From Pseudidiomarina taiwanensis (GTDB lineage Bacteria > Pseudomonadota > Gammaproteobacteria > Enterobacterales > Alteromonadaceae): a stretch of 64,000 bases of DNA. Every line of letters starts with the position of its first letter. The first letter of the stretch is position 1. The stretch lies in contig NZ_PIQG01000003.1 of the NCBI RefSeq assembly GCF_003987435.1, positions 1 to 64,000 on the forward strand, read 5' to 3'. Below are positions 1 through 64,000 of this stretch, piece by piece. A program made the position numbers and the translations under genes. A model generated the notes under the pieces. The model worked only from the letters and a program-made list of their open reading frames with translations. It had not been told where the DNA came from and searched no databases.

Positions 1-1
1 T

Positions 2-119
2 TGCCTGGCGGCCATAGCGAAGTGGAACCACCTGACTCCATTCCGAACTCAGACGTGAAACGCTTCCGCGCCGATGGTAGTGTGGGGATTCCCCATGTGA
101 GAGTAGGTCACTGCCAGGC
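2..119 (+). rRNA. rrf: 5S ribosomal RNA
   Basis: This is 5S rRNA of the large ribosomal subunit. It opens with TGCCTGGCGG and closes with the complementary CTGCCAGGC, which form the terminal helix. The conserved internal stretches CCGAACTCAG, GTGAAACG and GCGCCGATGGTAGTGTGGGG match the usual gammaproteobacterial 5S, and the length of about 118 nt fits. The rest of the rRNA operon must lie upstream of the window. An intrinsic terminator follows at once. Ends are good to about 1-2 nt. Confidence 0.97.
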
Positions 120-131
120 TCCTATCCTAAT

Positions 132-160
132 CCCTCGTCCTTACGGACGGGGGATTTTTT
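132..160 (+). terminator. Intrinsic terminator of the rRNA operon
   Basis: A 9-bp stem (CCCTCGTCC pairing with GGACGGGGG, one G-U) has a TTAC loop and is followed by A and six T. It lies 12 nt after the 5S gene, as expected for the end of an rRNA operon. There is no A-run on its left side, so it is not an obvious terminator for hemY, which converges from the other strand. Confidence 0.9.
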
Positions 161-181
161 ATTGCCTGTTATTTGGTGTTT

Positions 182-1333
182 CTACTGCTGACTCTTGCGG
201 ATAGCTTCAAGGGCGCCCGTTGGGTTCCCGGCGCCTTGTTCAGCGCTGGCAAGGTCGAGCCAAACTTGGGCTGACGGTGCAAGCTCAGCGGCACGTTTTA
301 AGGCACGTTGGGCAAGCGTGAAATCCTTCACTTCAAGTGCCAGCTGACCGAGAGCATGAAGCATTAAGGCATTGTCAGCATTGCGCTTTAAGCCGTCTTG
401 CAAGTAATCTCGGAGCGACTGATCGGCAGCAATCAATTGCCCTTGAATTAACTCGCCTAACTCAAGTTCACCGCGTTTTAACCCCCGCGCTGCGACCTTG
501 CCGGCAACCTCATTTAGGCCAAAACGTTTGAGTGCACCGATATAGGCTTTACGGACGGGGCCTTGGCGACGGAGATCTTTACTGAGGCCGTCCCAGTAAT
601 TTTTCAGGTCGTCTTTACGGTTCGCACCAACTTGCAGCATCACTTCTTTATAAGCTCGCTCAGTCAGCTCGGCGACGTCGCTGCTGGTGTAAGTGGTGTA
701 GTCAGCCAAACGCGGCAGGATCTCGATAAGCGGACGCCATTGATGATGTTCAATATAGCTGCGCGCCGCCATCCGCAGGAGTTGAGGATGATGCGGGTAT
801 TGCTCCAATAATTTTTTGAGCTGCTGCATTTTGCCAGGACTCAACTCGGCCTGGGCGTTCAGATCAAGCAACACACTTGCAAGTTGTAACTGTTCGGCTT
901 GGCCACCTTTAGCGAGCCAGTCCTTTGCCGCTTTATGATCGCTGACTTGGCCAGCGCTATAGGCCGCGAGTAAGGCATTGGTGCTGGCTTTGTTCAGCTG
1001 CCAGGCGCGAGCGAAAGCTTTGTGGGCGGCGTTATAATCCTGCGTGAGTAAGGCTTCAAGAGCGCTCGTTTGAGCTTGTTCAGCTTTGCTTTGCCGACGT
1101 CGGCCAAACCATTTAATGCCCCATGAGGTGCCCCGCACCAGCGCCGCGATACCTTGCCCTAGTTTTAATAAAATGAAGCTCACCAGCACCAGTAAAATAA
1201 CCGCCGCGACCAAACTTAATTCGATACTTGTTTGGCCAAAGGCAATCAGAACATAACCCGTGTTGCCCGACCAAAACGGCCCGATAATAAGCCCGGCAAC
1301 GATCAATAAGACAATAGATAAAGCCAGCTTCAT
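182..1333 (-). CDS. hemY: HemY, TPR membrane protein of the haem operon
   Basis: This 383-residue inner-membrane protein has two N-terminal transmembrane helices (about residues 3-23 and 38-60), the second followed by positive charges. A long cytoplasmic part then carries helical TPR-like repeats, clear near residues 85-160 and 310-375. It is the last gene of cyaY-hemC-hemD-hemX-hemY and overlaps hemX by 4 nt. In this family the protein is found in enterobacterial-type hem operons. It is not the protoporphyrinogen oxidase also called HemY in Bacillus, and its exact role in haem or porphyrin metabolism is unsettled. Family assignment is firm from position and architecture. Confidence 0.9.
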   Translation of the reverse strand: MKLALSIVLLIVAGLIIGPFWSGNTGYVLIAFGQTSIELSLVAAVILLVLVSFILLKLGQGIAALVRGTSWGIKWFGRRRQSKAEQAQTSALEALLTQDYNAAHKAFARAWQLNKASTNALLAAYSAGQVSDHKAAKDWLAKGGQAEQLQLASVLLDLNAQAELSPGKMQQLKKLLEQYPHHPQLLRMAARSYIEHHQWRPLIEILPRLADYTTYTSSDVAELTERAYKEVMLQVGANRKDDLKNYWDGLSKDLRRQGPVRKAYIGALKRFGLNEVAGKVAARGLKRGELELGELIQGQLIAADQSLRDYLQDGLKRNADNALMLHALGQLALEVKDFTLAQRALKRAAELAPSAQVWLDLASAEQGAGNPTGALEAIRKSQQ

Positions 1334-2448
1334 GGTGTCTCTCCCGCCGCATCATTTAACAGTTTTTCGGCTAATCGAGCGACTAAAGCAGGGCTTTGCA
1401 AGCTATCAGGGTAGCTTGCTTGCAAAGTTAAATCGGTTAATGCGTTCAGTTGCGATGCCAGCGTTGTGACGCGAGTATCGTCTATCCCATCGAGTTGAGC
1501 GACCAACTCGGTTGCTTCATTTAAACTCAGCACATAAAGCGTCTGATCACCACTTAGCGCGGCTTGTTGGGCCAACTGGAGTTGCAATAAAAGACGTTGC
1601 TCCGCCAGCAAAGTGAAGCTGTGCGAGAGCAGTGGTTCAACCGGCTGTTCGTGTGTTTGGATCCGAATAAACTGGTCACTGAGTGCGAGCGCAGAGCGTT
1701 TTAAGTTGCTCAGCCAGTCATCCCCAAGGTCACGCTCAACCGGCTTAGCAAATGACGACTGCGGCGTTTGAGTCCAATCAATTTCGCTCACCAAGCTGCG
1801 TAAGCTCGCAAGGCTCAGTGCGGCATCCAAGTGTTGCGCAGCAGGTAAGGCGCGGAGGGTCTGGATATCGTTCTGTAGGGCTTGGCGCGCCGTCAAATGA
1901 GCTGGATTATTTAACTGCGCAAGCTGGTCATGAGCAAGTTGCAGCAGTTGTTGGGCTGCTTCAGGTTCGCCTTCGACCCATAGTTTAACCGTCGCTCTTT
2001 GGGTAAATTGATGTGCTTCGATAATCCGCCAGTTGGCCTGGGCAGATAAATCAAGCAGGCCAATTTCAGTTTGCAGTGCCGCGAGCGCTTGTTGGGTTGC
2101 GCGAAGTTCTTGGTAAAGCTGCGCCTGACTTTGTTGCATCGCATCAACTGTTGCATAGCGCGCTTGGTCCGCATTAAGTTGCGACAGCTGCTGTTGCAAA
2201 CCATTCACACGTTGATCGAGTTGCTCAAGTTTGGCCGTGACCGGGGTTTCAGTAGCTGCGGCAGTGGGTTCATCTTGGAGGAGCTTTTGGAAGCTTGGCC
2301 AAACATAAAAATAGGCAGCAGCGATAGCCCCGGCAATCACTAGCAGGATGAAGAGCCCGGCAAACCAACGGCCTGTGCGCGAGGACTCGACAGGAGCTTC
2401 GGTGGTGTCCGTTTCAGTTGCTTCAGGAGTGTGCTTTGCCTTCGCCAT
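1330..2448 (-). CDS. hemX: HemX, membrane-anchored coiled-coil protein of the haem operon
   Basis: This protein of about 372 residues is linked by position to uroporphyrinogen metabolism. It has an acidic, Thr/Glu-rich cytoplasmic N-terminus, one transmembrane helix, then a Gln/Ala/Leu-rich coiled coil and the HemX helical domain (motif ANWRIIEAHQF). The ATG at 2448 is chosen because AGAGGAAG precedes it and the MAKAK start suits the family; an upstream in-frame ATG at 2481 lies deeper inside hemD. It overlaps the end of hemD by 26 nt and hemY by 4 nt. The old annotation as a uroporphyrin-III methyltransferase is not supported here, as no such catalytic domain is visible. Confidence 0.88.
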   Translation of the reverse strand: MAKAKHTPEATETDTTEAPVESSRTGRWFAGLFILLVIAGAIAAAYFYVWPSFQKLLQDEPTAAATETPVTAKLEQLDQRVNGLQQQLSQLNADQARYATVDAMQQSQAQLYQELRATQQALAALQTEIGLLDLSAQANWRIIEAHQFTQRATVKLWVEGEPEAAQQLLQLAHDQLAQLNNPAHLTARQALQNDIQTLRALPAAQHLDAALSLASLRSLVSEIDWTQTPQSSFAKPVERDLGDDWLSNLKRSALALSDQFIRIQTHEQPVEPLLSHSFTLLAEQRLLLQLQLAQQAALSGDQTLYVLSLNEATELVAQLDGIDDTRVTTLASQLNALTDLTLQASYPDSLQSPALVARLAEKLLNDAAGETP

Positions 2449-3196
2449 ATTGCTTCCTCTGTACCTGTTGCCATGCCTCAATCAGCGCATGGGGAGTTGC
2501 ACTGCCAGCGACCGTTGCTCGGCTTTGCAAACCGACCGGCAGTAATGCTTGTAATCTGTCACTTGCCACAATCCATTGGCATCGCTGTAACCAGCTTAGT
2601 CCGTCAGCAGGGATAGCGGCAAGAAAATAGCCCAGTTGTTCTGCACTACTGACCATAATGCAATCAACTTCGGCTTGCCAGTTTTGAATCATATCGCTGC
2701 CCAGTTGCGTGGGCATCCGGCGATACACGTCAAGGTAATGCACTTTGGCACCCCGCGCTCTGAGGGTGTCGGCAAGAAGCTCACGGCCGCGCTCACCGCG
2801 CACAATAAGCCACTCCTGTCCTTTCACATTTTGCAGTGGTTTTAAGCGAAGTAAACCCTCACTATTATGCTCTGAGAGAGGACAGGTGACCGGCCCCTGC
2901 ACGATTTCAGCGATAGCTCGTGCGCTTGTTGGGCCAACACTAAACCAGTTCATCTTGGGTAAGTGGAGGCCCAGTTGTTGTTGACTTTTCGCCAAAAAGT
3001 GCGCCGCATTCACACTGACCATAATGCCGCTGGTAAATGGGATCTCGAGCAATTGTTCGAGCTGCTCAACAGCCGTGTCACTCGGTTCGACGCTTACCAT
3101 AGAGTGCTGCAACACCTGCGCGCCATGTTGCTGTAACCGATCCAGCAAGGGCTCGGCTTGGTCGGCTGGACGTAATATCAGGGTTGCTTTGCTCAT
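2423..3196 (-). CDS. hemD: Uroporphyrinogen-III synthase
   Basis: It cyclises hydroxymethylbilane to uroporphyrinogen III with inversion of ring D, the step after HemC in tetrapyrrole synthesis. The product has 257 residues, the usual size. Two alternating alpha/beta lobes can be seen, with the family pattern WFSVGPTSARAIAE near residues 83-96 and a weakly conserved C-terminal half. Sequence conservation in HemD is always low, so position counts: it begins 12 nt after hemC and runs into hemX by 26 nt. Confidence 0.93.
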   Translation of the reverse strand: MSKATLILRPADQAEPLLDRLQQHGAQVLQHSMVSVEPSDTAVEQLEQLLEIPFTSGIMVSVNAAHFLAKSQQQLGLHLPKMNWFSVGPTSARAIAEIVQGPVTCPLSEHNSEGLLRLKPLQNVKGQEWLIVRGERGRELLADTLRARGAKVHYLDVYRRMPTQLGSDMIQNWQAEVDCIMVSSAEQLGYFLAAIPADGLSWLQRCQWIVASDRLQALLPVGLQSRATVAGSATPHALIEAWQQVQRKQYGEGKAHS

Positions 3197-3208
3197 CTAG
3201 CAGCGCCG

Positions 3209-4150
3209 TTAAGAATGTAGTTCATTTTGCGCGTAGACATCCCGCAAAATCACATCAGCACCGCGCTCTAGCAAATACTCCGCGAGTTCGATACCCAGTT
3301 GTTCCGCCTCATCGCGATGACCACTGATCTCCCCTTCAAGAATCTCGTTGCCATCTGGGCGACCGACTAAGCCACGCAGGTGCAATTGATCCCCTTTGAG
3401 TTCAGCATAAGCCCCGATTGGAACTTGGCAGCCACCTTGTAAGCGCCGATTCATCGCACGTTCGGCTAACACGCAGCTGCGACTGTCAGGACAGATAAGG
3501 GTATCGAGTAGTGCTTTGGTTTCGGCATCATCACTGCGACATTCGATCCCCAGCACCCCTTGACCATTTGCCGGCAGACAAATATCGACCGGAATCCGCT
3601 GTTTGATGCGCCCTTGTAAATCCAACCGAATCAAACCGGATGCGGCGAGAATAATGGCATCATATTCACCGTCATCGAGTTTCCGTAACCGGGTTTGCAC
3701 ATTGCCGCGTAAGTCATGAATCACTAAGTGCGGATAGCGCGCCAAGAGCTGACACTTGCGGCGTAAACTGCAGGTCCCGACAATTGCACCTTCCGGTAAC
3801 TCATCAAGGGTATTGTATTGGTTCGAAACAAACGCATCGCGCGGGTCTTCGCGTTCGCAAATGCCATATAATTCGAGCCCATCTGGAAACTCAACCGGCA
3901 AGTCCTTCATCGAGTGCACGGCTAAATCGGCACGGCCCTCGAGCATCGCCACCTCGAGCTCTTTCACGAACAACCCTTTACCGCCAATTTTAGCGAGCGG
4001 CGTATCTAAAATGACATCGCCACGAGTACTCATCGGCAACAGCTCAACCGTTAAACCGGGGTGCGCTTGCTCGAGCCGAGCTTGGATATGCTCCGCTTGC
4101 CACATGGCCAGCATGCTCTTGCGGGTGGCAATCCGTAACAGCTTTTTCAT
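3209..4150 (-). CDS. hemC: Porphobilinogen deaminase (hydroxymethylbilane synthase)
   Basis: It joins four porphobilinogen units into hydroxymethylbilane using a covalently bound dipyrromethane cofactor. The 313-residue protein starts with the family sequence [16 protein letters not shown]. It carries the substrate-binding HSMKDLP and the cofactor-attachment loop [12 protein letters not shown], whose Cys near residue 242 binds dipyrromethane. It is complete and of normal length. It lies only 2 nt after cyaY and upstream of hemD, so iron-handling frataxin and haem synthesis genes are probably co-transcribed. Confidence 0.98.
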
Positions 4151-4152
4151 TA

Positions 4153-4476
4153 TTAGGCTCCTGGCGCCAAGTTTAGTGGTTCACCTGCTTGTTTCTCGCC
4201 GGCTTCGTTGAGCAGCGCCCAGAGTTCCACCCCAGTGCGGTTATCGATCCAAGCGCCATCGCGGTATTCGAAATGGTGCCCATTAAATTTGGTCGCGACC
4301 CAAAGTTGCATCAGAGGAGGCTGCTTATTGATCACCATTTTGGTGTTATTCGGGAAGGTCAATTCAAGAATATCGCCACCGGACTCTGTATCGATATCGA
4401 CGCCACAATTTTCGACCGCTTCTTCAATTGCTAAAATCGTGTTCTCGGCCAATTCATGGTACTCATGTTCTTGCAT
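4153..4476 (-). CDS. cyaY: CyaY, bacterial frataxin
   Basis: This 107-residue iron-binding frataxin modulates iron supply to the cysteine desulfurase/scaffold complex in Fe-S cluster assembly. An acidic first helix (repeated Glu/Asp between residues 2 and 31) precedes the beta-sheet with [12 protein letters not shown] and the family ending WALLNE. The open frame extends far upstream, but only the ATG at 4476 has a Shine-Dalgarno sequence (TTAGGAG, 7 nt away) and fits frataxin length. It heads the hem operon, 2 nt before hemC. A haem-Fe-S gene coupling is inferred from this layout. Confidence 0.95.
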
Positions 4477-4546
4477 AGCAACTCCTAATAATGACATTTG
4501 TTCGCAGCGATGCGATGATAAGCGCATATCCGCACTTGGTGCACTT

Positions 4547-4571
4547 ACGCTTGCATATCCACGCTTGCATA
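4547..4571. repeat. Tandem 11-bp repeat in the cyaY/lptM divergent promoter region
   Basis: ACGCTTGCATA occurs twice in direct orientation with a 3-bp spacer (4547-4557 and 4561-4571). A partial third copy lies upstream around 4533-4545. The repeats sit in the 113-bp gap between the oppositely facing cyaY-hem and lptM-dapF operons and could be a regulator binding site. I do not recognise the motif. Confidence 0.5.
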
Positions 4572-4589
4572 CATAGGTACAGTTTAACG

Positions 4590-4727
4590 ATGTTTCAACA
4601 GAATGTAATGCGAATCGCTGTTTTAATCGCCGCATTAGCGCTATTTGGCTGTGGTCAAAAGGGACCACTGCAACCTCCGGCCGAGCCAGTTGAGCAACAA
4701 CAGCCAGAGGACGCCCCAGAATCATGA
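4590..4727 (+). CDS. lptM: LptM (YifL), small outer-membrane lipoprotein of LPS transport
   Basis: This 45-residue lipoprotein has a short hydrophobic signal and a lipobox ending LFGC, followed by GQKGPL, the hallmark of the YifL/LptM family. A Pro/Gln-rich tail is typical. In Escherichia coli LptM helps mature the LptD/E lipopolysaccharide translocon; that role is taken from the family. A second in-frame ATG at 4608 would also leave a signal peptide. The ATG at 4590 is preferred because an AGGT lies upstream of it and none precedes 4608. It overlaps dapF by 4 nt, the usual lptM-dapF arrangement. Confidence 0.88.
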
Positions 4728-5551
4728 ATTTTGCCAAAATGCATGGCTTAGGAAATGACTTTATGGTGCTCGATGGCGTCACCCATAATGTTTACATCAA
4801 TCCTGAGCAAATTCGTGGCTGGGCAGACCGTCATCGTGGCGTTGGTTTTGATCAAATGCTGGTGATTGAACCACCCTATGACCCCGATTTGGATTTTCAT
4901 TACCGGATTTTTAATGCCGATGGCAGCGAAGTTGCTCAATGTGGTAACGGTGCGCGCTGTTTGGCAATATTCGCCAAGCGCAAAGGGCTAACCAATAAGA
5001 ATCACATTAAGGTCAGCACGAAGGCGGGCAAAATGACCCTGCACGTTGAGCGCGATGGACGGGTGACGGTTGAAATGGGGGTACCTCAATTTGCCCCAGA
5101 TCAGATCCCGTTTCGGGCGAATAAAGAAGAGCAAACTTATTTGTTGCGCGAAAACGACCAAACCTTAATGTTTGCGGCTATGAGCCTTGGCAATCCGCAT
5201 TGTGTGCTTGAGGTCGACAGCATCGCCAGCGCAAGCGTTGCTGAGACGGGCGCCCTCCTCGCGACCCATGAGCGCTTTCCGGAAGGAGTGAATGTTGGCT
5301 TTGTCGAATATCTCGACCGTAGTCATATTAAACTACGGGTGTATGAGCGTGGCGTCGGCGAAACCTTAGCCTGTGGCAGCGGTGCATGTGCAGCAGCGGT
5401 GCTTGGCATGCGCCAAGGTAAATTAGATGAGCAAGTCGAAGTCGAGCTGCCAGGCGGTAAATTGACCATTCGCTGGCAACCGGGGCAGACGGTGCGGATG
5501 ACAGGTCCAGTAGAATATGTGTTTGATGGATATTTAAAACATGAGCGATGA
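4724..5551 (+). CDS. dapF: Diaminopimelate epimerase
   Basis: It interconverts LL- and meso-diaminopimelate, feeding both lysine synthesis and peptidoglycan. The 275-residue enzyme starts with the family motif KMHGLGNDF. It has both active-site cysteines, in AQCGNGARC near residue 73 and in [10 protein letters not shown] near residue 219. No cofactor is needed. It is translationally coupled to lptM (4-nt overlap) and overlaps the DUF484 gene by 11 nt, the conserved dapF-DUF484-xerC-yigB-uvrD order. Confidence 0.98.
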
Positions 5552-6236
5552 ATCAGCAAAAGTCTTAACCGATGCCAAAGTCGATGATGCCTTAATTGCC
5601 GAATATCTGGCCGAGAACCCAGATTTTTTTGAGCACCATCCGCAGCTTTTACAACAAATGCGCTTGCGCCATTCAGCCCAAGGGGCGGTGAGCTTAGTGG
5701 AGCGACAGCAGCAAATTTTGCGCGATCGGGTGCGTCAGCTTGAAGAAGAAATCACCGACTTAATGGTGACTGCGCGCCGCAACGAAGAGCTATTTAAATG
5801 CTACAACGCACTATACAGTGCGCTGCTCGATTGTGGCTCGGTCAGCGCAGTGATGGATACGATCCAAGCGACCTTTGCCGAGCAATTACAGATGCCTGCG
5901 GTGACCTTGAAGTTCTTTGATAGCCCCTTGCCATTAGCCGAGCAATACAGCTTTACCGCAGATACCCACAAGCAGTTATTGAGTAAACGCTTCAAAGATA
6001 GCCGGATTTATTTAGGTCGCTTGAGTCAAGAAGAGCAGCGCTTACTGTTCCCTGATCAGGCTGTCGCATCGGTCGCTTTACTGTTACTCGGAAAAGACGG
6101 CGAGTTAGGAATGCTGGCGATTGGGAATCACGATCCAAGCCACTTTGATCCGGCTATGGATTCGCTCTTGATTACCCAACTGCAAGCCCTGTTAAGCCAC
6201 CTATTGCCCACCTTGATGGCCCATGAAGCTGGTTGA
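5541..6236 (+). CDS. DUF484 family protein (GAF-like)
   Basis: This 231-residue protein belongs to the DUF484 family found between dapF and xerC in many gammaproteobacteria. Visible parts are an N-terminal segment with [16 protein letters not shown], the family signature, a short coiled coil (about residues 50-75), and a C-terminal GAF-like sensory fold. Function is unknown; no catalytic motif is seen. It overlaps dapF by 11 nt and xerC by 14 nt, so expression is probably coupled. Family assignment is secure, the role is not. Confidence 0.9.
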
Positions 6237-7125
6237 GGCACTGCCCAAGTTTATTCATCATCTCGCCGGCGAGCGCGGGCTCGCCGAGCACACCCTGAAT
6301 AGTTATCAACGTATTTTAAGCGAAGACATCGCAACGTTTGCCGAGCAGCACATTACTGATGTTGAACAGGTGCAGTTAGAGCAAATGGAGCGCTTATTTG
6401 TTTCGTGGCGTCGCCGTAACCTGGGTGATGCCTCGCTGGCACTGCGGCTAGCCGCTTGGCGGACGTTTGCCAGCTATTGGTTGCGGCAAGGTTGGAGTCA
6501 CGATAATCCGGCAACCGCGATCAAAGCCCCTCGCAAAGCGAAGCGACTGCCGAAAAACCTCGATGTGGATAGTATTAGTCAATTACTTCAGTTACCCACA
6601 GATGACCCGCTAGCGATTCGTGATGCCGCCATGATGGAGCTGCTTTATTCTAGTGGCTTACGCTTGGCGGAGTTGGTGCAACTCGAGGTGGATAGTTTTA
6701 ACAGTCGTCACCGAGAGTTACGGGTGATCGGTAAAGGCAATAAAATGCGTATCGTTCCATACGGTCGGTATGCCGCAGAGGCGATTGAGCGCTGGCTACC
6801 GATACGGGCACAGTGGCTCGGCAGCCGACTAGATGAATTAGCCTTATTTATCAGCCAGCGAGGCCAGCGCATCAGCCCGCGCACAGTACAGCAACGGCTA
6901 AATCATTGGGGCAAACTGCAAGGGTTAAATGGCAATTTGCATCCGCATAAGTTGCGTCACAGCTTCGCGTCGCACCTGCTGGAATCAAGTGGCGATTTGC
7001 GTGCTGTGCAAGAATTATTGGGCCATGCCAATTTGAGTACCACGCAAGTGTATACCCATCTTGATTTTCAGCATCTGGCCAAGGTTTATGACAGCGCCCA
7101 TCCGCGCGCTCGGAAGAAGAAATGA
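6223..7125 (+). CDS. xerC: Tyrosine recombinase XerC
   Basis: This 300-residue site-specific recombinase acts with XerD at the dif site to resolve chromosome dimers during division. It has an N-terminal SAM-like core-binding domain (residues 1-90) and a C-terminal catalytic domain. The catalytic set is visible: Arg in YSSGLRLAEL, Lys in GKGNKMRIVP, His-x-x-Arg in HKLRHSFASHLL, His in LGHANLSTTQ, and the nucleophile Tyr in VYTHLD. Position in the dapF-uvrD cluster marks it as XerC rather than XerD or a mobile-element integrase. Confidence 0.97.
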   Translation: MKLVEALPKFIHHLAGERGLAEHTLNSYQRILSEDIATFAEQHITDVEQVQLEQMERLFVSWRRRNLGDASLALRLAAWRTFASYWLRQGWSHDNPATAIKAPRKAKRLPKNLDVDSISQLLQLPTDDPLAIRDAAMMELLYSSGLRLAELVQLEVDSFNSRHRELRVIGKGNKMRIVPYGRYAAEAIERWLPIRAQWLGSRLDELALFISQRGQRISPRTVQQRLNHWGKLQGLNGNLHPHKLRHSFASHLLESSGDLRAVQELLGHANLSTTQVYTHLDFQHLAKVYDSAHPRARKKK

Positions 7126-7859
7126 GTCTACGTTTGTATCGACGCTGGCGCCCGATTCGCGCCGTGAGTTTTGATTTAGATGACACCCTTTATGACAACG
7201 TGCCGGTGATGCGACGCGCGGAACAGGCGGTGCATGCCTATTTAGTCGAGCACTTCCCGCAAACCGCACACTGGACGATTGCTGATTGGTCTGCGCGGCG
7301 CAGTGCGATTATGGATCGTGATGCGGAGCTTGCCAGTGACATGAGTGCCCTGCGCGTTGCAACCGTCGCTGAAGGTCTGCGTGAGGTGGGTGTTGCCAAT
7401 GCCGAGCGCGAAGCCGAAGCGGTCCTTGCGGAGTTTTTACGCCATCGTAACGCCGTCGAAATTCATCCATCGACGTTTGCCGCGCTGGATAAATTGAGTC
7501 GTCACCTTCCGCTATATGCCTTAAGTAACGGTAATGTCAGTATTCCTGAAATTGGCTTAAGTCGTTACTTTAAAAAGACTTGGCAGCCGCAAACAGGGCG
7601 CCTCGGTAAACCTCATCTGGACATGTTCCATGAAGCACAAGCTGAGCAACCCGAGCTATTGCCACATGAATGGCTGCATGTTGGTGATAGCCCTACTGCA
7701 GATATCCTCGGTGCACAGCGCGCCGGCTGGCAAAGTGCTTGGTTTAGTGGTGGCCTATACCAACACCATGACTTACAAATCTTACCGACCTTAAGCTACG
7801 ATCATTTGAGTGAATTGGTTGACTGGATACTGGTTGCATATACAGTGCCCGACCAGTAA
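7122..7859 (+). CDS. yigB: HAD-family phosphatase, YigB type
   Basis: This 245-residue haloacid-dehalogenase hydrolase has motif I DLDDTLYDN (nucleophile Asp near residue 20), motif II around ALSNGN, and a C-terminal acidic motif HVGDSPTADILGA. YigB-family enzymes dephosphorylate FMN to riboflavin and other small phosphates; the substrate here is inferred from position between xerC and uvrD. It overlaps xerC through ATGA. The 3' end of the gene contains the LexA-type box that probably serves uvrD. Confidence 0.9.
   Translation: MSLRLYRRWRPIRAVSFDLDDTLYDNVPVMRRAEQAVHAYLVEHFPQTAHWTIADWSARRSAIMDRDAELASDMSALRVATVAEGLREVGVANAEREAEAVLAEFLRHRNAVEIHPSTFAALDKLSRHLPLYALSNGNVSIPEIGLSRYFKKTWQPQTGRLGKPHLDMFHEAQAEQPELLPHEWLHVGDSPTADILGAQRAGWQSAWFSGGLYQHHDLQILPTLSYDHLSELVDWILVAYTVPDQ
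7830..7845. promoter_or_regulatory. Candidate LexA (SOS) box upstream of uvrD
   Basis: CTGGTTGCATATACAG has the CTG-N10-CAG form of gammaproteobacterial LexA boxes and matches 12 of 16 positions of CTGTATATATATACAG. It lies inside the 3' end of yigB, 65 bp before the uvrD ATG. In Escherichia coli uvrD likewise has its own LexA-controlled promoter after the xerC-yigB genes. Binding is inferred. Confidence 0.7.
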
Positions 7860-7910
7860 ACTTGCCTTATATATCAAAACACCCACAGCTTTAACGCGTA
7901 GCGAGATTCT

Positions 7911-10124
7911 ATGGATACCCAGCACCCGCTTTTGGCCAGCCTTAACCCGAAACAGCAACAAGCCGTTGGCGCTGACGAGCGGAATATGCTGGTGTTGGCG
8001 GGCGCCGGGAGTGGTAAAACTCGGGTGTTAGTGCATCGTATCGCTTACTTATTGCAGCATGAGCAGCTCTCGCCGTTTAGTATTCTTGCGGTAACCTTTA
8101 CCAATAAAGCCGCCGCCGAGATGCGTGGACGGATTGAGCAGCTGATCGGCAGTTCCACTCGAGCGATGTGGATCGGGACCTTCCACGGTCTTGCCCACCG
8201 TTTATTGCGGGCACATTACCTTGAAGTGGGTTTACCGCAGAGTTTTCAGATCCTCGATAGCGATGATCAGTTGCGCATGGTAAAGCGCATCATCAAAGAC
8301 ATGAACCTTGATGAAAAGCGCTGGCCGCCTAAGCAAGCCATGTGGTACATCAATGCCAAGAAAGACGAAGGCCTGCGCCCTCATCACATCGATGGCTATG
8401 ACCTGACCGAACAAACTCTCAAAGCGATTTATGATGCCTATCAAGTGGCGTGTGATCGGGCTGGTCTCGTTGATTTCGCCGAATTACTTTTGCGTGCCTA
8501 CGAACTGCTACGGAATAACCGCTTTGTTCGTGAGCATTACCAACGGCGCTTCCGCCATATCTTGGTGGACGAATTCCAAGATACCAACGCCATCCAGTAT
8601 GCCTGGATCAAATTACTCAGTGGTGTCGGAGTGCCTGATGTTGACCCAGCCGATCGCAACTATGTCACCATAGTGGGTGACGATGACCAGTCGATTTATG
8701 GCTGGCGCGGCGCTCGGGTCGAGAATATTCAGCAGTTTATTAAAGACTACGATGATGTGCTGACCATCCGTTTGGAGCAGAACTATCGCTCGACCGACGT
8801 CATTTTGCGCGCCGCCAACCAAGTCATTGCCAACAACAATGACCGGCTCGGTAAAGAGCTCTGGACCGAGGCGGACGGTGGTGAGCTGATTGACCTTTAC
8901 ACCGCCTTCAACGAACTCGATGAAGCGCGCTATATCGCTGGGCAAATCGAGCGCTGGCACGAACACGGTAATGCCTTGCAAGATGTCGCGATTCTTTATC
9001 GCAGCAACGCCCAATCGCGAGTACTGGAAGAAGCTATGCTGCATGCGCGTATTCCGTATCGTATTTATGGCGGTTTGCGCTTCTTTGATCGGCAAGAGGT
9101 AAAAGATGCGCTGGCGTATTTGCGCTTAATTTCAAACCGCGATGATGATGCCGCCTTTGAGCGTGCCCATAACACCCCAGCGCGTGGCATTGGCAACACC
9201 ACCTTGCAGAAAATCCGCGATCATGCCCGCAACGAGCAGATTTCGCTGTGGCAAAGTGCCAAGCAGCTGATTCAAGATAAAGTCTTAAATGGTCGCGCCA
9301 GTAACGCAGTCCAAGCCTTTCTTGATCTCATTACTGGGCTTGAGGATGAAACCAGCGAATACTCGCTTGGGCGTCAAACCGATACCGTGATCAAGCGCAG
9401 CGGTTTGATGGCCATGTATGAATCCGAGAAGGGTGAAAAAGCTCAAACCCGAGTGGAAAACTTAAAAGAATTAGTCAGTGCCTGTGACAACTTCGACAGT
9501 TTTGATGACCACGAGGAAGATCTGCCGCCATTACAAGCCTTCCTCGCTCATGCCGCGTTGGAATCAGGCGAGACCCAAGCCGACCAGCACCAAGATGCCG
9601 TACAGATGATGACGCTACACAGTGCTAAAGGGCTGGAATTCCCGCTGGTATTTATGACTGGGGTTGAAGAAGGCATGTTCCCGTCGCAACAATCGATGGA
9701 TGAGGCCGGTCGGTTAGAAGAAGAACGCCGCTTGGCTTATGTGGGTATGACCCGCGCTATGCAAAAGCTAGTGATTACCTATGCCGAACAGCGCCGCGTC
9801 TATGGGCAAGATATGTTGCATCGTGCCAGTCGGTTTATTGGCGAGATGCCCTCAGATGCCCTCAACCCAATTCGGATGGGCCGAGTGGCCCGCAGTAGTG
9901 AAAATAGCCAACCGGCGATGGGCCGCTTTCATAGTGGGGCAAGCCACGAGACCTTCCAGCAGACCGGGTTCTCGCTTGGGCAGCGGGTTAGACACGTCAA
10001 ATTTGGCGAGGGCACCGTGCTGAACTACGAAGGCAGCGGACCGCAAAGCCGCATCCAGGTCAACTTCGACGAGGTCGGAGCGAAATGGCTGGTGGTCGCT
10101 TACGCTCGTTTAGAGCGCTGCTGA
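7911..10124 (+). CDS. uvrD: DNA helicase II UvrD
   Basis: This 737-residue superfamily 1A 3'-5' helicase acts in nucleotide excision repair and mismatch repair. Visible motifs include Walker A AGAGSGKT (near residue 31), Ia in AVTFTNKAAAEM, II in VDEFQDTN, III in DDDQSIYGWRG, IV in QNYRST, V in MTLHSAKGLEF and VI in YVGMTRA. A C-terminal Tudor-like segment (VKFGEGTVL) is present, as in UvrD. Length is near the family norm of about 720. It ends the lptM-uvrD cluster and probably has its own SOS promoter. Its tail overlaps rarD on the other strand by 25 nt. Confidence 0.97.
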   Translation: MDTQHPLLASLNPKQQQAVGADERNMLVLAGAGSGKTRVLVHRIAYLLQHEQLSPFSILAVTFTNKAAAEMRGRIEQLIGSSTRAMWIGTFHGLAHRLLRAHYLEVGLPQSFQILDSDDQLRMVKRIIKDMNLDEKRWPPKQAMWYINAKKDEGLRPHHIDGYDLTEQTLKAIYDAYQVACDRAGLVDFAELLLRAYELLRNNRFVREHYQRRFRHILVDEFQDTNAIQYAWIKLLSGVGVPDVDPADRNYVTIVGDDDQSIYGWRGARVENIQQFIKDYDDVLTIRLEQNYRSTDVILRAANQVIANNNDRLGKELWTEADGGELIDLYTAFNELDEARYIAGQIERWHEHGNALQDVAILYRSNAQSRVLEEAMLHARIPYRIYGGLRFFDRQEVKDALAYLRLISNRDDDAAFERAHNTPARGIGNTTLQKIRDHARNEQISLWQSAKQLIQDKVLNGRASNAVQAFLDLITGLEDETSEYSLGRQTDTVIKRSGLMAMYESEKGEKAQTRVENLKELVSACDNFDSFDDHEEDLPPLQAFLAHAALESGETQADQHQDAVQMMTLHSAKGLEFPLVFMTGVEEGMFPSQQSMDEAGRLEEERRLAYVGMTRAMQKLVITYAEQRRVYGQDMLHRASRFIGEMPSDALNPIRMGRVARSSENSQPAMGRFHSGASHETFQQTGFSLGQRVRHVKFGEGTVLNYEGSGPQSRIQVNFDEVGAKWLVVAYARLERC

Positions 10125-10999
10125 AACACCAGGTTATCGATCACATAAAGCGCCAAGGCACACCAGATCATTGCAAAGGTCACCAACTTATCGAGCGCCA
10201 GGGGCTCGTTATAAAGCCAAATCGCTAAGATAAACATCAGGCTTGGACCGATGTATTGGAAGAAACCAAGAGTGGCATAGCGCAGCCGTTGTGCCGCCGC
10301 GGTAAAGCATAACAAAGGCGCGGTAGTGATCACCCCAGCAGCGACCAGCAAGGTGTTCAGTTGCCAGCTGTTTAAACTCAAATCAATCGCTTCTGGGCGC
10401 GCGAAAAAGGCGATATAGACCAGCACTAGCGGCATGAGCAACATGGTTTCAAGCCAGAGCCCAGTCAGCGAGTCGACCGGTAAGCGCTTACGAATTGCAC
10501 CATAGGTCGCAAAGCTGGCGGCTAAGGTGAGGGCAATCCAGGGCACTGAACCGAAAGTTACGATTTGAATCACCACCCCTGTGACCGCCAGGCCAATCGC
10601 CACCACCTGCAATTTGCGCATGCGCTCTTGGAAAAACACCATCCCAATCGCAACGTTTAGCAGCGGATTAATGTAATAACCCAAACTAGCATCCAAAATA
10701 CGGTCGTTATTCACCGCCCAAATAAACAAAAACCAGTTCCCCGCGAGCAGTATCGTCGCCAGCGCAAGGCGTAACATGAAAGCGCGATTGGTTAAAATCG
10801 GTTTAAGTCGGTCGAGTCGCTTTAAGCCGAACATCAACGCGAAGACTAAGAAAAAAGCCCAAAAAATACGATGACCGAGGATCTCAAGCGGTGGAATCGC
10901 TTGCAGCAATTTAAAATAGACAGGTGCGATGCCCCAAATACTGTAGGCCAGAATCGCAAAAATCACCCCTTGCTTGGTGCGGGTTGCAGCGTCTGTCAT
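10100..10999 (-). CDS. rarD: RarD, EamA-family transporter
   Basis: This inner-membrane protein of about 299 residues has ten predicted hydrophobic helices in two EamA repeats. The start with GVIFAILAYSIWGIAPVYFK and the segment NRILDASLGYYINPL are typical of RarD. Substrate is not settled; chloramphenicol resistance has been linked to the family name. Two in-frame ATGs exist (11005 and 10999); GAGG is correctly spaced only for 10999. The gene runs convergently into uvrD with a 25-nt overlap and diverges from recQ. Confidence 0.9.
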   Translation of the reverse strand: MTDAATRTKQGVIFAILAYSIWGIAPVYFKLLQAIPPLEILGHRIFWAFFLVFALMFGLKRLDRLKPILTNRAFMLRLALATILLAGNWFLFIWAVNNDRILDASLGYYINPLLNVAIGMVFFQERMRKLQVVAIGLAVTGVVIQIVTFGSVPWIALTLAASFATYGAIRKRLPVDSLTGLWLETMLLMPLVLVYIAFFARPEAIDLSLNSWQLNTLLVAAGVITTAPLLCFTAAAQRLRYATLGFFQYIGPSLMFILAIWLYNEPLALDKLVTFAMIWCALALYVIDNLVFQQRSKRA

Positions 11000-11132
11000 A
11001 ACCATCCTCAGTCAGAAAAGTGCCAATAGGCAGGGATAAAATCGCGCATTTCACCCCATCAGGGTAGTGCATTGGACGCGGGATGCATACAATAGAGGCA
11101 ATTCTTTTTAGGTGCAATTCGGAGTGTGATTT

Positions 11133-12950
11133 TTGCCACCAACAGCCTTGTCAGAAGTGCTTGCCAAAGTCTTTGGTTATACCGAGTTTAGAGCCGGTCA
11201 AGCCGAGGTCATTGCCGCCGTGCAAGCAGGCCGTGACGCGCTAGTGCTGATGCCCACTGGGGGCGGAAAATCACTGTGTTATCAATTGCCAGCGATTGCC
11301 AGCGACGGCTTGACCGTGGTGGTATCGCCCTTGATCTCGCTGATGCAAGACCAAGTCGAAGCCTTGCAAGCCATGGGCGTTGCCGCTGCTGCACTGCACA
11401 ATGGGCTGGCGCCTGAGCAAGCCCAGCAAACTATGGCAGAGCTTGCCCAGCATCGTATTCGATTACTCTATGTCAGCCCAGAGCGAGCCATGCAACCCTA
11501 CTTCGTCCGCCAGTTGCAAAGCTGGCCGGTGGCATTGGTGGCGATTGATGAAGCCCATTGTATCTCGCAATGGGGACATGATTTTCGACCGGATTATGGG
11601 CAACTGGGTAGCCTGCGCGAAAGTCTGCCACAAGTGCCTTTTATGGCACTGACCGCTACCGCTGATTTAGCCACCGAAGCGGATATCAGCCAGCGCCTGC
11701 ATTTACATGATCCGGTTGTGTATAAAGGTTCGTTCGATCGCCCCAATATTCGCTATGTAGTCGAAGAAAAATATAAACCCCAAAAGCAATTGCGCGATTA
11801 TATTGCCAAGCAAAAAGGCGCCTCGGGGATAGTCTATTGTGGTTCGCGCAAACGCGTGGATGAACTGAGCGAACGTTTGCAAAAGGATGGCTTACGTGCT
11901 GCTGGCTACCATGCCGGAATGGAGCCTGGTGCGCGAGAGCAGGTGCTCCGGGGGTTTGTCCGTGATGATATCGATGTGGTGGTCGCCACCGTTGCCTTTG
12001 GTATGGGCATTAATAAGCCCAACGTGCGTTTTGTCGTGCATTAGGATATCCCCCGCAGCATCGAGGCCTACTATCAAGAGACGGGTCGGGCCGGACGTGA
12101 TGGCTTGCCCGCCGAAGCGGTCTTGCTGTATGACCCAGCCGATGCCGGTTGGATTCGAAGCGTGATCATGGACCACCCCGACCCAGAGCGAGGCAAAGTC
12201 GAACAACATAAATTTGCCGCCATGCAGGCGCTCGGTGAAGCGCAAACCTGTCGCCGCTTGGTGCTACTGAATTACTTTAATGAATATCGTAATGAAGCTT
12301 GTGGCAACTGTGATATTTGCTTGGATCCACCGCGCCAATTTGACGGCACGGTCGCGGCCCAGAAGGTGCTCAGTTGCGTCTATCGGGTCGGTCAGCGCTT
12401 CGGCACCAACCATGTGATTGATGTGCTGCGCGGCTCTAAATCCACCAAGCTGACCGATCTCGGCCACGACAAACTATCCACCTATGGGCTCGGCAAAGAG
12501 CACTCCCATGAATACTGGCTGAGCATCATTCGGCAGCTGATTCATCGCGGGATGTTGATTCAAAACATTGCCCAATATGGGGTATTGCAGCTGACCGAAG
12601 CTGCGCGCCCGGTGTTAAAAGGCGAGATTGAACTGCAGCTGGCTGAACCGCGCATCAATACGGTGATGAAGAAGCCCCGCGTGGCAGACCGCAGCGACTA
12701 CGATAAAGTCTTGTTCCGGCGCCTGCGCAAGCTGCGTAAATCGATTGCCGATGCCGAAGAAGTCCCGCCCTTTGTGGTCTTTAACGATACCAGCCTAGTT
12801 GAAATGGCGATCGAATACCCCACCACGCACCAAGCCTTCCTCGAAATCACCGGCGTCGGCCAGAAAAAACTCGAGCGCTACGGCGACGAATTTATCGCCG
12901 CCATCACTTCATACCTCGATGCCGATGTTGAGCCGATGGGGGTGTTTTAA
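11133..12950 (+). pseudogene. recQ: RecQ DNA helicase interrupted by an in-frame TAG
   Basis: RecQ is a 3'-5' helicase for recombination repair. Read through, the frame codes for about 605 residues, the normal length. The helicase motifs PTGGGKSLCYQLP (I), DEAHCISQWGHDFRP (II) and TATA (III) come before the stop. QETGRAGRDG (motif VI), the zinc-binding cysteines (CGNCDIC) and a C-terminal HRDC domain come after it. A single TAG at 12042-12044 follows RFVVH and precedes DIPR; frame is kept and conservation continues on both sides. The 303-residue product would lack motif VI, zinc and winged-helix parts and should be inactive. Start is TTG with GGAG upstream. A recent nonsense mutation, a sequencing error or suppression are all possible. 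Confidence 0.85.
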
Positions 12951-12987
12951 CATCTTTTAAACTTCGCTAAACGCTTTTAAGTTAATT

Positions 12988-13002
12988 GTGCTATAATTGC
13001 AC
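12988..13002. promoter_or_regulatory. Candidate promoter -10 within a small dyad before yjjJ
   Basis: TATAAT at 12992-12997 sits between GTGC and GCAC arms of a short inverted repeat, about 105 bp before the yjjJ start, in an AT-rich gap of 154 bp. A repressor could cover the -10 element, such as the gene's own N-terminal DNA-binding domain. No convincing -35 hexamer is visible. Confidence 0.4.
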
Positions 13003-13104
13003 TATTAATGGAGGTTTCTTTTGATTAAATATATTAAAATCAGCGTCTTATTCATCTTTAAACCCGTTCATTAACCTGTTCAATTTAGTTCGAAGGAGGT
13101 GTTT

Positions 13105-14445
13105 ATGCGGAGAAAATTACTGCAGTTTTTATCGCTGCAACCTGCTTCGGCGTCTCAGTTAGCAAGTGAGCTCGAAGAAAGTCGTGCGACGCTCACTCGT
13201 CATTTGAAGGCAATGACAGGTGAAGTGATACAGGTCGGCCGTCACCGTGGAGCCAAGTGGTTTAGATTGCGGTATAGCAGCAATAATGGTGCGGGAGGTT
13301 GGCCGATTTATCGTGTTTCGGCAGACGGCGAAGTTGAGCACTTTGCTGATATTTATGCTGTATATCCTGACGATAACTACCTCGTAAACTACCTGATTGA
13401 CTATCCAGATGATTATTTAATATTTGATTCTTTGCCTTGGTGGATGACTGATATGCGACCACAAGGGTTTCTTGGACGCAAACTTGCAGAGAGTCAACAA
13501 GTTAGAGCATTTCAGCTAGATCTTGATCCCGACCGCTGGTCAGAAGACCAAGTGCTGCGAGTTCTTACGAATATTCCTCACGACACCGTAGGTAATTTAT
13601 TGTTAGGCGATCGCGCCTATCAGCATTGGTTGCATACTGAAGCGCGAAGCTATCAGCGCAGCGATCTTGAGCAGTTAGTTTATGATGTCGTACATGGAGA
13701 GAGTTGGCACTCAACTCCTGGTGGCGAGCATGCCAAATTGTCAATTACCCTTGAAGGTGTCCCCTCAATTATAAAGTTTTCAGCGCCCCTTGATGGCAAT
13801 CAAACTGCGACACGATGGGCTGACTTGTTGCATTGTGAGGCTCTAGCGAGCGAAGTTTTAAACCAATTTGAGGGAAATCTTGCAGCAAGGAATATCAGCT
13901 TTGTCGAACAAAATAGAGCATATCTGATGTCACAAAGGTTTGATCGCATCGGTTCACTGGGGCGAATTGGAGTCGTTTCTCTGAAAGCGCTCGATGCCGA
14001 ATTCTGTGGCTTAGGTCGGGCGGACTATCCCCAACTACTCGAAGCGTTAACGTATTCGAGCGGAACATTAACTGAGCAGGCTTACCGTAAGGGCATGATC
14101 GCATTCACCTTTGGTACTTTAATTGGTAACAACGACATGCACTTTGGAAATTTGTCTGCGTTGCATGAAGGTTCGCGACCACTAGAGTTAGCGCCAATCT
14201 ACGATTGCTTGCCTATGGCATATGCACCGCGCAGAGATGGAAGCTTGTTGAATGAGCCGTTGGTATTTGATATCGCAGCGCCTCGAGTGACTCGCATGTA
14301 TTGGCAGGTTGGCTACGAACTTGCGCAGGAATTCTGGCAAGCTGTCATCAAACATCCGCAAATTAGTGACGACTTTAAAGCGCTCGCACGGCAAAATCAT
14401 GAACGTGTGCTGGCGCTCAAACCAATTATTGAGCGCATGGCGTGA
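13105..14445 (+). CDS. yjjJ: HipA-family Ser/Thr kinase, YjjJ type
   Basis: This 446-residue protein combines an N-terminal winged-helix DNA-binding segment (residues 1-60, with ATLTRHLKAMTGEV) and a HipA-like kinase fold. The HipA_C part shows GTLIGNNDMHFGNL near residues 335-348, matching the catalytic Asp/metal-binding Asn region, then APIYDCLPM. HipA enzymes phosphorylate proteins such as glutamyl-tRNA synthetase; the YjjJ target is not established here. No separate HipB antitoxin gene lies beside it, so the fused DNA-binding domain may take that part. ATG 13105 has AAGGAGG upstream. It opens the accessory block at 13-18.6 kb and is richer in AT than the flanking core genes. Confidence 0.87.
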   Translation: MRRKLLQFLSLQPASASQLASELEESRATLTRHLKAMTGEVIQVGRHRGAKWFRLRYSSNNGAGGWPIYRVSADGEVEHFADIYAVYPDDNYLVNYLIDYPDDYLIFDSLPWWMTDMRPQGFLGRKLAESQQVRAFQLDLDPDRWSEDQVLRVLTNIPHDTVGNLLLGDRAYQHWLHTEARSYQRSDLEQLVYDVVHGESWHSTPGGEHAKLSITLEGVPSIIKFSAPLDGNQTATRWADLLHCEALASEVLNQFEGNLAARNISFVEQNRAYLMSQRFDRIGSLGRIGVVSLKALDAEFCGLGRADYPQLLEALTYSSGTLTEQAYRKGMIAFTFGTLIGNNDMHFGNLSALHEGSRPLELAPIYDCLPMAYAPRRDGSLLNEPLVFDIAAPRVTRMYWQVGYELAQEFWQAVIKHPQISDDFKALARQNHERVLALKPIIERMA

Positions 14446-14549
14446 CAGGTTATTTATCGATTTACTATTGCACCTTCTTCCATATCAAGTACCCTCGTAG
14501 ATGTTGCTAAAAAGTTAAGCGGCATAAACGTATAATCGAGAATACTACC

Positions 14550-16241
14550 ATGGCAGGTGACCCGAAAACTCTGAACTACTACAGCGCGCATGCTGAGGAT
14601 ATCTTTAACCGCTACGAGCAGGTCAGTGGTGGGGTCAGTGATTTCTTTGCGGCAAGTTTCCCAACTGGGGCGCGAGTTTTGGATATTGGTGCCGGCTCGG
14701 GGCGTGATTTGCGCCGTTTACTGGAGCTTGGTTATAACGCTTATGGGGTCGAACCCACCGATGCGTTACGCGAGCGTGCCATAGCAACCTACCCAATTTT
14801 AAAGGGTCGTTTTGAGAAAGGCACTTTACCAGACAGTATTCCCTTCTATGGTGGCTTTGATGGCATTCTTTGTTCTGCCGTATTAATGCACCTACCGAGC
14901 AATCAGCATTTCGATGCATTGGTTGCGATGCGAAACTTACTCAACGACCACGGCCGCTTATTGATTTCTATTCCTGCCGAACGACCGGATATTGAGGATA
15001 ATCGCGATACTGCCGGGCGGCTGTTTGAGACGATTCCCCCAGAACAATTAAAGCTGCTGTGTCAGCGTTTAGGGCTTGAGTGCATTGATGAATTTAATAA
15101 CGATGATGCCATGGGGCGGCAGGGAACGCGCTGGGCGACTTTGTTGTTCGTCAAACGCAGCAAGCTTGGCCAGCCACTCGATCGAATTGAGTCGGTGCTC
15201 CGCAACGATAAAAAAGTTGCGACGTATAAATTAGCTTTATTACGAGCGCTCTGTGACCTTTCCGAGCGTGACGAACGCGCTGTGAGCTGGCGCCAGAATC
15301 AACGCATTGGCATTCCAATTCAACATATTGCCGAGTGCTGGTTGCAGTATTACTGGCCTTTGGTTGCTTCACCGCAAATACTGCCGCAAATTCAAAGTGA
15401 AGCGAAAGGCGGTAAGCCGATAAAGTTTCGTGCAAGTCTGAGCGCGCTTATTCGCGCCGCGCAACAGCATTATGGCGTGATTCATGAACCCGAGCTATTG
15501 AGTCTATTTATGTTGCAATGGCGTCGTGGGCAGTTGCCAGATGAGCTGATGAATTTGACGCAAAAGACGCTACGAAGCATTGCTACTGCGATTAAAGATG
15601 GTCCGATAAAATATGCAGATGACGGCACCATGTTTGCTTATGACAAGGCTTCCAAACAGGTGCTCATTGATGCCGAGTTATGGCGCGAATTTTGCCTAAC
15701 AGGCTATTGGGTTCGTGATTCACTGCTATTGCGTTGGGCTGAACTCGTTGAACGATTTGCACACAAACATCTACCAGCCGTTAGCCAAGGCATTGTAATG
15801 GAATTACTGCTGCAGCAAACAAAGGTCGGTCGTGAGCAAAGTTTCGCGCGCAAATTGTATTTGCAAAAATCTGATCTCCGCTGCGTTTGGACCGAGCAGC
15901 CGCTCCCCGCTCGGGCTATGGACGTTGATCATGCGTTGCCATTTGCGCTTTGGCATAACAATGATTTGTGGAATTTGCAGCCCGCCGCAAAGCGAGTCAA
16001 CAATCAAAAACGTGATGGCGTTCCGCAGCCGAGCTTATTGCGGGCTCGTCGTGATGCGCTAATTGAAAATTGGGACTATGTCAGAGAGCAGGAACCGACT
16101 TTGTTCGCGCACGAAGTACAACGCACGCTCGGTGCATTTTCACCAAGTCGTTGGCAAGACGATCTGTTTAACCATATGAAACTCAAAGCCGAGCAAGCCA
16201 TTTACTCGCGCGGAGCGGTGGCGTGGGAGCCAAGATCCTAG
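14550..16241 (+). CDS. SAM methyltransferase fused to an HNH endonuclease domain
   Basis: This 563-residue two-enzyme protein is of unknown function. Residues 1-205 form a class I methyltransferase: motif I VLDIGAGSGRD (43-53), acidic VEPT (67-70) and AVLMHLP (110-116). It lacks the NPPY/DPPY motif of DNA amino-methylases and looks more like a small-molecule or RNA methylase. Residues 210-440 are helical, with KKVATYKLALLRALCDL. An HNH-like site follows (about 445-490): Asp460-His461 in VDHALPF, Asn475 in WNLQP, and NNQK at 484-487. The ribosome site is weak. It overlaps the HEPN gene tail to tail by 4 nt. Defence or nucleic-acid processing is inference. Confidence 0.8.
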   Translation: MAGDPKTLNYYSAHAEDIFNRYEQVSGGVSDFFAASFPTGARVLDIGAGSGRDLRRLLELGYNAYGVEPTDALRERAIATYPILKGRFEKGTLPDSIPFYGGFDGILCSAVLMHLPSNQHFDALVAMRNLLNDHGRLLISIPAERPDIEDNRDTAGRLFETIPPEQLKLLCQRLGLECIDEFNNDDAMGRQGTRWATLLFVKRSKLGQPLDRIESVLRNDKKVATYKLALLRALCDLSERDERAVSWRQNQRIGIPIQHIAECWLQYYWPLVASPQILPQIQSEAKGGKPIKFRASLSALIRAAQQHYGVIHEPELLSLFMLQWRRGQLPDELMNLTQKTLRSIATAIKDGPIKYADDGTMFAYDKASKQVLIDAELWREFCLTGYWVRDSLLLRWAELVERFAHKHLPAVSQGIVMELLLQQTKVGREQSFARKLYLQKSDLRCVWTEQPLPARAMDVDHALPFALWHNNDLWNLQPAAKRVNNQKRDGVPQPSLLRARRDALIENWDYVREQEPTLFAHEVQRTLGAFSPSRWQDDLFNHMKLKAEQAIYSRGAVAWEPRS

Positions 16242-16915
16242 CCTTTATCCCCAACAAAATACCCCGCATCTCCCCAAACTAAATGCGCGTTATCCATCAT
16301 CAGTTGAATCACCACCGGCATTAATTCGCCGAGCAGGCGCGTGGCATCGCGCAGCTGGTCACGGTTCCAACTGCCATTCCAGGTGGCGCCGCCATGAATC
16401 AGTTGGTTTCGCAGGGTGTAGAGGCGATCCATCACAATCGACCAGACGGTTACGACATCTTGCTTGGCAAGGGCGCGCTTGGCGACTTCTTTGGCTTGTT
16501 CAAACGATTCCTGCCAGCAATCTGGCTCGCGTTTGCCGATTTCGCAGTCCCAGAAAGGTTGGTAAACATATTGGTTATCGAGCAGACTGCGAACGGTACT
16601 CGAGTATTGGCCCCAAATAATATTATAAAGTTTGCGTTCGTCATCGAGGCCGACGAGACGTTCGAAAAAAGTCGTGTAAAGGTCACGGGTTTTGTCACGA
16701 CTGATGGCATCGTATTCATTAGCATAGGCGGCGTTAAAACTTATCCACAAGAAAATGAATTCAGCATCGCTATCGCCTTCATCGAGCGCCTGGCCTCGCT
16801 CTTGCTCTGCTCGAGCCAACCAGCTAATCGCCCGATGCACCCGCAAACTCAGGCCTGCTCCCCAATTATCGCGATGGGCGCGTTGGAATTCTTTCAGTTT
16901 TGTCGCTTCGCTCAT
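16238..16915 (-). CDS. HEPN-domain protein, putative ribonuclease
   Basis: This 225-residue, mostly helical protein carries RNQLIHGG at residues 169-176. That is the RNxxxH (R-x4-6-H) motif of HEPN ribonucleases, seated at the end of a helix as expected. An aromatic-rich segment FIFLWISFNAAY (53-64) resembles Apea-like HEPN proteins. HEPN nucleases are common effectors in toxin-antitoxin, abortive infection and CRISPR-linked systems. No partner nucleotidyltransferase is present. Its ribosome site is AAGGA. It faces away from the small gene/WYL operon across a palindrome-rich 183-bp region and converges on the methyltransferase-HNH gene. RNase activity is inferred from the motif alone. Confidence 0.75.
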   Translation of the reverse strand: MSEATKLKEFQRAHRDNWGAGLSLRVHRAISWLARAEQERGQALDEGDSDAEFIFLWISFNAAYANEYDAISRDKTRDLYTTFFERLVGLDDERKLYNIIWGQYSSTVRSLLDNQYVYQPFWDCEIGKREPDCWQESFEQAKEVAKRALAKQDVVTVWSIVMDRLYTLRNQLIHGGATWNGSWNRDQLRDATRLLGELMPVVIQLMMDNAHLVWGDAGYFVGDKG

Positions 16916-16939
16916 GTCACATCCTTTGTGCTTGCTTAC

Positions 16940-16952
16940 ATGGTATTACCAT
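16940..16952. promoter_or_regulatory. Perfect 13-bp palindrome upstream of the HEPN gene
   Basis: ATGGTATTACCAT is a perfect inverted repeat (6-bp arms, 1-bp centre) 24 bp before the HEPN start codon. It has the size and position of a repressor operator. The binding protein is unknown; the WYL regulator 0.6 kb away is the nearest candidate. Confidence 0.5.
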
Positions 16953-16978
16953 CCCTCAGTCAGCAAAGTTCGTCAAGC

Positions 16979-16995
16979 GCGACACTAAATGTCGC
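16979..16995. promoter_or_regulatory. 17-bp inverted repeat in the divergent promoter region
   Basis: GCGACA-CTAAA-TGTCGC is a perfect 6-bp-arm dyad in the middle of the gap between the HEPN gene and the small gene/WYL operon. It is a candidate operator able to control both directions. Confidence 0.5.
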
Positions 16996-17017
16996 CCCTA
17001 TTTGTTAAGGTTTCTAA

Positions 17018-17068
17018 TGTTGCTACGGCAACAGTCACAGCGCCGATTTACCACAACTTGCGGGCGCT
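17018..17068 (+). promoter_or_regulatory. Two hairpins in the leader of the small gene/WYL operon
   Basis: TGTTGC-TACG-GCAACA (17018-17033) is a perfect 6-bp stem with a 4-nt loop. It is followed by AGCGCC (17039-17044) and GGCGCT (17063-17068), which pair across an 18-nt loop and run straight into a short T tract. The second resembles a weak terminator or attenuator 30 bp before the start of the 138-residue gene. Transcription start is unknown, so either DNA or RNA could be the working form. Confidence 0.4.
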
Positions 17069-17098
17069 TTTTAAATTCAGCTAAACAGTGAGGCTACC

Positions 17099-17515
17099 AT
17101 GAAAGTACCTTTTAATTACGACCCTAAAACGGCATCTATTGCTTATTTAAAACGGGTTTATGTCCGAGATACCCCGAAGCGAATCACTATTTGTGCCATG
17201 TTGGGGTCTACTTATACTGAAACTATAGATATGCAGGATGAAATAGCAGATCTGCTTGGTCCTGATCGTGACGACACCGTGCGTCGCGCAATTAAAAAAG
17301 ATTACGGAACGCCGCCTCATCTATTGTACGGTGAGGTAAAGGCTTATATGTTGGTGATTCAACGAGTTGTAATTGCTACCTATGATGCGCGCGGTGAGTT
17401 CATGATGACTGCGCCGATTGAGCCGCTGTACCCGGTCGAGTGCTCGGCAGAAATAGATGGCAAGTTTGTGCAAATACTCCAATCAAAGGAAGACCAAGGA
17501 GGCAAGGATGAGTAA
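17099..17515 (+). CDS. Uncharacterised 138-residue protein, coupled to a WYL regulator
   Basis: I do not recognise this gene. The product is soluble, with alternating strands and charged helices. It contains DIQ-free basic and acidic stretches such as DRDDTVRRAIKKDYG near residues 56-70 and no Cys pairs, transmembrane segment or known catalytic motif. A GAGG ribosome site precedes the ATG. Its stop codon lies inside the first codons of the WYL gene (8-nt overlap), so the two are surely co-translated and may work together. Given the neighbours it could be an immunity or accessory protein of the block; that is a guess from position only. Confidence 0.75.
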   Translation: MKVPFNYDPKTASIAYLKRVYVRDTPKRITICAMLGSTYTETIDMQDEIADLLGPDRDDTVRRAIKKDYGTPPHLLYGEVKAYMLVIQRVVIATYDARGEFMMTAPIEPLYPVECSAEIDGKFVQILQSKEDQGGKDE

Positions 17516-18551
17516 CTCGCGAGGCAGCAATAAAGAAGCTGTGATTCGTTGTGTTTACTATTTGCTGGCCCTTTACGAAGGGCCTCGAACCATAACCAAT
17601 CTACTCGAAGTCATCGCCGAGAACGACTTAAAAGAAGTTTCGCGGCGCACCGTGCAACGTGAAATGAAAGCGCTTGATGGTCATTTTGGCGTGTATCGAG
17701 ATGAGTATTCCATCGATACCTGGAGGATGGATCAAACGGATTTTGAACGGATGCTCGAGATGCAAGATTCGGTGGCACTGGCATTGGTGGTCGCCGAGCG
17801 CCATCTTGATCATATTGGTCCTGATAGTGTGATTGAACCTGCGCGTAAGCTGTTTGCGCGGGCCAAGCGGCAGTTGCAGGCGCGTGATACACCCGCAGCA
17901 AAATGGCTGCAGCGCGTAGTAGTTGAATCCGCTTCTCATCGGTTGCAAGCCCCACAAATTAATAAACGCCTGCATGAGTTTGTGCTCGACACGGCCTTGC
18001 GCCAAGTGGTGATCATGCTCGATTACCGCCGCCACAAAGGCAAGCCGCCTGAACCGTTAACGGTGACCTCGTTAAGTATGTTCTATAGAGGTAACGTTCC
18101 GTATTTGATTTGTCGAGATCATAGCGACGATCGTATTCGACAATTGCCATTGTCACGGATTGATAACGTGCGTGAATCGATTGTCAGTGCGGCACGGGTG
18201 CAAGATTTTGATCTTGATGCTTATGCTGCAACAGGGGCGTTGGCGTTCCGCTTTGGTGAGCCATTTCGATTACAGCTCGAGGTATTCCAGTCGGTTCGGC
18301 GTGAAATTGAAGATGCGCCGCTTGGTCAAAATCAGTATCTCGGTGAGATTCCTGGGCGCCCCGATTTAATGTTGGTCGAAGTGACGGTACCCTACACCCT
18401 GAATTTGGTGCAGTGGTTGATGGCGCGTGCACCTTACTTAAAAGTACTGGGGCCAGCTGATTTTCGTGAGAGCTTTTATGAAGAGCTGCGGCGCGGTCTG
18501 GCGAACGGCGCACATGACCATGTCGAGGTGCCTAAAGAGCGGTCGTTTTAG
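17508..18551 (+). CDS. WYL-domain transcriptional regulator
   Basis: This 347-residue regulator has an N-terminal winged helix-turn-helix (residues 10-60, VSRRTVQREMKAL as recognition region), a linker of helices, a WYL domain (about 160-230) and a C-terminal WCX-like extension. The WYL triad reads PYL at 198-200, with downstream RQLPLSRI. WYL regulators bind nucleic-acid or nucleotide ligands and often control phage-defence loci. The ATG at 17508 is chosen for AAGGAGG, 5 nt upstream; the frame is open further up inside the previous gene. It converges on a LysE-type gene with a 4-nt overlap set in a hairpin. Control of this block is inferred. Confidence 0.88.
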   Translation: MSNSRGSNKEAVIRCVYYLLALYEGPRTITNLLEVIAENDLKEVSRRTVQREMKALDGHFGVYRDEYSIDTWRMDQTDFERMLEMQDSVALALVVAERHLDHIGPDSVIEPARKLFARAKRQLQARDTPAAKWLQRVVVESASHRLQAPQINKRLHEFVLDTALRQVVIMLDYRRHKGKPPEPLTVTSLSMFYRGNVPYLICRDHSDDRIRQLPLSRIDNVRESIVSAARVQDFDLDAYAATGALAFRFGEPFRLQLEVFQSVRREIEDAPLGQNQYLGEIPGRPDLMLVEVTVPYTLNLVQWLMARAPYLKVLGPADFRESFYEELRRGLANGAHDHVEVPKERSF

Positions 18552-18558
18552 ACCGCTC
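18537..18558. terminator. Perfect hairpin at the convergent stop codons of the WYL and LysE-type genes
   Basis: GAGCGGTC and GACCGCTC form a perfect 8-bp stem around the 6-nt loop GTTTTA. The loop and stem edge contain the two overlapping stop codons. No strong T run follows on either strand, so it is at best a weak bidirectional terminator or an RNA 3'-end stabiliser. Confidence 0.5.
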
Positions 18559-19171
18559 GGGCAAAATAGAACTGCCACAGCTCTTGCAGTACCGGTACAA
18601 TCGACAGCACCAGAATAAGGCCCATGCTGATATTGAACGCTCGGTGCAAAAAGTGACTTTTAAGTAGGTTGCGAAGCAGCCGGCCGAACACCAACCAAAT
18701 CCCAACGCAAGGGAACGCCATCAGCAAGAATGCGAGGGTAATGGCGAGTACTTCAAACACGGCACTACCGGTGACTGTGGTATACGCAGCAACCGCTCCA
18801 GTTGCCATCATCCAAGCTTTGCCATTAACCCACTGAAACAAAGTTGCTTGCCAGAAGGTAAAGGGTTTGCGGTGACCTTTTTCAATCGCTTTCGGTTCAG
18901 CGGACGCAATTTGCCATGCCAACCAAAGCAAATAGGCAACCCCAAGCACCTTAATCAGCTGATGCAGATTGGGGAAGTACTCAAATACCGCCCCAAAACC
19001 AAGCCCCACTAACAGCACCATCAACGGAAATCCGAGGCAAATACCAAGATAGTGAGGCAGGCTGGCTTTAATGCCGTAATTCACTCCCGACGACATGATC
19101 ATCACGTTATTTGGCCCCGGCGTGATGGTCGTGCTGAACGCAAAGAATAATACGGCAATAAAGATATCCAT
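18548..19171 (-). CDS. LysE/RhtB-family amino-acid exporter
   Basis: This 207-residue inner-membrane protein has about six hydrophobic helices. The family signature TPGPNNVMIMSSGVNYG lies near residues 17-33, and conserved VNGKAWMMA lies in the middle helix. LysE/RhtB proteins export amino acids and related small molecules driven by the proton gradient; the substrate cannot be read from sequence. It is monocistronic, converging on the WYL gene and diverging from the receptor-channel gene. Confidence 0.9.
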   Translation of the reverse strand: MDIFIAVLFFAFSTTITPGPNNVMIMSSGVNYGIKASLPHYLGICLGFPLMVLLVGLGFGAVFEYFPNLHQLIKVLGVAYLLWLAWQIASAEPKAIEKGHRKPFTFWQATLFQWVNGKAWMMATGAVAAYTTVTGSAVFEVLAITLAFLLMAFPCVGIWLVFGRLLRNLLKSHFLHRAFNISMGLILVLSIVPVLQELWQFYFARAV

Positions 19172-19268
19172 GGGGCACCTCGGTGAAATTGAACAGGCTA
19201 ACCATACACCTGAAAAGCCGTCCCAAACAAGCTATAGTAGGTGGGTCATTTGTAAGATGGGAATTACC

Positions 19269-20342
19269 ATGCGTCAGCTCATTACTGCTTTGTTATTCTG
19301 TTTGACCATGCCCAGCATGGCGCAACCTGCAGAGCCTCTGCGGGAACCGCTTGAAATTGGGGTGCGGGTGAGTCCGCCCTTTGTGATCAAAGAGGGCCCA
19401 GCCTTGTATTCTGGGTTAACCATTGAGTTGTTCGAGCATATTGCCGCTCAAAATGGTTTGGATTATCGCTACCACGAGGTGGATGATATTGGTGAGCTAT
19501 TCGACCGGGTCAGCACGGGCGACTATGCCATGGGCTTGGGAGCACTCTCGGTCACGGCAGACCGTGAAGCTCAGGTCGATTTTACCCAACCGTTTTACAA
19601 TGCAGGTCTTGCCATCGCAGTACCGAATCGCGGCGAGTCGAATTGGTGGTATGTGCTCAAACGCTTTGTCAGCCTCGAGTTTTTGAGTGTGATGCTGGCG
19701 CTATTTGCGATTTTGCTGTTGGCGGGATGGGCGCTGTGGCTATTCGAGCGACGCCGCAACAGCGAACAGTTCAGTGAAGCTTACGGTCGTGGCATCGGTG
19801 CTGGCTTTTGGTGGGCAGCGGTCACCATGACCACCGTCGGCTATGGCGATAAATCACCGATTACACTTGGTGGACGGATTGTGTCGTTTATTTGGATGTT
19901 CACTAGCGTGATTATTATTTCAAGCTTTACCGCCTCGATTACCTCATCACTGACCGTAGGGCAATTAAGCCATAAGGTCGAGGGGCCGCGGGACTTACCG
20001 AATGTGCGTGTTGCAAGTGTCCCCAATTCATATAGCGCGACGTGGTTGGCACGGGAAAATATTGGCTATCAACAGCAGCAAAGTCTGTTTGCTGCGCTCA
20101 CTCAAGTTGATAGCGGCCGAGCGGACGCGGTGGTTTATGATGCGCCGCTGTTGCAGTATCAGATTCGCCAACAGAACCTTGACTTAACGGTGCTTGAGAA
20201 GCGCTTTGCGCCGCAGGACTATGCCCTTGCGCTACCGCAGGGCAGTGCCATGCGCGAGCAACTGAATCGGGAACTCTTGCGCTATATCCGCACCGCTGAG
20301 TGGCGAGCATTGGTAAATCAATACTTGGGTGAAGAACTTTAA
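19269..20342 (+). CDS. Glutamate-receptor-like potassium channel (GluR0 type)
   Basis: This 357-residue ligand-gated channel subunit has a signal peptide (1-18) and a periplasmic binding lobe S1 (25-135). It then has a transmembrane helix (138-158), a pore loop with TMTTVGYGD (186-194), and a second helix with SFTASITSSLTV (219-230, like SYTANLAAF of animal receptors). Lobe S2 (240-357) follows. TVGYG is the potassium selectivity filter, as in cyanobacterial GluR0. Arg99 in TADREAQVDF matches the arginine that holds the amino-acid ligand carboxylate, and Asp291 its amino group. ATG 19269 gives the clean signal peptide. Ligand and physiology are unknown. It overlaps dgkA by 4 nt, tail to tail. 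Confidence 0.9.
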   Translation: MRQLITALLFCLTMPSMAQPAEPLREPLEIGVRVSPPFVIKEGPALYSGLTIELFEHIAAQNGLDYRYHEVDDIGELFDRVSTGDYAMGLGALSVTADREAQVDFTQPFYNAGLAIAVPNRGESNWWYVLKRFVSLEFLSVMLALFAILLLAGWALWLFERRRNSEQFSEAYGRGIGAGFWWAAVTMTTVGYGDKSPITLGGRIVSFIWMFTSVIIISSFTASITSSLTVGQLSHKVEGPRDLPNVRVASVPNSYSATWLARENIGYQQQQSLFAALTQVDSGRADAVVYDAPLLQYQIRQQNLDLTVLEKRFAPQDYALALPQGSAMREQLNRELLRYIRTAEWRALVNQYLGEEL

Positions 20343-20722
20343 TTGGACACTAAGCTGAGCAACCAAGGGCCGAGAATCAGCAGGTTGCTCACGCCTAAGT
20401 TAACCAAGGCAAAAAACACCGCGGCAGAGGCGACATCTTTAGCCTTGCCGCTTAACTCATGACGCTCTGGACCGATTCGGTCAATGGCTGCTTCGATTCC
20501 TGAATTCAAAAGCTCAACCATGAGTAAGATCAGCACCGCAGCAATTAAGACCACCCGTTCAACGGTGGTGATCGGAGCAATACAGGCGATAATAACTAAC
20601 ACCGCCCCGAGTATCATGTCTTGCCGAAATGCGGCTTCTGATTGCCAGGCAAGGCGGATGCCTCGCAGCGAATTACGCGTCGCTGAAATAATGCGCTTAA
20701 CGCCTGTTTCACCGGGTTTCAT
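20339..20722 (-). CDS. dgkA: Diacylglycerol kinase
   Basis: This small trimeric inner-membrane kinase of 127 residues phosphorylates diacylglycerol to phosphatidate, recycling lipid left from periplasmic glucan or LPS modification. It has three transmembrane helices and the active-site stretch VELLNSGIEAAIDRIG (about residues 70-85), with the catalytic Glu and the GxExxxD pattern conserved. An amphipathic N-terminus with SATRNSLRGIRLAWQSEAAF is typical. It lies 9 nt after the acyltransferase-like gene, perhaps in the same transcript. Confidence 0.96.
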   Translation of the reverse strand: MKPGETGVKRIISATRNSLRGIRLAWQSEAAFRQDMILGAVLVIIACIAPITTVERVVLIAAVLILLMVELLNSGIEAAIDRIGPERHELSGKAKDVASAAVFFALVNLGVSNLLILGPWLLSLVSN

Positions 20723-20731
20723 GCTGTGTCC

Positions 20732-21778
20732 TTATGCGTCACTTGCCACCACTAAGCGGCGTTGTTCGGGTATCCCCATAGACAACACGTAAGGCGTTGG
20801 AGTTTCTTGCCGCGTAACAAAATCTGCTTTATCGCGCAGGCCCAGCCAGTTCTCGGCAATCATGGTTTGCGCAACGGCTCCGCCAAGACCCGCTCCTGGG
20901 CCCAGTAAAATGACGTGATCCGGCGCGAATTCTTTCAGTGCGACCGTAATTGCGCGACTAAAATCGTAGGTTTCCGTGACTTGATGACCAAGGGTATAGT
21001 GTTTGAGTGCCGCGGCATCACTCGCACTGGTCGGCCAAATCTTACCGCGACCATCCACTAGTGGAATCTCAGGCGCTTTAAAGAGGACTTCCGGCCAATG
21101 CTGCAGCGCTTGTTGTGACGCTTCGGCCATAAGCTGGGTATGAAATGCTGCGTGACCGTGCAGCAATAAAGGAAAACGCTCGTCCACAGGTGGGAGCGCC
21201 GCCATCGCCGCCTGACAGGCCGCTTCGGTGCCGGCCAATACCGCGTATCCACCGTATTGAATCGACATCTGCAAGTCGCCACCGTGCTGCTTGATTTGCG
21301 CTTGGACCGCGCCGATGTAGTCAGGGTGTGGGCGCCAGTCGGCATCAACTAGTGGGTAAATAAACTGTGCACCGGCGCCACCGGCCGTGCGCTGTGCCAT
21401 GTCGGTTACAATTCGAATGGCGGTGTCACTATCCCAGCTTTGTGCGCACGCCATGGCGGTATACCATCCCATCGAATTCCCCGTGATGGCAACGATCTCA
21501 TATTGCTCCCGATCTATCGCCATAAAGTCGCTATAACCAGCACCATAAATTAAGGTCGCGGCATTATCTGGGTGTTGATGTACGCGTGTTTTAAATAGCG
21601 GTGCTTGGTCTAACTCGGTTAAAGTTGGGCACCCTAAACTTTCACGAACAGTATCGATATTGGCGATAAAATTGCGAATATTTGCATTATTTTCGCCGAT
21701 ATTCGCATAAATACTGCCAAGTTCAGGTTTGTTATAGGTGCCACGTCCAGGGCATACCACAAGTGCAGTTTTCTTCAT
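20732..21778 (-). CDS. Malonyl-CoA:ACP transacylase-like acyltransferase
   Basis: This 348-residue acyltransferase is distantly like FabD. The nucleophile elbow reads GNSMGWY (Ser102) in place of the usual GHSLGEY, and His213 in HAAFHT could complete the Ser-His pair about 110 residues later, as in FabD. The N-terminal LVVCPGRGTYNKPELG is FabD-like. The gene overlaps the fused 2-oxoacid dehydrogenase E1 gene by 4 nt, so the two are probably partners. The altered GxSxG loop suggests an acyl group other than malonyl. Housekeeping FabD should be with the fatty-acid genes elsewhere, so this is a special-purpose enzyme. Substrate is unknown. Confidence 0.75.
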   Translation of the reverse strand: MKKTALVVCPGRGTYNKPELGSIYANIGENNANIRNFIANIDTVRESLGCPTLTELDQAPLFKTRVHQHPDNAATLIYGAGYSDFMAIDREQYEIVAITGNSMGWYTAMACAQSWDSDTAIRIVTDMAQRTAGGAGAQFIYPLVDADWRPHPDYIGAVQAQIKQHGGDLQMSIQYGGYAVLAGTEAACQAAMAALPPVDERFPLLLHGHAAFHTQLMAEASQQALQHWPEVLFKAPEIPLVDGRGKIWPTSASDAAALKHYTLGHQVTETYDFSRAITVALKEFAPDHVILLGPGAGLGGAVAQTMIAENWLGLRDKADFVTRQETPTPYVLSMGIPEQRRLVVASDA

Positions 21779-23982
21779 CCCTCGGCTCCTTCTATCATGT
21801 GCTTGGCGGCCACTGTGATGGCTGCTGCCGAAGGCAAGGTTAAGTAGGCGGCTTTCCCTAGCGGGATAAAGCTATCGTCCGCAGTAAGGCGCTGCACTTG
21901 GAATTGATCTGGATAATTTTCGTGCAAGCTTGTGAATAACTCTTCACTTAACGAGCCGCGGCGGCGACATTCATCCACAATCAGTACTTTTTTTACCCCG
22001 TTAAACTGAGCAACCAGCTTATCGGTGTGCAGCGGCACTAAGCAGCGGATATCCAATATTCGTACTTTGTGCCCTTGTTCGCGCAGTTGCTGTTCGGCTT
22101 GGCGACTTAAGTAATAGCCATTGCCGTAGGTCACAATCACCAGATCTTCCGTCGCATTATGCGCACTAAAAACCTCAGGTTCGCCGAGCTCTGGAATAGG
22201 CTCATCAGGGTGTGGATAGTCAAATAACCAGCCGTTATCGCCTTCGCTGACCAGATCGCGCGTCATATACAAGGCAATCGGCTCGAGCATCACCACCACG
22301 CGTTGCTGGCGCTCGGCCAGCTCGATCGCTTGGCGCATGAGTAACGCGCCATTGCGACCATGCGATGGGCACAACACAATCACGCCGGGGATATCACGGA
22401 AGACCGCAAACGAGTTATCGTTATGGAAGTGTCCGCCAAAACCTTTTTGATAAGCAAGGCCAGCAATGCGGATCACCATAGGGTTGGTATATTGACCATT
22501 AGAGAAGAAGCTTAAGGTGGCCGCTTCCCCACGAATTTGGTCTTCGGCGTTATGCACATAGGCCAAGAATTGAATCTCAGGCACTGGCAATAAACCTTGC
22601 TGCGCCATGCCGATAGCTAGGCCCAAAATACTTTGCTCATCAAGCAAGGTATTCAGTACTCGGTTGGGTCCAAATCCTTCAAACAAATGCTGGGTTACCC
22701 CATAGACCCCACCTTTTTTCGCGACATCCTCACCGAACATGACCATCTGGCTGTGCTTCGCCATTAAGTCATGGAGCGCCCAATTTAACATTTTAGCCAG
22801 ATGCTGGGGCTTATTGCGGTTGTGTTTATCAAACTGAAAAATCGCCTCACGGGTTGGCTCGGGTACGGCTTGGGGGGCAGGTTTTGGATTTGCCGGTGGC
22901 ACAATCGATGCCATCACCTGCGTCGCCTCGGTGAGCTTAGGTCGACTCGCCGCCACAGCGGCAATGCGAGCGATCCGCTGCTGTTGGCTGGTGACATAAT
23001 CGAGCAAGCCGGGTGCGTCAAAAATATCTCGCTGAAGCAGGGCTGCCGCACTATGCAACACAGGGTCTTGCTCCGCTTCTTGGGCAATCGCTTCTTTGCG
23101 CCGATACGAGCTTTCAACATCCGCTCCAGCATGTCCGAACAGGCGAATGGTACGCAGATGTAATACTGCGGGTTTGCGCTTTTCTCGGACATAGTCGGCA
23201 GCGGCTTTCGCGGTTAAATAGGTTTCGGTCAGGTTGGTGCCGTCGGCTTGAAAGTACTTTAACGCTGGGCGTTGTTGTAATTGCTGTTGAATCCAACCTT
23301 TCGGGGTATGGGTCGAAATTCCCAGGCCATTATCTTCACACACTAATAGCAACGGCATCGGAATGTTTTGATATGCGGTCCAACTCGCTGCATTAAGCGC
23401 ACCGACGGTGGTGGAGTGGTTCGCTGAGGCATCGCCAAAGCTTGCCATAGCAATCGCATCGTGCGGCCAATTGCCCTGATGATGCAGGCGTTTACTCAAG
23501 CCAATTGCAAATGCTGCGCCCATGGATTTCGGTAGATGGGAACCAATGGTGCTGGTTTGTGGTGGAATATTGAGTGCTAAGCTACCCAGCACTTTATGTC
23601 GACCGGCGGCAATGGGGTCTTCGCTACTGGCGGCAAAACTTAACAGCATGTCGTAAAGCGGCGTCGAGCCGGGCACTTGCTTGGCGCGTTGGATAAAAAA
23701 GGCGCCACTGCGGTAGTGCAAAAAGGCCGGGTCGGTTGGTCTTAAAGCTTTAGCTACTGCGGCATTACTCTCATGCCCGGCACTGCCGATGGTATAAAAA
23801 CTCTGCCCCTGAGCCTGCATCAGACGGGACTGCAAATCGAGTAAACGACTGCTGAGTTGGGTATCAAAAAGTTCGAGTAGCTCAGCGTCGCTAAGGACGC
23901 CCCCGGCAAGCCCCGGGGGAAGACGTTGTTGTTCAATCCGCTGGATAAACTCCACCAGCCATGGATGCATTGAGGCAGCCAT
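21775..23982 (-). CDS. Fused alpha/beta E1 component of a 2-oxoacid dehydrogenase
   Basis: This 735-residue thiamine-diphosphate enzyme has both E1 subunits in one chain. The alpha-like half (1-370) has FGDASANHSTTVGALNAA, the thiamine/Mg site, and SYRRKEAIAQEAEQDPV. The beta-like half (390-735) has MVMFGEDVAKKGGVYG, LDEQSILGLAIGMA and LVPLHTDKLV. It is like branched-chain 2-oxoacid dehydrogenase E1, which decarboxylates 2-oxoacids and passes the acyl group to a lipoyl E2. No E2 or E3 gene is nearby; an acyltransferase-like gene follows with a 4-nt overlap and acyl-CoA dehydrogenase lies upstream. Substrate and acyl acceptor are open. Confidence 0.85.
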   Translation of the reverse strand: MAASMHPWLVEFIQRIEQQRLPPGLAGGVLSDAELLELFDTQLSSRLLDLQSRLMQAQGQSFYTIGSAGHESNAAVAKALRPTDPAFLHYRSGAFFIQRAKQVPGSTPLYDMLLSFAASSEDPIAAGRHKVLGSLALNIPPQTSTIGSHLPKSMGAAFAIGLSKRLHHQGNWPHDAIAMASFGDASANHSTTVGALNAASWTAYQNIPMPLLLVCEDNGLGISTHTPKGWIQQQLQQRPALKYFQADGTNLTETYLTAKAAADYVREKRKPAVLHLRTIRLFGHAGADVESSYRRKEAIAQEAEQDPVLHSAAALLQRDIFDAPGLLDYVTSQQQRIARIAAVAASRPKLTEATQVMASIVPPANPKPAPQAVPEPTREAIFQFDKHNRNKPQHLAKMLNWALHDLMAKHSQMVMFGEDVAKKGGVYGVTQHLFEGFGPNRVLNTLLDEQSILGLAIGMAQQGLLPVPEIQFLAYVHNAEDQIRGEAATLSFFSNGQYTNPMVIRIAGLAYQKGFGGHFHNDNSFAVFRDIPGVIVLCPSHGRNGALLMRQAIELAERQQRVVVMLEPIALYMTRDLVSEGDNGWLFDYPHPDEPIPELGEPEVFSAHNATEDLVIVTYGNGYYLSRQAEQQLREQGHKVRILDIRCLVPLHTDKLVAQFNGVKKVLIVDECRRRGSLSEELFTSLHENYPDQFQVQRLTADDSFIPLGKAAYLTLPSAAAITVAAKHMIEGAEG

Positions 23983-24018
23983 ATCACCCTCCTTGAAGGT
24001 GCGCCGAAGCGCTGCTGG

Positions 24019-25194
24019 TTAACTAAAAGCCTGCAACCCAGTTTGGGCACGCCCAAGAATCAAGGCATGGATATCATGGGTGCCTTCGTAGGTGTTGACC
24101 GCCTCGAGGTTCATTACGTGGCGAATCACATGATATTCATCGGCAATACCGTTACCGCCATGCATATCACGCGCGATTCGAGCAATATCAAGTGCCTTAC
24201 CACAGCTGTTACGTTTGATCAGAGAGATTGTTTCAGGTGGCAGTCGACCTGCGTCCATCTCACGCCCCGCTTGCAAGCAGCCAAGTAGGCCTAGGCTAAT
24301 TTCAGTTTGCATATCGGCGAGTTTCTTTTGCACCAACTGAGTCGCCGCCAGGGGGCGGTCGAACTGGTGCCGATCGAGCGTGTATTGGCGCGCAGCATGC
24401 CAGCAGAACTCAGCCGCACCAAGTGCGCCCCATGCGATGCCATAACGGGCTTTATTCAAGCAACCAAATGGACCTTTTAAGCCTTTGACGTTGGGTAACA
24501 AGGCATCTTCTGGCACTTCGACGTTGTCCATTACAATTTCGCCGGTGATGGATGCCCGCAGCGAGAATTTGCCTTCAATTTTTGGCGCCGATAAGCCCTT
24601 CATCCCCTTTTCAAGGATAAAGCCGCGAATTTCTCCGTCGAGTTTCGCCCAAACCACAAACACGTCCGCAATCGGTGAGTTAGTGATCCACATTTTGCTG
24701 CCTTTAAGCACATATCCACCGTCGACTTTTTTGGCGGTGGTGCGCATTCCAGCAGGATCAGAGCCCGCATCAGGTTCGGTTAGACCAAAGCAACCGACCC
24801 ATTCGCCACTGGCGAGTTTGGGTAGGTATTTTTCGCGCTGGGCTTCAGTGCCGTATTCGTGGATTGGGTGCATCACCAAACTTGATTGCACACTCATGGC
24901 GCTGCGGTAACCACTGTCCACGCGCTCTACTTCGCGCGCAATCAAGCCGTAGCAGACATAGTTCACACCGGCACAGCCATATTTTTCAGGTAGGGTTGCA
25001 CCAAGCAGACCGAGTTCACCCAGTTCATTCATGATCTCACGATCAAAGCGCTCATCACGGTTGGCAGTGAGCACCCGCGGCATCAGTTTTTCTTGACAGT
25101 AACTATGGGCGGCATCACGGATCATGCGCTCTTCTTCCGTGAGCATCCCGTTTAATTGAAATGGATCTTGCCAGTCAAAGCTTGGACGAGACAT
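24019..25194 (-). CDS. gcdH: Glutaryl-CoA dehydrogenase
   Basis: This 391-residue FAD acyl-CoA dehydrogenase oxidatively decarboxylates glutaryl-CoA to crotonyl-CoA in lysine and tryptophan breakdown. Family motifs are [17 protein letters not shown] (FAD/substrate loop), [33 protein letters not shown], and the C-terminal [17 protein letters not shown] with the catalytic Glu. These features fit GcdH better than general acyl-CoA dehydrogenases. It is followed 36 nt later by the fused E1 gene. A GAGG ribosome site abuts an inverted repeat at 25204-25244. Confidence 0.92.
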
Positions 25195-25203
25195 ATAAAC
25201 CTC

Positions 25204-25244
25204 AATGTGGTGTTTTTATTGTAATAATGAATATAAACCACATT
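25204..25244. promoter_or_regulatory. Inverted repeat next to the gcdH ribosome-binding site
   Basis: AATGTGGT (25204-25211) and ACCACATT (25237-25244) are perfect 8-bp arms around a 25-bp AT-rich spacer. The inner arm touches the GAGG (25200-25203) that precedes the gcdH ATG. It could be a two-half-site operator or, in RNA, a hairpin near the ribosome site. Confidence 0.55.
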
Positions 25245-25278
25245 AATAGAAATAATTGGAAAGTTAAATAGCCTGACC

Positions 25279-25473
25279 CTAGTCGGCGACTAAGGTCATG
25301 CAGTCAACTGGACACACAGGTATACAGGCTGGCTCATCGTAAAAGCCTTCGCACTCAGTGCATTTAGCGGTATCTACAACATAATGTTCTTTGCCCATCG
25401 AAATGGCTTCGTTAGGACATTCGGGGACGCATAAATCACAATTAATACAATCACTATCAATGACCACTGGCAT
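25279..25473 (-). CDS. yfhL: YfhL-type ferredoxin, 2[4Fe-4S]
   Basis: This 64-residue ferredoxin has cluster-binding cysteines at 9, 12, 15 and 19 (C-x2-C-x2-C-x3-C) and at 38, 41, 50 and 54, with an extra Cys at 58. The longer 8-residue gap in the second motif marks the Alvin/YfhL type of low-potential ferredoxin. The ATG at 25473 has a strong AGGAGG; the upstream frame has no good start. It overlaps the end of trhP by 17 nt, so it is co-translated with it. Electron supply to TrhP or another Fe-S enzyme is inferred from this coupling. Confidence 0.92.
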   Translation of the reverse strand: MPVVIDSDCINCDLCVPECPNEAISMGKEHYVVDTAKCTECEGFYDEPACIPVCPVDCMTLVAD

Positions 25474-26785
25474 GGGCAACCTCCTGAATGGCAATTGCGG
25501 GCGCATGGCGCTGCAACTGAACGAGCATGGCAAAGCCTTCGTCTTCAGGCTTTAACGGCTCGGGTAAATTAATTTGCACCACATGGCCGGAGCCAGGTGC
25601 GCGTTTCATCGCTTGACCGTTGTCGTCGTGCATACCGGTCAATTGAAATTCAATATTCCCTGAGGGCTTCATCAGCAACAGGGTATCGCCGACGCAAAAG
25701 GCATTTTTGACATCAATCTGGGCGCGGATACTTTGCGCTTGGCGCACTTCGCCGACCAGTAACTGCTCGCCTAAGCTGTGGCTGGTGTCGTAGTTTTGCG
25801 TTTCGCTGGGAATGTGCCGGCGCAAGAAGCCTTCGGTAAAGCCACGGTTCGCCATCCCGGATAATTCATCGAGTAAGGCTGGGTTGAAGGGTTTGCCGGC
25901 CACTGCATCATCAATGGCTTGGCGATAGATTTGTGCGGTTCGGGCAACATAATAGGGCGATTTGGTTCGACCTTCGATTTTCAACGAGTGCACGCCAATT
26001 TCAGCCAGTGCCGGCACATGCACAATACCGCGCAGGTCTTTGGAGTTCATAATATAGGTGCCATGGATGTCTTCATCCATCAGCATGTATTCACCCGGAC
26101 GTTGTGGCTCTTCGAGCAGCACGGGTCGATCGATGGGCTGAAATTGACCGACGTCATCCTCTTGCGCATCAGAGACCCGATAAGGCCAGCGACAGGCATT
26201 GGTACAAGCGCCTTGGTTTGGGTCGCGTTTATTGAAATAACCCGATAGTAAGCAGCGTCCAGAGTAGGCCATACACAAGGCGCCATGGACAAACACTTCG
26301 AGTTCAATTTCTGGGCAGCGCTCACGAATTTCGGCGATTTCTTTCACATCGAGTTCGCGCGACAAAATGATTCGGCTAATGCCCTGCTGATGCCAAAACT
26401 TAACTGCCGCCCAGTTCACTGTATTGGCTTGCACACTCAAGTGTAAGGCCTGCTGCGGGAAGTGCTCACGAAGCAGCATGACAATCCCGGGGTCGGACAC
26501 AATCAAGGCATCAGGCCCGAGTGCAACCAGCGGCTTCATATCTTCAATAAAGGTCGTCAACTTTGAGTTATGCGGGGCGATATTCACCACCACATAAAAC
26601 TTTTTGCCTTTGGCATGGGCTTCGGCAATGCCGATGGCTAAGTTGGCTAAGTCAAACTCGTTATTGCGGACCCGCAAGCTATAACGCGGCTGTCCGGCAT
26701 AAACGGCATCGGCGCCATAAGCAAAGGCTAAGCGCATGGCTTTTAGGCTACCTGCCGGCGAGAGAAGTTCTGGGCTAAAGGTCAT
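25457..26785 (-). CDS. trhP: TrhP (YegQ), U32-family tRNA hydroxylation enzyme
   Basis: This 442-residue member of the peptidase U32 family is most like YegQ/TrhP, which makes 5-hydroxyuridine at the wobble position of certain tRNAs by an oxygen-independent, prephenate-linked route. It opens with ELLSPAGSLKAMRLAFAYGADAVY. The family core GALCMAYSGRCLLSGY and the cysteine stretch NQGACTNACRWPY probably hold a metal or Fe-S site. A ferredoxin gene overlaps its 3' end. A perfect FNR box lies 62 bp upstream, predicting oxygen-responsive expression. TrhP rather than RlhA is chosen from overall length and sequence; the assignment is fairly sure. Confidence 0.88.
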   Translation of the reverse strand: MTFSPELLSPAGSLKAMRLAFAYGADAVYAGQPRYSLRVRNNEFDLANLAIGIAEAHAKGKKFYVVVNIAPHNSKLTTFIEDMKPLVALGPDALIVSDPGIVMLLREHFPQQALHLSVQANTVNWAAVKFWHQQGISRIILSRELDVKEIAEIRERCPEIELEVFVHGALCMAYSGRCLLSGYFNKRDPNQGACTNACRWPYRVSDAQEDDVGQFQPIDRPVLLEEPQRPGEYMLMDEDIHGTYIMNSKDLRGIVHVPALAEIGVHSLKIEGRTKSPYYVARTAQIYRQAIDDAVAGKPFNPALLDELSGMANRGFTEGFLRRHIPSETQNYDTSHSLGEQLLVGEVRQAQSIRAQIDVKNAFCVGDTLLLMKPSGNIEFQLTGMHDDNGQAMKRAPGSGHVVQINLPEPLKPEDEGFAMLVQLQRHAPAIAIQEVAHASGH

Positions 26786-26847
26786 GCTGTGCTACCCTGT
26801 GCGAGAATTTGATGTTGGCATTGTAGTCGGCTTGATTAAAGTAAAGC

Positions 26848-26861
26848 TTGATCACGATCAA
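26848..26861. promoter_or_regulatory. Perfect FNR box between trhP and tpm
   Basis: TTGATCACGATCAA matches the FNR consensus TTGAT-N4-ATCAA at every defined position. It is 62 bp upstream of trhP (minus strand), suited to activation, and only 22 bp before the tpm ATG, where it might repress. An fnr gene with intact Fe-S cysteines lies 3 kb away. Confidence 0.82.
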
Positions 26862-26883
26862 AGAAGCAGTCAGAGGGGGAGTT

Positions 26884-27510
26884 ATGCAGGCAGAGTTTTG
26901 GCACAACCGTTGGCGCAACATGGAGATTGGTTGGCATCGGAGCCGCGTTCATGACCAACTCGAGCAGTGGGGTAAAACCGCGTTGCCTGAAAAAGGGACA
27001 ATTTTGGTGCCTTTGTGTGGCAAAAGCTTGGACCTCATTTGGTTGCTTGAACATGGCTATCATGTGGTTGGAGTCGAATTAAACCGCGCAGCTGTTGAGC
27101 TATTCTTCGCAGAGCATGATGTGACACCAACGATTGCCCAAAGCGGCCAGTTTACGATTTTCCAAGCACCGCAAATCGAAATTTGGGTCGGCGACTTTTT
27201 CGCACTTGAGCCTGCGATGTTGCCGCATTTTGATGGCTGGTATGATCGCGCGGCGATGGTCGCGTTGCCGGGTGAGGCGGATGACAGTGATATGCGCAGT
27301 CGGTATCAGCAGCAACTCATGCGGCTGCTTCCAGTTGGCGCAAAAGGCTTATTAATTACCATCGAATACGAGCCAGGTTTCCGTCAAGGCCCGCCCTTTT
27401 CAATCGAGAAAGACGAAGTTCTTAGCCGCTGGCAAGGTGCGGGTGAGGTGACCGATTTAGGCCCAACCACCCGCCAATGTGAACACCCTTATGCAGTGGT
27501 GCGTTATTAA
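26884..27510 (+). CDS. tpm: Thiopurine S-methyltransferase
   Basis: This 208-residue SAM-dependent methyltransferase of the TPMT family acts on thiopurines and, in some bacteria, on selenium and tellurium compounds. It begins MQAEFWHNRW, the family start. SAM-binding features are LVPLCGKSLDLIWLLEHGYHVVGVEL, read in two parts near residues 40-65, and FDGWYDRAAMVALP. ATG 26884 has GAGGGGGAG upstream; the frame opens earlier but that part lies in the FNR box. Its stop shares TTAA with the hemN stop. Confidence 0.94.
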   Translation: MQAEFWHNRWRNMEIGWHRSRVHDQLEQWGKTALPEKGTILVPLCGKSLDLIWLLEHGYHVVGVELNRAAVELFFAEHDVTPTIAQSGQFTIFQAPQIEIWVGDFFALEPAMLPHFDGWYDRAAMVALPGEADDSDMRSRYQQQLMRLLPVGAKGLLITIEYEPGFRQGPPFSIEKDEVLSRWQGAGEVTDLGPTTRQCEHPYAVVRY

Positions 27511-28883
27511 ACCACTTTTGAGTAACGCACCGTTTGGGTTTGGGTTGCGCTGAGATACGCATCAAAGCATGCGCAGATGCTGCGTACCCACAAGCGCCCT
27601 GATTCAGCGACTTGAATCCGCTGCCCATCGATCACCACTAATTGGTCTTCGATAAAGGGCGCTAACTTGCTTTTCGCTTCGGCAAAGTAATCCCAGAAAT
27701 CGCCGAGCTGCCAGCTTTGCGCAAAAGCTTGGGTATCGATTTGGAAATGACAGATCAATTGGCTGATGAGCGCCGCACGGATGCGGTCATCACGACTTGG
27801 CAGATAGCCTTTTTCAACGGGCAGTTGGTTCTGCTCGAGGGCTTCACCGTAGGCGCGAACCTCTTTTGCATTTTGCCACATCACACCGTCAATTTGGCTT
27901 ATCGAGGAAGCGCCTAAGCCTAGCATGGCATCTTGGCCATGCGTGGTATACCCTTGGAAGTTGCGTTGCAAACGGCCTTCGCGCTGAGCAATAGCGAGTT
28001 CGTCATGGGGTTTAGCAAAATGGTCCATACCAATAAATTGATAGCCTGCCTGAGTAAAGGTTTCGATGCCTAGTTGCAATAGACTTAACTTAGTGGCCGG
28101 ATCCGGTAATGCCCACTCAGGAATTTTCCGCTGCGCCGCAAAGCGCTCAGGTAAATGAGCATAACTAAACAGCGAAATCCGATCAGGATTAAGTTTTAAT
28201 ACCGCATCGAGGGATTTTTTAAAGCGCTGTGGAGTTTGATGGGGTAAACCATAAACCAGGTCAAGATTGATCGATTCAAATCCCAAAAAGCGACTGTGTT
28301 CAACCAGCCGCGAGACCATCTCATAACTTTGAATGCGGTTAATGGTTTGCTGCACTTCTTCATCAAAATCTTGCACGCCGTAACTGACCCGATTAAAACC
28401 AAGGCTGCGCAAACATGCCAGCTTGTTTAACGAGCAGCGGCGCGGGTCAATTTCAATACTCATTTCACACTCTTCAGTCACACTGAAGTGAGTACGCACC
28501 AACCCTACTAACCTTTTTAGCTGGGCTTCATTTAAAAAAGTTGGGGTGCCACCACCGAGGTGAATCGAGGTGACTCGGTTATCCGCAGCAGGACCAGTAT
28601 AGTGGGTCATCTCGAGTGCCAAGCGGGTGATATAGTCATCGCCTTTATGCTGATGGCGAGTGACAATTTTATTGCAGCCACAGTAGTAGCAGAGCTGAGC
28701 ACAATAAGGAATGTGGATATACAGACTCAACTCACCCTGATGGCGATTAAGACTGGTCAGTGCTTGCTCTGCTTGGAAGTCCTCATGCAGTGATAGCGCG
28801 GTCGGATACGAGGTATAACGCGGACCATTAATATTGTATTTGGCGATTAGTTCAGGGTTCCAGAGCGGTTGTGACACGACCAT
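27507..28883 (-). CDS. hemN: Oxygen-independent coproporphyrinogen III oxidase
   Basis: This 458-residue radical-SAM enzyme decarboxylates coproporphyrinogen III to protoporphyrinogen IX without oxygen. The [4Fe-4S] motif is in IPYCAQLCYYCGCNK (C-x3-C-x2-C, residues about 60-70, plus the extra Cys of true HemN). HLGGGTPTFL and EIDPRRC follow, and the full C-terminal domain is present, so it is HemN rather than HemW. A near-perfect FNR box is 58 bp upstream. It lies downstream of fnr and ybaN on the same strand and overlaps tpm by 4 nt, tail to tail. Confidence 0.96.
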   Translation of the reverse strand: MVVSQPLWNPELIAKYNINGPRYTSYPTALSLHEDFQAEQALTSLNRHQGELSLYIHIPYCAQLCYYCGCNKIVTRHQHKGDDYITRLALEMTHYTGPAADNRVTSIHLGGGTPTFLNEAQLKRLVGLVRTHFSVTEECEMSIEIDPRRCSLNKLACLRSLGFNRVSYGVQDFDEEVQQTINRIQSYEMVSRLVEHSRFLGFESINLDLVYGLPHQTPQRFKKSLDAVLKLNPDRISLFSYAHLPERFAAQRKIPEWALPDPATKLSLLQLGIETFTQAGYQFIGMDHFAKPHDELAIAQREGRLQRNFQGYTTHGQDAMLGLGASSISQIDGVMWQNAKEVRAYGEALEQNQLPVEKGYLPSRDDRIRAALISQLICHFQIDTQAFAQSWQLGDFWDYFAEAKSKLAPFIEDQLVVIDGQRIQVAESGRLWVRSICACFDAYLSATQTQTVRYSKVV

Positions 28884-28941
28884 TATCCTTACGTGGCAAG
28901 TTTTAATGCCGATACACTAGCGCAAAGCCACCGCTTAAATG

Positions 28942-28955
28942 CTGATCTGGATCAA
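28942..28955. promoter_or_regulatory. FNR box upstream of hemN
   Basis: CTGATCTGGATCAA matches TTGAT-N4-ATCAA at 9 of 10 defined positions. It overlaps the last codon of ybaN and lies 58 bp before the hemN start, a spacing that suits a class II FNR activator site at about -41.5 with a short leader. hemN is a classic FNR/Anr target in other gammaproteobacteria. Confidence 0.72.
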
Positions 28956-29335
28956 TCCTCGGGGATATGTTCAGGGCGCAGCCACAGCCAGGTGGCAACG
29001 GTGACCATGATGGCCAAAATAGTGAACTTGAGCCACAGCGGAATGGTGTCGAGAAACATCATGATGGTGGCGCCACCACTCATCATTAAGGTGGTGACGA
29101 TTTTTACATTGCGACGTACCACTCCATAGCGGCGCCATTCGATAATGGGCGGGCCATATTTGGGGTGCGCCAAGAGTTTCGCTTCGAGCTTAGGCCAGCC
29201 TTTTCCGCCTGCCCAAGCCGCGACAAGCAAAAATGGTACGGTTGGCATAACGGGTAGGGCCAAGCCGACTAAACCGAGCAAAACAAAGGTGATGGCCACG
29301 CTGCGCCAGATAATCATGCGCAACAGTTCGGTCAT
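28952..29335 (-). CDS. ybaN: DUF454 family membrane protein (YbaN-like)
   Basis: This 127-residue protein has two hydrophobic N-terminal segments (about 8-40), with the family pattern GLVGLALPVMPTVPFLLVAAW, and two closely spaced C-terminal helices. A conserved WRRYGVVRR lies between them. YbaN is an inner-membrane protein of unknown function. It overlaps fnr by 4 nt, so it is translated from the fnr transcript. Confidence 0.88.
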   Translation of the reverse strand: MTELLRMIIWRSVAITFVLLGLVGLALPVMPTVPFLLVAAWAGGKGWPKLEAKLLAHPKYGPPIIEWRRYGVVRRNVKIVTTLMMSGGATIMMFLDTIPLWLKFTILAIMVTVATWLWLRPEHIPED

Positions 29336-30036
29336 CCAGCGGCCTCCATCAGCCCGGTGATATTATCGATGTGTACTAGCTTTTGTTCGACTCGGATAAT
29401 GCTTTGGTCTTGCAGGCTCGAGAGAATTCGACTCACCGTTTCAACACTTAAGCCCAGGTAACTAGCAATATCTGCGCGAGTCATGGTCAGTCGAAATGAA
29501 CTGGCAGACAAACCGCGTGCGGCAAAACGTTGGCTCAAGCTGTATAAGAAAAATGCTAAGCGTTGCGGCGCGGTTCGATTATTCAGCGTATTGACCAGTT
29601 GCTTACCATTAAACAGTTCATCACTCATCAAACGCAGCATTTGCCGACGCAAGGCGGGCAATTGCACCGCTAGGTCATCGAGCGAGTCGATAGGGATCTC
29701 GCATAGCATGGTGGTTTCAAGCGACTGCGCGAAACTGCGGTGTTGGCCCGTCGAGAGCGCATCAAAGCCGACTAAGTCACCGGGTAAGTGAAAATCGATG
29801 ATTTGTTCGCGGCCATGTTCGTCAATAATATAGCTTTTCAGTGATCCGCTGCGGACGGCATAGAGCCATTTTAACGGCGCACCCGCGCGGATCAGAACAT
29901 CGCGCTTATGCAAAGGTTTGTGCCGTTGAATAATCGTATCAAGTCGCTCAAGCCCTTGTGGGTCGAGGTGATGGGGCAAACAAAGTTCGCTCATACTGCA
30001 ATCTTGGCAGTGGATGTGCGGGTTTTTCTCACTCAT
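29332..30036 (-). CDS. fnr: FNR, oxygen-sensing transcriptional regulator
   Basis: This 234-residue CRP/FNR regulator switches genes for anaerobic growth. Cys10, Cys13 and Cys19 have the exact C-x2-C-x5-C spacing of FNR, and the fourth cluster ligand is the Cys of TTMLCEIP near residue 111, so it should hold an oxygen-labile [4Fe-4S] cluster. A cyclic-nucleotide-binding-like beta-roll follows. The recognition helix reads SVETVSRILSSLQ, with the E-x2-S-R that reads TTGAT. Boxes of that form lie beside hemN and trhP. It is first in the fnr-ybaN run. Confidence 0.97.
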   Translation of the reverse strand: MSEKNPHIHCQDCSMSELCLPHHLDPQGLERLDTIIQRHKPLHKRDVLIRAGAPLKWLYAVRSGSLKSYIIDEHGREQIIDFHLPGDLVGFDALSTGQHRSFAQSLETTMLCEIPIDSLDDLAVQLPALRRQMLRLMSDELFNGKQLVNTLNNRTAPQRLAFFLYSLSQRFAARGLSASSFRLTMTRADIASYLGLSVETVSRILSSLQDQSIIRVEQKLVHIDNITGLMEAAG

Positions 30037-30112
30037 GTATCAAACCAATGCTGTGTTAATAATTTGTGCGCATCCCTAGTATACGCAGGATTTTGCCGTT
30101 GTGAAATGACTC

Positions 30113-30559
30113 TTATTTAGATTTAGCTAAAATACTGTCGAGTTGATTGGCAAATTGCATGCGATCGCGTTGACTCAGCGGGGGCGGCCCGCCACTTTGC
30201 ACCCCACTGGCGCGCATGGTATCCATAAAATCACGAATATTCAGGCGTTGTCGAATGGTCGCGTCAGTATAGAGTTCACCGCGCGGGTTTAATGCCAAAG
30301 CCCCTTTCTCAATCACTTCCGCAGCAAGCGGAATGTCGGCGGTAATGACTAAATCGCCAGCTTCGCAGAGGCGCACAATTTCATTATCAGCAACATCAAA
30401 ACCGGCGTTGACCACCTTGCTCGAGATAAACCGCGAGGGCGGCGTGCGAACTGCGCTATTGGCAATCAGGATAAGTGCGGTTTGGGTGCGCTCGGCAGCG
30501 CGAAACAGGATCTCTTTGATCACATTCGGGCAAGCATCGGCATCAACGTATATTTTCAC
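30113..30559 (-). CDS. YaiI/YqxD family protein (DUF188)
   Basis: This 148-residue soluble protein of the UPF0178 family starts [18 protein letters not shown]. It has [22 protein letters not shown] and [22 protein letters not shown], all conserved in the family. The Asp-rich pattern resembles PIN/NYN-like nuclease folds, but function has not been shown. It is a single gene between fnr and a divergent SGNH hydrolase gene. A small palindrome (AGCTCA/TGAGCT, 30569-30586) lies just upstream. Confidence 0.9.
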
Positions 30560-30645
30560 AATAACTCCAGCTCAGCGAGGTGAGCTATTCTGTGTTGCAT
30601 AGACAGATGGTATGCTCAGGGCATGAGAATCACAAGGAACAATCG

Positions 30646-31365
30646 ATGAAGTTACTGACCTTATTGCTGGCGCCTTGGCTTATCGTGCAAGGCAAGCGCG
30701 TGCGAGCGAATACCGTCAGATTGCCCGAAGCTAAGGGGCCTCGCCACGGCGCGCAGGGGCATGGCGAGTTATTACGGGTGTTAGTGCTCGGTGATTCGGC
30801 TGCGGCAGGGGTCGGTTGCGAGTGTCAAACTGAAGCGGTCAGTGGACAATTAGCACAGGCACTTGCACAAACTTACCATGTGCAGTGGCAACTTATTGCT
30901 CAATCAAGTCTCACCTGTGCCGGGGTATTGGATTTACTCAAGCGCTCGGTTGTTGCCTTAAACGACCCGATTGATGCGGTCTTGGTGTCGGTTGGCGTGA
31001 ATGATGTCACCCGACGCACGACAGTGAGCCAGTGGCGAGACGACTTAAACGCACTTAGCCGCTATCTCACTGAAACCTTTCAAGCCCGCCAAATTATCTA
31101 TACCAGTTTACCGCCAATGCATGTGTTCCCGGCGCTGCCACAGCCATTACGTTGGTATTTGGGGCAACAGGCACGGCAACTGGATAAGCATTTGCAGCAC
31201 CATTGTCAGACTATGACCAATGCCGTTTACTTGGATTTAAACATGCCTTTTGAGCCCCAATTTATTGCAACAGATGGCTATCACCCGTCTGCTGCGGCCG
31301 CCACAATTTGGGGTCAAGCCGCTGCCGCCTTGGTTCAGCGCGGGGGTGACCAATGCAGTGGTTAA
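30646..31365 (+). CDS. SGNH/GDSL-family hydrolase
   Basis: This 239-residue hydrolase of the SGNH fold is a lipase/esterase or acetyl-hydrolase type. A short hydrophobic N-terminus may be a signal anchor. Block I GDSAAAG has the nucleophile Ser51, block III is SVGVNDVT, and block V DGYHP has Asp210 and His213. The substrate cannot be told. ATG 30646 is preferred over an upstream frame for its AAGGAAC. The end overlaps the next gene by 13 nt, which suggests a joint envelope role. Confidence 0.85.
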   Translation: MKLLTLLLAPWLIVQGKRVRANTVRLPEAKGPRHGAQGHGELLRVLVLGDSAAAGVGCECQTEAVSGQLAQALAQTYHVQWQLIAQSSLTCAGVLDLLKRSVVALNDPIDAVLVSVGVNDVTRRTTVSQWRDDLNALSRYLTETFQARQIIYTSLPPMHVFPALPQPLRWYLGQQARQLDKHLQHHCQTMTNAVYLDLNMPFEPQFIATDGYHPSAAAATIWGQAAAALVQRGGDQCSG

Positions 31366-31838
31366 AACAAGGGCTGATTTACCTCGTTCTGATCCTTATC
31401 GTGGTGACCATTATGGATTTGTGGCGCGGTAAAGACCTGCCCAAAGGTGTGCTGACTGAGCAAGTGTGGCAGACCACTCAAGGTGAGCAGGTGAATGTCG
31501 TCGCCCAGAGCTTTAAAGAACCTGTGATCATTTATTTTTGGGGCACTTGGTGCCCAGTCTGTAGCGTGGTCACGCCAAGTGTCGATTGGCTCGATGGTAT
31601 GGCCCCTGTAGTCAGCGTTGCGATGCAATCAGGCACCGATGCGAGCCTACGCCATTATGCGGCGGAACATGGCTACACTGTGGCGATGGTCAACGATGCA
31701 AGTGGCAGTTTAGGGCAAAGTTGGGGCGTCGCAGTGACCCCCGCTTTTGCAATTGTCCGCAATGGTGAAATTGAGAGTTTTACTGCAGGTTTCACCACGC
31801 CGTTTGGACTTTATATTCGCTGGCTTTTGGCCCACTAA
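31353..31838 (+). CDS. Membrane-anchored thioredoxin-like oxidoreductase (ScsD/TlpA type)
   Basis: This 161-residue protein has one N-terminal transmembrane helix (about 7-22) and a periplasmic thioredoxin fold. The active site is GTWCPVC (Cys67, Cys70) and the cis-proline is in VAVTPAFAIV. A CPVC centre with this size is usual for ScsD-like protein disulfide oxidoreductases, which handle disulfides or copper stress in the periplasm. It overlaps the SGNH gene by 13 nt, an uncommon pairing. Confidence 0.87.
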   Translation: MQWLKQGLIYLVLILIVVTIMDLWRGKDLPKGVLTEQVWQTTQGEQVNVVAQSFKEPVIIYFWGTWCPVCSVVTPSVDWLDGMAPVVSVAMQSGTDASLRHYAAEHGYTVAMVNDASGSLGQSWGVAVTPAFAIVRNGEIESFTAGFTTPFGLYIRWLLAH

Positions 31839-31855
31839 TAAAAAGAGAGAAACCT

Positions 31856-33085
31856 ATGTCCAGTTTAGTTTTTGAATCCTTTACGTTTGCCAATGGCCAA
31901 ACCATCAAAAACCGTATCGTTAAGGCCGCGATGGAAGAAAACTTAGGCGCTGAGGGCAATATCCCCGGCGGCCAGCTCTTCACTCTTTACCAAAATTGGG
32001 CACAAGGAGGCGCGGGCCTGTTAATCACCGGCAATGTCATGGTTGATCAACTGGCGATGACTGGACCGGGTGGTGTTGCACTGGAGGCCGAGACAGAATT
32101 GCTGCCATTCGCGGAGTGGGCGCGAGCGGCGAAAGAGAACGACACTAAAGTGTGGATGCAAATTAATCATCCGGGTCGGCAAGTGTATAAGATGCTAAAA
32201 GGGCGTGCTTGGGCACCGTCGGCTGTTGCCCTTGATCTCGGTCCGCATAGCAAACTTTTTGCTGAGCCGCGGGCGATGACTGAGGCCGATATTAATGAAG
32301 TGATTGACCGCTTTGTAAAAACCGCTGAACGTGCCAAAGAGGCCGGTTTTGATGGTGTTCAGATTCATGCCGCACACGGTTATCTGTTATCGCAGTTTTT
32401 ATCCCCACGGGTGAATCAGCGTACTGATGAGTGGGGTGGTTCACTCGAGAATCGTGCACGGTTGCTGCTTGCCATTGTGCGTCATGTCGTGGCACTGCGC
32501 GATGAAAGTTTTGCCGTTTCGGTGAAAATTAACTCAGCTGATTTTCAGCGCGGTGGCTTTGATATTGATGATGCTAAACAAGTGGTGAAATGGCTTGAGG
32601 AGATTGGCATTGATTTAATCGAGATGTCCGGTGGCACCTATGAAGCACCGGCCATGCAACGCCGAACTGCCGATGATCGGACGCTGTCGCGAGAAGCATA
32701 TTTTCTCGAATTTGCTGCGCAAGTGGCGGCAGAAACTGAGCTTGCGGTGATGACCACAGGCGGTATAAAACGTCTTGAAGTCGCCGAGCAAGTGCTCAGC
32801 AGCGGCGTTGATCTGGTCGGGATTGCCAGTGCCCTTGCGTTCGAACCTGACCTACCTAACCAGTGGCAGACCAACCCTGCGGCGGTGGCGAATGTGCAAA
32901 CCGCGGACTGGAACAACAAAACGCTCGCGAGCCTTTGCAATATGGCGCTGGCGAAGCGGCAGATGCGGCGCTATAGCAATGGCGAGCAAGGCAATATTGA
33001 GTTATCGCCAGTGGTCACGCTGCTGCTGAATCAATGGCGCATGAAACGCATGGCGAAGCAGTATAATGCGCTGATTGGCGGGTAA
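31856..33085 (+). CDS. NADH:flavin oxidoreductase (old yellow enzyme family)
   Basis: This 409-residue FMN-dependent TIM-barrel enzyme belongs to the old yellow enzyme/2,4-dienoyl-CoA reductase superfamily. It has the N-terminal KNRIVKAAMEENLG, the active-site FDGVQIHAAHGYLLSQFLSP, NQRTDEWGGSLENRARLL and a C-terminal phosphate-binding MTTGGIKR. No Fe-S or second flavin domain follows, so it is an ene-reductase-like single-domain form. Its substrate is unknown. It lies 17 nt after the thioredoxin-like gene with an AGAGAG ribosome site and is probably in the same operon. Confidence 0.88.
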   Translation: MSSLVFESFTFANGQTIKNRIVKAAMEENLGAEGNIPGGQLFTLYQNWAQGGAGLLITGNVMVDQLAMTGPGGVALEAETELLPFAEWARAAKENDTKVWMQINHPGRQVYKMLKGRAWAPSAVALDLGPHSKLFAEPRAMTEADINEVIDRFVKTAERAKEAGFDGVQIHAAHGYLLSQFLSPRVNQRTDEWGGSLENRARLLLAIVRHVVALRDESFAVSVKINSADFQRGGFDIDDAKQVVKWLEEIGIDLIEMSGGTYEAPAMQRRTADDRTLSREAYFLEFAAQVAAETELAVMTTGGIKRLEVAEQVLSSGVDLVGIASALAFEPDLPNQWQTNPAAVANVQTADWNNKTLASLCNMALAKRQMRRYSNGEQGNIELSPVVTLLLNQWRMKRMAKQYNALIGG

Positions 33086-33125
33086 CGCGATACCGTTAAG
33101 AATCGCTTAAGTTTTGCTCGGCATA

Positions 33126-33161
33126 CTTCACCTTATCGTTATTAAGACATATAAGGTGAAG
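33126..33161 (+). promoter_or_regulatory. 11-bp inverted repeat enclosing the ribosome-binding site of the next gene
   Basis: CTTCACCTTAT (33126-33136) and ATAAGGTGAAG (33151-33161) are perfectly complementary around a 14-nt spacer. The right arm contains the purine-rich AAGGTGAAGG that serves the GTG start at 33169. In RNA this would form a stable stem hiding the ribosome site; in DNA it could be a two-half-site operator. Confidence 0.65.
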
Positions 33162-33168
33162 GCTGACA

Positions 33169-35139
33169 GTGACGTATCGGCAACAACTAGCGAGAACCTT
33201 TGCGCCCTTTATTTATGCGGGCGTAATCACGCTTGGACTGCTGAGCATAGCGCGACTTGGGCTCATTGCCTGGCAATGGCCTCGAGTTGAGACGCTCAGC
33301 GCAGCAGTTAATATTTTAGTTAATGGGATACGAGTTGACCTCAGTACCTTAGGGTACGTATTTGCTATCCCGGCGCTGCTCCATCCATGGTTAGTGGGAA
33401 CCCGCGCCGATAAAATATGGCACGCTGTACTGAAAGTTTGGCTATTTATCGCAACGATTAGCGTGCTGTTCTTTGAGCTAGCTACCCCTGCTTTTATTTA
33501 CGAATATGGGCTGCGCCCGAATCGTCTTTTTATTGAGTATCTCGAATACCCTGCCGAAGTCGGCAAAATGTTGTTGAATGGCCACTTGCTTGAAATCGTG
33601 CTGGTCTCTTTCGTGTTGGCTGGCTGCGCAAGACTGCTCTGGCGTTTTTACAGTCAATATTTAGGCCGAAGTAGTGCGCTTGAGCAAAGTCATATCTTGG
33701 CTCGGGTCAGTGGTTTTGTTGTATTGGCATTGGTGGTGACGCTCATGGCGCGCGGTACCGTAGGGCACCGGCCACTGAATCCAGCCCTAGTCTATTTCTC
33801 CACCGACCCACTGGTTAACTCTTTGACACTCAATTCAATTTACAGTGTGGCGCATGCCTACAAGCAAATGGGGGATGAGAAAAATGCGGCTAAACTCTAC
33901 GGGCAGATGCCTGAAGAACAAGTGATCGAGCTGGTTCGAAGCTCTACTCGGCAGCCACTTGAAGCATTTCAACATCCTACTTTGCCGACTTACCATGCGC
34001 GTTCACCTCTGTACCAAGGTCGACCAAAGAACTTAGTGATCGTGCTTGAAGAAAGTTTGGGAGCACAATTTGTTGGCTCTCTTGGTGGTTTACCCTTGAC
34101 CCCCGAGTTTGATCGCATTCAGCAACAAGGTTGGTCGTTTAAACGGCTTTATGCGACCGGCACGCGCTCCGTCCGCGGTATCGAGGCGGTAATTACTGGC
34201 TTTACCCCTACGCCATCGCGTGCAGTGGTGAAACTTGATAAATCCCAACAAGGTTTTTTCACTCTTGCCGCTTTGTTACAGCAGCAGGGCTATGAAACCC
34301 AATTCATCTATGGTGGAGAAAGCCATTTTGACAATATGAAGAGCTTCTTTTTAGGCAACGGATTCACTGATGTGGTTGATTTTGCCGATATCGAGAACCC
34401 AGACTTTGTCGCCTCTTGGGGCGCAAGCGATGGTGATTTGTTTCGCCAGGCAGATCGTGAGCTAAGCCAATTACATCAACAAGGTAAGCCGTTTTTTAGT
34501 TTTATTTTCACCTCCAGTAACCACGATCCATTTGAGATCCCAACTGGGGTGATTGAGCCAATTGAGTACACTGACGAGCAGCTGGCGCAATATGATGAAA
34601 ATGAACTGCGGCGGCATCAGGCAATCCAGTATGCTGATGCAGCTTTGGGAGATTTCATCGCGACCGCAAAAAACCGTGATTACTGGGATGATACGATCTT
34701 TTTGCTGGTCGCAGACCATGATGCCAAGGTGTTTGGGCGTGATTTAGTGCCAATTGATAACTTTCATATCCCCGGGGTGATTTTAAATGCCGATGTTCCG
34801 CCTCGCCAAGACCCGCGGATTGTGAGCCAAATTGACCTTGCGCCCACCTTGTTATCATTGATGGGAGTCGAGAATCGTTCACCTATGCTCGGTCATGACT
34901 TAAACGATTCCGCGGCAGGAGGCCGTGCATTGATGCAGTACGCCAATAACTTCGCCTATATGGTTGAAGACGAGGTTACAATTTTACAGCCGGGCAAGCC
35001 GCCAAGCTTTTTCTTCTATGATTACGACAGTGGCACCCTGAGCCCGAAACAGCCGAATTTAGGCCTTGCCGATACCGCTCTTGCGATTCAGCTGTGGGGC
35101 AGTATGGCTTACGAGCGCGGTTGGTATGGTACCGAGTAA
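33169..35139 (+). CDS. LTA-synthase-like membrane sulfatase/phosphoglycerol transferase
   Basis: This 656-residue inner-membrane enzyme has five N-terminal hydrophobic helices (about 1-215) followed by a periplasmic sulfatase-fold domain (about 285-600). The pattern LVIVLEESLGAQFVGSLGG includes the metal ligand Glu. YATGTRSVRGIEAVITGF has the Thr nucleophile of the LtaS/OpgB family, and VADHDAKVFG has the C-terminal metal ligands. Gram-negative members transfer phosphoglycerol or phosphoethanolamine to glycans or glycolipids; the acceptor is unknown. The start is GTG, and its ribosome site lies in an 11-bp inverted repeat. The gene ends 7 nt before the convergent yhiN. Confidence 0.88.
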   Translation: MTYRQQLARTFAPFIYAGVITLGLLSIARLGLIAWQWPRVETLSAAVNILVNGIRVDLSTLGYVFAIPALLHPWLVGTRADKIWHAVLKVWLFIATISVLFFELATPAFIYEYGLRPNRLFIEYLEYPAEVGKMLLNGHLLEIVLVSFVLAGCARLLWRFYSQYLGRSSALEQSHILARVSGFVVLALVVTLMARGTVGHRPLNPALVYFSTDPLVNSLTLNSIYSVAHAYKQMGDEKNAAKLYGQMPEEQVIELVRSSTRQPLEAFQHPTLPTYHARSPLYQGRPKNLVIVLEESLGAQFVGSLGGLPLTPEFDRIQQQGWSFKRLYATGTRSVRGIEAVITGFTPTPSRAVVKLDKSQQGFFTLAALLQQQGYETQFIYGGESHFDNMKSFFLGNGFTDVVDFADIENPDFVASWGASDGDLFRQADRELSQLHQQGKPFFSFIFTSSNHDPFEIPTGVIEPIEYTDEQLAQYDENELRRHQAIQYADAALGDFIATAKNRDYWDDTIFLLVADHDAKVFGRDLVPIDNFHIPGVILNADVPPRQDPRIVSQIDLAPTLLSLMGVENRSPMLGHDLNDSAAGGRALMQYANNFAYMVEDEVTILQPGKPPSFFFYDYDSGTLSPKQPNLGLADTALAIQLWGSMAYERGWYGTE

Positions 35140-35146
35140 GCAGCGA

Positions 35147-36328
35147 TCAAACACTCTGCCCACAGACCCAGCCGCTCGACCATGCCCATTGGAAGTTGTA
35201 GCCGCCTAGCCAACCGGTGACGTCGACGACTTCACCGATAAAATATAAGCCTGGCTGGCGCTTACTTTCCATGGTTTTTGAGCTGAGTTCATCGGTGTCG
35301 ACTCCACCAAGAGTGACTTCTGCGGTGCGATAGCCCTCGGTGCCATTTGGTCTGAGCGACCAGGCATTAAGTTGCGCAGCGACCTCATCGAACCGGTTAT
35401 TGCTGCAATCCGCAAGGTTCGCATTGGGCCATTGGTGGATCTCGCTCAAGCTGGTGACTAAGCGCTTGGGCAACCATTCTTGCAGGGCACTGTGCAAACC
35501 AAGCTTAGGCCGTTGCTGACGGAGTTCTCTTAATGCACTGGCGACATTCGTTTGCGGCAATAAATTTATTGCCACGGCTTCACCTGGTAGCCAATACGAC
35601 GAAATTTGCAAAATTGCCGGACCGCTCACACCACGATGAGTAAATAGCATCGCTTCTTTAAAATGCGCGCGGGCATTACTTGCCTCCACATCTACCGATA
35701 ACCCCGAAATTTCAGCAAAGACTTCTTTCTCTTGCGGTTGCAAGGTAAAAGGCACTAATCCAGCACGCACCGGCAGCACGGTATGGCCAAACTGCTCGGC
35801 CAGTTGATAGCCAAGTGGTGTTGCCCCGAGTTTTGGCATCGATAGCCCACCGCAGGCGACGACCAATTTGCTCGCGCTATAGGTGCCGGCAGAGGTGGTC
35901 ACATGGTAGTTCTGTTGCTGGGAATCAACCGCTAACACCTCAGTTCGTAATTGAACTTTGGCACCGGCTTGCTGACACTCTTGTAGCAGCATCCGCACAA
36001 TATCTTTTGCCGAGTCATCACAAAATAATTGGCCCAGTGTTTTTTCGTGGTACGCAATGCCATGCTTTTGCACCAGCGCGATAAAGTCCCACTGGGTGTA
36101 GCGGCTGAGTGCTGACTTACAGAAGTGCGGGTTTTGCGAGAGATAATTCTCAGGGCTGGCATACATATTGGTGAAATTGCAGCGCCCGCCACCCGAAATC
36201 AGAATCTTTTTACCGGCTTGTTTGGCGTGATCGAGCACCAGCACCGACTTGCCCCGATAGCCTGCAGTGGCCGCGCAGTGTAGACCTGCCGCACCGGCCC
36301 CAATCACAATTACATCATAGTGGGCCAT
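35147..36328 (-). CDS. yhiN: YhiN/BaiN-family flavoprotein
   Basis: This 393-residue FAD-binding protein of the HI0933/YhiN family has an N-terminal dinucleotide fold DVIVIGAGAAGLHCA. The family marks KKILISGGGRCNFTN and, at the end, EVVDVTGWLGGYNFQWAWSSG are present. Related BaiN proteins act on bile acids in gut bacteria, but the role of proteobacterial YhiN is unknown. It overlaps rsmJ by 14 nt and is the last gene of the aroKB-dam-elaA-rsmJ run. Confidence 0.92.
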   Translation of the reverse strand: MAHYDVIVIGAGAAGLHCAATAGYRGKSVLVLDHAKQAGKKILISGGGRCNFTNMYASPENYLSQNPHFCKSALSRYTQWDFIALVQKHGIAYHEKTLGQLFCDDSAKDIVRMLLQECQQAGAKVQLRTEVLAVDSQQQNYHVTTSAGTYSASKLVVACGGLSMPKLGATPLGYQLAEQFGHTVLPVRAGLVPFTLQPQEKEVFAEISGLSVDVEASNARAHFKEAMLFTHRGVSGPAILQISSYWLPGEAVAINLLPQTNVASALRELRQQRPKLGLHSALQEWLPKRLVTSLSEIHQWPNANLADCSNNRFDEVAAQLNAWSLRPNGTEGYRTAEVTLGGVDTDELSSKTMESKRQPGLYFIGEVVDVTGWLGGYNFQWAWSSGWVCGQSV

Positions 36329-36992
36329 GCCAAGATGCCCTCAAATAAATGTCAAAACGGTGCTTTTTACTTTTCACTTGTGCATCAGGTTCAACCCCGG
36401 CCAAGAACTCTGCGTGATTTGGCCGCTTCACCACCACCCGATGCTGGGCGAGCGCACGGGCCGGTTCAAGTAGCGCATCGGCATCAAGATCGGCGCCGAC
36501 CAGGTGTTGAAACATCTGCATATCTTTTTTGACCGCGGCTTTGTGTTTGCGATCGCCTTTTGGGTACATAGGGTCAAGATAAACCACATCGATCGGCTGC
36601 CGTGGTTGGTAATCGCCCGATAGGCAATGGTCGCCAGCGAAATACAGTCGTTCAGCCAGCTTTGGGTCATCGCGTTGTAAGCGTTGCAGCGCATCTTTAA
36701 GCAGTGCTTGCACGGTCGCTTGGCGCTCGTTGAGACCGACCGTTGCGCCCAAGCGTGCGAGCACGAGCGCATCCCGACCGAGTCCAGCTGTGCCATCAAG
36801 AATGTGCGGATGTTTAAGCTTGGCCATACCGCAGGCCCGGGCAATGGCTTCATCTTTCACTTGAGCATGCAGTGCGCGATAGGCATTTGCGCCCTCACAA
36901 AAGTCGATCACCAAGGGGTGCATTTCTGGGTGCGCATGCCACTGCAGACCAAGCCCGTGTTCAGTCTCGACTAGACTAAACTCACTGCTCAT
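36315..36992 (-). CDS. rsmJ: 16S rRNA m2G1516 methyltransferase
   Basis: This 225-residue SAM methyltransferase of the RsmJ (YhiQ) family modifies G1516 of 16S rRNA. It has HILDGTAGLGRDALVLA as SAM motif I and VYLDPMYPKGDRKHKAAVKK as catalytic motif IV (DPMYP). It is slightly shorter at the N-terminus than the Escherichia coli protein. It overlaps elaA by 4 nt and yhiN by 14 nt, so it is probably co-translated. Confidence 0.95.
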   Translation of the reverse strand: MSSEFSLVETEHGLGLQWHAHPEMHPLVIDFCEGANAYRALHAQVKDEAIARACGMAKLKHPHILDGTAGLGRDALVLARLGATVGLNERQATVQALLKDALQRLQRDDPKLAERLYFAGDHCLSGDYQPRQPIDVVYLDPMYPKGDRKHKAAVKKDMQMFQHLVGADLDADALLEPARALAQHRVVVKRPNHAEFLAGVEPDAQVKSKKHRFDIYLRASWHGPL

Positions 36993-37435
36993 GCAGGGCG
37001 CTCCATATCGACATGGGGGATATCATCTTCAAGGTATTCGGCGCTGATTTCGACAAAGCCAAAGCTTTGATAAAAGCGGCGCAAATAAACTTGTGCGCCC
37101 AGCCGAATAGGGGTGTTTGGAGCGGCTTGTTCGCACCAAGCAATCGCTCGCCGCATCAGCTCTTGGCCAAGCCCTTGGCCACGCACTTTGCCCGCGCTAA
37201 TTACTCGCCCGATGCGGGCATAAGGGGTTGCTGTAGTTGGCATAAACAAGCGCGCGTAGGCAACCATATCGCCTTCGTCGTCTGTAGCCCAAAGGTGCAT
37301 GGCCTGCTGGTCTAAGCCATCGGCATCGAGATAAGGGCAGGTTTGCTCGACCACAAACACTTCCTGACGCAATTTAAGAAGGGCATAGAGCTGCTCTAAG
37401 GTCAGTTTGTTAAATGGTTTGATTTCCCAGATCAT
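36989..37435 (-). CDS. elaA: ElaA-family GNAT acetyltransferase
   Basis: This 148-residue acetyltransferase of the ElaA family has the N-terminal family motif LYALLKLRQEVFVVEQ. ARIGRVISAGKVRGQGLGQEL carries the acetyl-CoA-binding R-x-x-G-x-G/A, and the C-terminus has QVYLRRFYQSFGF. Its substrate is unknown. It overlaps dam and rsmJ by 4 nt each. Confidence 0.93.
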   Translation of the reverse strand: MIWEIKPFNKLTLEQLYALLKLRQEVFVVEQTCPYLDADGLDQQAMHLWATDDEGDMVAYARLFMPTTATPYARIGRVISAGKVRGQGLGQELMRRAIAWCEQAAPNTPIRLGAQVYLRRFYQSFGFVEISAEYLEDDIPHVDMERPA

Positions 37436-38298
37436 AGCGCTTTTTTCTGTAATTTATCGGTAATATCGATGACGTTCGAGGCATTTGGCGTGTAAAGCGC
37501 CAAGACTTCGGCGACCTTGCCACGGCTTGAGCCCTTTTGACTGATAAAGCGCGTCACTTGCAGTTTATGAATGTCGGCATCGCGATATAGCACGCGGGTT
37601 AGGTCGGTATCGTGATTGCTAATCAACACCGGGATGCCGCGCTTATGCGCTGCGTGTGCTGCGCGCCGCGCCAATTCATGCTGATGCTCAAGGTTAAAGC
37701 CGCCACTGGCATAACTGGTAAAGTTGGCCGTGGTCGTCAGCGGTGCATAGGGCGGATCACAATAAATCACATCACCCTGTCGCGCCCGGCGAAAAACTTT
37801 TTCGAAGCTCATACAGGTAAAGGTGGCGCGCTTGGCTTTCTCGGCAAAGGCCTCTATTTCAGCCTGCGGAAAATAAGGGCGCTTGTACTGACCGAAGGGG
37901 ACGTTAAAGGCACCGCTTTGGTTATAGCGACACAAGCCGTTGTAGCCATGTCGATTAAGATATAAAAACAGCACCGCACGCTCGTAACTATCATGACTTT
38001 GGTTAAACCGTTTGCGCAGCGCGTAATAGGCATCAGCGTGGTTGTTGCGCGCTGAGAACAAGCCCATGGCGTCGTCAATAAAGGTCTTAGGGCGGCGTTT
38101 GACGGCTTTAAACAGGCCAATCAGATCAGGGTTCACATCATTGAGCACATAGCGCTCATAATCGGTATTTAAAAATACCGAGCCAGCGCCAACAAAGGGT
38201 TCAATTAAGGTGCGGCCGGGGGGCAACAAGCTCCGAATCGGGTCGACTAAACTGTATTTACCGCCTGCCCATTTCAGAAAGGCGCGTTGCTTGTTCAT
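37432..38298 (-). CDS. dam: Dam, GATC adenine-N6 DNA methyltransferase
   Basis: This 288-residue enzyme methylates adenine in GATC, marking strands for mismatch repair and timing replication. It begins MNKQRAFLKWAGGKYSLVD, with FLKWAGGK as the SAM-binding motif I. The catalytic motif DPPYAPL lies near residue 183 and EPFVGAGSVF near 35. ATG 38298 is chosen because the WAGGK start suits Dam and it lies 1 nt after the aroB stop. Here dam follows aroB directly, with no damX gene between. Confidence 0.97.
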   Translation of the reverse strand: MNKQRAFLKWAGGKYSLVDPIRSLLPPGRTLIEPFVGAGSVFLNTDYERYVLNDVNPDLIGLFKAVKRRPKTFIDDAMGLFSARNNHADAYYALRKRFNQSHDSYERAVLFLYLNRHGYNGLCRYNQSGAFNVPFGQYKRPYFPQAEIEAFAEKAKRATFTCMSFEKVFRRARQGDVIYCDPPYAPLTTTANFTSYASGGFNLEHQHELARRAAHAAHKRGIPVLISNHDTDLTRVLYRDADIHKLQVTRFISQKGSSRGKVAEVLALYTPNASNVIDITDKLQKKAL

Positions 38299-38299
38299 G

Positions 38300-39421
38300 C
38301 TATGACTCAACTTCGCTTGCGTGGATTGCTTGCGCAATCAGGGACCAGTCGCTTTCGCTGCGAACTTCGGCCTGACCGATAGCGGTGGGCAGAATAAAGC
38401 GTATCTGTCCTGCTTTGACTTTTTTATCACGTTGCATCAGCTGCTGCCACTGCGCTAGGTCGAGCTTAGGCGCGCGAGTTGGCAGCTTGAATGCTTGCAA
38501 CAATTGCTCGATACGCTCGACCGCCTGTTGTGGAAGCTCACCTTTAAGCTGCATTAAGCGCGCAGCAATCACCATACCGACTGCAACGGCTTCACCATGG
38601 TGCCAACTATGGTGGTCGTTGCGCTGATGAAAAGCGGTCTCAATGGCATGGCCAAAGGTGTGGCCTAGGTTGAGCAGCGCCCGTCGCCCTTGTTCGCGTT
38701 CATCTTCAGCAACGATTTCCGCTTTGATCTCACAGCTGCGCCTAATAGCGTAGGTCAGTGCAGTCGTATCGCGGGCAAGCAGCGCCGCTTGATTTTGCTC
38801 CAGCCAGGAGAAAAAGTCGGCATCAGCGATGATTCCGTATTTCACTACTTCAGCGAGCCCGCAACTGAGTTCGCGATTGGCCAGTGTGGTAAGGCATTGA
38901 GTATCGATTAATACGGTCTGCGGTTGGTAAAACGCACCGACAAGGTTTTTGCCGCCTTGTAAGTTAATTGCCGTTTTGCCGCCTACTGAGCTATCTACCT
39001 GTGCAAGTAGAGTGGTTGGGATTTGATAGAAATCGACGCCACGTTGGTAACTTGCCGCAATAAATCCGGCTAAGTCGCCAACGACACCGCCACCGAGCGC
39101 AACGACCGCACAATCACGATTAAACCCTAAGCTACAGAGTCGTTCGAGTGCTTGTTCAAACCACTCCATCGATTTGGCGTGTTCGCCATCTGGCACTTCA
39201 AATACTTCGATCTGATGCGCAGCTAAGGCGCGTTGGAGTGGTTGTAAATAATGAGCGGCAACCGTGGCGTTGGTCAGCACAAATACTTGCTTCGGTAAGG
39301 CGCTGTGTTGATGTGGGTTATGCAGTAGGGTTGCGGCTTGGTCTAAAATACCGGCGCCAATATGAATGGGATAGCTGCGCTCATTTAACCCGACAAGCAA
39401 GGTCTGCAGTGAGGTGGTCAT
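38300..39421 (-). CDS. aroB: 3-dehydroquinate synthase
   Basis: It converts DAHP to 3-dehydroquinate, the second step of the shikimate pathway, using NAD and a divalent metal. The 373-residue protein has VVALGGGVVGDLAGFIAASY (NAD site), TTLLAQVDSSVGGKTAIN, and metal-binding HTFGHAIE and HGEAVAVGM. Normal length. It lies 32 nt after aroK, the conserved aroK-aroB pair. Confidence 0.98.
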   Translation of the reverse strand: MTTSLQTLLVGLNERSYPIHIGAGILDQAATLLHNPHQHSALPKQVFVLTNATVAAHYLQPLQRALAAHQIEVFEVPDGEHAKSMEWFEQALERLCSLGFNRDCAVVALGGGVVGDLAGFIAASYQRGVDFYQIPTTLLAQVDSSVGGKTAINLQGGKNLVGAFYQPQTVLIDTQCLTTLANRELSCGLAEVVKYGIIADADFFSWLEQNQAALLARDTTALTYAIRRSCEIKAEIVAEDEREQGRRALLNLGHTFGHAIETAFHQRNDHHSWHHGEAVAVGMVIAARLMQLKGELPQQAVERIEQLLQAFKLPTRAPKLDLAQWQQLMQRDKKVKAGQIRFILPTAIGQAEVRSESDWSLIAQAIHASEVES

Positions 39422-39453
39422 GAGCGCTCCTTTAGCTAGTGAGCTGTAGCCTC

Positions 39454-39972
39454 CTACAGCCCGATTTTTTCAATAATTTCATCGACCACGACTTTCGCGC
39501 CCTGGTCATCGGTGTGAACCGTCACATCGGCAATCTCTTCGTACAAAGGATTACGCTCTTCAGCAAGATTTTCAAGCACTTCACGCGGATTATCTGCTTC
39601 GGCAATCAGTGGTCGACGTTTATCACGCTGGGTGCGCGCCACTTGCTTGTCGATAGTGGTTTGCAGGTAAACAACAATCCCGCGGGCTGAGAGGCGATTA
39701 CGGCTCTCTTTGCTGAGGATCGAACCACCGCCGGTGGCAAGCACGATACCGCTTAATTCGGTCAACTCTTCGATGACTTTCTCTTCACGAGCACGGAAGC
39801 CTTCTTCTCCCTCGAGCTCGAATACCCACGCAATATCTGCACCGGTACGGCGTTCGATTTCAGCATCAGTATCGTAGAATTCGAGATGGAGTTGGCGTGC
39901 TAATTGACGCCCGATGGTGCTTTTGCCTGCCCCCATGGGGCCAACTAAGAAAATATTACGTTTTTCAGCCAT
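39454..39972 (-). CDS. aroK: Shikimate kinase I
   Basis: This 172-residue kinase phosphorylates shikimate in chorismate synthesis. Walker A is [16 protein letters not shown] (residues about 11-26). [11 protein letters not shown] binds Mg and shikimate, and ATGGGSILS is the shikimate-binding Gly motif. A lid Arg lies in RDKRRPL. Position between pilQ and aroB marks it as AroK. A 127-bp gap separates it from pilQ, long enough for its own promoter. Confidence 0.98.
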
Positions 39973-40099
39973 GTTGTTGCTTACATCACTCGTTAAAATA
40001 GCTGTGACTCACGGAATCCGGAGTGTCTTTTGACCTTCCTTAAACCAACCAATAAAAAAGTGGGCGGATTATCGCAAGTCACAACTTTTTAAGCAAGAA

Positions 40100-42181
40100 C
40101 TAAGGCATTTCTGTCACGATTCGAGGTGTAACAAAAATCAACAATTCGCGTTTTTCGTTAATTTGGCTCTCATTACGGAACAATACCCCCACATAGGGAA
40201 TATCACCTAGCAGCGGAACTTTCGAAATATCGTTCAGAATTTGCTGTTGATAAATTCCGCCAAGCACAATCGTTTCGCCGTTTTCAACCAAGACTTGGGT
40301 GCCAATTTCTTGGGTATCGATCGACACTGCCGGGCCAGTTGGCGTAGAAACGGTATCCCCTCGGGTATTCTGGGTGATCACCAAATCCAAGATAACGCGA
40401 TTATCAGGAGTGATTTGTGGTGTGACCTCGAGCCCCAACACCGCTTTTTTGAACTGCACCGAGGTTGCTCCAGAAGAGGCACTCTCAACATACGGGATCT
40501 CAGTCCCCTGCTCGATATAAGCCGACTTTTGGTTGGCCGTGGTAATCCGTGGACTGGCAATGATTTCACCTTTGTTCTCGCGCTCTAGAGCCGAAAGTTC
40601 AAGGTCAAGTAAGCGGCCATCGGAGAGTTTGGCAACTTGGAATCCGAACGTGGCCGCCGGGTTCGCAATCGGTAAGTTGACGTTATAGAAACCACTGGTA
40701 TCGGTCCCCGTCCCTGCCGGTACAATCCCATCTGGAGCGACTTCAGGATTGCTCAAGCCCCACATGATCCCCAGTTCATCACTGATATTATCGCGCACAG
40801 TCACCATCCGTGCTTCAATAATGACCTGTTTTACGGGCACATCAAGCGCACGCACCATTTGTTCGACAATCTCGATTTGCCGTTCAGTATCACGAACCAA
40901 CAAGGTATTGGTGCGGTCATCGACGGTTACAGCGCCGCGTGACGACAATAGGTCTGAACTATCGGTCCGTAAGATCCCTGCAATTTCACTCGCTTTTGCA
41001 TAGTTTACTTGAATATAAGCACTGGTTAGTGGAGCAAGCTCTGCCAAACGCTGCGACGCTTCAAGTTGCGCCGCTTCACGGTCGGCGAGTTCATCCGATG
41101 GCGCCACAATCAAAATATTGCCGTCAATTCGCTTATCTAAACCACGAACGCGCAAGATAGTGGCTAAGGCGCGCTCCCACGGAACATTTTCAAGGCGCAG
41201 GGTGATATTGCCGGTGACAGATTCACTTGCGACGAGGTTGAGGTTGTTCTCGTCGGCAAGAATTTGCAGTAACTGGCGTACTGGCACGTCCTGGAAATTG
41301 AGCGAGATCGGCTGGCTATCGTTTGCGCCAGCTTGCTCTGCCATTAAGGCGGCACGGTCACGTAACGTCAGTACCAGTTGCTCGCCAACTTGCTCGAGCT
41401 GATGCACGAATGGAGCTTTACCGCGCAAGACAATACGGACGTCATCTTGTTCACGGAAGGTCTCAATATTGGCGATTGGCGTCGCAAATTGGCTAACGTC
41501 TAAGACGTACAAAAGATCGTCCGGCAAGGTGACGTCATATAGGGTCAACTCGAGGCTTTCACCACGCGCTTGCACTTGGTGCTCAACCTGGTCAGAAACT
41601 GCGATACTTAAACGACCGCTATCGTCCAAGCCCCGCATAAAGTTAATATCCGTTACCTGAGTAGAAAAGTTAGCGACAGGCTGCGCAGAGCGAGTGGTCA
41701 CTTGGGCAACTTGTTCTGGCTCAACAGCGGCGGTTGGCTGCTTTGCAGGCTCTTGCGCTGGTGCTTGGCGAGGTGCTGCTTGAGCTGTTTTGGCGTTAGC
41801 TAGATCCGCGGCGACGAAAACCAAAACCATCACCTTATCAGAGCGACTCAGTAGGTGTTCGACCGGCTGCTTCGTCCGCACTTGCACCAGTAAGTCTTCA
41901 CGCTGACGCTCGATGGAAACAGAATCCAGCAGTGGGTGACGACCTACATCTAGGGTACCTTCGGCATAATCGCTGGCCGTGCCTAACAACAAAAATTCAT
42001 GCACCAGCGGGTCGCTACTACGACGCACAACCGGCGCATCAACCCGCTGACTGAAGTGTGCTTCGAGATTAAAGCGCTTGTCGCTTAAACCAATTTGTTC
42101 AACCCGCTGCAGTTGGTTTGCCGCAACCGATAATGGCAGTAATACAGTCACAACCATTAGGATTCGATAAATAAACTTCAT
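40100..42181 (-). CDS. pilQ: PilQ, type IV pilus secretin
   Basis: This 693-residue outer-membrane secretin forms the ring through which type IV pili leave the cell. It has a signal peptide (1-20), two AMIN domains (about 25-125 and 175-275), an Ala/Pro/Gln-rich linker (130-165), an STN/N0 domain (295-365, VPVRQLLQILADENNLN), an N1 domain, and the secretin barrel (about 430-690). The barrel ends NEKRELLIFVTPRIV. It is the last gene of pilMNOPQ and abuts pilP with shared bases. Confidence 0.97.
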   Translation of the reverse strand: MKFIYRILMVVTVLLPLSVAANQLQRVEQIGLSDKRFNLEAHFSQRVDAPVVRRSSDPLVHEFLLLGTASDYAEGTLDVGRHPLLDSVSIERQREDLLVQVRTKQPVEHLLSRSDKVMVLVFVAADLANAKTAQAAPRQAPAQEPAKQPTAAVEPEQVAQVTTRSAQPVANFSTQVTDINFMRGLDDSGRLSIAVSDQVEHQVQARGESLELTLYDVTLPDDLLYVLDVSQFATPIANIETFREQDDVRIVLRGKAPFVHQLEQVGEQLVLTLRDRAALMAEQAGANDSQPISLNFQDVPVRQLLQILADENNLNLVASESVTGNITLRLENVPWERALATILRVRGLDKRIDGNILIVAPSDELADREAAQLEASQRLAELAPLTSAYIQVNYAKASEIAGILRTDSSDLLSSRGAVTVDDRTNTLLVRDTERQIEIVEQMVRALDVPVKQVIIEARMVTVRDNISDELGIMWGLSNPEVAPDGIVPAGTGTDTSGFYNVNLPIANPAATFGFQVAKLSDGRLLDLELSALERENKGEIIASPRITTANQKSAYIEQGTEIPYVESASSGATSVQFKKAVLGLEVTPQITPDNRVILDLVITQNTRGDTVSTPTGPAVSIDTQEIGTQVLVENGETIVLGGIYQQQILNDISKVPLLGDIPYVGVLFRNESQINEKRELLIFVTPRIVTEMP

Positions 42182-42723
42182 TATTCTGAACTCCCTTGCG
42201 CAGTCAGCAGGTTAATCTTGGTTTCGCGGCGTTGCCAGCAGCCATCGCCAGTCGATATCCACTCATTAAGGACAATTTGATCAGGCGAAATCGCGATGAC
42301 TTCACCTTGGTCGATGCCAATGTAGTCGCCGCGCTTGACGCGATAAAGGCGACCCTCATTTGAAATCAATAGGGCGAGATAGCCATCATCGCCGTTACGA
42401 ATCGTGCCCGAGAACGTCAGTTGGTCTAGAGCAAAGCTCTCGAGTGGATGCCGAACTCTGCGCACATTGGGCTGTGGACAGCTTGCCGCACTTATCGTTT
42501 GGGTTTGCGCTCGCATCGCGGTTTGAATAAATGGGTCGCGTGCCTGCTTACCACTGTAGCTGACGCGCTCTAATTCTGGGATTTCTGGCGCAGGAGGTAA
42601 CGGCGGCGCGGGCAGTTGTTGCACCTCTGCAGTGTAGGCTTGTAAGTCGCTTAAGTTCGCTTGGCTACAGCCACCGAGTAATAATCCGATCGTTGCTATC
42701 AGCACAAACTTCAAAGGCTTCAT
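42181..42723 (-). CDS. pilP: PilP, type IV pilus lipoprotein
   Basis: This 180-residue inner-membrane lipoprotein links the PilMNO platform to the PilQ secretin. The lipobox is LLGGC (Cys near residue 19). A Pro-rich linker (LPAPPLPPAPEIPE) comes before the beta-domain with FALDQLTFSGTI and GDYIGIDQGEV. It overlaps pilO by 4 nt. Confidence 0.96.
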   Translation of the reverse strand: MKPLKFVLIATIGLLLGGCSQANLSDLQAYTAEVQQLPAPPLPPAPEIPELERVSYSGKQARDPFIQTAMRAQTQTISAASCPQPNVRRVRHPLESFALDQLTFSGTIRNGDDGYLALLISNEGRLYRVKRGDYIGIDQGEVIAISPDQIVLNEWISTGDGCWQRRETKINLLTAQGSSE

Positions 42724-43316
42724 GGTTGCGCCCTCAAGGTCTGTTGTTGATAGGTTTCCGCATTCAAGTTGAGGGTCAAATTATCCCCCATCGAATTGAA
42801 GCGGAGAGTGAAGTTGGTCACGCTAACGATGCGGTGTAAGCTCGCGATATCACCGATAAATTGGCCAATTTGGTGATAATCTCCTTTCAACTCGATGCGC
42901 ATCGGTAGTGCGGTATAGAAATCGCGCGATTCAGCGGGGAGCCATTCGATCCGATCAAAGCGCAAGCCAACTTTAGTGCCCACCAAGGTAATATCATCGA
43001 GCAACTTTGGTGTTTCATCGGTGTTTGGCAGCATGGCTAATAGGGTTTCGAGGTCTGTATTAAGCTGTTCAAGCTGCTCACGATACTTCGGTAAATTGAC
43101 CGCGGTAAGGTATTTACTGCGATATTCATCTTTAAGTGTCGATTCCTGCGCAACAGCTTTTTGATAGGCCGTCCATTGGTCAGCGATAATAAAATAATAG
43201 CCACCGACCATCACTGCGATGGCAATAATTGCGTGGGCGATTAGCCGAAATGGTCGAGGCCAGAACGGCAAGTCGTTAATATCAAGTTCTTTCAGTTGGT
43301 CTGCGGAGAAACTCAT
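42720..43316 (-). CDS. pilO: PilO, type IV pilus alignment protein
   Basis: This 198-residue bitopic inner-membrane protein pairs with PilN and aligns the pilus machine. The transmembrane helix is at about 27-47, followed by a coiled coil (50-95) and a ferredoxin-like periplasmic domain with ELKGDYHQIGQFIGDIASL. It overlaps both pilN and pilP by 4 nt. Confidence 0.96.
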   Translation of the reverse strand: MSFSADQLKELDINDLPFWPRPFRLIAHAIIAIAVMVGGYYFIIADQWTAYQKAVAQESTLKDEYRSKYLTAVNLPKYREQLEQLNTDLETLLAMLPNTDETPKLLDDITLVGTKVGLRFDRIEWLPAESRDFYTALPMRIELKGDYHQIGQFIGDIASLHRIVSVTNFTLRFNSMGDNLTLNLNAETYQQQTLRAQP

Positions 43317-43879
43317 GGATTTGCCTCCTCTACAACTTCAACCAGGGTAACTGATAGCACAAACTTGCTGTTGCGTTCATTGCGCTCGGCGGCCTTATCT
43401 GCAACGACCTGGCGTAACTCAGGGTTTTCAAACAACGGCGATGCGCGCAGTGCACGAAGAAACTCTGCGACCGCTTGGTTGGAGACGGTACTTCCTCCGA
43501 TGACCAGCATGTCATCACGCTTCTCGACATTTTCAAGGGCGACACCACTGGGGGTGCGTTCAGCGAGCTCATTCAGAATACGAATCGCAGTGTTGCGATC
43601 TTGGTGCAGCGACTGGATCAGCTTCATGCGATTCAAAATCTCTGCTTTTTTCTGGTTAATACGCTGAATTTCCGCAATTTTGCCATCCATAATGGTAATT
43701 TGGTCTTGCAGATATTTATTCCGCGTTTGCTGCGCCTGCTTCAGGTTATCCACCACGACATAACTCAACGAAACGGCGATCAAAGCGATGACAACCGCCA
43801 CCCCAGCTTGAATTCCGAAGCGTTTTTTCGCGCGTTGTTCTGCCATCTCGCGCCATGGCAATAGATTTACGTGTGCCAT
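43313..43879 (-). CDS. pilN: PilN, type IV pilus alignment protein
   Basis: This 188-residue bitopic membrane protein starts MAHVNLLPWRE, the short cytoplasmic peptide that binds PilM. A transmembrane helix (about 24-44), a coiled coil (50-85) and a periplasmic ferredoxin-like domain follow. It overlaps pilM by 13 nt and pilO by 4 nt. Confidence 0.97.
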   Translation of the reverse strand: MAHVNLLPWREMAEQRAKKRFGIQAGVAVVIALIAVSLSYVVVDNLKQAQQTRNKYLQDQITIMDGKIAEIQRINQKKAEILNRMKLIQSLHQDRNTAIRILNELAERTPSGVALENVEKRDDMLVIGGSTVSNQAVAEFLRALRASPLFENPELRQVVADKAAERNERNSKFVLSVTLVEVVEEANP

Positions 43880-44937
43880 GGAGTAAAGCTCCGCAGTGCG
43901 AGACCTAATGCTTCAACGAAGCGGGGGCCGTGTGGATGGAGATGCGCTGAACTCTCTGGCAGCTCAAAATGATCAAACGGGTTCAATGGCAGAACAGGGT
44001 ACTGCACATTGCTCTTAAGCGTCTCTAGCACGGCTGGGACCATGGCTCCGCTATTCACCACCACCATTGCCGCAAAACCCGCCTCGAGTAGATTATTTTT
44101 GTAAAGCTGCACCCCACGACTTATTTGCGTCCACAAGCCGCTTAAGTAATCCGCGATAAATAACTCTGGGAAACCATCAAGCTCATTGGCTCGAAACTTC
44201 GCAAACAACTCGCTGTGCGAGATGCTTTTGTCTTCGTCCAGGCCATTAAATAGCCGCTCGAGTCCTTCCGATTGATAGCGGGTATAACTAATTTCACCCT
44301 GTTCGACAATCATCATGTGCAAACCGGTCACGCTCAAATCGATGATCAGCAGAGGTTGTTCATTATCGACCAAGTCTGGGGCGAGATGAGGCAGCAAGTG
44401 ATTACAAGCGCGGAGAATAGCTTGCGTATCCACATCCATGATTTTCACCTCAAAACCACCTTGCTCAAGTGCTTCAACTCGCGTGTCGACTGTGACCGTG
44501 CGGGTTGCGGTCACGAGCACGCGCTGTTGACCGGCAAGGCTTGGATGGGGTCCGAGACTTTCAAAGTCGTAACGAACTTCGTTGATCGGGAAGGGAATCA
44601 AGGCTTCAGCTTCTGCTTCAATTTTCTCAGCGATGGCCTCATCGTCGAGATCTGCTGAGACCGCAATTTGTTTTGAGATCGCTTGATTGCCCGATACCGC
44701 TGCGACGACTTGTTTGGATTTGCTGCCGAGCTTTTTCCGCAACTTTTCGAGTTGCTTACCAAGGCGCTCCACATCAGTAATGTCGTCTTCGGTGATCAGG
44801 TTTTCTGGCAATTGCAGCTCGGCCAACTGACTGATGGTGTAGCTCTCACCATGCGCAGTCAGCTCTAGCGCTTTGATGGTGTCGACCGATAGATCAACAC
44901 CAAGGCCGGGCGCCTTACCCAGACCAAACAACCCCAT
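43867..44937 (-). CDS. pilM: PilM, actin-like type IV pilus protein
   Basis: This 356-residue cytoplasmic ATPase of the actin/FtsA fold binds the PilN tail. It starts with GLGVDLSVDTIKALEL. It has AVSGNQAISKQIAV, LIIDLSVTGLHMMIVEQGE as the second phosphate loop, and the family ending FVEALGLALRSF. It is first in pilMNOPQ. A 16-bp palindrome lies 28 bp upstream, in the 205-bp gap shared with the divergent mrcA. Confidence 0.96.
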   Translation of the reverse strand: MGLFGLGKAPGLGVDLSVDTIKALELTAHGESYTISQLAELQLPENLITEDDITDVERLGKQLEKLRKKLGSKSKQVVAAVSGNQAISKQIAVSADLDDEAIAEKIEAEAEALIPFPINEVRYDFESLGPHPSLAGQQRVLVTATRTVTVDTRVEALEQGGFEVKIMDVDTQAILRACNHLLPHLAPDLVDNEQPLLIIDLSVTGLHMMIVEQGEISYTRYQSEGLERLFNGLDEDKSISHSELFAKFRANELDGFPELFIADYLSGLWTQISRGVQLYKNNLLEAGFAAMVVVNSGAMVPAVLETLKSNVQYPVLPLNPFDHFELPESSAHLHPHGPRFVEALGLALRSFTPWHT

Positions 44938-44964
44938 AATGCTCTCCCAAATTCTGTTTTTGGC

Positions 44965-44980
44965 ATGATATTCATATCAT
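44965..44980. promoter_or_regulatory. 16-bp palindrome in the pilM promoter region
   Basis: ATGATAT-TC-ATATCAT is a perfect dyad with 7-bp arms, 27 bp before the pilM start. It is a candidate operator for the pilus alignment operon. AT-rich palindromes can arise by chance, so confidence is moderate. Confidence 0.45.
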
Positions 44981-45062
44981 AATATGCCGAACGTCATATT
45001 ACGCTGAAATGTAAGGATAGTGCAAAGGTCTTTACTCGATGGCTTTGACTTCCACAATACAC

Positions 45063-45092
45063 TTCATGATTTCGACCATATCTGCGTATAAT
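45063..45092 (+). promoter_or_regulatory. Candidate mrcA promoter
   Basis: TATAAT at 45087-45092 is a consensus -10. TTCATG at 45063-45068, 18 bp upstream, is a poor -35 (3 of 6). The start codon is 50 bp further on. Confidence 0.5.
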
Positions 45093-45142
45093 ATGAACTT
45101 ATTAGAGGCAACTGGCAAGGCTCGCGGACAAGGGGCAAAGCG

Positions 45143-47602
45143 TTGAAATTACTGAAACGAGTGCTATGGGTGACAGGCGTCGTCGGAGTTCTAGGACTGC
45201 TGACGGTCGTGATCCTGTATTTCATCATGAAAGATGACCTGCCAACTGTCGAAGAAATTCGCGATGTTCGGCTGCAAACGCCGATGCAGGTGTACTCTGC
45301 TGATGGCGAGTTGATTGCCCAATTTGGTGAAATTCGACGTATTCCGCTGCGCTTAGAAGAAATACCGCAACCGTTGATTGATGCATTTCTGGCAACCGAA
45401 GACCAACGCTTTTACGATCATTTCGGCATTGACCCTATTGGCGTTGCGCGCGCTTTATTTTTACTCGTCAGCTCGGGTGAGATTCAAGGTGGTGGCAGTA
45501 CCATCACCCAGCAGTTGGCCCGAAACGTGTTCTTGACGCTTGATCAGACCTTTACCCGTAAAGTCAAAGAAGCCTTTATTTCGCTGCGACTTGAAGCTGC
45601 GCTGAGCAAAGATGAAATTCTCGAGTTGTACCTCAATAAAATTACCTTTGGTAATCGTGCTTACGGTGTAGGCGCTGCTGCGCAGGTTTACTACGGTAAA
45701 AACATTGACGAGCTAACCCTTGGCCAAATGGCCATGATCGCTGGACTCCCGAAAGCGCCCTCGACCATGAACCCGATTTCAAATCCTGAGCGGGCGCGAG
45801 AGCGTCGGGCCGTCGTACTTGGGCGGATGCTGGCTGAGAACTTTATCACCGAGACACAATATCGTACGGCACTCGCTGAACCTGTGAAAACCCGCTACCA
45901 CGGTCCGGAAGTGACCATGAGCGCGCCTTATTTGGCCGAGATGGTACGCAGCCGCATGGTGGAAATGTATGGCGAAGATCGCGCCTATAACAGTGGCTTT
46001 AAAGTCTATACAACCGCGAGTGCAACCCAACAACGCGCTGCCCAGCGGGCTCTGCAAGACAATCTGCATGAATATGATGAGCGTCATGGCTACCGTGGTC
46101 CTGAAGCCGTGTTGTGGGAGCCTGATGCGACCCCCTTGAGTCGGGAAGAAATCATTGCTCGACTCGCGCAGGAGCTAAGTATTGGTCAGACAGAGCCGGT
46201 CGCGGTACTTGCCGTCGCTGAGCAAAGTATCACCGTGCTGCGCGATGACGGCAGCGAGATAGAGATAGGTTGGCCGGGTTTACGTTGGGCTCGCGCTTAT
46301 CTTAATCACGAGCGCCAAGGTCCAGCGCCGAAAACTGCCGCAGAGATCGTCGCTGTGGGCCAACAAGTTCGGGTGCGTGAAACGGCCCGCGGCTGGCGTC
46401 TTGCTCAGATCCCTGAGCCAGGTGCTGCGATTGTGGCCTTGCGTCCTGAGGATGGCGCGATTGCTGCTGCAGTGGGCGGGTATAGTTTCCGTCTAAGCCA
46501 ATACAACCGTGCGATTCAGGCGGAGCGCCAAGCTGGCTCGAACATTAAACCCTTTATTTATTCTGCCGCCTTAGAGAACGATTTTACCCTAGCCACCCTG
46601 GTAAACGACGCACCGATTAACCAATGGAATCCGGGCAGTGGTATTGCTTGGCGTCCGCGTAACTCCCCTGATGTTTACGAGGGACCTATTCGGGTTCGCG
46701 AGGCGCTGGCAAAATCGAAAAACGTGGTGTCGGTGCGATTAATTCGGGCTTTAGGGGTAAACAAGGCCGTCGAATATCTCACTCGTTTTGGTTTTGATTA
46801 CGATACCTTACCGCGCAACGAATCGCTCAGTCTTGGCTCGGCCTCGATGACGCCACTACAAGTCGCGCGAGGTTATGCGGTCTTTGCTAATGGCGGTTTC
46901 CTAGTCCAGCCTTACTTTATCGATCGGATTGAGAACAGCGAAGGCGAGGTGGTATTCCGGGAGATTCCAACGGTGGTCTGTGCCAGTTGCGATCATGGCG
47001 GGCGTGAGGTGGTGCAAGCACCGCAAGTGATCACTGAGCAAAACGCCTTTTTGGTGACCGAAGCAATGAAGTCGGCGGTCTGGGGTGGCGGCAGCTGGGC
47101 CCATCGTACCGGATGGAATGGCACCGCGTGGCGGATTCAGCGCTCAGGACCGATTACCCGTAAAGCGGGGCGCGAAGTGGTCGGTAAAACCGGAACCACC
47201 AATGACGTCAAAGACACCTGGTTTTCGGGCTATGTTAGTGGTTTAGTCACCACCGCCTGGGTGGGCTTTGACAATCTTGAGCGCGAGCTTGGTCGCACCA
47301 CCATGAACGAGAATCTAAGCAGTGCTGAGCAACCGATAAGTGGGGTTGAAGCCGGTGCGAAAACCGCCTTGCCGATGTGGATCAAGTTCATGGAAGAGGC
47401 GATTGCAGAAGTGGAAACGGCACCATTTGAAGTGCCGCCAGGTTTGGTTTCTGCGCGCATCGATGTGGAGACCGGGAAACTGAGTCGCAAGAGCGATCAC
47501 ACTACCCGCTTTGAGTATTTCTTGCCGGGTACTGCGCCGACTGAGTACGCCGAAGAAAAATCGACGCCGAATATCTTCGGCGACGATGATTCGATCTTCT
47601 AA
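45143..47602 (+). CDS. mrcA: Penicillin-binding protein 1A
   Basis: This 819-residue bifunctional class A PBP polymerises and crosslinks peptidoglycan. It has an N-terminal transmembrane helix (about 7-28), a GT51 transglycosylase domain (50-230, ATEDQRFYDHFGIDP, GGSTITQQLARNVFL) and an OB-like insert. The transpeptidase domain follows (about 430-760, with AGSNIKPFIYSAAL as SxxK, SKN and KTGTTND). The start is TTG after AAGGGG; no ATG fits. It stands opposite pilM, the usual mrcA-pilMNOPQ arrangement, and shares CTAA stops with metL. Confidence 0.97.
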   Translation: MKLLKRVLWVTGVVGVLGLLTVVILYFIMKDDLPTVEEIRDVRLQTPMQVYSADGELIAQFGEIRRIPLRLEEIPQPLIDAFLATEDQRFYDHFGIDPIGVARALFLLVSSGEIQGGGSTITQQLARNVFLTLDQTFTRKVKEAFISLRLEAALSKDEILELYLNKITFGNRAYGVGAAAQVYYGKNIDELTLGQMAMIAGLPKAPSTMNPISNPERARERRAVVLGRMLAENFITETQYRTALAEPVKTRYHGPEVTMSAPYLAEMVRSRMVEMYGEDRAYNSGFKVYTTASATQQRAAQRALQDNLHEYDERHGYRGPEAVLWEPDATPLSREEIIARLAQELSIGQTEPVAVLAVAEQSITVLRDDGSEIEIGWPGLRWARAYLNHERQGPAPKTAAEIVAVGQQVRVRETARGWRLAQIPEPGAAIVALRPEDGAIAAAVGGYSFRLSQYNRAIQAERQAGSNIKPFIYSAALENDFTLATLVNDAPINQWNPGSGIAWRPRNSPDVYEGPIRVREALAKSKNVVSVRLIRALGVNKAVEYLTRFGFDYDTLPRNESLSLGSASMTPLQVARGYAVFANGGFLVQPYFIDRIENSEGEVVFREIPTVVCASCDHGGREVVQAPQVITEQNAFLVTEAMKSAVWGGGSWAHRTGWNGTAWRIQRSGPITRKAGREVVGKTGTTNDVKDTWFSGYVSGLVTTAWVGFDNLERELGRTTMNENLSSAEQPISGVEAGAKTALPMWIKFMEEAIAEVETAPFEVPPGLVSARIDVETGKLSRKSDHTTRFEYFLPGTAPTEYAEEKSTPNIFGDDDSIF

Positions 47603-50070
47603 CTGTCTTTATGTGATAGGCGGCTGAGGAGCTGATTCAAATCAGATTGGACGCCGCCTGCAGTTACTTCTTTACCTGCCCCCGGGCCACTAATGACCAG
47701 CGGCATTTCGTGATACCAGTCGGTATAAATCACGAAAATATTTTCGCCGGGGATCAAATTCGCGAGCATATCGCCCTCTGGGATATACTCAATTCCGACC
47801 CGCGCCCGCACCGACTCATCATCTTGCCGAGCGAAACTCGCTAACAGGCGTGGGACCTTACCCGTGCGCTGGGCATCTTCATATAAAGCGGCCATGTCGG
47901 TATCAATTTCGTCTAGGCGTTGCATGAACTCATCAAGTGGTAACTCGCTTAGATGTTCAGGCAGTAGGCTTTCGACATCAATATCCTGCCAATCCAGTTT
48001 GAGACCAATCTCGCGCGCTAAAATCAGCATCTTGCGGACAATATCCTGACACGATAAGTCTTCGCGTGGGTCCGGTTCGGTCAGACCGCGCTGCTTGGCG
48101 TCGCGGACTAAATCACTAAACTTCACCTCTGGAGTGAAATTTTCAAACAGCCAGCTCATGGTACCTGAGAAGATCCCCGAGATGCTCCGAATCTCATCCC
48201 CCGAGTTGCGTAAATCATTCAAGGCATAGTTCAGCGGTAAGCCGGCTCCCACTGTGGTGTTGTAGTACCACTCCCGCTTATATTCGTGCTGAATCGTCCG
48301 AATCTCGTTGTATTGACCTTCTTCGGCTGAGCCACCGCGCTTGTTGGCACTGATGATGTGGACGCCGTTAGCAAAGAAACTCGGATATAACTGAGCAACG
48401 GCTACGGCATCGGTCAAATCGAGCATCACCAGCTCATCATAAGGGGCGTTCGCTAGCTCTGGGATCAATTTACTCAGCTCATACGGCCGTGCTAACTGCT
48501 CAAAGCTCTGCTCCCAGTCGGTTAATTCAAGTCCAGCGTAATCGAACCACATCCGTTTGGAATTCAAAATACCGATGATGCGGACATCCATTTGTTCGTT
48601 GATTCGCTCGCGTAAGCGGCGGAATAATGCCAGCCAGGCCGAGCCAATGTTGCCGCGCCCGACCACCAATACGCCAAGGCTCCGGCGGTAATTGAAGAGC
48701 TGACTATGGACTCGGTTGAGCAGGCCGTTATCGAGTTTCTGTTCGAGGATTGCGACCGCTGAATTTTGCTCCGGTGCCACACTAAAGTGGCGCAGAGTTT
48801 GGGTTTTCAATTCCTCTGCAAAGGTCTGATAGTGCGCGCACTCTTTAATACGATGGCCCACCAGTGCAATCATCGAATAACCCGACAGCGGGGTAATGGC
48901 ATCGCGATCAGCTGGCTCCAACTGCTCTAGCCAGCGCTCCATATAATCCAAATGGTTCTGGTGGTAAGCATAAAAGGCATGCTGTTGCGGAATTTCATTC
49001 CAACTAATGAGCGGCGTGAGTTCCAGTGCCTCGATTTGCTCCACCAAATGAGCATTATTCATATCAACCCGGAATAAGACCACTTCACCAAGCCCCGTGA
49101 GGACTTTACCTTGTGGCTCGGCATCGCTGTATTGACCAATTCGGGTTTGTTGATTCTCAACTTTTAAACTAGAACGAACCGCAATCACCATACGCTCGCG
49201 ATTGACCGGTTGGAAGGTGCGTGGGTGCAATACCGGGCTACCAAGCCGAGCAAGCTCCTCGGCTTCTTGCCAATCGAGACTGGCTAAACTTGAAACCCGT
49301 TTCACTTTGCGCGGATCTGCTGAGTAGACCCCGGCTACGTCTTTCCAAATGGTGACCTGCTTGGCATCGATTAAGCTACCGATCAGCGTGGCTGAGTAGT
49401 CACTACCGTTGCGTCCTAAAATTAATGAATTGCCATCCGGATCGGCACAAATAAAGCCGGTCACCACAAAGCGGGTACCCGCACGTGGAGCAATGATCTC
49501 GAGCAAGGCGCGACGCGAACTATCAACGCGAATATGCGGTTCGGGTGCATCGTCAGCGGTTAAAAAGGTGCGCGCATCGATGTAGTCCGCTTGAAAGCCC
49601 TGTTGCTGCAATAACGCAGAGAGCAGTCGCGCCGACCATAATTCACCATAGGACAGCAGTTCCGCGCGGCGTTCGATGATTTCCTTGCCATCAAGCCAAG
49701 CTTGCCAGCGCGCGAAGTCGTGATTGGACTGCGCGAGTATCTCGGCGCACCGATCACCGGTGAGTAAGTCTTCAATCAGGCCTTGCTGGTATTTTTTTAA
49801 TTGGTTCAGCAACACCTGTGCAATTCCGGTCCCGTCGCCGGTTGCCTGTGCTTGCTGGTGAGCATCAATAATGGCCAAAATACGGTTGGTAGTATCGCCC
49901 GCTGCAGACACCACCACCAAGTCGCTGGCGCCGCCATATTCAGTGACAATCCGAGCCACCCGACGATAACAAAAACCATCAGCAAGACTGCTGCCGCCAA
50001 ACTTATGCACTTGAACTTGGTCAGCTACGATTTGAATCTGCTCGGCGCTAGGCGCGGTGCTTGATGCCAT
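47599..50070 (-). CDS. metL: Bifunctional aspartokinase/homoserine dehydrogenase II
   Basis: This 823-residue enzyme catalyses the first and third steps from aspartate to homoserine. The aspartokinase half (15-460) has VHKFGGSSLADG and FICADPDGNSLILGRNGSDYSA, read in two parts. The homoserine dehydrogenase half (480-823) has VVGRGNIGSAW and GAGLPLNYALNDLRNSGDE. MetL rather than ThrA is chosen because metJ lies divergently across a gap containing a MetJ-type box. Methionine-linked control follows from that context. Confidence 0.92.
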   Translation of the reverse strand: MASSTAPSAEQIQIVADQVQVHKFGGSSLADGFCYRRVARIVTEYGGASDLVVVSAAGDTTNRILAIIDAHQQAQATGDGTGIAQVLLNQLKKYQQGLIEDLLTGDRCAEILAQSNHDFARWQAWLDGKEIIERRAELLSYGELWSARLLSALLQQQGFQADYIDARTFLTADDAPEPHIRVDSSRRALLEIIAPRAGTRFVVTGFICADPDGNSLILGRNGSDYSATLIGSLIDAKQVTIWKDVAGVYSADPRKVKRVSSLASLDWQEAEELARLGSPVLHPRTFQPVNRERMVIAVRSSLKVENQQTRIGQYSDAEPQGKVLTGLGEVVLFRVDMNNAHLVEQIEALELTPLISWNEIPQQHAFYAYHQNHLDYMERWLEQLEPADRDAITPLSGYSMIALVGHRIKECAHYQTFAEELKTQTLRHFSVAPEQNSAVAILEQKLDNGLLNRVHSQLFNYRRSLGVLVVGRGNIGSAWLALFRRLRERINEQMDVRIIGILNSKRMWFDYAGLELTDWEQSFEQLARPYELSKLIPELANAPYDELVMLDLTDAVAVAQLYPSFFANGVHIISANKRGGSAEEGQYNEIRTIQHEYKREWYYNTTVGAGLPLNYALNDLRNSGDEIRSISGIFSGTMSWLFENFTPEVKFSDLVRDAKQRGLTEPDPREDLSCQDIVRKMLILAREIGLKLDWQDIDVESLLPEHLSELPLDEFMQRLDEIDTDMAALYEDAQRTGKVPRLLASFARQDDESVRARVGIEYIPEGDMLANLIPGENIFVIYTDWYHEMPLVISGPGAGKEVTAGGVQSDLNQLLSRLSHKDS

Positions 50071-50175
50071 GATGCGTTGGCGTTCCTTCTACTAGGTCAA
50101 GAATGTGACAAATACCGCTGATTATAGAGTCGCGCGGGCAATGAATAAAGCAGACTGACAGATTCTTCACAAAAA

Positions 50176-50191
50176 AGACGTATAGATAGCT
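50176..50191. promoter_or_regulatory. Candidate MetJ operator between metL and metJ
   Basis: AGACGTAT-AGATAGCT forms two tandem 8-bp met boxes (consensus AGACGTCT; 7/8 and 5/8 matches). The next 8-mer is a weak third. It lies in the 207-bp divergent gap and could control both genes. Confidence 0.65.
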
Positions 50192-50277
50192 AAAAGTTGA
50201 CTGTCACCACCAGCACAGTACAATCCATTACAACAGCTGCGGGTATTCGCTTAACGAGTCTAACAACGGGGTGGAGC

Positions 50278-50607
50278 ATGAAGTGGAATGGTGATTATAT
50301 TTATCCCTATGTGGAGCATGGGCAGAAAAGCGAACATGTGAAAAAAATCACTGTCTCGATTCCAACTCGAGTGCTGAAAGTGCTCACCGACGAGCGTACT
50401 CGTCGGCAAGTGAAGAACCTTCGTCACGCTACCAACAGCGAATTGCTTTGCGAGGCCTTCTTGCATGCGTTTACCGGACAGCCACTGCCAACCGATGATG
50501 ACCTGCGCAAGGATAACCCAGAGCGGATTCCGTTAGCGGTGCGAGAAGAGCTCGAGCGGCGTGGTTTGCCATTACCCGAGCTCGATCCAGATACTGACGA
50601 GTTATAG
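50278..50607 (+). CDS. metJ: MetJ, methionine repressor
   Basis: This 109-residue ribbon-helix-helix repressor uses SAM as corepressor. It starts [19 protein letters not shown]. The DNA-binding strand and helix are [20 protein letters not shown], and [20 protein letters not shown] is almost as in Escherichia coli. The ATG at 50278 has GGGGTGGAG upstream and gives the family length; the frame opens further up but without a good start. Its stop overlaps that of argH(A) by 6 nt. Confidence 0.98.
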
Positions 50608-52443
50608 CCGATACTCGAGCGCTACTTCGTCACAGTTGTGCTTACGTGGACATAACTCGCAATCTTTCATGACTTTTTCCGGTAGCTTATCTTTCGAGGT
50701 GAGCTTGAATTTCAGCTTCTCGAAAAAGTCCGGCACGCGGGTTAACGCGATCACGCGCTGAATTTCTAACTCGCGCGCTTTCCACAAAAGCCAAGCCACC
50801 AGTTCTGCGCCAAGGCCTTTCCCTTGTGCGGCCGGGAACAAGCCCAGTGAACGAATTTCTGCTAGCCCAGTAGAATAGACATACAAGGCTGCACAACCCA
50901 TCACTTGGTCATTGATTTCCGCCACCGCAAAGGTGTGAATGGCCTGCATGATATCTTCGCGAGATCGCGGCAAGTTCTCGCCTTTTTCCGCCCAATACGT
51001 CGTTAATTCGACGATTTTGTCGACATCAGATAGGCGCGCTTGGCGGATATGCTTGCTTGCAGCTTCAGCCGCGTGGAGCCAATCTTTAGCGTGCTTCAAA
51101 GTTACTTTAACTGCTGCCGGAGCAGTACCGCCCTGAGCGCAGCGCTGATTCAGGCCGTAGCTTAAATCCAACCATGCGTAAACGTCATCGCTAATCACCG
51201 CACTGATGTGTTGTAGCTCAGTCAACGGCATTTGCTCGAGCGGGAGTTGTTGTTGCTGAGCTTTCACCACCGCAACGCCGGTTAGATGATGCGCATCGCG
51301 AAATGGAATCCCCTTACTGACGAGATAATCAGCCAATTCAGTCGCATTGCTATAACCGAGCGCCGCTTGTTTCGCGGCATGCTCGCGCTGCACGGTGACT
51401 TCAGGAATGGCAAACGCCAACATGCTTAGACACTGCAAATAGGTCTGCAAGGCATCAAATAGGCCCTCTTTGTCCTCTTGCATATCTTTGTTGTACGCCA
51501 GTGGTAGCCCTTTTAAAGTCATCTGCAGGGCATGCTGATGGCCAATCACTCGCCCTGCTTTACCGCGCAGCAATTCAAATAGGTCAGGGTTTTTCTTTTG
51601 TGGCATCAGGCTCGAGCCGCTACTGATGCGGTCGCTCATGCTGAAACAACCTGATTCGCCCGAGCAATAAAAGATCAAGTCTTCGGCAATACGCGATAGA
51701 TGGACCATCCCGGTTGCTGCAACATTGAGTAAATCCAGTGCAAAATCGCGATCTGAAACCCCATCAAGGCTATTGTCATTGGCATGTCGAAAGCCCAGTT
51801 CGTGTGCTAAAGCCTCGCGATTAAGCGCAGCTGTGGTACCCGCTAGAGCGCCACTGCCGAGCGGGCAAATATCGATCCGGCGAATCGCTTCGCGCAAGCG
51901 GATGACATCACGCTGCAACATCTGCACATAGGCCAGCGCCCAATGCCCAGCAGTAATCGGCTGGGCCCGCTGCAAGTGGGTGTAGCCCGGTAACATGGCA
52001 TCGTAATACTGCTCGGCAAAGCCGACCAAGGCCTCGATTGCGGCTAAGTTTGCCGCCAAGATTTGCTCGGCTTGCTTCTTGCAATACAGACGCAAGTCAG
52101 TCGCGACCAAATCATTGCGGCTGCGTCCGGTGTGCAATTTCTTGGCGGTATCCCCGATTTTCTCGATCAGCTGGGCTTCCACCCAGCTGTGAATATCTTC
52201 CGCATCGGTACTCAATGGCAGTTCAGGATTTGCCTGAACTGCTTGTTGCAACTCCGCGAGTGCGCGTTGCAGTGCGGCATTTTCATCTTGGCTCAATAAC
52301 TCTGCTTGATGCAGCGCATTGGCCCACGCCCGTGAAGCCTGCAGATCATAGGGTGCGAGCACATAATCAAACCGCAATGAGTCGTTAAAGTGTTTGAACT
52401 CAGCCGCGCTGGGTTCACTGAAACGGCCACCCCACAAGCTCAT
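50602..52443 (-). CDS. argH: Fused argininosuccinate lyase/N-acetylglutamate synthase ArgH(A)
   Basis: This 613-residue fusion has two parts. Residues 1-455 are argininosuccinate lyase, with [30 protein letters not shown] and the signature [20 protein letters not shown]. Residues about 465-613 are a GNAT acetyltransferase with [17 protein letters not shown], the acetyl-CoA loop. The last 25 residues carry Cys in [11 protein letters not shown]. Such ArgH(A) proteins, first described in Moritella, supply N-acetylglutamate, so one gene holds both the first and last steps of arginine synthesis. It ends the argCBFGH run and overlaps argG by 4 nt. Confidence 0.95.
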
Positions 52444-53660
52444 GACTGTTCTCCGGCTTGCTGGTGTAAGGCACGGATCCGACTCGCAAGACTATAAAGG
52501 CGAATAAAGCCTTCGGCATGTTGCTGGTTATACACCTCATCTTCATCAAAGGTCGCAAATGCACTTGAGTACAAACTATTCGGTGAACGCTTCTGGGTCA
52601 CCGTAACGGTCCCTTTATAGAGCTTCACCACCACATCGCCAGTAAGCGGTTCAGCAATGCTTTCGGCCGCCGCCAGCATGGCGTGGCGGAGTGGAGTGAA
52701 CCAACGCCCGTCGTACATGAGCTGAGCAAACTCATGACCTAAGCGGATCCGATAATCCAGTACTGAGCGATCTAATACGAGACTTTCAAGTCCTTGCAAT
52801 GCCGCCATCAACACCGCTCCTGCTGGAGTTTCGTAACAGCCCCGTGATTTCATTCCGACCAAGCGGTTTTCGACCATATCCAAACGCCCCACACCATGCG
52901 CACCAGCGACGTGATTAAGGTGTTCAATCGCCGCAACCGGCGCATAAGGGGTGCCATCAATAGCGGTCAGCTCACCGTTAGCGAAACTCAGCATCAGGTT
53001 TTGCGCTTGATCTGGCGCTTGCTCAGGATCAGTGGTCCAGGTCCAAACTTGCGCCGAAGGTGGATTCCACGGGTCTTCAAGCTCGCCACCTTCGGTCGAA
53101 ATATGCCACAAATTCGCATCACGACTGTAAATTTTGGTGATCGAAGCAGAGCACGGAATGTTGCGCTCAGTTAAATAGGCCAGCAATTCAGGCCGTGAGC
53201 GCATGCTCCACTCCCGCCATGGGGCGATGACCGTTAACTCAGGCGCAAGTGCGGCAAACGCTGACTCGAAGCGAACTTGGTCGTTACCCTTACCGGTACA
53301 GCCATGGGCGAGCGCATCGGCACCGACTTTTTTCGCAACTTCGACTTGCGCCTCAGCAATCAGTGGTCGTGCTAAGGCCGTCCCAAGTAGATACTGGCCC
53401 TCGTAAATTGCGCCGGTTTTCAAGGTGGGATAAATGACTTCCTTGGCAAAGCGCTCTTTCAAATCAACGATATGGCAACTGCTCGCGCCAGAGGCAATCG
53501 CTTTCGCTTCAACGCCTTCGAGCTCTGCTTCCCCTTGGCCTACGTCGGCCACAAAGGCGACCACTTCACAGTCATAATTTTCTTTTAACCACGGCACAAT
53601 CGCGGAGGTATCTAAGCCACCAGAATAGGCGAGGACAACTTTTTTAACAGACGATTTCAT
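52440..53660 (-). CDS. argG: Argininosuccinate synthase
   Basis: This 406-residue ATP-dependent enzyme joins citrulline and aspartate. It starts [19 protein letters not shown], the PP-loop, and has [15 protein letters not shown] and [19 protein letters not shown], all typical of the short bacterial ArgG. It lies between argF (2-nt gap) and argH(A) (4-nt overlap). Confidence 0.98.
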
Positions 53661-53662
53661 GC

Positions 53663-54571
53663 TCAGACTCCTGCAAGAAGGGTAACTAAAATTGCGTTTT
53701 GTGCATGTAAGCGGTTTTCCGCTTGCTGCAACACCAAAGATTGCGGTCCATCCAGTACTTCTGGCGTGACTTCGCGCCCGCGATAAGCCGGTAAGCAGTG
53801 CATAAAGTACTGCGCACCGAGTTGTTTCATCAGCTGGCTATTGACCTGATATGGGGCAAAGTCCGTCATCACTTGATTACTGTCGCGTTCTTGTCCCATT
53901 GAGAACCATGTATCGGTGTAAATGACATCCGTCTTGCTGGCTGCACTTAAGTCGTGGAGCACGGTAATTTCAGCACCACTTTGCTGTGCTTGCGCTTGTG
54001 CAGCAGCGGTTATTGCTGGATCAGGTGCATAACCAGACGGAGTAATCACCTGTAAATTCAGGCCAGTGAGTGCAGCACCCGCCATCAAAGCTTGCACCAC
54101 ATTATTGCCATCGCCGATGTAAGTCAGCTGCACTGAGTTTAGGTCACCGAATTGTTCTTGCAAGGTCAGCAAGTCGGCCATGGCTTGGCAGGGGTGGCAG
54201 ACATCACTCAAGGCATTCACCACAGGTTTCGGTGAGGCTTCGGCAAGCTCAGTCAACGTAGCTTGATGATAAACCCGCGCCACAATCGCATCGTGCCAAA
54301 GCGCGAGGTTTGCGCCGACGTCACTGGCCGGCTCGCGGCTGCCCATGATATTGGCACCATCAAGATAAATACTGTGGCCACCGAGGCGGTTAATACCTGC
54401 GGCAAAGCTCGCCCGCGTGCGCAGCGAAGGTTTCTCAAATAGCAGCGCAATACTCTTGCCCTGCAAAGCCGTTGCATAGGCGCTTGGGCGCTGTTTGATG
54501 GTGTGACTCAGTTGTAAAATCTGAGCTGTTTCAGTGGCGCTTAAGTCCGCCATCTTCAATAAATCTTGCAT
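53663..54571 (-). CDS. argF: Ornithine carbamoyltransferase
   Basis: This 302-residue enzyme makes citrulline from ornithine and carbamoyl phosphate. The carbamoyl-phosphate site is [12 protein letters not shown] (S-x-R-T-R), the ornithine loop is [10 protein letters not shown], and [11 protein letters not shown] carries the C-terminal [19 protein letters not shown] is also conserved. It is separated from argB by 41 nt. Confidence 0.98.
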
Positions 54572-54612
54572 GGAAAATTCTCTTATAAAATGCGCTAAAA
54601 AATAGGTCGAAA

Positions 54613-55395
54613 TCAGAATTCGATGCGGGTGCCAGCGGCGCGACCTTCAGCTAAATCAAGTAATGCTTGAGGGTCTTGCCAACTCGCCACCGCGATACTT
54701 CGTCGCGACTTTTGCGCGACCGCCAGTGCTGCTTCGAGTTTGACTTGCATGCCATCGCGGACCACCGAGGATTCAATGTAGTGGGCGGCTTGGGCAGCAT
54801 TGATGGAAGAAATAAGTTGTTGTTGCTGATCAAGAATGCCGGCGACATCGGTTAATAACACCAGATCCGCATCCAGCAGTTCAGCAATGCATGCAGCAGC
54901 AAGATCTGCGTTGCAATTTAGCCGTTGGCCATCGCGACTCAGACCGAGTGAGCTCATCACCGGCAAGTAGCCTTGCTCGAGCAAGCTAACAAGTAATTGT
55001 TTATCGCCGGGTTGCGGGATACCTACAGCGCCGCGACTGGCGTCGACGTTGGCATAGGTGCTGCCGCCCGCGAATAATGGCAAACCGACACTGCGCAGAC
55101 CAAGCTGCTGAGCAAGCGCGGTAAGCTGACTATTCACATCGCCAGCTAATACTGCGGCAATATAGGGAATATGTGCGGCAGGCGTAACGCGCTGCCCGGC
55201 AACTTTTTCGCTGCTCAAACCAAGTTGTGCGAGTAAGGCTGACACTTGATCGCCACCCCCATGCACCAGCACCACAGGGCGACTTTGCTGGATGTTGAGC
55301 ACGGTTTTCAGCAGTGGCTGTAAGGCCTGCATATCGTCTAAAGCCCGCCCGCCGAGTTTAATAACGAGCGCTGTAGGTAACTGGAGTAGGTTCAT
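54613..55395 (-). CDS. argB: Acetylglutamate kinase
   Basis: This 260-residue amino-acid kinase phosphorylates N-acetylglutamate. It has VIKLGGRALDD and VLVHGGGDQVSALLAQLGL (glycine-rich loops), LNCNADLAAACIAELL, and LLTDVAGIL. It lacks the N-terminal helix of arginine-inhibited hexameric forms, like Escherichia coli ArgB. It overlaps argC by 4 nt. Confidence 0.97.
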   Translation of the reverse strand: MNLLQLPTALVIKLGGRALDDMQALQPLLKTVLNIQQSRPVVLVHGGGDQVSALLAQLGLSSEKVAGQRVTPAAHIPYIAAVLAGDVNSQLTALAQQLGLRSVGLPLFAGGSTYANVDASRGAVGIPQPGDKQLLVSLLEQGYLPVMSSLGLSRDGQRLNCNADLAAACIAELLDADLVLLTDVAGILDQQQQLISSINAAQAAHYIESSVVRDGMQVKLEAALAVAQKSRRSIAVASWQDPQALLDLAEGRAAGTRIEF

Positions 55396-56432
55396 AGCAC
55401 CGCACTCCGATTCAGTAGACCGGTGCTATCAGGCATACCAAAGTAGCGGTTTGCGACTTGCAAGGCCTGACTCGCTGCACCCTTCAATAAGTTATCGATG
55501 GCCGCGGTGATGACAATGGTTTGACTGTTTGCAGAACGCACCAGTTGCCAACCGATATCGCAGTATGGCGTGCCGACCACCTGCTGCAGAGCAGGCGTTT
55601 GTTGCCAACACAAGCGCACCAGCGGCGAATCCATATAAGCAAAATCGAACGCTTCGTCGACCATCGCAGCGGTCACATCAGTCCCCACTTGCACGTAAAC
55701 AGTTGCAAGTATGCCCCGTTTAAAGGCACCTAGGTGTGGGACGAAGACCACGTCACAGCCAAGGTTTTGTGCGATTTCAGGTTGGTGCCGATGACTGCCA
55801 ACCCCGTAAGCTTGCAAACTCACCTCACAGAAACTGGTTTTCAGACTCGCCGCCCGACCTGCCCCAGACGTACCACTTACGGCATTCACCATAACCGCTG
55901 AATGAGGTGTTTTAAGCTCAAGCACAGGCTTTGCAGCAAGGGTCGCCGCGGTTGGGTAGCACCCGGGTACCGCAATGAGGGACTCAGAGCCGCTCAAGGT
56001 GAGATACTCAGCAAGGGCATAAGGGGTTTCACCAATGCCTGGCGGGCGCACGAAACCATACGCACGCTCATGTTCGGCTACGTCGGTCAATCGAAACGCG
56101 CCAGAGAGATCAAATACGACAAGACCGCGGGCAATCAATTGCGGTGCTAACTGGGCACTGACTTCGTGGGGTAAGGCAAGAAAACACACGCGCACTTGCT
56201 TGGCAACATCATCAAGTAAGTGTGCATGCCAAGGCTCCAATAATACCTCGCAACGCCCCTGTAATTGCGGATAAAGGTTCGCGAGAGGAACCGCTTCACG
56301 TGCGCCTGAACTAAAGCAATGAGTCAGTTTAAACCTAGGGTGTTGGTGCAAGAGCCAACTGAGCTCGACGCCACTATAGCCACTCGCGCCCCATACTGCG
56401 CAGGGGATTTCGATGGATTTTTCTTGGTGCAC
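55392..56432 (-). CDS. argC: N-acetyl-gamma-glutamyl-phosphate reductase
   Basis: This enzyme of about 346 residues makes N-acetylglutamate semialdehyde with NADPH. It has AVWGASGYSGVELSWLLHQHP (nucleotide fold) and the active-site Cys in VPGCYPTAATLAA. SGAGRAASLKTSFCEV and GSHRHQPEI are conserved. No ATG precedes the conserved start; GTG at 56432 is the best choice. A TTG further up, at 56495, lies inside the ARG boxes and is rejected. First gene of argCBFGH(A). Confidence 0.93.
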   Translation of the reverse strand: MHQEKSIEIPCAVWGASGYSGVELSWLLHQHPRFKLTHCFSSGAREAVPLANLYPQLQGRCEVLLEPWHAHLLDDVAKQVRVCFLALPHEVSAQLAPQLIARGLVVFDLSGAFRLTDVAEHERAYGFVRPPGIGETPYALAEYLTLSGSESLIAVPGCYPTAATLAAKPVLELKTPHSAVMVNAVSGTSGAGRAASLKTSFCEVSLQAYGVGSHRHQPEIAQNLGCDVVFVPHLGAFKRGILATVYVQVGTDVTAAMVDEAFDFAYMDSPLVRLCWQQTPALQQVVGTPYCDIGWQLVRSANSQTIVITAAIDNLLKGAASQALQVANRYFGMPDSTGLLNRSAVL

Positions 56433-56473
56433 GACGATGATACCTGACTCAAAATGCGACAAAATTATTTTAT

Positions 56474-56508
56474 TGCATAAAAATGCACGAATCAAGCATA
56501 AATAGTCG
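56474..56508. promoter_or_regulatory. Tandem ARG boxes (ArgR operator) upstream of argC
   Basis: Box 1 TGCATAAAAATGCA (56474-56487) is a perfect palindrome very close to the ARG core TGAATAAAAATTCA. Box 2 AGCATAAATAGTCG (56495-56508) is weaker. Their starts are 21 bp apart, the spacing of paired 18-bp ARG boxes with a 3-bp gap that bind one ArgR hexamer. They lie 42-76 bp before the argC GTG. Confidence 0.82.
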
Positions 56509-56598
56509 TTATTTTGAGTGTTTTTGCTTGCTCAAACCTTATCCACATTCTAAATTAGAGCACATATATCAATCGTCACATTTAGAAAGAGAAATAAA

Positions 56599-57033
56599 AT
56601 GGCTTTTCAGCGGAAACGTAAATCATTTTTACCGACTAACGCAGATGTCCTTAAAGGGCGAAAAATTCTATTGGTTGAAGACCATCAAGTGAGCCAGCGC
56701 ATGACCAGTTTCATTGTTGAACAAGAGGGAGTGGACTGCGTTGCGGTTGGTACGGGTGAGGAAGCGCTCGAGCAATTTGCGACTAACGATTTTGATGTGG
56801 TGTTGATGGACATTAACTTGCCCAAAATGTCTGGTGAAGATGCAATTATCGGTATCCGCGAATTTGAAGAAGCAAACCTCAAAAAGCGGACCCCAATCAT
56901 TGTTGTAACAGGCACCCAAGCGGCCCCGAAAGGCCCGGAAGTTAGCTTGTTCCATGGTGCTGAAGCGGTTGTGATTAAACCTTTTACCCGCTATGAGTTA
57001 CTCGACAAGATGACCAAAGTGCTCACCCGATAG
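56599..57033 (+). CDS. Stand-alone response-regulator receiver protein
   Basis: This 144-residue protein has one CheY-like receiver domain and no output domain, with a basic 20-residue N-terminal extension. The phosphorylation site is Asp71 in VVLMDINLPKMSGEDA. Acidic Glu27-Asp28, Thr104 and Lys127 complete the active site. An in-frame tail is missing, so it must act by protein contact. The last 36 nt overlap the 3' end of a histidine kinase gene on the other strand. This suggests, but does not prove, that they are partners. Confidence 0.88.
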   Translation: MAFQRKRKSFLPTNADVLKGRKILLVEDHQVSQRMTSFIVEQEGVDCVAVGTGEEALEQFATNDFDVVLMDINLPKMSGEDAIIGIREFEEANLKKRTPIIVVTGTQAAPKGPEVSLFHGAEAVVIKPFTRYELLDKMTKVLTR

Positions 57034-59421
57034 CGGTAGGCGGACTTTAAAGGTGGTGCCGTGGTTGAGCTTACTCGAGCAACTGATGTCACCACCTAAT
57101 AAGGTCACCAACTCGCCAACAATCGCAAGTCCAAGCCCAGTTCCTTTAATTTCATTATTTGTGGAGAGTGTGCCGCGTTGATATGGGTCGAAGATTTTTG
57201 CGACCACATCAGGCGTCATACCCGTCCCAGAATCAGCAACGGTGATCACTAACTTTTGGTTCAAGTCGTCTTGGTGAATCCGCAGTCGCACATAACCCGA
57301 ATCCGTATATTTAAATGCGTTACTGATCAAATTATTAAGGATTTGATTCACCCGCTGCGGGTCCGTCACAATGGTTTGGTTCACATTGTTAGAGACCGCG
57401 ACCGTCCAAGTAAGGTGCTGTTGCTCAGCTAACGACTGATAGAGTCGCTCGGTTGCCTGAGCCTGTTGGCGGATGTTCACTTCTTCAATGTTCAATTTAA
57501 ACTTACCGAAGTCCAGCGCGGATAAATCGAGCAAGTCATTCAGTAGGTCCATCAACTGTCGAGCTGAAGTCGCAATAATTTCTAATTTCTCATCAAACTC
57601 GGGCTCTTTGTTATAGATCCGCAGCACATCAGTCAGACCAATAATCGCGTGCAGCGGGGTGCGAATCTCATGGCTCATATTGGCGAAGAACTGTGCTTTC
57701 GCATCACTCGCTTCCTTTACTTTTTCGAGCGCATCGTTCAGATCTTGAGTGCGCTCTAATACCCGCTGTTCGAGTTCTTGATTGACTTGAGTCAATTTAC
57801 TATTGAGGCGTTTATTGTGATCTGCCGTAAGGGTCAGGTTTGACATGGTGCGAACAATTACTTCCGCAAAGCTAATAAAGTCTTGCTCGAGCTGGCGCAG
57901 TTCGACCACATAAGTTGCTGAACCTGGTTTAACATTTTGCAGCTCTTTAAAGGCATTACGCTCGATTGTGCCACGCAAACGTTCTTGAAAGTTGCTTAGT
58001 GGAAGTAAGAACCAGCGCGACAAACTTGAGACTAAAAGTACCCCCACGACGAGCATGAAGGCGAGGATCACAAATGAGACCGAGACATATTGGTTAAGCT
58101 GTTGCTCATAGCTGGAAGCTGATTGTAAAACTAGAATTCGCCAATTAAGGCCGTCTAGCTGAGCCTGTTCAATGATGACTAAATCGTCGCCGTAATCACT
58201 AAAGCGTTCACCGCCGCTGACTTGGTTAATGCTGGTAATCGGATAGTCCCGCGCTTGCGCAAGACTTGGAATTTGCATCTGTGGGCTAGCAAAAACGATC
58301 GTGTCATTAGCGTCGATGATCATGTAGCGCGCTTCAGGGCTCGGTAAACGATCAGACAAACCTGAGAGCTTCTGTAAATTCAGTGAACCTTCCAAGATCC
58401 CCGCAAGTTGACCTTGCCGATAGTAAGGCACGGATAGCGCAACAATTGGATGGGTCCCGAATCCGCGCCCGCGAAAAGCACCGGAGATAAAACTCGGCTC
58501 GCCGGCCATAATCTGCCAAAAGTACTCGCGATCAGCGACATTGAAACTATCGGTGCCAACCGGGGCTTGCTCCAGCAAACTTGCTGGGCTTGCTGAGAGC
58601 ACATTACCGCGCGTGTCGGTGGCGAGCAAAGTCGCAAAATTATCGTACTGCAAATGAACTGCCTTGAGCGCGCGTTGCAGATCGTCGTTACTTACGTCTG
58701 CTGCAAATTGCGCTGAGGCTTGTTGCAAGGCAGTTAGATGCGATTGTAAAAAGCCATTGAGTTCGTTTTGCAATCCTGCCGCAGCACTTGCAACGCTCTT
58801 GCGGGCCGAATCATAAAGGGACGTATTCACAGACTGCAGCCAAAAATAGGTCAGTATCGAGGCGGGGAATAAAATACAAACCAAACCGAAGTTATACAAA
58901 ATGGTTTTGACACTATTACTGAAATGAACTCTTGGCTCGATGCGAAAGGCGCGCAGCAGATGGAATACTGAAAACGCGAGAATCGTATTAAAAAGGCCAT
59001 TCAGCAAATATTTAATGGTAATGCCTTGCACCAATTCTTCGGCATAACCAAGCCCAACAAAATTATAAATCGCATAGACCAGTGGCCAGCCCAAAGATAG
59101 CCAATAAATCATCGGCCACAATAAGATGCTGCGTTGGCGGCGCAAGGCGATATAGAAAATAGCGACTTCAAGCGCAAAAATTGGAACGACCAGAAAATGT
59201 TCGAAGTTTAAATAGGTGAGGCTATTTGCCGTGACCGACACGAGCAAACCGAATGGCAAGCCATAAATCAGTGCTGCGACGATGGCGAAGGCATTGCCAA
59301 CATAAATTTGATCTGGGTCGAAAAAAGGTAGCGGGAACAAGTTCGCAATAATGGCAAGCGCCCACAGGCTTGCCATCACCCAATAGCGAGGTTGACGTTC
59401 CCGATTTACGATCCGTTTCAT
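56998..59421 (-). CDS. Membrane sensor histidine kinase
   Basis: This 807-residue kinase has several N-terminal transmembrane helices (about 12-165), like a MASE-type sensor, then another helix (about 175-195) and a periplasmic Cache-like domain (200-440, with VADREYFWQIMAGEPSFISG). A further helix (445-470) leads to a HAMP-like and coiled-coil linker. HisKA holds FFANMSHEIRTP (His584) and HATPase_c holds NNLISNAFKY (about 696-705), DSGTGM (730-735) and GTGLGLAI. There is no receiver domain in the chain. The signal is unknown. The convergent receiver gene overlaps its last codons. Confidence 0.9.
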   Translation of the reverse strand: MKRIVNRERQPRYWVMASLWALAIIANLFPLPFFDPDQIYVGNAFAIVAALIYGLPFGLLVSVTANSLTYLNFEHFLVVPIFALEVAIFYIALRRQRSILLWPMIYWLSLGWPLVYAIYNFVGLGYAEELVQGITIKYLLNGLFNTILAFSVFHLLRAFRIEPRVHFSNSVKTILYNFGLVCILFPASILTYFWLQSVNTSLYDSARKSVASAAAGLQNELNGFLQSHLTALQQASAQFAADVSNDDLQRALKAVHLQYDNFATLLATDTRGNVLSASPASLLEQAPVGTDSFNVADREYFWQIMAGEPSFISGAFRGRGFGTHPIVALSVPYYRQGQLAGILEGSLNLQKLSGLSDRLPSPEARYMIIDANDTIVFASPQMQIPSLAQARDYPITSINQVSGGERFSDYGDDLVIIEQAQLDGLNWRILVLQSASSYEQQLNQYVSVSFVILAFMLVVGVLLVSSLSRWFLLPLSNFQERLRGTIERNAFKELQNVKPGSATYVVELRQLEQDFISFAEVIVRTMSNLTLTADHNKRLNSKLTQVNQELEQRVLERTQDLNDALEKVKEASDAKAQFFANMSHEIRTPLHAIIGLTDVLRIYNKEPEFDEKLEIIATSARQLMDLLNDLLDLSALDFGKFKLNIEEVNIRQQAQATERLYQSLAEQQHLTWTVAVSNNVNQTIVTDPQRVNQILNNLISNAFKYTDSGYVRLRIHQDDLNQKLVITVADSGTGMTPDVVAKIFDPYQRGTLSTNNEIKGTGLGLAIVGELVTLLGGDISCSSKLNHGTTFKVRLPLSGEHFGHLVE

Positions 59422-59485
59422 AAACTTAAATCACCCAGTAACAATTTGTTTAGTATAGAGATACCTAGGGTGAAGTTCGAGTTAT

Positions 59486-60739
59486 TTAAGCTTCTGCTGC
59501 CATCATATAGTTCAGCGGCATTTGAATGCGTGCAACGCCAGACGCCACCGCGGCCTCTGCAACAGCTTTCGCAACCCGAGGTTTCAAACGTGGATCAAGT
59601 GGTTTTGGAATAATGTACTCACGGCCAAACTCGAGCTTTTCAACCCCTGCTGCCACTAATACCGCTTCGGGTACAGGCTCTTTTGCTAGGGTGCGAATGG
59701 CCTCGACCGCTGCTAACTTCATCTCGTCGTTAATCATGCGAGCGCGTACATCAAGTGCACCACGGAAGATAAACGGAAAACACAGCACATTATTGACTTG
59801 GTTTGGGTAGTCCGAACGCCCGGTAGCGATGATCACATCATCACGCGTCGCTCGGGCAAGTTCCGGTTTGATCTCCGGATCAGGATTCGAGCAGGCAAAC
59901 ACCACAGGGTTGGGGGCCATCCGCGCGAGCAAATCTGCTGGCAGTAAGTCAGGTCCAGAGACGCCAATAAAGACATCCGCTTCATCGATAACATCGGCAA
60001 GTGTGCGTTTGTCTGTGTTATTGGCAAACAAAGCTTTGTAAGCATTAAGGTCGTCACGGCGGGTGTGAATCACGCCTTTGGAATCGAGCATGTAAATATG
60101 CTCGCGTTGAGCCCCGCATTTGATCAGCAATTCCATACACGCAATTGCCGCAGCGCCAGCACCTAAGCAGACGATTTGTGCTTTGGCAATATCTTTACCT
60201 TGCACTTCAAGTGCATTTAACAAACCGGCTGCGGTGACAATTGCGGTGCCATGCTGGTCATCATGAAAAATCGGGACTTGGCACCGTTCAATCAACTTTT
60301 GTTCAATTTCAAAACAGTCTGGTGCTTTGATGTCTTCAAGGTTAATGCCGCCAAAGCTGTCGGCAATATTGGCAACGGTATTAATAAATTCCGCGGTCGT
60401 GGTGTGCGTCACTTCAATATCAATCGAATCGATATCAGCAAAGCGTTTAAACAGCAGTGCTTTCCCTTCCATCACAGGTTTGGACGCCATCGGACCAAGA
60501 TTGCCAAGCCCCAAAATTGCGGTGCCATTTGAAATGACCGCGACGAGATTTCCTTTTGCGGTGTATTTGTAGACATCATCGGGATTTTCGGCGATCGCGC
60601 GAACAGGTTCGGCCACTCCGGGACTATAAGCAAGAGCCAAATCTTTATGGGTTTCAGCTGGGGTGCTGATCTCAATGGTGATTTTCCCAGGCGTTGGGAG
60701 GGCGTGGTAATCCAGTGCCTGTTGACGAAAGTCTGACAT
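59486..60739 (-). CDS. maeB: Malic enzyme, short MaeB type
   Basis: This 417-residue oxidative decarboxylase converts malate to pyruvate with NAD(P). It has TKDLALAYSPGVAEP-like HKDLALAYSPGVAEP, GNLGPMASKPVMEGKALLFK, the metal-binding VPIFHDDQHGTAIV and CLGAGAAAIACMELL as the nucleotide fold. The C-terminal phosphotransacetylase-like domain of long MaeB is absent, so it is the short single-domain form. It is monocistronic, with a 303-bp region upstream. Confidence 0.93.
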   Translation of the reverse strand: MSDFRQQALDYHALPTPGKITIEISTPAETHKDLALAYSPGVAEPVRAIAENPDDVYKYTAKGNLVAVISNGTAILGLGNLGPMASKPVMEGKALLFKRFADIDSIDIEVTHTTTAEFINTVANIADSFGGINLEDIKAPDCFEIEQKLIERCQVPIFHDDQHGTAIVTAAGLLNALEVQGKDIAKAQIVCLGAGAAAIACMELLIKCGAQREHIYMLDSKGVIHTRRDDLNAYKALFANNTDKRTLADVIDEADVFIGVSGPDLLPADLLARMAPNPVVFACSNPDPEIKPELARATRDDVIIATGRSDYPNQVNNVLCFPFIFRGALDVRARMINDEMKLAAVEAIRTLAKEPVPEAVLVAAGVEKLEFGREYIIPKPLDPRLKPRVAKAVAEAAVASGVARIQMPLNYMMAAEA

Positions 60740-61042
60740 GAAAATTGGCGTCCTTTTTTCTACAAACGAATCTACGAGAGTGAAATAAACATAGCAGTAT
60801 AGCGAATATCACGCTACTGAATAATCGCTATTGTAGCGCTTCTTCGGCGATCAACAGATCATACCTGCTTGATATCATCATTAATCGTTATTATAGGCTT
60901 TATCGAACCCAAGATATTTTCAATTGTGTGAATTGCCACCATCGATAAATTCAATAAAAATCGGGGTGATAGAGATGTAGGCCATAAAAAAAGGCGCCTT
61001 TTGGCGCCTTTTTTAAAATTCGGTGTAAAGAGTCTTATTTTA
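60740..61042. other. 303-bp intergenic region, maeB leader and rpmE 3' end
   Basis: No convincing gene is seen. It holds the rpmE terminator at 60986-61014. Nearer maeB is a set of overlapping inverted repeats: ATAGCGA (60799-60805) with TCGCTAT (60825-60831), and CGCTAC (60812-60817) with GTAGCG (60833-60838). The two pairs interlock, so as RNA they could form only one at a time. The maeB promoter must be here; no clear -35/-10 pair was found. Confidence 0.6.
60986..61014 (-). terminator. Intrinsic terminator after rpmE
   Basis: GGCGCC-TTTT-GGCGCC is flanked by seven A and six T. It works for rpmE transcripts on the minus strand (29 nt after the stop) and is symmetric enough to act in both directions. 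Confidence 0.9.
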
Positions 61043-61261
61043 TTAAGACTTTTTCTTACCCAACACGCTGAAACGCTTGTTGAATTTGTCAACGCGACCA
61101 CCGGTGTCCATGATACGCTGTTTACCAGTGTAGAATGGGTGACACTCTGAACAGACGTCCAAGTGCAATTCGCCGCCGCGAGTTGAGTGAGTGACGAAAG
61201 AGTGGCCACATGAGCAGCTAACTTTCATCTCTGAATAATTAGGATGAATACCTTGTTTCAT
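61043..61261 (-). CDS. rpmE: 50S ribosomal protein L31, zinc-binding form
   Basis: This 72-residue ribosomal protein bridges the two subunits. It has the four zinc ligands Cys16, Cys18 (CSCGHSF), Cys37 and Cys40 ([10 protein letters not shown]), so it is the C+ form expected in zinc-replete cells. [19 protein letters not shown] is the family C-terminus. It diverges from priA, the usual gammaproteobacterial neighbour. Confidence 0.98.
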
Positions 61262-61410
61262 TTGGGGTTACCTCAGTTAGGCCGTATCGCCATCCGACCC
61301 GAAGTCGAACACCATACGTGGTTAGTCGAAAAATAGGCGCGCATATTAGCCTAAAGCGCGCCACTGATCAAGCTTGCGTGAACTGAGTTCGCACCGCACA
61401 ATAGCCGATC

Positions 61411-63615
61411 ATGACCAAAGCACAGCACGCCAACCTAGACTATCGAGTTTCTGTGGCACTTCCGGTCCCGCTTTATCGCTGTTTCGATTACACGGCAAGC
61501 GAGCGGCCGCAGGTGGGTGCGCGCGTGCTCGTACCCTTTGGACGGCGGCAAATGGTTGGGGTTTGTATTGCCGTTGAGCGTTATCAACAGCGCGCCGATG
61601 AAACCTTTGCGTTAAAGCCAATTGTTGAAATTCTAGATGACGCGTCACTCTGGCCGAAACCCTTATGGGCGATTTTGGAGTGGGCTGCGGATTACTACCA
61701 GCATCCTACCGGGGATGTGTTACAGCAAGCGATGCCGGTACTGTTACGACAAGGGGCAGCGGCCAGCTATCAAACCACCACGCGCTATACGCCCACGGTA
61801 AGTGGGCAACAGCTCGCATTAGATGAATTAAAGCGGGCGCCAAAACAACAACAGTTATTGGCTGCGTTGCAACAGCGCCCGCTGCTGCGGCGCGACTTGG
61901 TGGCGGCGGAATATTCGTTGTCGGCACTGAAAGCATTGCAAGATAAAGGTCTGGTTGATGGGATTGAGCATGAGCCCGCAGCGAAAGATTGGCGCTTTCA
62001 AATCGGTGCTGAGCCGCTGCGCTTAAACGCCGAGCAAGCGATCGCATTAGCAGCCATCGCCGCAGCTCCTAAACCCCAAACCTATTTACTGGATGGGGTG
62101 ACCGGCTCGGGTAAAACCGAAGTTTATTTACAAGCCATGGCGCAAGTGCTGCGCCAGGGTAAGCAGGTGTTGGTGTTGGTGCCTGAGATTGGCTTGACCC
62201 CACAAACCTTACGCCGTTTTCAAAAGCGTTTTGCGGTGCCGATTGTGATGCTGCACTCTGCCTTGACGGATCGCGAGCGCCTCGATGCCTGGCTTGATGC
62301 GCGTAACGGCAGCGCCGCCATCATTATTGGAACACGATCGGCAATTTTCACACCGTGCGAGCAACTTGGCATGATCATCGTTGATGAAGAGCACGATAGC
62401 TCGCTCAAGCAACATGAAGGGTTCCGTTATCATGCGCGTGACCTTGCGGTAGTGAGAGGCCAACATGAGCATGTGCCCGTTATTTTAGGCAGTGCCACCC
62501 CCTCTTTTGAGACCTTAAGTAATGCCCAGCGCCAACGTTATGCTTGGTTGCGGTTACAAAAGCGGGCTGGCGCCGCCAAGCCTGCTCGCCATGTGGTCCT
62601 CGATATTAAAGGCTTGGCCTTGCAAGCGGGGTTATCGCAACCCTTACTGAAATTAGTCGAGGCCGAACTCGAGCAAGGCAACCAAGTTTTGCTCTTTTTA
62701 AATCGGCGCGGGTTTGCTCCAGCGCTGCTTTGTCATGAGTGTGGTTGGTTGGCCGAATGTAAGCGCTGCAGCGCACACTACACAGTGCATCAGGGGCGCG
62801 GCCAATTAATTTGTCATCACTGTGGCAGTGAGCAGCGCATTCCAGCGCAATGTCATGACTGTGGTTCAACTCAACTGATCGGCCGTGGAGTGGGGACAGA
62901 ACAACTTGAGCAGGTTCTGGCTGAGCGTTTTCCTGACTATCCGGTACTTAGAATTGATCGCGATAGCACCCGCCGTAAGGGGGCCTTGAGTGCACACCTT
63001 GAAGCCGCTGCCGAAAATCGTTATCCGATTTTAGTCGGTACCCAAATGCTGGCCAAAGGTCACCATTTTCCAGACGTGACTTTAGTGGCCTTGTTGGATG
63101 TGGATGGGGCGCTTTATAGCAGTGATTTTAGGGCGGCTGAACGGCTCGGCCAATTATTCACTCAAGTTGCGGGGCGGGCTGGACGAGCCAGTAAACCGGG
63201 CACTGTGGTGTTGCAAACCCATCATCCGGAACACGAGTTGATTCAAGACTTAGTCAACAACGGTTACAGCCATTTTGCCCGAACCGCGTTGCAAGAACGG
63301 CAAGCAGTGCAACTACCGCCCTACTCACAATTGGCGCTATTTCGCGCTGAGGCAACTCAGGTCGAACTGGTTCAACAGGCACTGCAAGCGATTGCTCGGT
63401 TGATTCCAGAACGTCCAGATATTCTCTTGCTTGGACCTTTGCCGGCTGCACTTGAACGCCGCGCCGGTAAATATCGTTGGCAGTTGTGGCTGCAATGCGA
63501 TACTCGAGCGCTGCGCAGTCAGTTATTGCGACATATTCTGCCGCAACTAGAAGATCTGCCCGAATTGCGGCGGGTCAGATGGTCTTTAGACGTCGATCCG
63601 CAGGACGTAACGTAG
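61411..63615 (+). CDS. priA: Primosomal protein N' (replication restart helicase PriA)
   Basis: This 734-residue superfamily 2 helicase reloads the replisome at stalled forks. It has an N-terminal 3'-BD domain (1-110), a winged helix, Walker A DGVTGSGKTEVYL (about 229-241), DEEH box VDEEHDSS, and zinc-binding cysteines in CHECGWLAECKRC, CHHCGS and CHDCGS. Motifs GTQMLAKGHHFPDV and QVAGRAGRA follow. Normal length. It lies upstream of argS with a 63-bp gap. Confidence 0.98.
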   Translation: MTKAQHANLDYRVSVALPVPLYRCFDYTASERPQVGARVLVPFGRRQMVGVCIAVERYQQRADETFALKPIVEILDDASLWPKPLWAILEWAADYYQHPTGDVLQQAMPVLLRQGAAASYQTTTRYTPTVSGQQLALDELKRAPKQQQLLAALQQRPLLRRDLVAAEYSLSALKALQDKGLVDGIEHEPAAKDWRFQIGAEPLRLNAEQAIALAAIAAAPKPQTYLLDGVTGSGKTEVYLQAMAQVLRQGKQVLVLVPEIGLTPQTLRRFQKRFAVPIVMLHSALTDRERLDAWLDARNGSAAIIIGTRSAIFTPCEQLGMIIVDEEHDSSLKQHEGFRYHARDLAVVRGQHEHVPVILGSATPSFETLSNAQRQRYAWLRLQKRAGAAKPARHVVLDIKGLALQAGLSQPLLKLVEAELEQGNQVLLFLNRRGFAPALLCHECGWLAECKRCSAHYTVHQGRGQLICHHCGSEQRIPAQCHDCGSTQLIGRGVGTEQLEQVLAERFPDYPVLRIDRDSTRRKGALSAHLEAAAENRYPILVGTQMLAKGHHFPDVTLVALLDVDGALYSSDFRAAERLGQLFTQVAGRAGRASKPGTVVLQTHHPEHELIQDLVNNGYSHFARTALQERQAVQLPPYSQLALFRAEATQVELVQQALQAIARLIPERPDILLLGPLPAALERRAGKYRWQLWLQCDTRALRSQLLRHILPQLEDLPELRRVRWSLDVDPQDVT

Positions 63616-63678
63616 TAAACTTGCAGCCTATTGTATGTCCCTGGCTTTTGATCCCTTTTGATACGTGTAGGTTGGTCG

Positions 63679-64000
63679 ATGAAAGAGCAGTTAGAATCCC
63701 TTTTAGCAGACGCGGTGGCGTCGTTACAGCAACAACAGATTTTACCGGCGGAGTTAAGCCCGCGGATCCAACTCGACCGCCCTCGTGATAAAAGCCATGG
63801 CGACTTTGCCACTAATTTAGCGCTGATGCTGGCCAAGCCTGCGGGGAAAAATCCGCGCGAACTGGCGCAAGCTCTCATTGCGGCCTTACCGGACAACCAA
63901 GTGGTGGCCAAAGCCGAAATCGCTGGTCCTGGCTTCATTAACTTTACGGTCAGCCAAGCACAACTCCTCGAGCAGCTCGAACACGCCTATCAAGACCCTA
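63679..64000 (+). CDS. argS: Arginyl-tRNA synthetase, 5' part
   Basis: Only the first 107 codons are in the window; the gene runs off the right edge in frame. The product starts [20 protein letters not shown] and has [20 protein letters not shown] and AGPGFINF, the N-terminal Add1 tRNA-binding domain of bacterial ArgRS. The HIGH and KMSK-type motifs lie beyond the window. TAGGTTGG precedes the ATG. The priA-argS order is common in gammaproteobacteria. Confidence 0.95.

What the first reader, a model, noticed from the sequence alone, without database searches (positions are those of the whole stretch)
33126..33171. Ribosome-binding site buried in an 11-bp perfect stem before an LTA-synthase-like gene
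The right arm ATAAGGTGAAG holds the purine tract serving the GTG start at 33169. As RNA this should block initiation unless melted, which suggests a thermosensor, a protein- or ion-controlled switch, or coupling to upstream translation. As DNA it could equally be an operator of an envelope-stress regulator.
Basis: partly seen in the sequence, partly recalled or inferred. Interest (0 to 1): 0.5.

Follow-up and report, generated by a model that had tools for sequence, protein, structure and literature searches.

The report
Hairpin that mutes read-through messages
The promoter of this cell-envelope gene seems to double as an antisense copy of the gene's own ribosome-binding site, so that messages running in from the gene next door would fold up and stay silent while messages started at the gene's own switch could be translated.

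Summary
The 11-bp perfect inverted repeat (33126-33136 / 33151-33161) is real. One such repeat is unremarkable in 64 kb (0.38 expected), but its position and its relatives are not. Upstream lies an overlooked promoter: a PmrA-type box (TTAAG-N6-TTAAG, 33096-33111) and, 10 bp on, a -10 element (CATACT, 33122-33127). The predicted transcript starts at about 33133-33136, inside the left arm, and cannot form the stem. RNA reading in from the co-directional gene ending at 33085 can; there the Shine-Dalgarno is computed 0.5-1.6% open, against 36-57% in the gene's own RNA. Orthologues keep this layout with diverged letters: native -10/start pairing averages -10.9 kcal/mol against -6.2 with partners swapped between loci (0 of 20,000 permutations), peaking from the -10 to +2 and over the start codon. 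It is stronger behind co-directional than behind divergent neighbours, and the split recurs in other box genes. Best reading: a translational insulator against read-through, working like that of IS10/IS200 and phage T4 gene e (recalled), here on a chromosomal regulon. Thermosensor and protein-operator readings are disfavoured. Start site, regulator binding and effect are untested; the orientation effect is not significant on independent phylogenetic pairs.

The parts
31856..33085 (+). FMN oxidoreductase gene, co-directional; source of read-through RNA
   Evidence: ORF, Pfam Oxidored_FMN; no terminator-like site found in 32950-33300
33096..33111 (+). PmrA-type direct-repeat box TTAAG-AATCGC-TTAAG
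   Evidence: Conserved upstream of orthologues; matches the PmrA box of PMC3973317
33122..33127 (+). -10 element CATACT, 10 bp after the box
   Evidence: In 53 thinned loci chosen by the box alone: T 87%, A 91%, T 94% at hexamer positions 1, 2, 6
33126..33136 (+). left arm of the inverted repeat; overlaps the last two bases of the -10
33133..33136 (+). predicted transcription start zone
   Evidence: Inference: 6-9 bases after the -10; not mapped
33151..33161 (+). right arm of the inverted repeat
33153..33162 (+). Shine-Dalgarno zone AAGGTGAAGG
   Evidence: Sequence; computed exposure
33169..35139 (+). LTA-synthase-like / phosphoglycerol-transferase-like membrane protein, GTG start

Best explanation
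A promoter-embedded translational insulator. The gene has its own activator-dependent promoter (PmrA-type box plus -10) placed directly behind a co-directional gene, with no terminator seen between. The DNA from the -10 to about +2 is the reverse complement of the SD/start region. RNA reading in from the upstream gene carries both arms, folds, and should not be translated. RNA started at the gene's own promoter lacks most of the left arm and should be translated. Expression would then depend on the response regulator and not on read-through. Shown here: sequence, promoter layout, pairing conserved across diverged arms, its position relative to -10 and start codon, the computed change in SD exposure, recurrence in other box genes. 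Inferred: the start site, binding by the PmrA-like regulator, and the effect on translation.
For: Promoter layout conserved in orthologues. Native against swapped pairing, 50 clusters: -10.9 against -6.2 kcal/mol, 0 of 20,000 permutations. Excess pairing peaks from base 3 of the -10 to +2 and around the start codon. In 27 strong hairpins the last -10 base is paired in 27 of 27, and on average 75% of left-arm paired bases lie upstream of +1, so they are absent from RNA made at this promoter. Changes on both sides of pairs: 14 cells against 5.0 in shuffles (0 of 500). Structure is lost from the predicted start on (z +0.45 and +0.83). SD 0.005-0.016 open in read-through RNA against 0.36-0.57 from starts 33133-33136. 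Co-directional against divergent neighbours: p 0.0006; p 0.006. Other box genes: 13 co-directional median -12.8, 13 divergent -5.4, p 0.0004; swap test 0 and 8,796 of 20,000. The genome's PAP2-eptA promoter has the same device.
Against: No transcript start is mapped. Orientation effect not significant on 6 independent pairs of the tree. Three of 13 divergent clusters (L012, L014, L021) have strong hairpins and 7 of 24 near co-directional ones do not. Divergent LTA loci still pair better than swapped (76 of 20,000). Both co-directional dgkA promoters lack a hairpin. Distance to the upstream gene is no significant predictor (p 0.14). In one search two of five measures (pairs with a change on both sides; pair types) do not exceed shuffles. 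In the own genome the box pattern is no more frequent than its reversed control (2 and 2; 15 and 13 with one mismatch); the case for the box rests on orthologues. In the window only the SD is buried: the GTG stays 51-82% open in read-through RNA.
Confidence: 0.62

Rival explanations
1. Regulated 5'-UTR switch (thermosensor, ion- or protein-controlled) acting on the gene's own, longer transcript that starts upstream of 33126.
For: The stem buries the SD in any RNA with both arms.
Against: The -10 predicts a start inside the left arm. The last -10 base is paired in 27 of 27 strong hairpins. The SD stays under 4% open up to 65 C. No Rfam match.
Confidence: 0.13
2. The inverted repeat is a DNA operator of a transcription factor (repressor or envelope-stress regulator).
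For: It overlaps the -10, where a repressor would act.
Against: Arm letters differ between orthologues while pairing is kept; no other copy within 3 mismatches in the genome.
Confidence: 0.08
3. Start-site switching as recalled for E. coli pyrC: starts a few bases further upstream give RNA that folds, later starts do not.
For: The left arm straddles the predicted start; in the model SD exposure is 0.32-0.40 from starts 33130-33133 and 0.53-0.57 from 33134-33136.
Against: Most of the arm lies upstream of any plausible start.
Confidence: 0.08
4. Chance repeat without function.
For: 0.38 such repeats expected per 64 kb.
Against: Conserved complementarity with diverged letters in relatives and in other box genes.
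Confidence: 0.05

Closest known systems
Read-through protection of IS10/Tn10 and IS200 transposase genes (Davis 1985, Beuzon 1999: titles seen only in the reference list of PMC2965389; RBS-hairpin mechanism recalled)
   Same: RNA from outside promoters folds over the transposase start; RNA from the element's own promoter escapes.
   Different: Here a chromosomal regulon gene and not a mobile element; response-regulator promoter; arms diverged between species.
Phage T4 gene e (recalled, no call)
   Same: Long early RNA has the RBS in a hairpin; the late promoter starts RNA inside the hairpin.
   Different: Phage timing and not insulation between neighbouring chromosomal genes.
E. coli pyrC start-site switching (recalled; one search found no paper on it)
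   Same: The exact start decides whether an SD hairpin forms.
   Different: There the arm lies downstream of the start and nucleotide levels choose; here most of it lies upstream.
PmrA regulon (PMC3973317, passages)
   Same: Box CTTAAG-N5-XTTAAT; eptA next to a PmrA-like regulator in this genome.
   Different: The passages seen say nothing of hairpins; the regulator scores 212 bits against a PmrA cut-off of 330.
Vibrio vulnificus CarRS eptA operon (PMC10433830, passages)
   Same: A two-component regulon joining dgkA, eptA and an mdoB-like gene.
   Different: CarR motif GACA-N6-TACA; one operon and not separate promoters.

Membership tests
Read-through-silencing RBS hairpin (IS10 / T4 gene e type) | RBS sequestered in RNA from upstream | tested here: met
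   Computed: SD 0.005-0.016 open
Read-through-silencing RBS hairpin (IS10 / T4 gene e type) | Own promoter starts inside or after the left arm | tested here: inconclusive
   Predicted from the conserved -10; not mapped
Read-through-silencing RBS hairpin (IS10 / T4 gene e type) | Read-through RNA exists and is poorly translated | not testable with these tools
   Co-directional gene and no terminator-like site only make it likely
PmrA-box promoter | CTTAAG-N5-XTTAAT-type direct repeat | tested here: met
   GTTAAG-AATCG-CTTAAG, 5 of 6 in each half
PmrA-box promoter | Bound and activated by a PmrA-like regulator | not testable with these tools
   A candidate regulator exists, G000:C7:521633
RNA thermometer | Stem opens in the physiological range | tested here: not met
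   SD 0.001 open at 4 C and 0.038 at 65 C in the model
Operator with a fixed protein motif | Arm sequence conserved in orthologues | tested here: not met
   Arms differ, pairing kept
Lipoteichoic acid synthase LtaS (NCBIfam NF053595) | Score over the curated cut-off | tested here: not met
   59.7 of 970 bits; Sulfatase domain 169 bits
Any Rfam family | Covariance-model match at 32900-33400 | tested here: not met
   0 matches up to E 1

The most novel reading that the evidence does not exclude
A regulon-wide, sequence-free cis element: where a promoter of this regulon sits behind a co-directional gene, the bases from the -10 to +2 evolve to be the antisense of that gene's own ribosome-binding site or start codon, so that only RNA begun at that promoter can be translated. 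Because pairing and not sequence is conserved, motif searches miss it, and it may be common at promoters buried in operons generally.
Probability: 0.5. Interest if true: 0.78.

Novelty: new variant of a known kind. Interest (0 to 1): 0.62.

Why it matters
Compact genomes place tightly controlled promoters right behind unrelated genes. A promoter whose own -10/start region serves as an anti-RBS would stop leaky expression from read-through with no extra sequence and no terminator. It makes a simple prediction for every operon-internal promoter: complementarity between the -10..+2 bases and the start region, mainly where the upstream gene is co-directional.

Tried and rejected
Chance: the repeat alone is within expectation, but conservation speaks against it. 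Thermosensor: no melting in the model. Sigma-70 scan with a -35: 0 found in 32950-33300; the box stands where a -35 would. Rfam: nothing up to E 1. Distance to the upstream gene as predictor: not significant. Orientation on independent pairs of the tree: not significant. Covariation: my first register was one column off; one search is the corrected one, on 27 leaders that I picked from the 67. One search read minus-strand loci on the wrong strand; one search replaced it.

Literature: ten paper searches were answered; eight of them looked for read-through or RBS-sequestration work and their listings showed me no such hairpin on a chromosomal regulon. The library is partial and the terms were narrow; five of those eight returned at most one paper.. 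I saw passages only of PMC10433830, PMC3973317, PMC4265352, PMC8450116, PMC2965389 and PMC5006887.

Rows dropped before counts: of 110 homologue loci (L003-L112), 43 gave no usable promoter or start (L087 among them for lack of a start codon); L008 was dropped for a 136-nt gap, leaving 66, thinned to 50 clusters. For the other box genes I took 26 sites by hand, leaving out LTA-gene sites, duplicates, L140, L162 (runs of N) and L183 (no gene start downstream on that strand); L136 failed through my mistyped start motif and is. One-mismatch sites looked at (L119, L122, L126) are not counted. Start codons and upstream orientation were called by simple ORF rules, not a gene finder; the orientation at L181 and L147 is uncertain.

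Full report
Observation. The inverted repeat is as described: CTTCACCTTAT (33126-33136), 14 bases, ATAAGGTGAAG (33151-33161), then GTG at 33169, the start of a 656-aa ORF. 33100-33200 folds at -29.6 kcal/mol, z -3.75. A perfect repeat of this size is not rare in 64 kb: 2 distinct ones are present, 0.38 are expected. What makes it notable is where it lies and what is found in relatives.

Gene and genome. The protein has a Sulfatase domain and is far below the cut-offs for LtaS (59.7 of 970 bits) and for the glucan glycerophosphotransferase model PRK03776 (44.8 of 574). The closest solved relative is the uncharacterised VP1736 (3lxq, 538 bits). Named relatives with the highest identity are marine genera such as Psychrosphaera, Pseudoalteromonas, Paraglaciecola and Colwellia. 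The upstream gene, an FMN oxidoreductase (31856-33085), runs in the same direction and ends 10 bp before the box described next; no terminator-like site was found in 32950-33300.

An overlooked promoter. Upstream regions of many orthologues share TTAAG-N6-TTAAG, then 10 bases, then TANNNT. With no filter on the -10, 69 of 110 homologue loci carry the box at 9 or more of 10 letters; in 53 thinned ones the hexamer 10 bp downstream is T 87%, A 91%, T 94% at positions 1, 2 and 6. The box resembles the PmrA box CTTAAG-N5-XTTAAT (PMC3973317, passages). In the window the box is 33096-33111 and the -10 is CATACT at 33122-33127, which predicts a start at about 33133-33136 (inference). The genome encodes a PmrA-like regulator (G000:C7:521633; best model PmrA, 212 bits, under its cut-off of 330) in a run of genes PAP2 - eptA-like - regulator - sensor kinase - GreB-like, headed by a second exact box and -10. 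A strict pattern (CTTAAG-N5-CTTAAG-N10--10) is found in 14 of 26 genomes of the genus, not in this one, with no reversed-control match in any. A looser one gives 48 matches in 19 of 26 genomes against 5 reversed-control matches, but 2 and 2 in the own genome, so the two own sites rest on orthologue comparison and not on the count. Genes behind such boxes include the LTA-synthase-like gene, dgkA, an OmpR-family regulator and T-hemolysin-family genes. Vibrio vulnificus groups dgkA, eptA and an mdoB-like gene under CarR (PMC10433830, passages).

Hairpin and promoter share bases. The left arm begins inside the -10 and ends at the predicted start, so RNA from this promoter lacks most of it. In read-through RNA the SD zone (33153-33162) is unpaired with probability 0.005-0.016; from starts at 33133, 33134, 33135 and 33136 it is 0.36, 0.53, 0.57 and 0.57. 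The GTG itself stays 0.51-0.82 open in read-through RNA. The SD stays under 0.04 open up to 65 C.

Pairing is conserved, letters are not. In relatives the -10/start-site region pairs with the SD/start-codon region although the arms differ. With 50 clusters at 80% identity, native duplexes average -10.9 kcal/mol against -6.2 with right arms swapped between loci; 0 of 20,000 permutations are as good. Sliding windows place the excess: the best left window runs from base 3 of the -10 to +2, the best right window from 3 bases before the start codon to 8 after its first base. It fades upstream of the -10 and is gone from +9 of the coding region; left windows far downstream of the start could not be tested for lack of room. 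In 27 strong hairpins (z < -2) among the clusters, the last -10 base is paired in 27, left-arm paired bases lie on average 75% upstream of +1, and 24 right arms include the start codon. In 27 related leaders that I chose, 14 cells show changes on both sides of a pair against 5.0 in shuffles (0 of 500) and 87.8% of cells pair against 83.4% (0 of 500); the number of pairs with such changes and the number of pair types do not exceed shuffles. Sliding the register by one column drops pairing to 29-35%.

Read-through as the reason. The full region is strongly structured where the upstream gene is co-directional (n 44: median -13.65 kcal/mol, z -3.0) and not where it is divergent (n 22: -6.6, z -0.33; p 0.0006 on z, 0.0012 on energy). 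From the predicted start both groups are unstructured (z +0.45, +0.83), and the stretch upstream of the box is neutral (z -0.17, -0.12). After thinning, z < -2 holds for 17 of 24 clusters with a co-directional gene ending within 60 bp, 7 of 13 further away, and 3 of 13 divergent. In other box genes, chiefly of the genus, median duplex energy is -12.8 for 13 co-directional sites and -5.4 for 13 divergent ones (p 0.0004; thinned 9 and 12, p 0.0012); the swap test gives 0 of 20,000 for the first and 8,796 of 20,000 for the second group. Within T-hemolysin-family genes all 9 co-directional sites are below all 3 divergent ones (the nearest by 0.2 kcal/mol; p 0.016). At the genome's PAP2-eptA promoter the SD is 0.005 open in read-through and 0.25 from its predicted start.

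Results against. On the protein tree the orientation effect rests on 6 independent pairs on starred branches and is not significant (1.8 for, 0.3 against, 3.9 no difference). L012, L014 and L021 are divergent yet have strong hairpins, and 7 of 24 near co-directional clusters (L020, L024, L041, L048, L054, L058, L064) do not pass z < -2. Divergent LTA loci still pair somewhat better than swapped ones (76 of 20,000). Both co-directional dgkA promoters lack a hairpin. Distance to the upstream gene is not a significant predictor. The 15 Shewanella, Photobacterium and Vibrio loci have no exact TTAA-N7-TTAA within 300 bp, so the device is not general for the family.

Conclusion. The best-supported reading is a translational insulator: the promoter's -10/start region doubles as an anti-RBS, so that only RNA begun at the gene's own activator-dependent promoter is translatable. 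It works like the read-through protection of IS10 and IS200 (titles seen in the reference list of PMC2965389; mechanism recalled) and of phage T4 gene e (recalled). It is not shown to be a member of any of those; start site, regulator binding and translation remain to be measured.

Noticed in passing
window 20372-20674 (-): The genome's only dgkA (Pfam DAGK_prokar) lies in this window; the one-mismatch box pattern lists no site there, unlike dgkA of several relatives.
   Followed up: partly
L130/L142, L131/L143, L134/L144, L135/L145, L146/L148: In five genomes of the genus one near-palindromic box has a -10 on both sides, facing dgkA one way and the LTA-synthase-like gene the other way.
   Followed up: partly
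G000:C6:148521-149203 (-), L122/L191: A T-hemolysin-family gene with a one-mismatch box and TAAGGT -10; its leader holds a short GCCTA/TAGGC repeat.
   Followed up: no
L114 553-1482 (+): Two overlapping reading frames upstream of the PAP2-eptA promoter look like one gene split by a frameshift or assembly error.
   Followed up: no
window 60987-61014: The only other perfect repeat with arms of at least 11 bp in the window; a short loop suggests a terminator.
   Followed up: no
window 33169-35139: The protein is closer to genes in other genera of its family (64% and 63%, G031 and G032) than to any found in its own genus (at most 49%), so it may have been acquired or be another paralogue.
   Followed up: no
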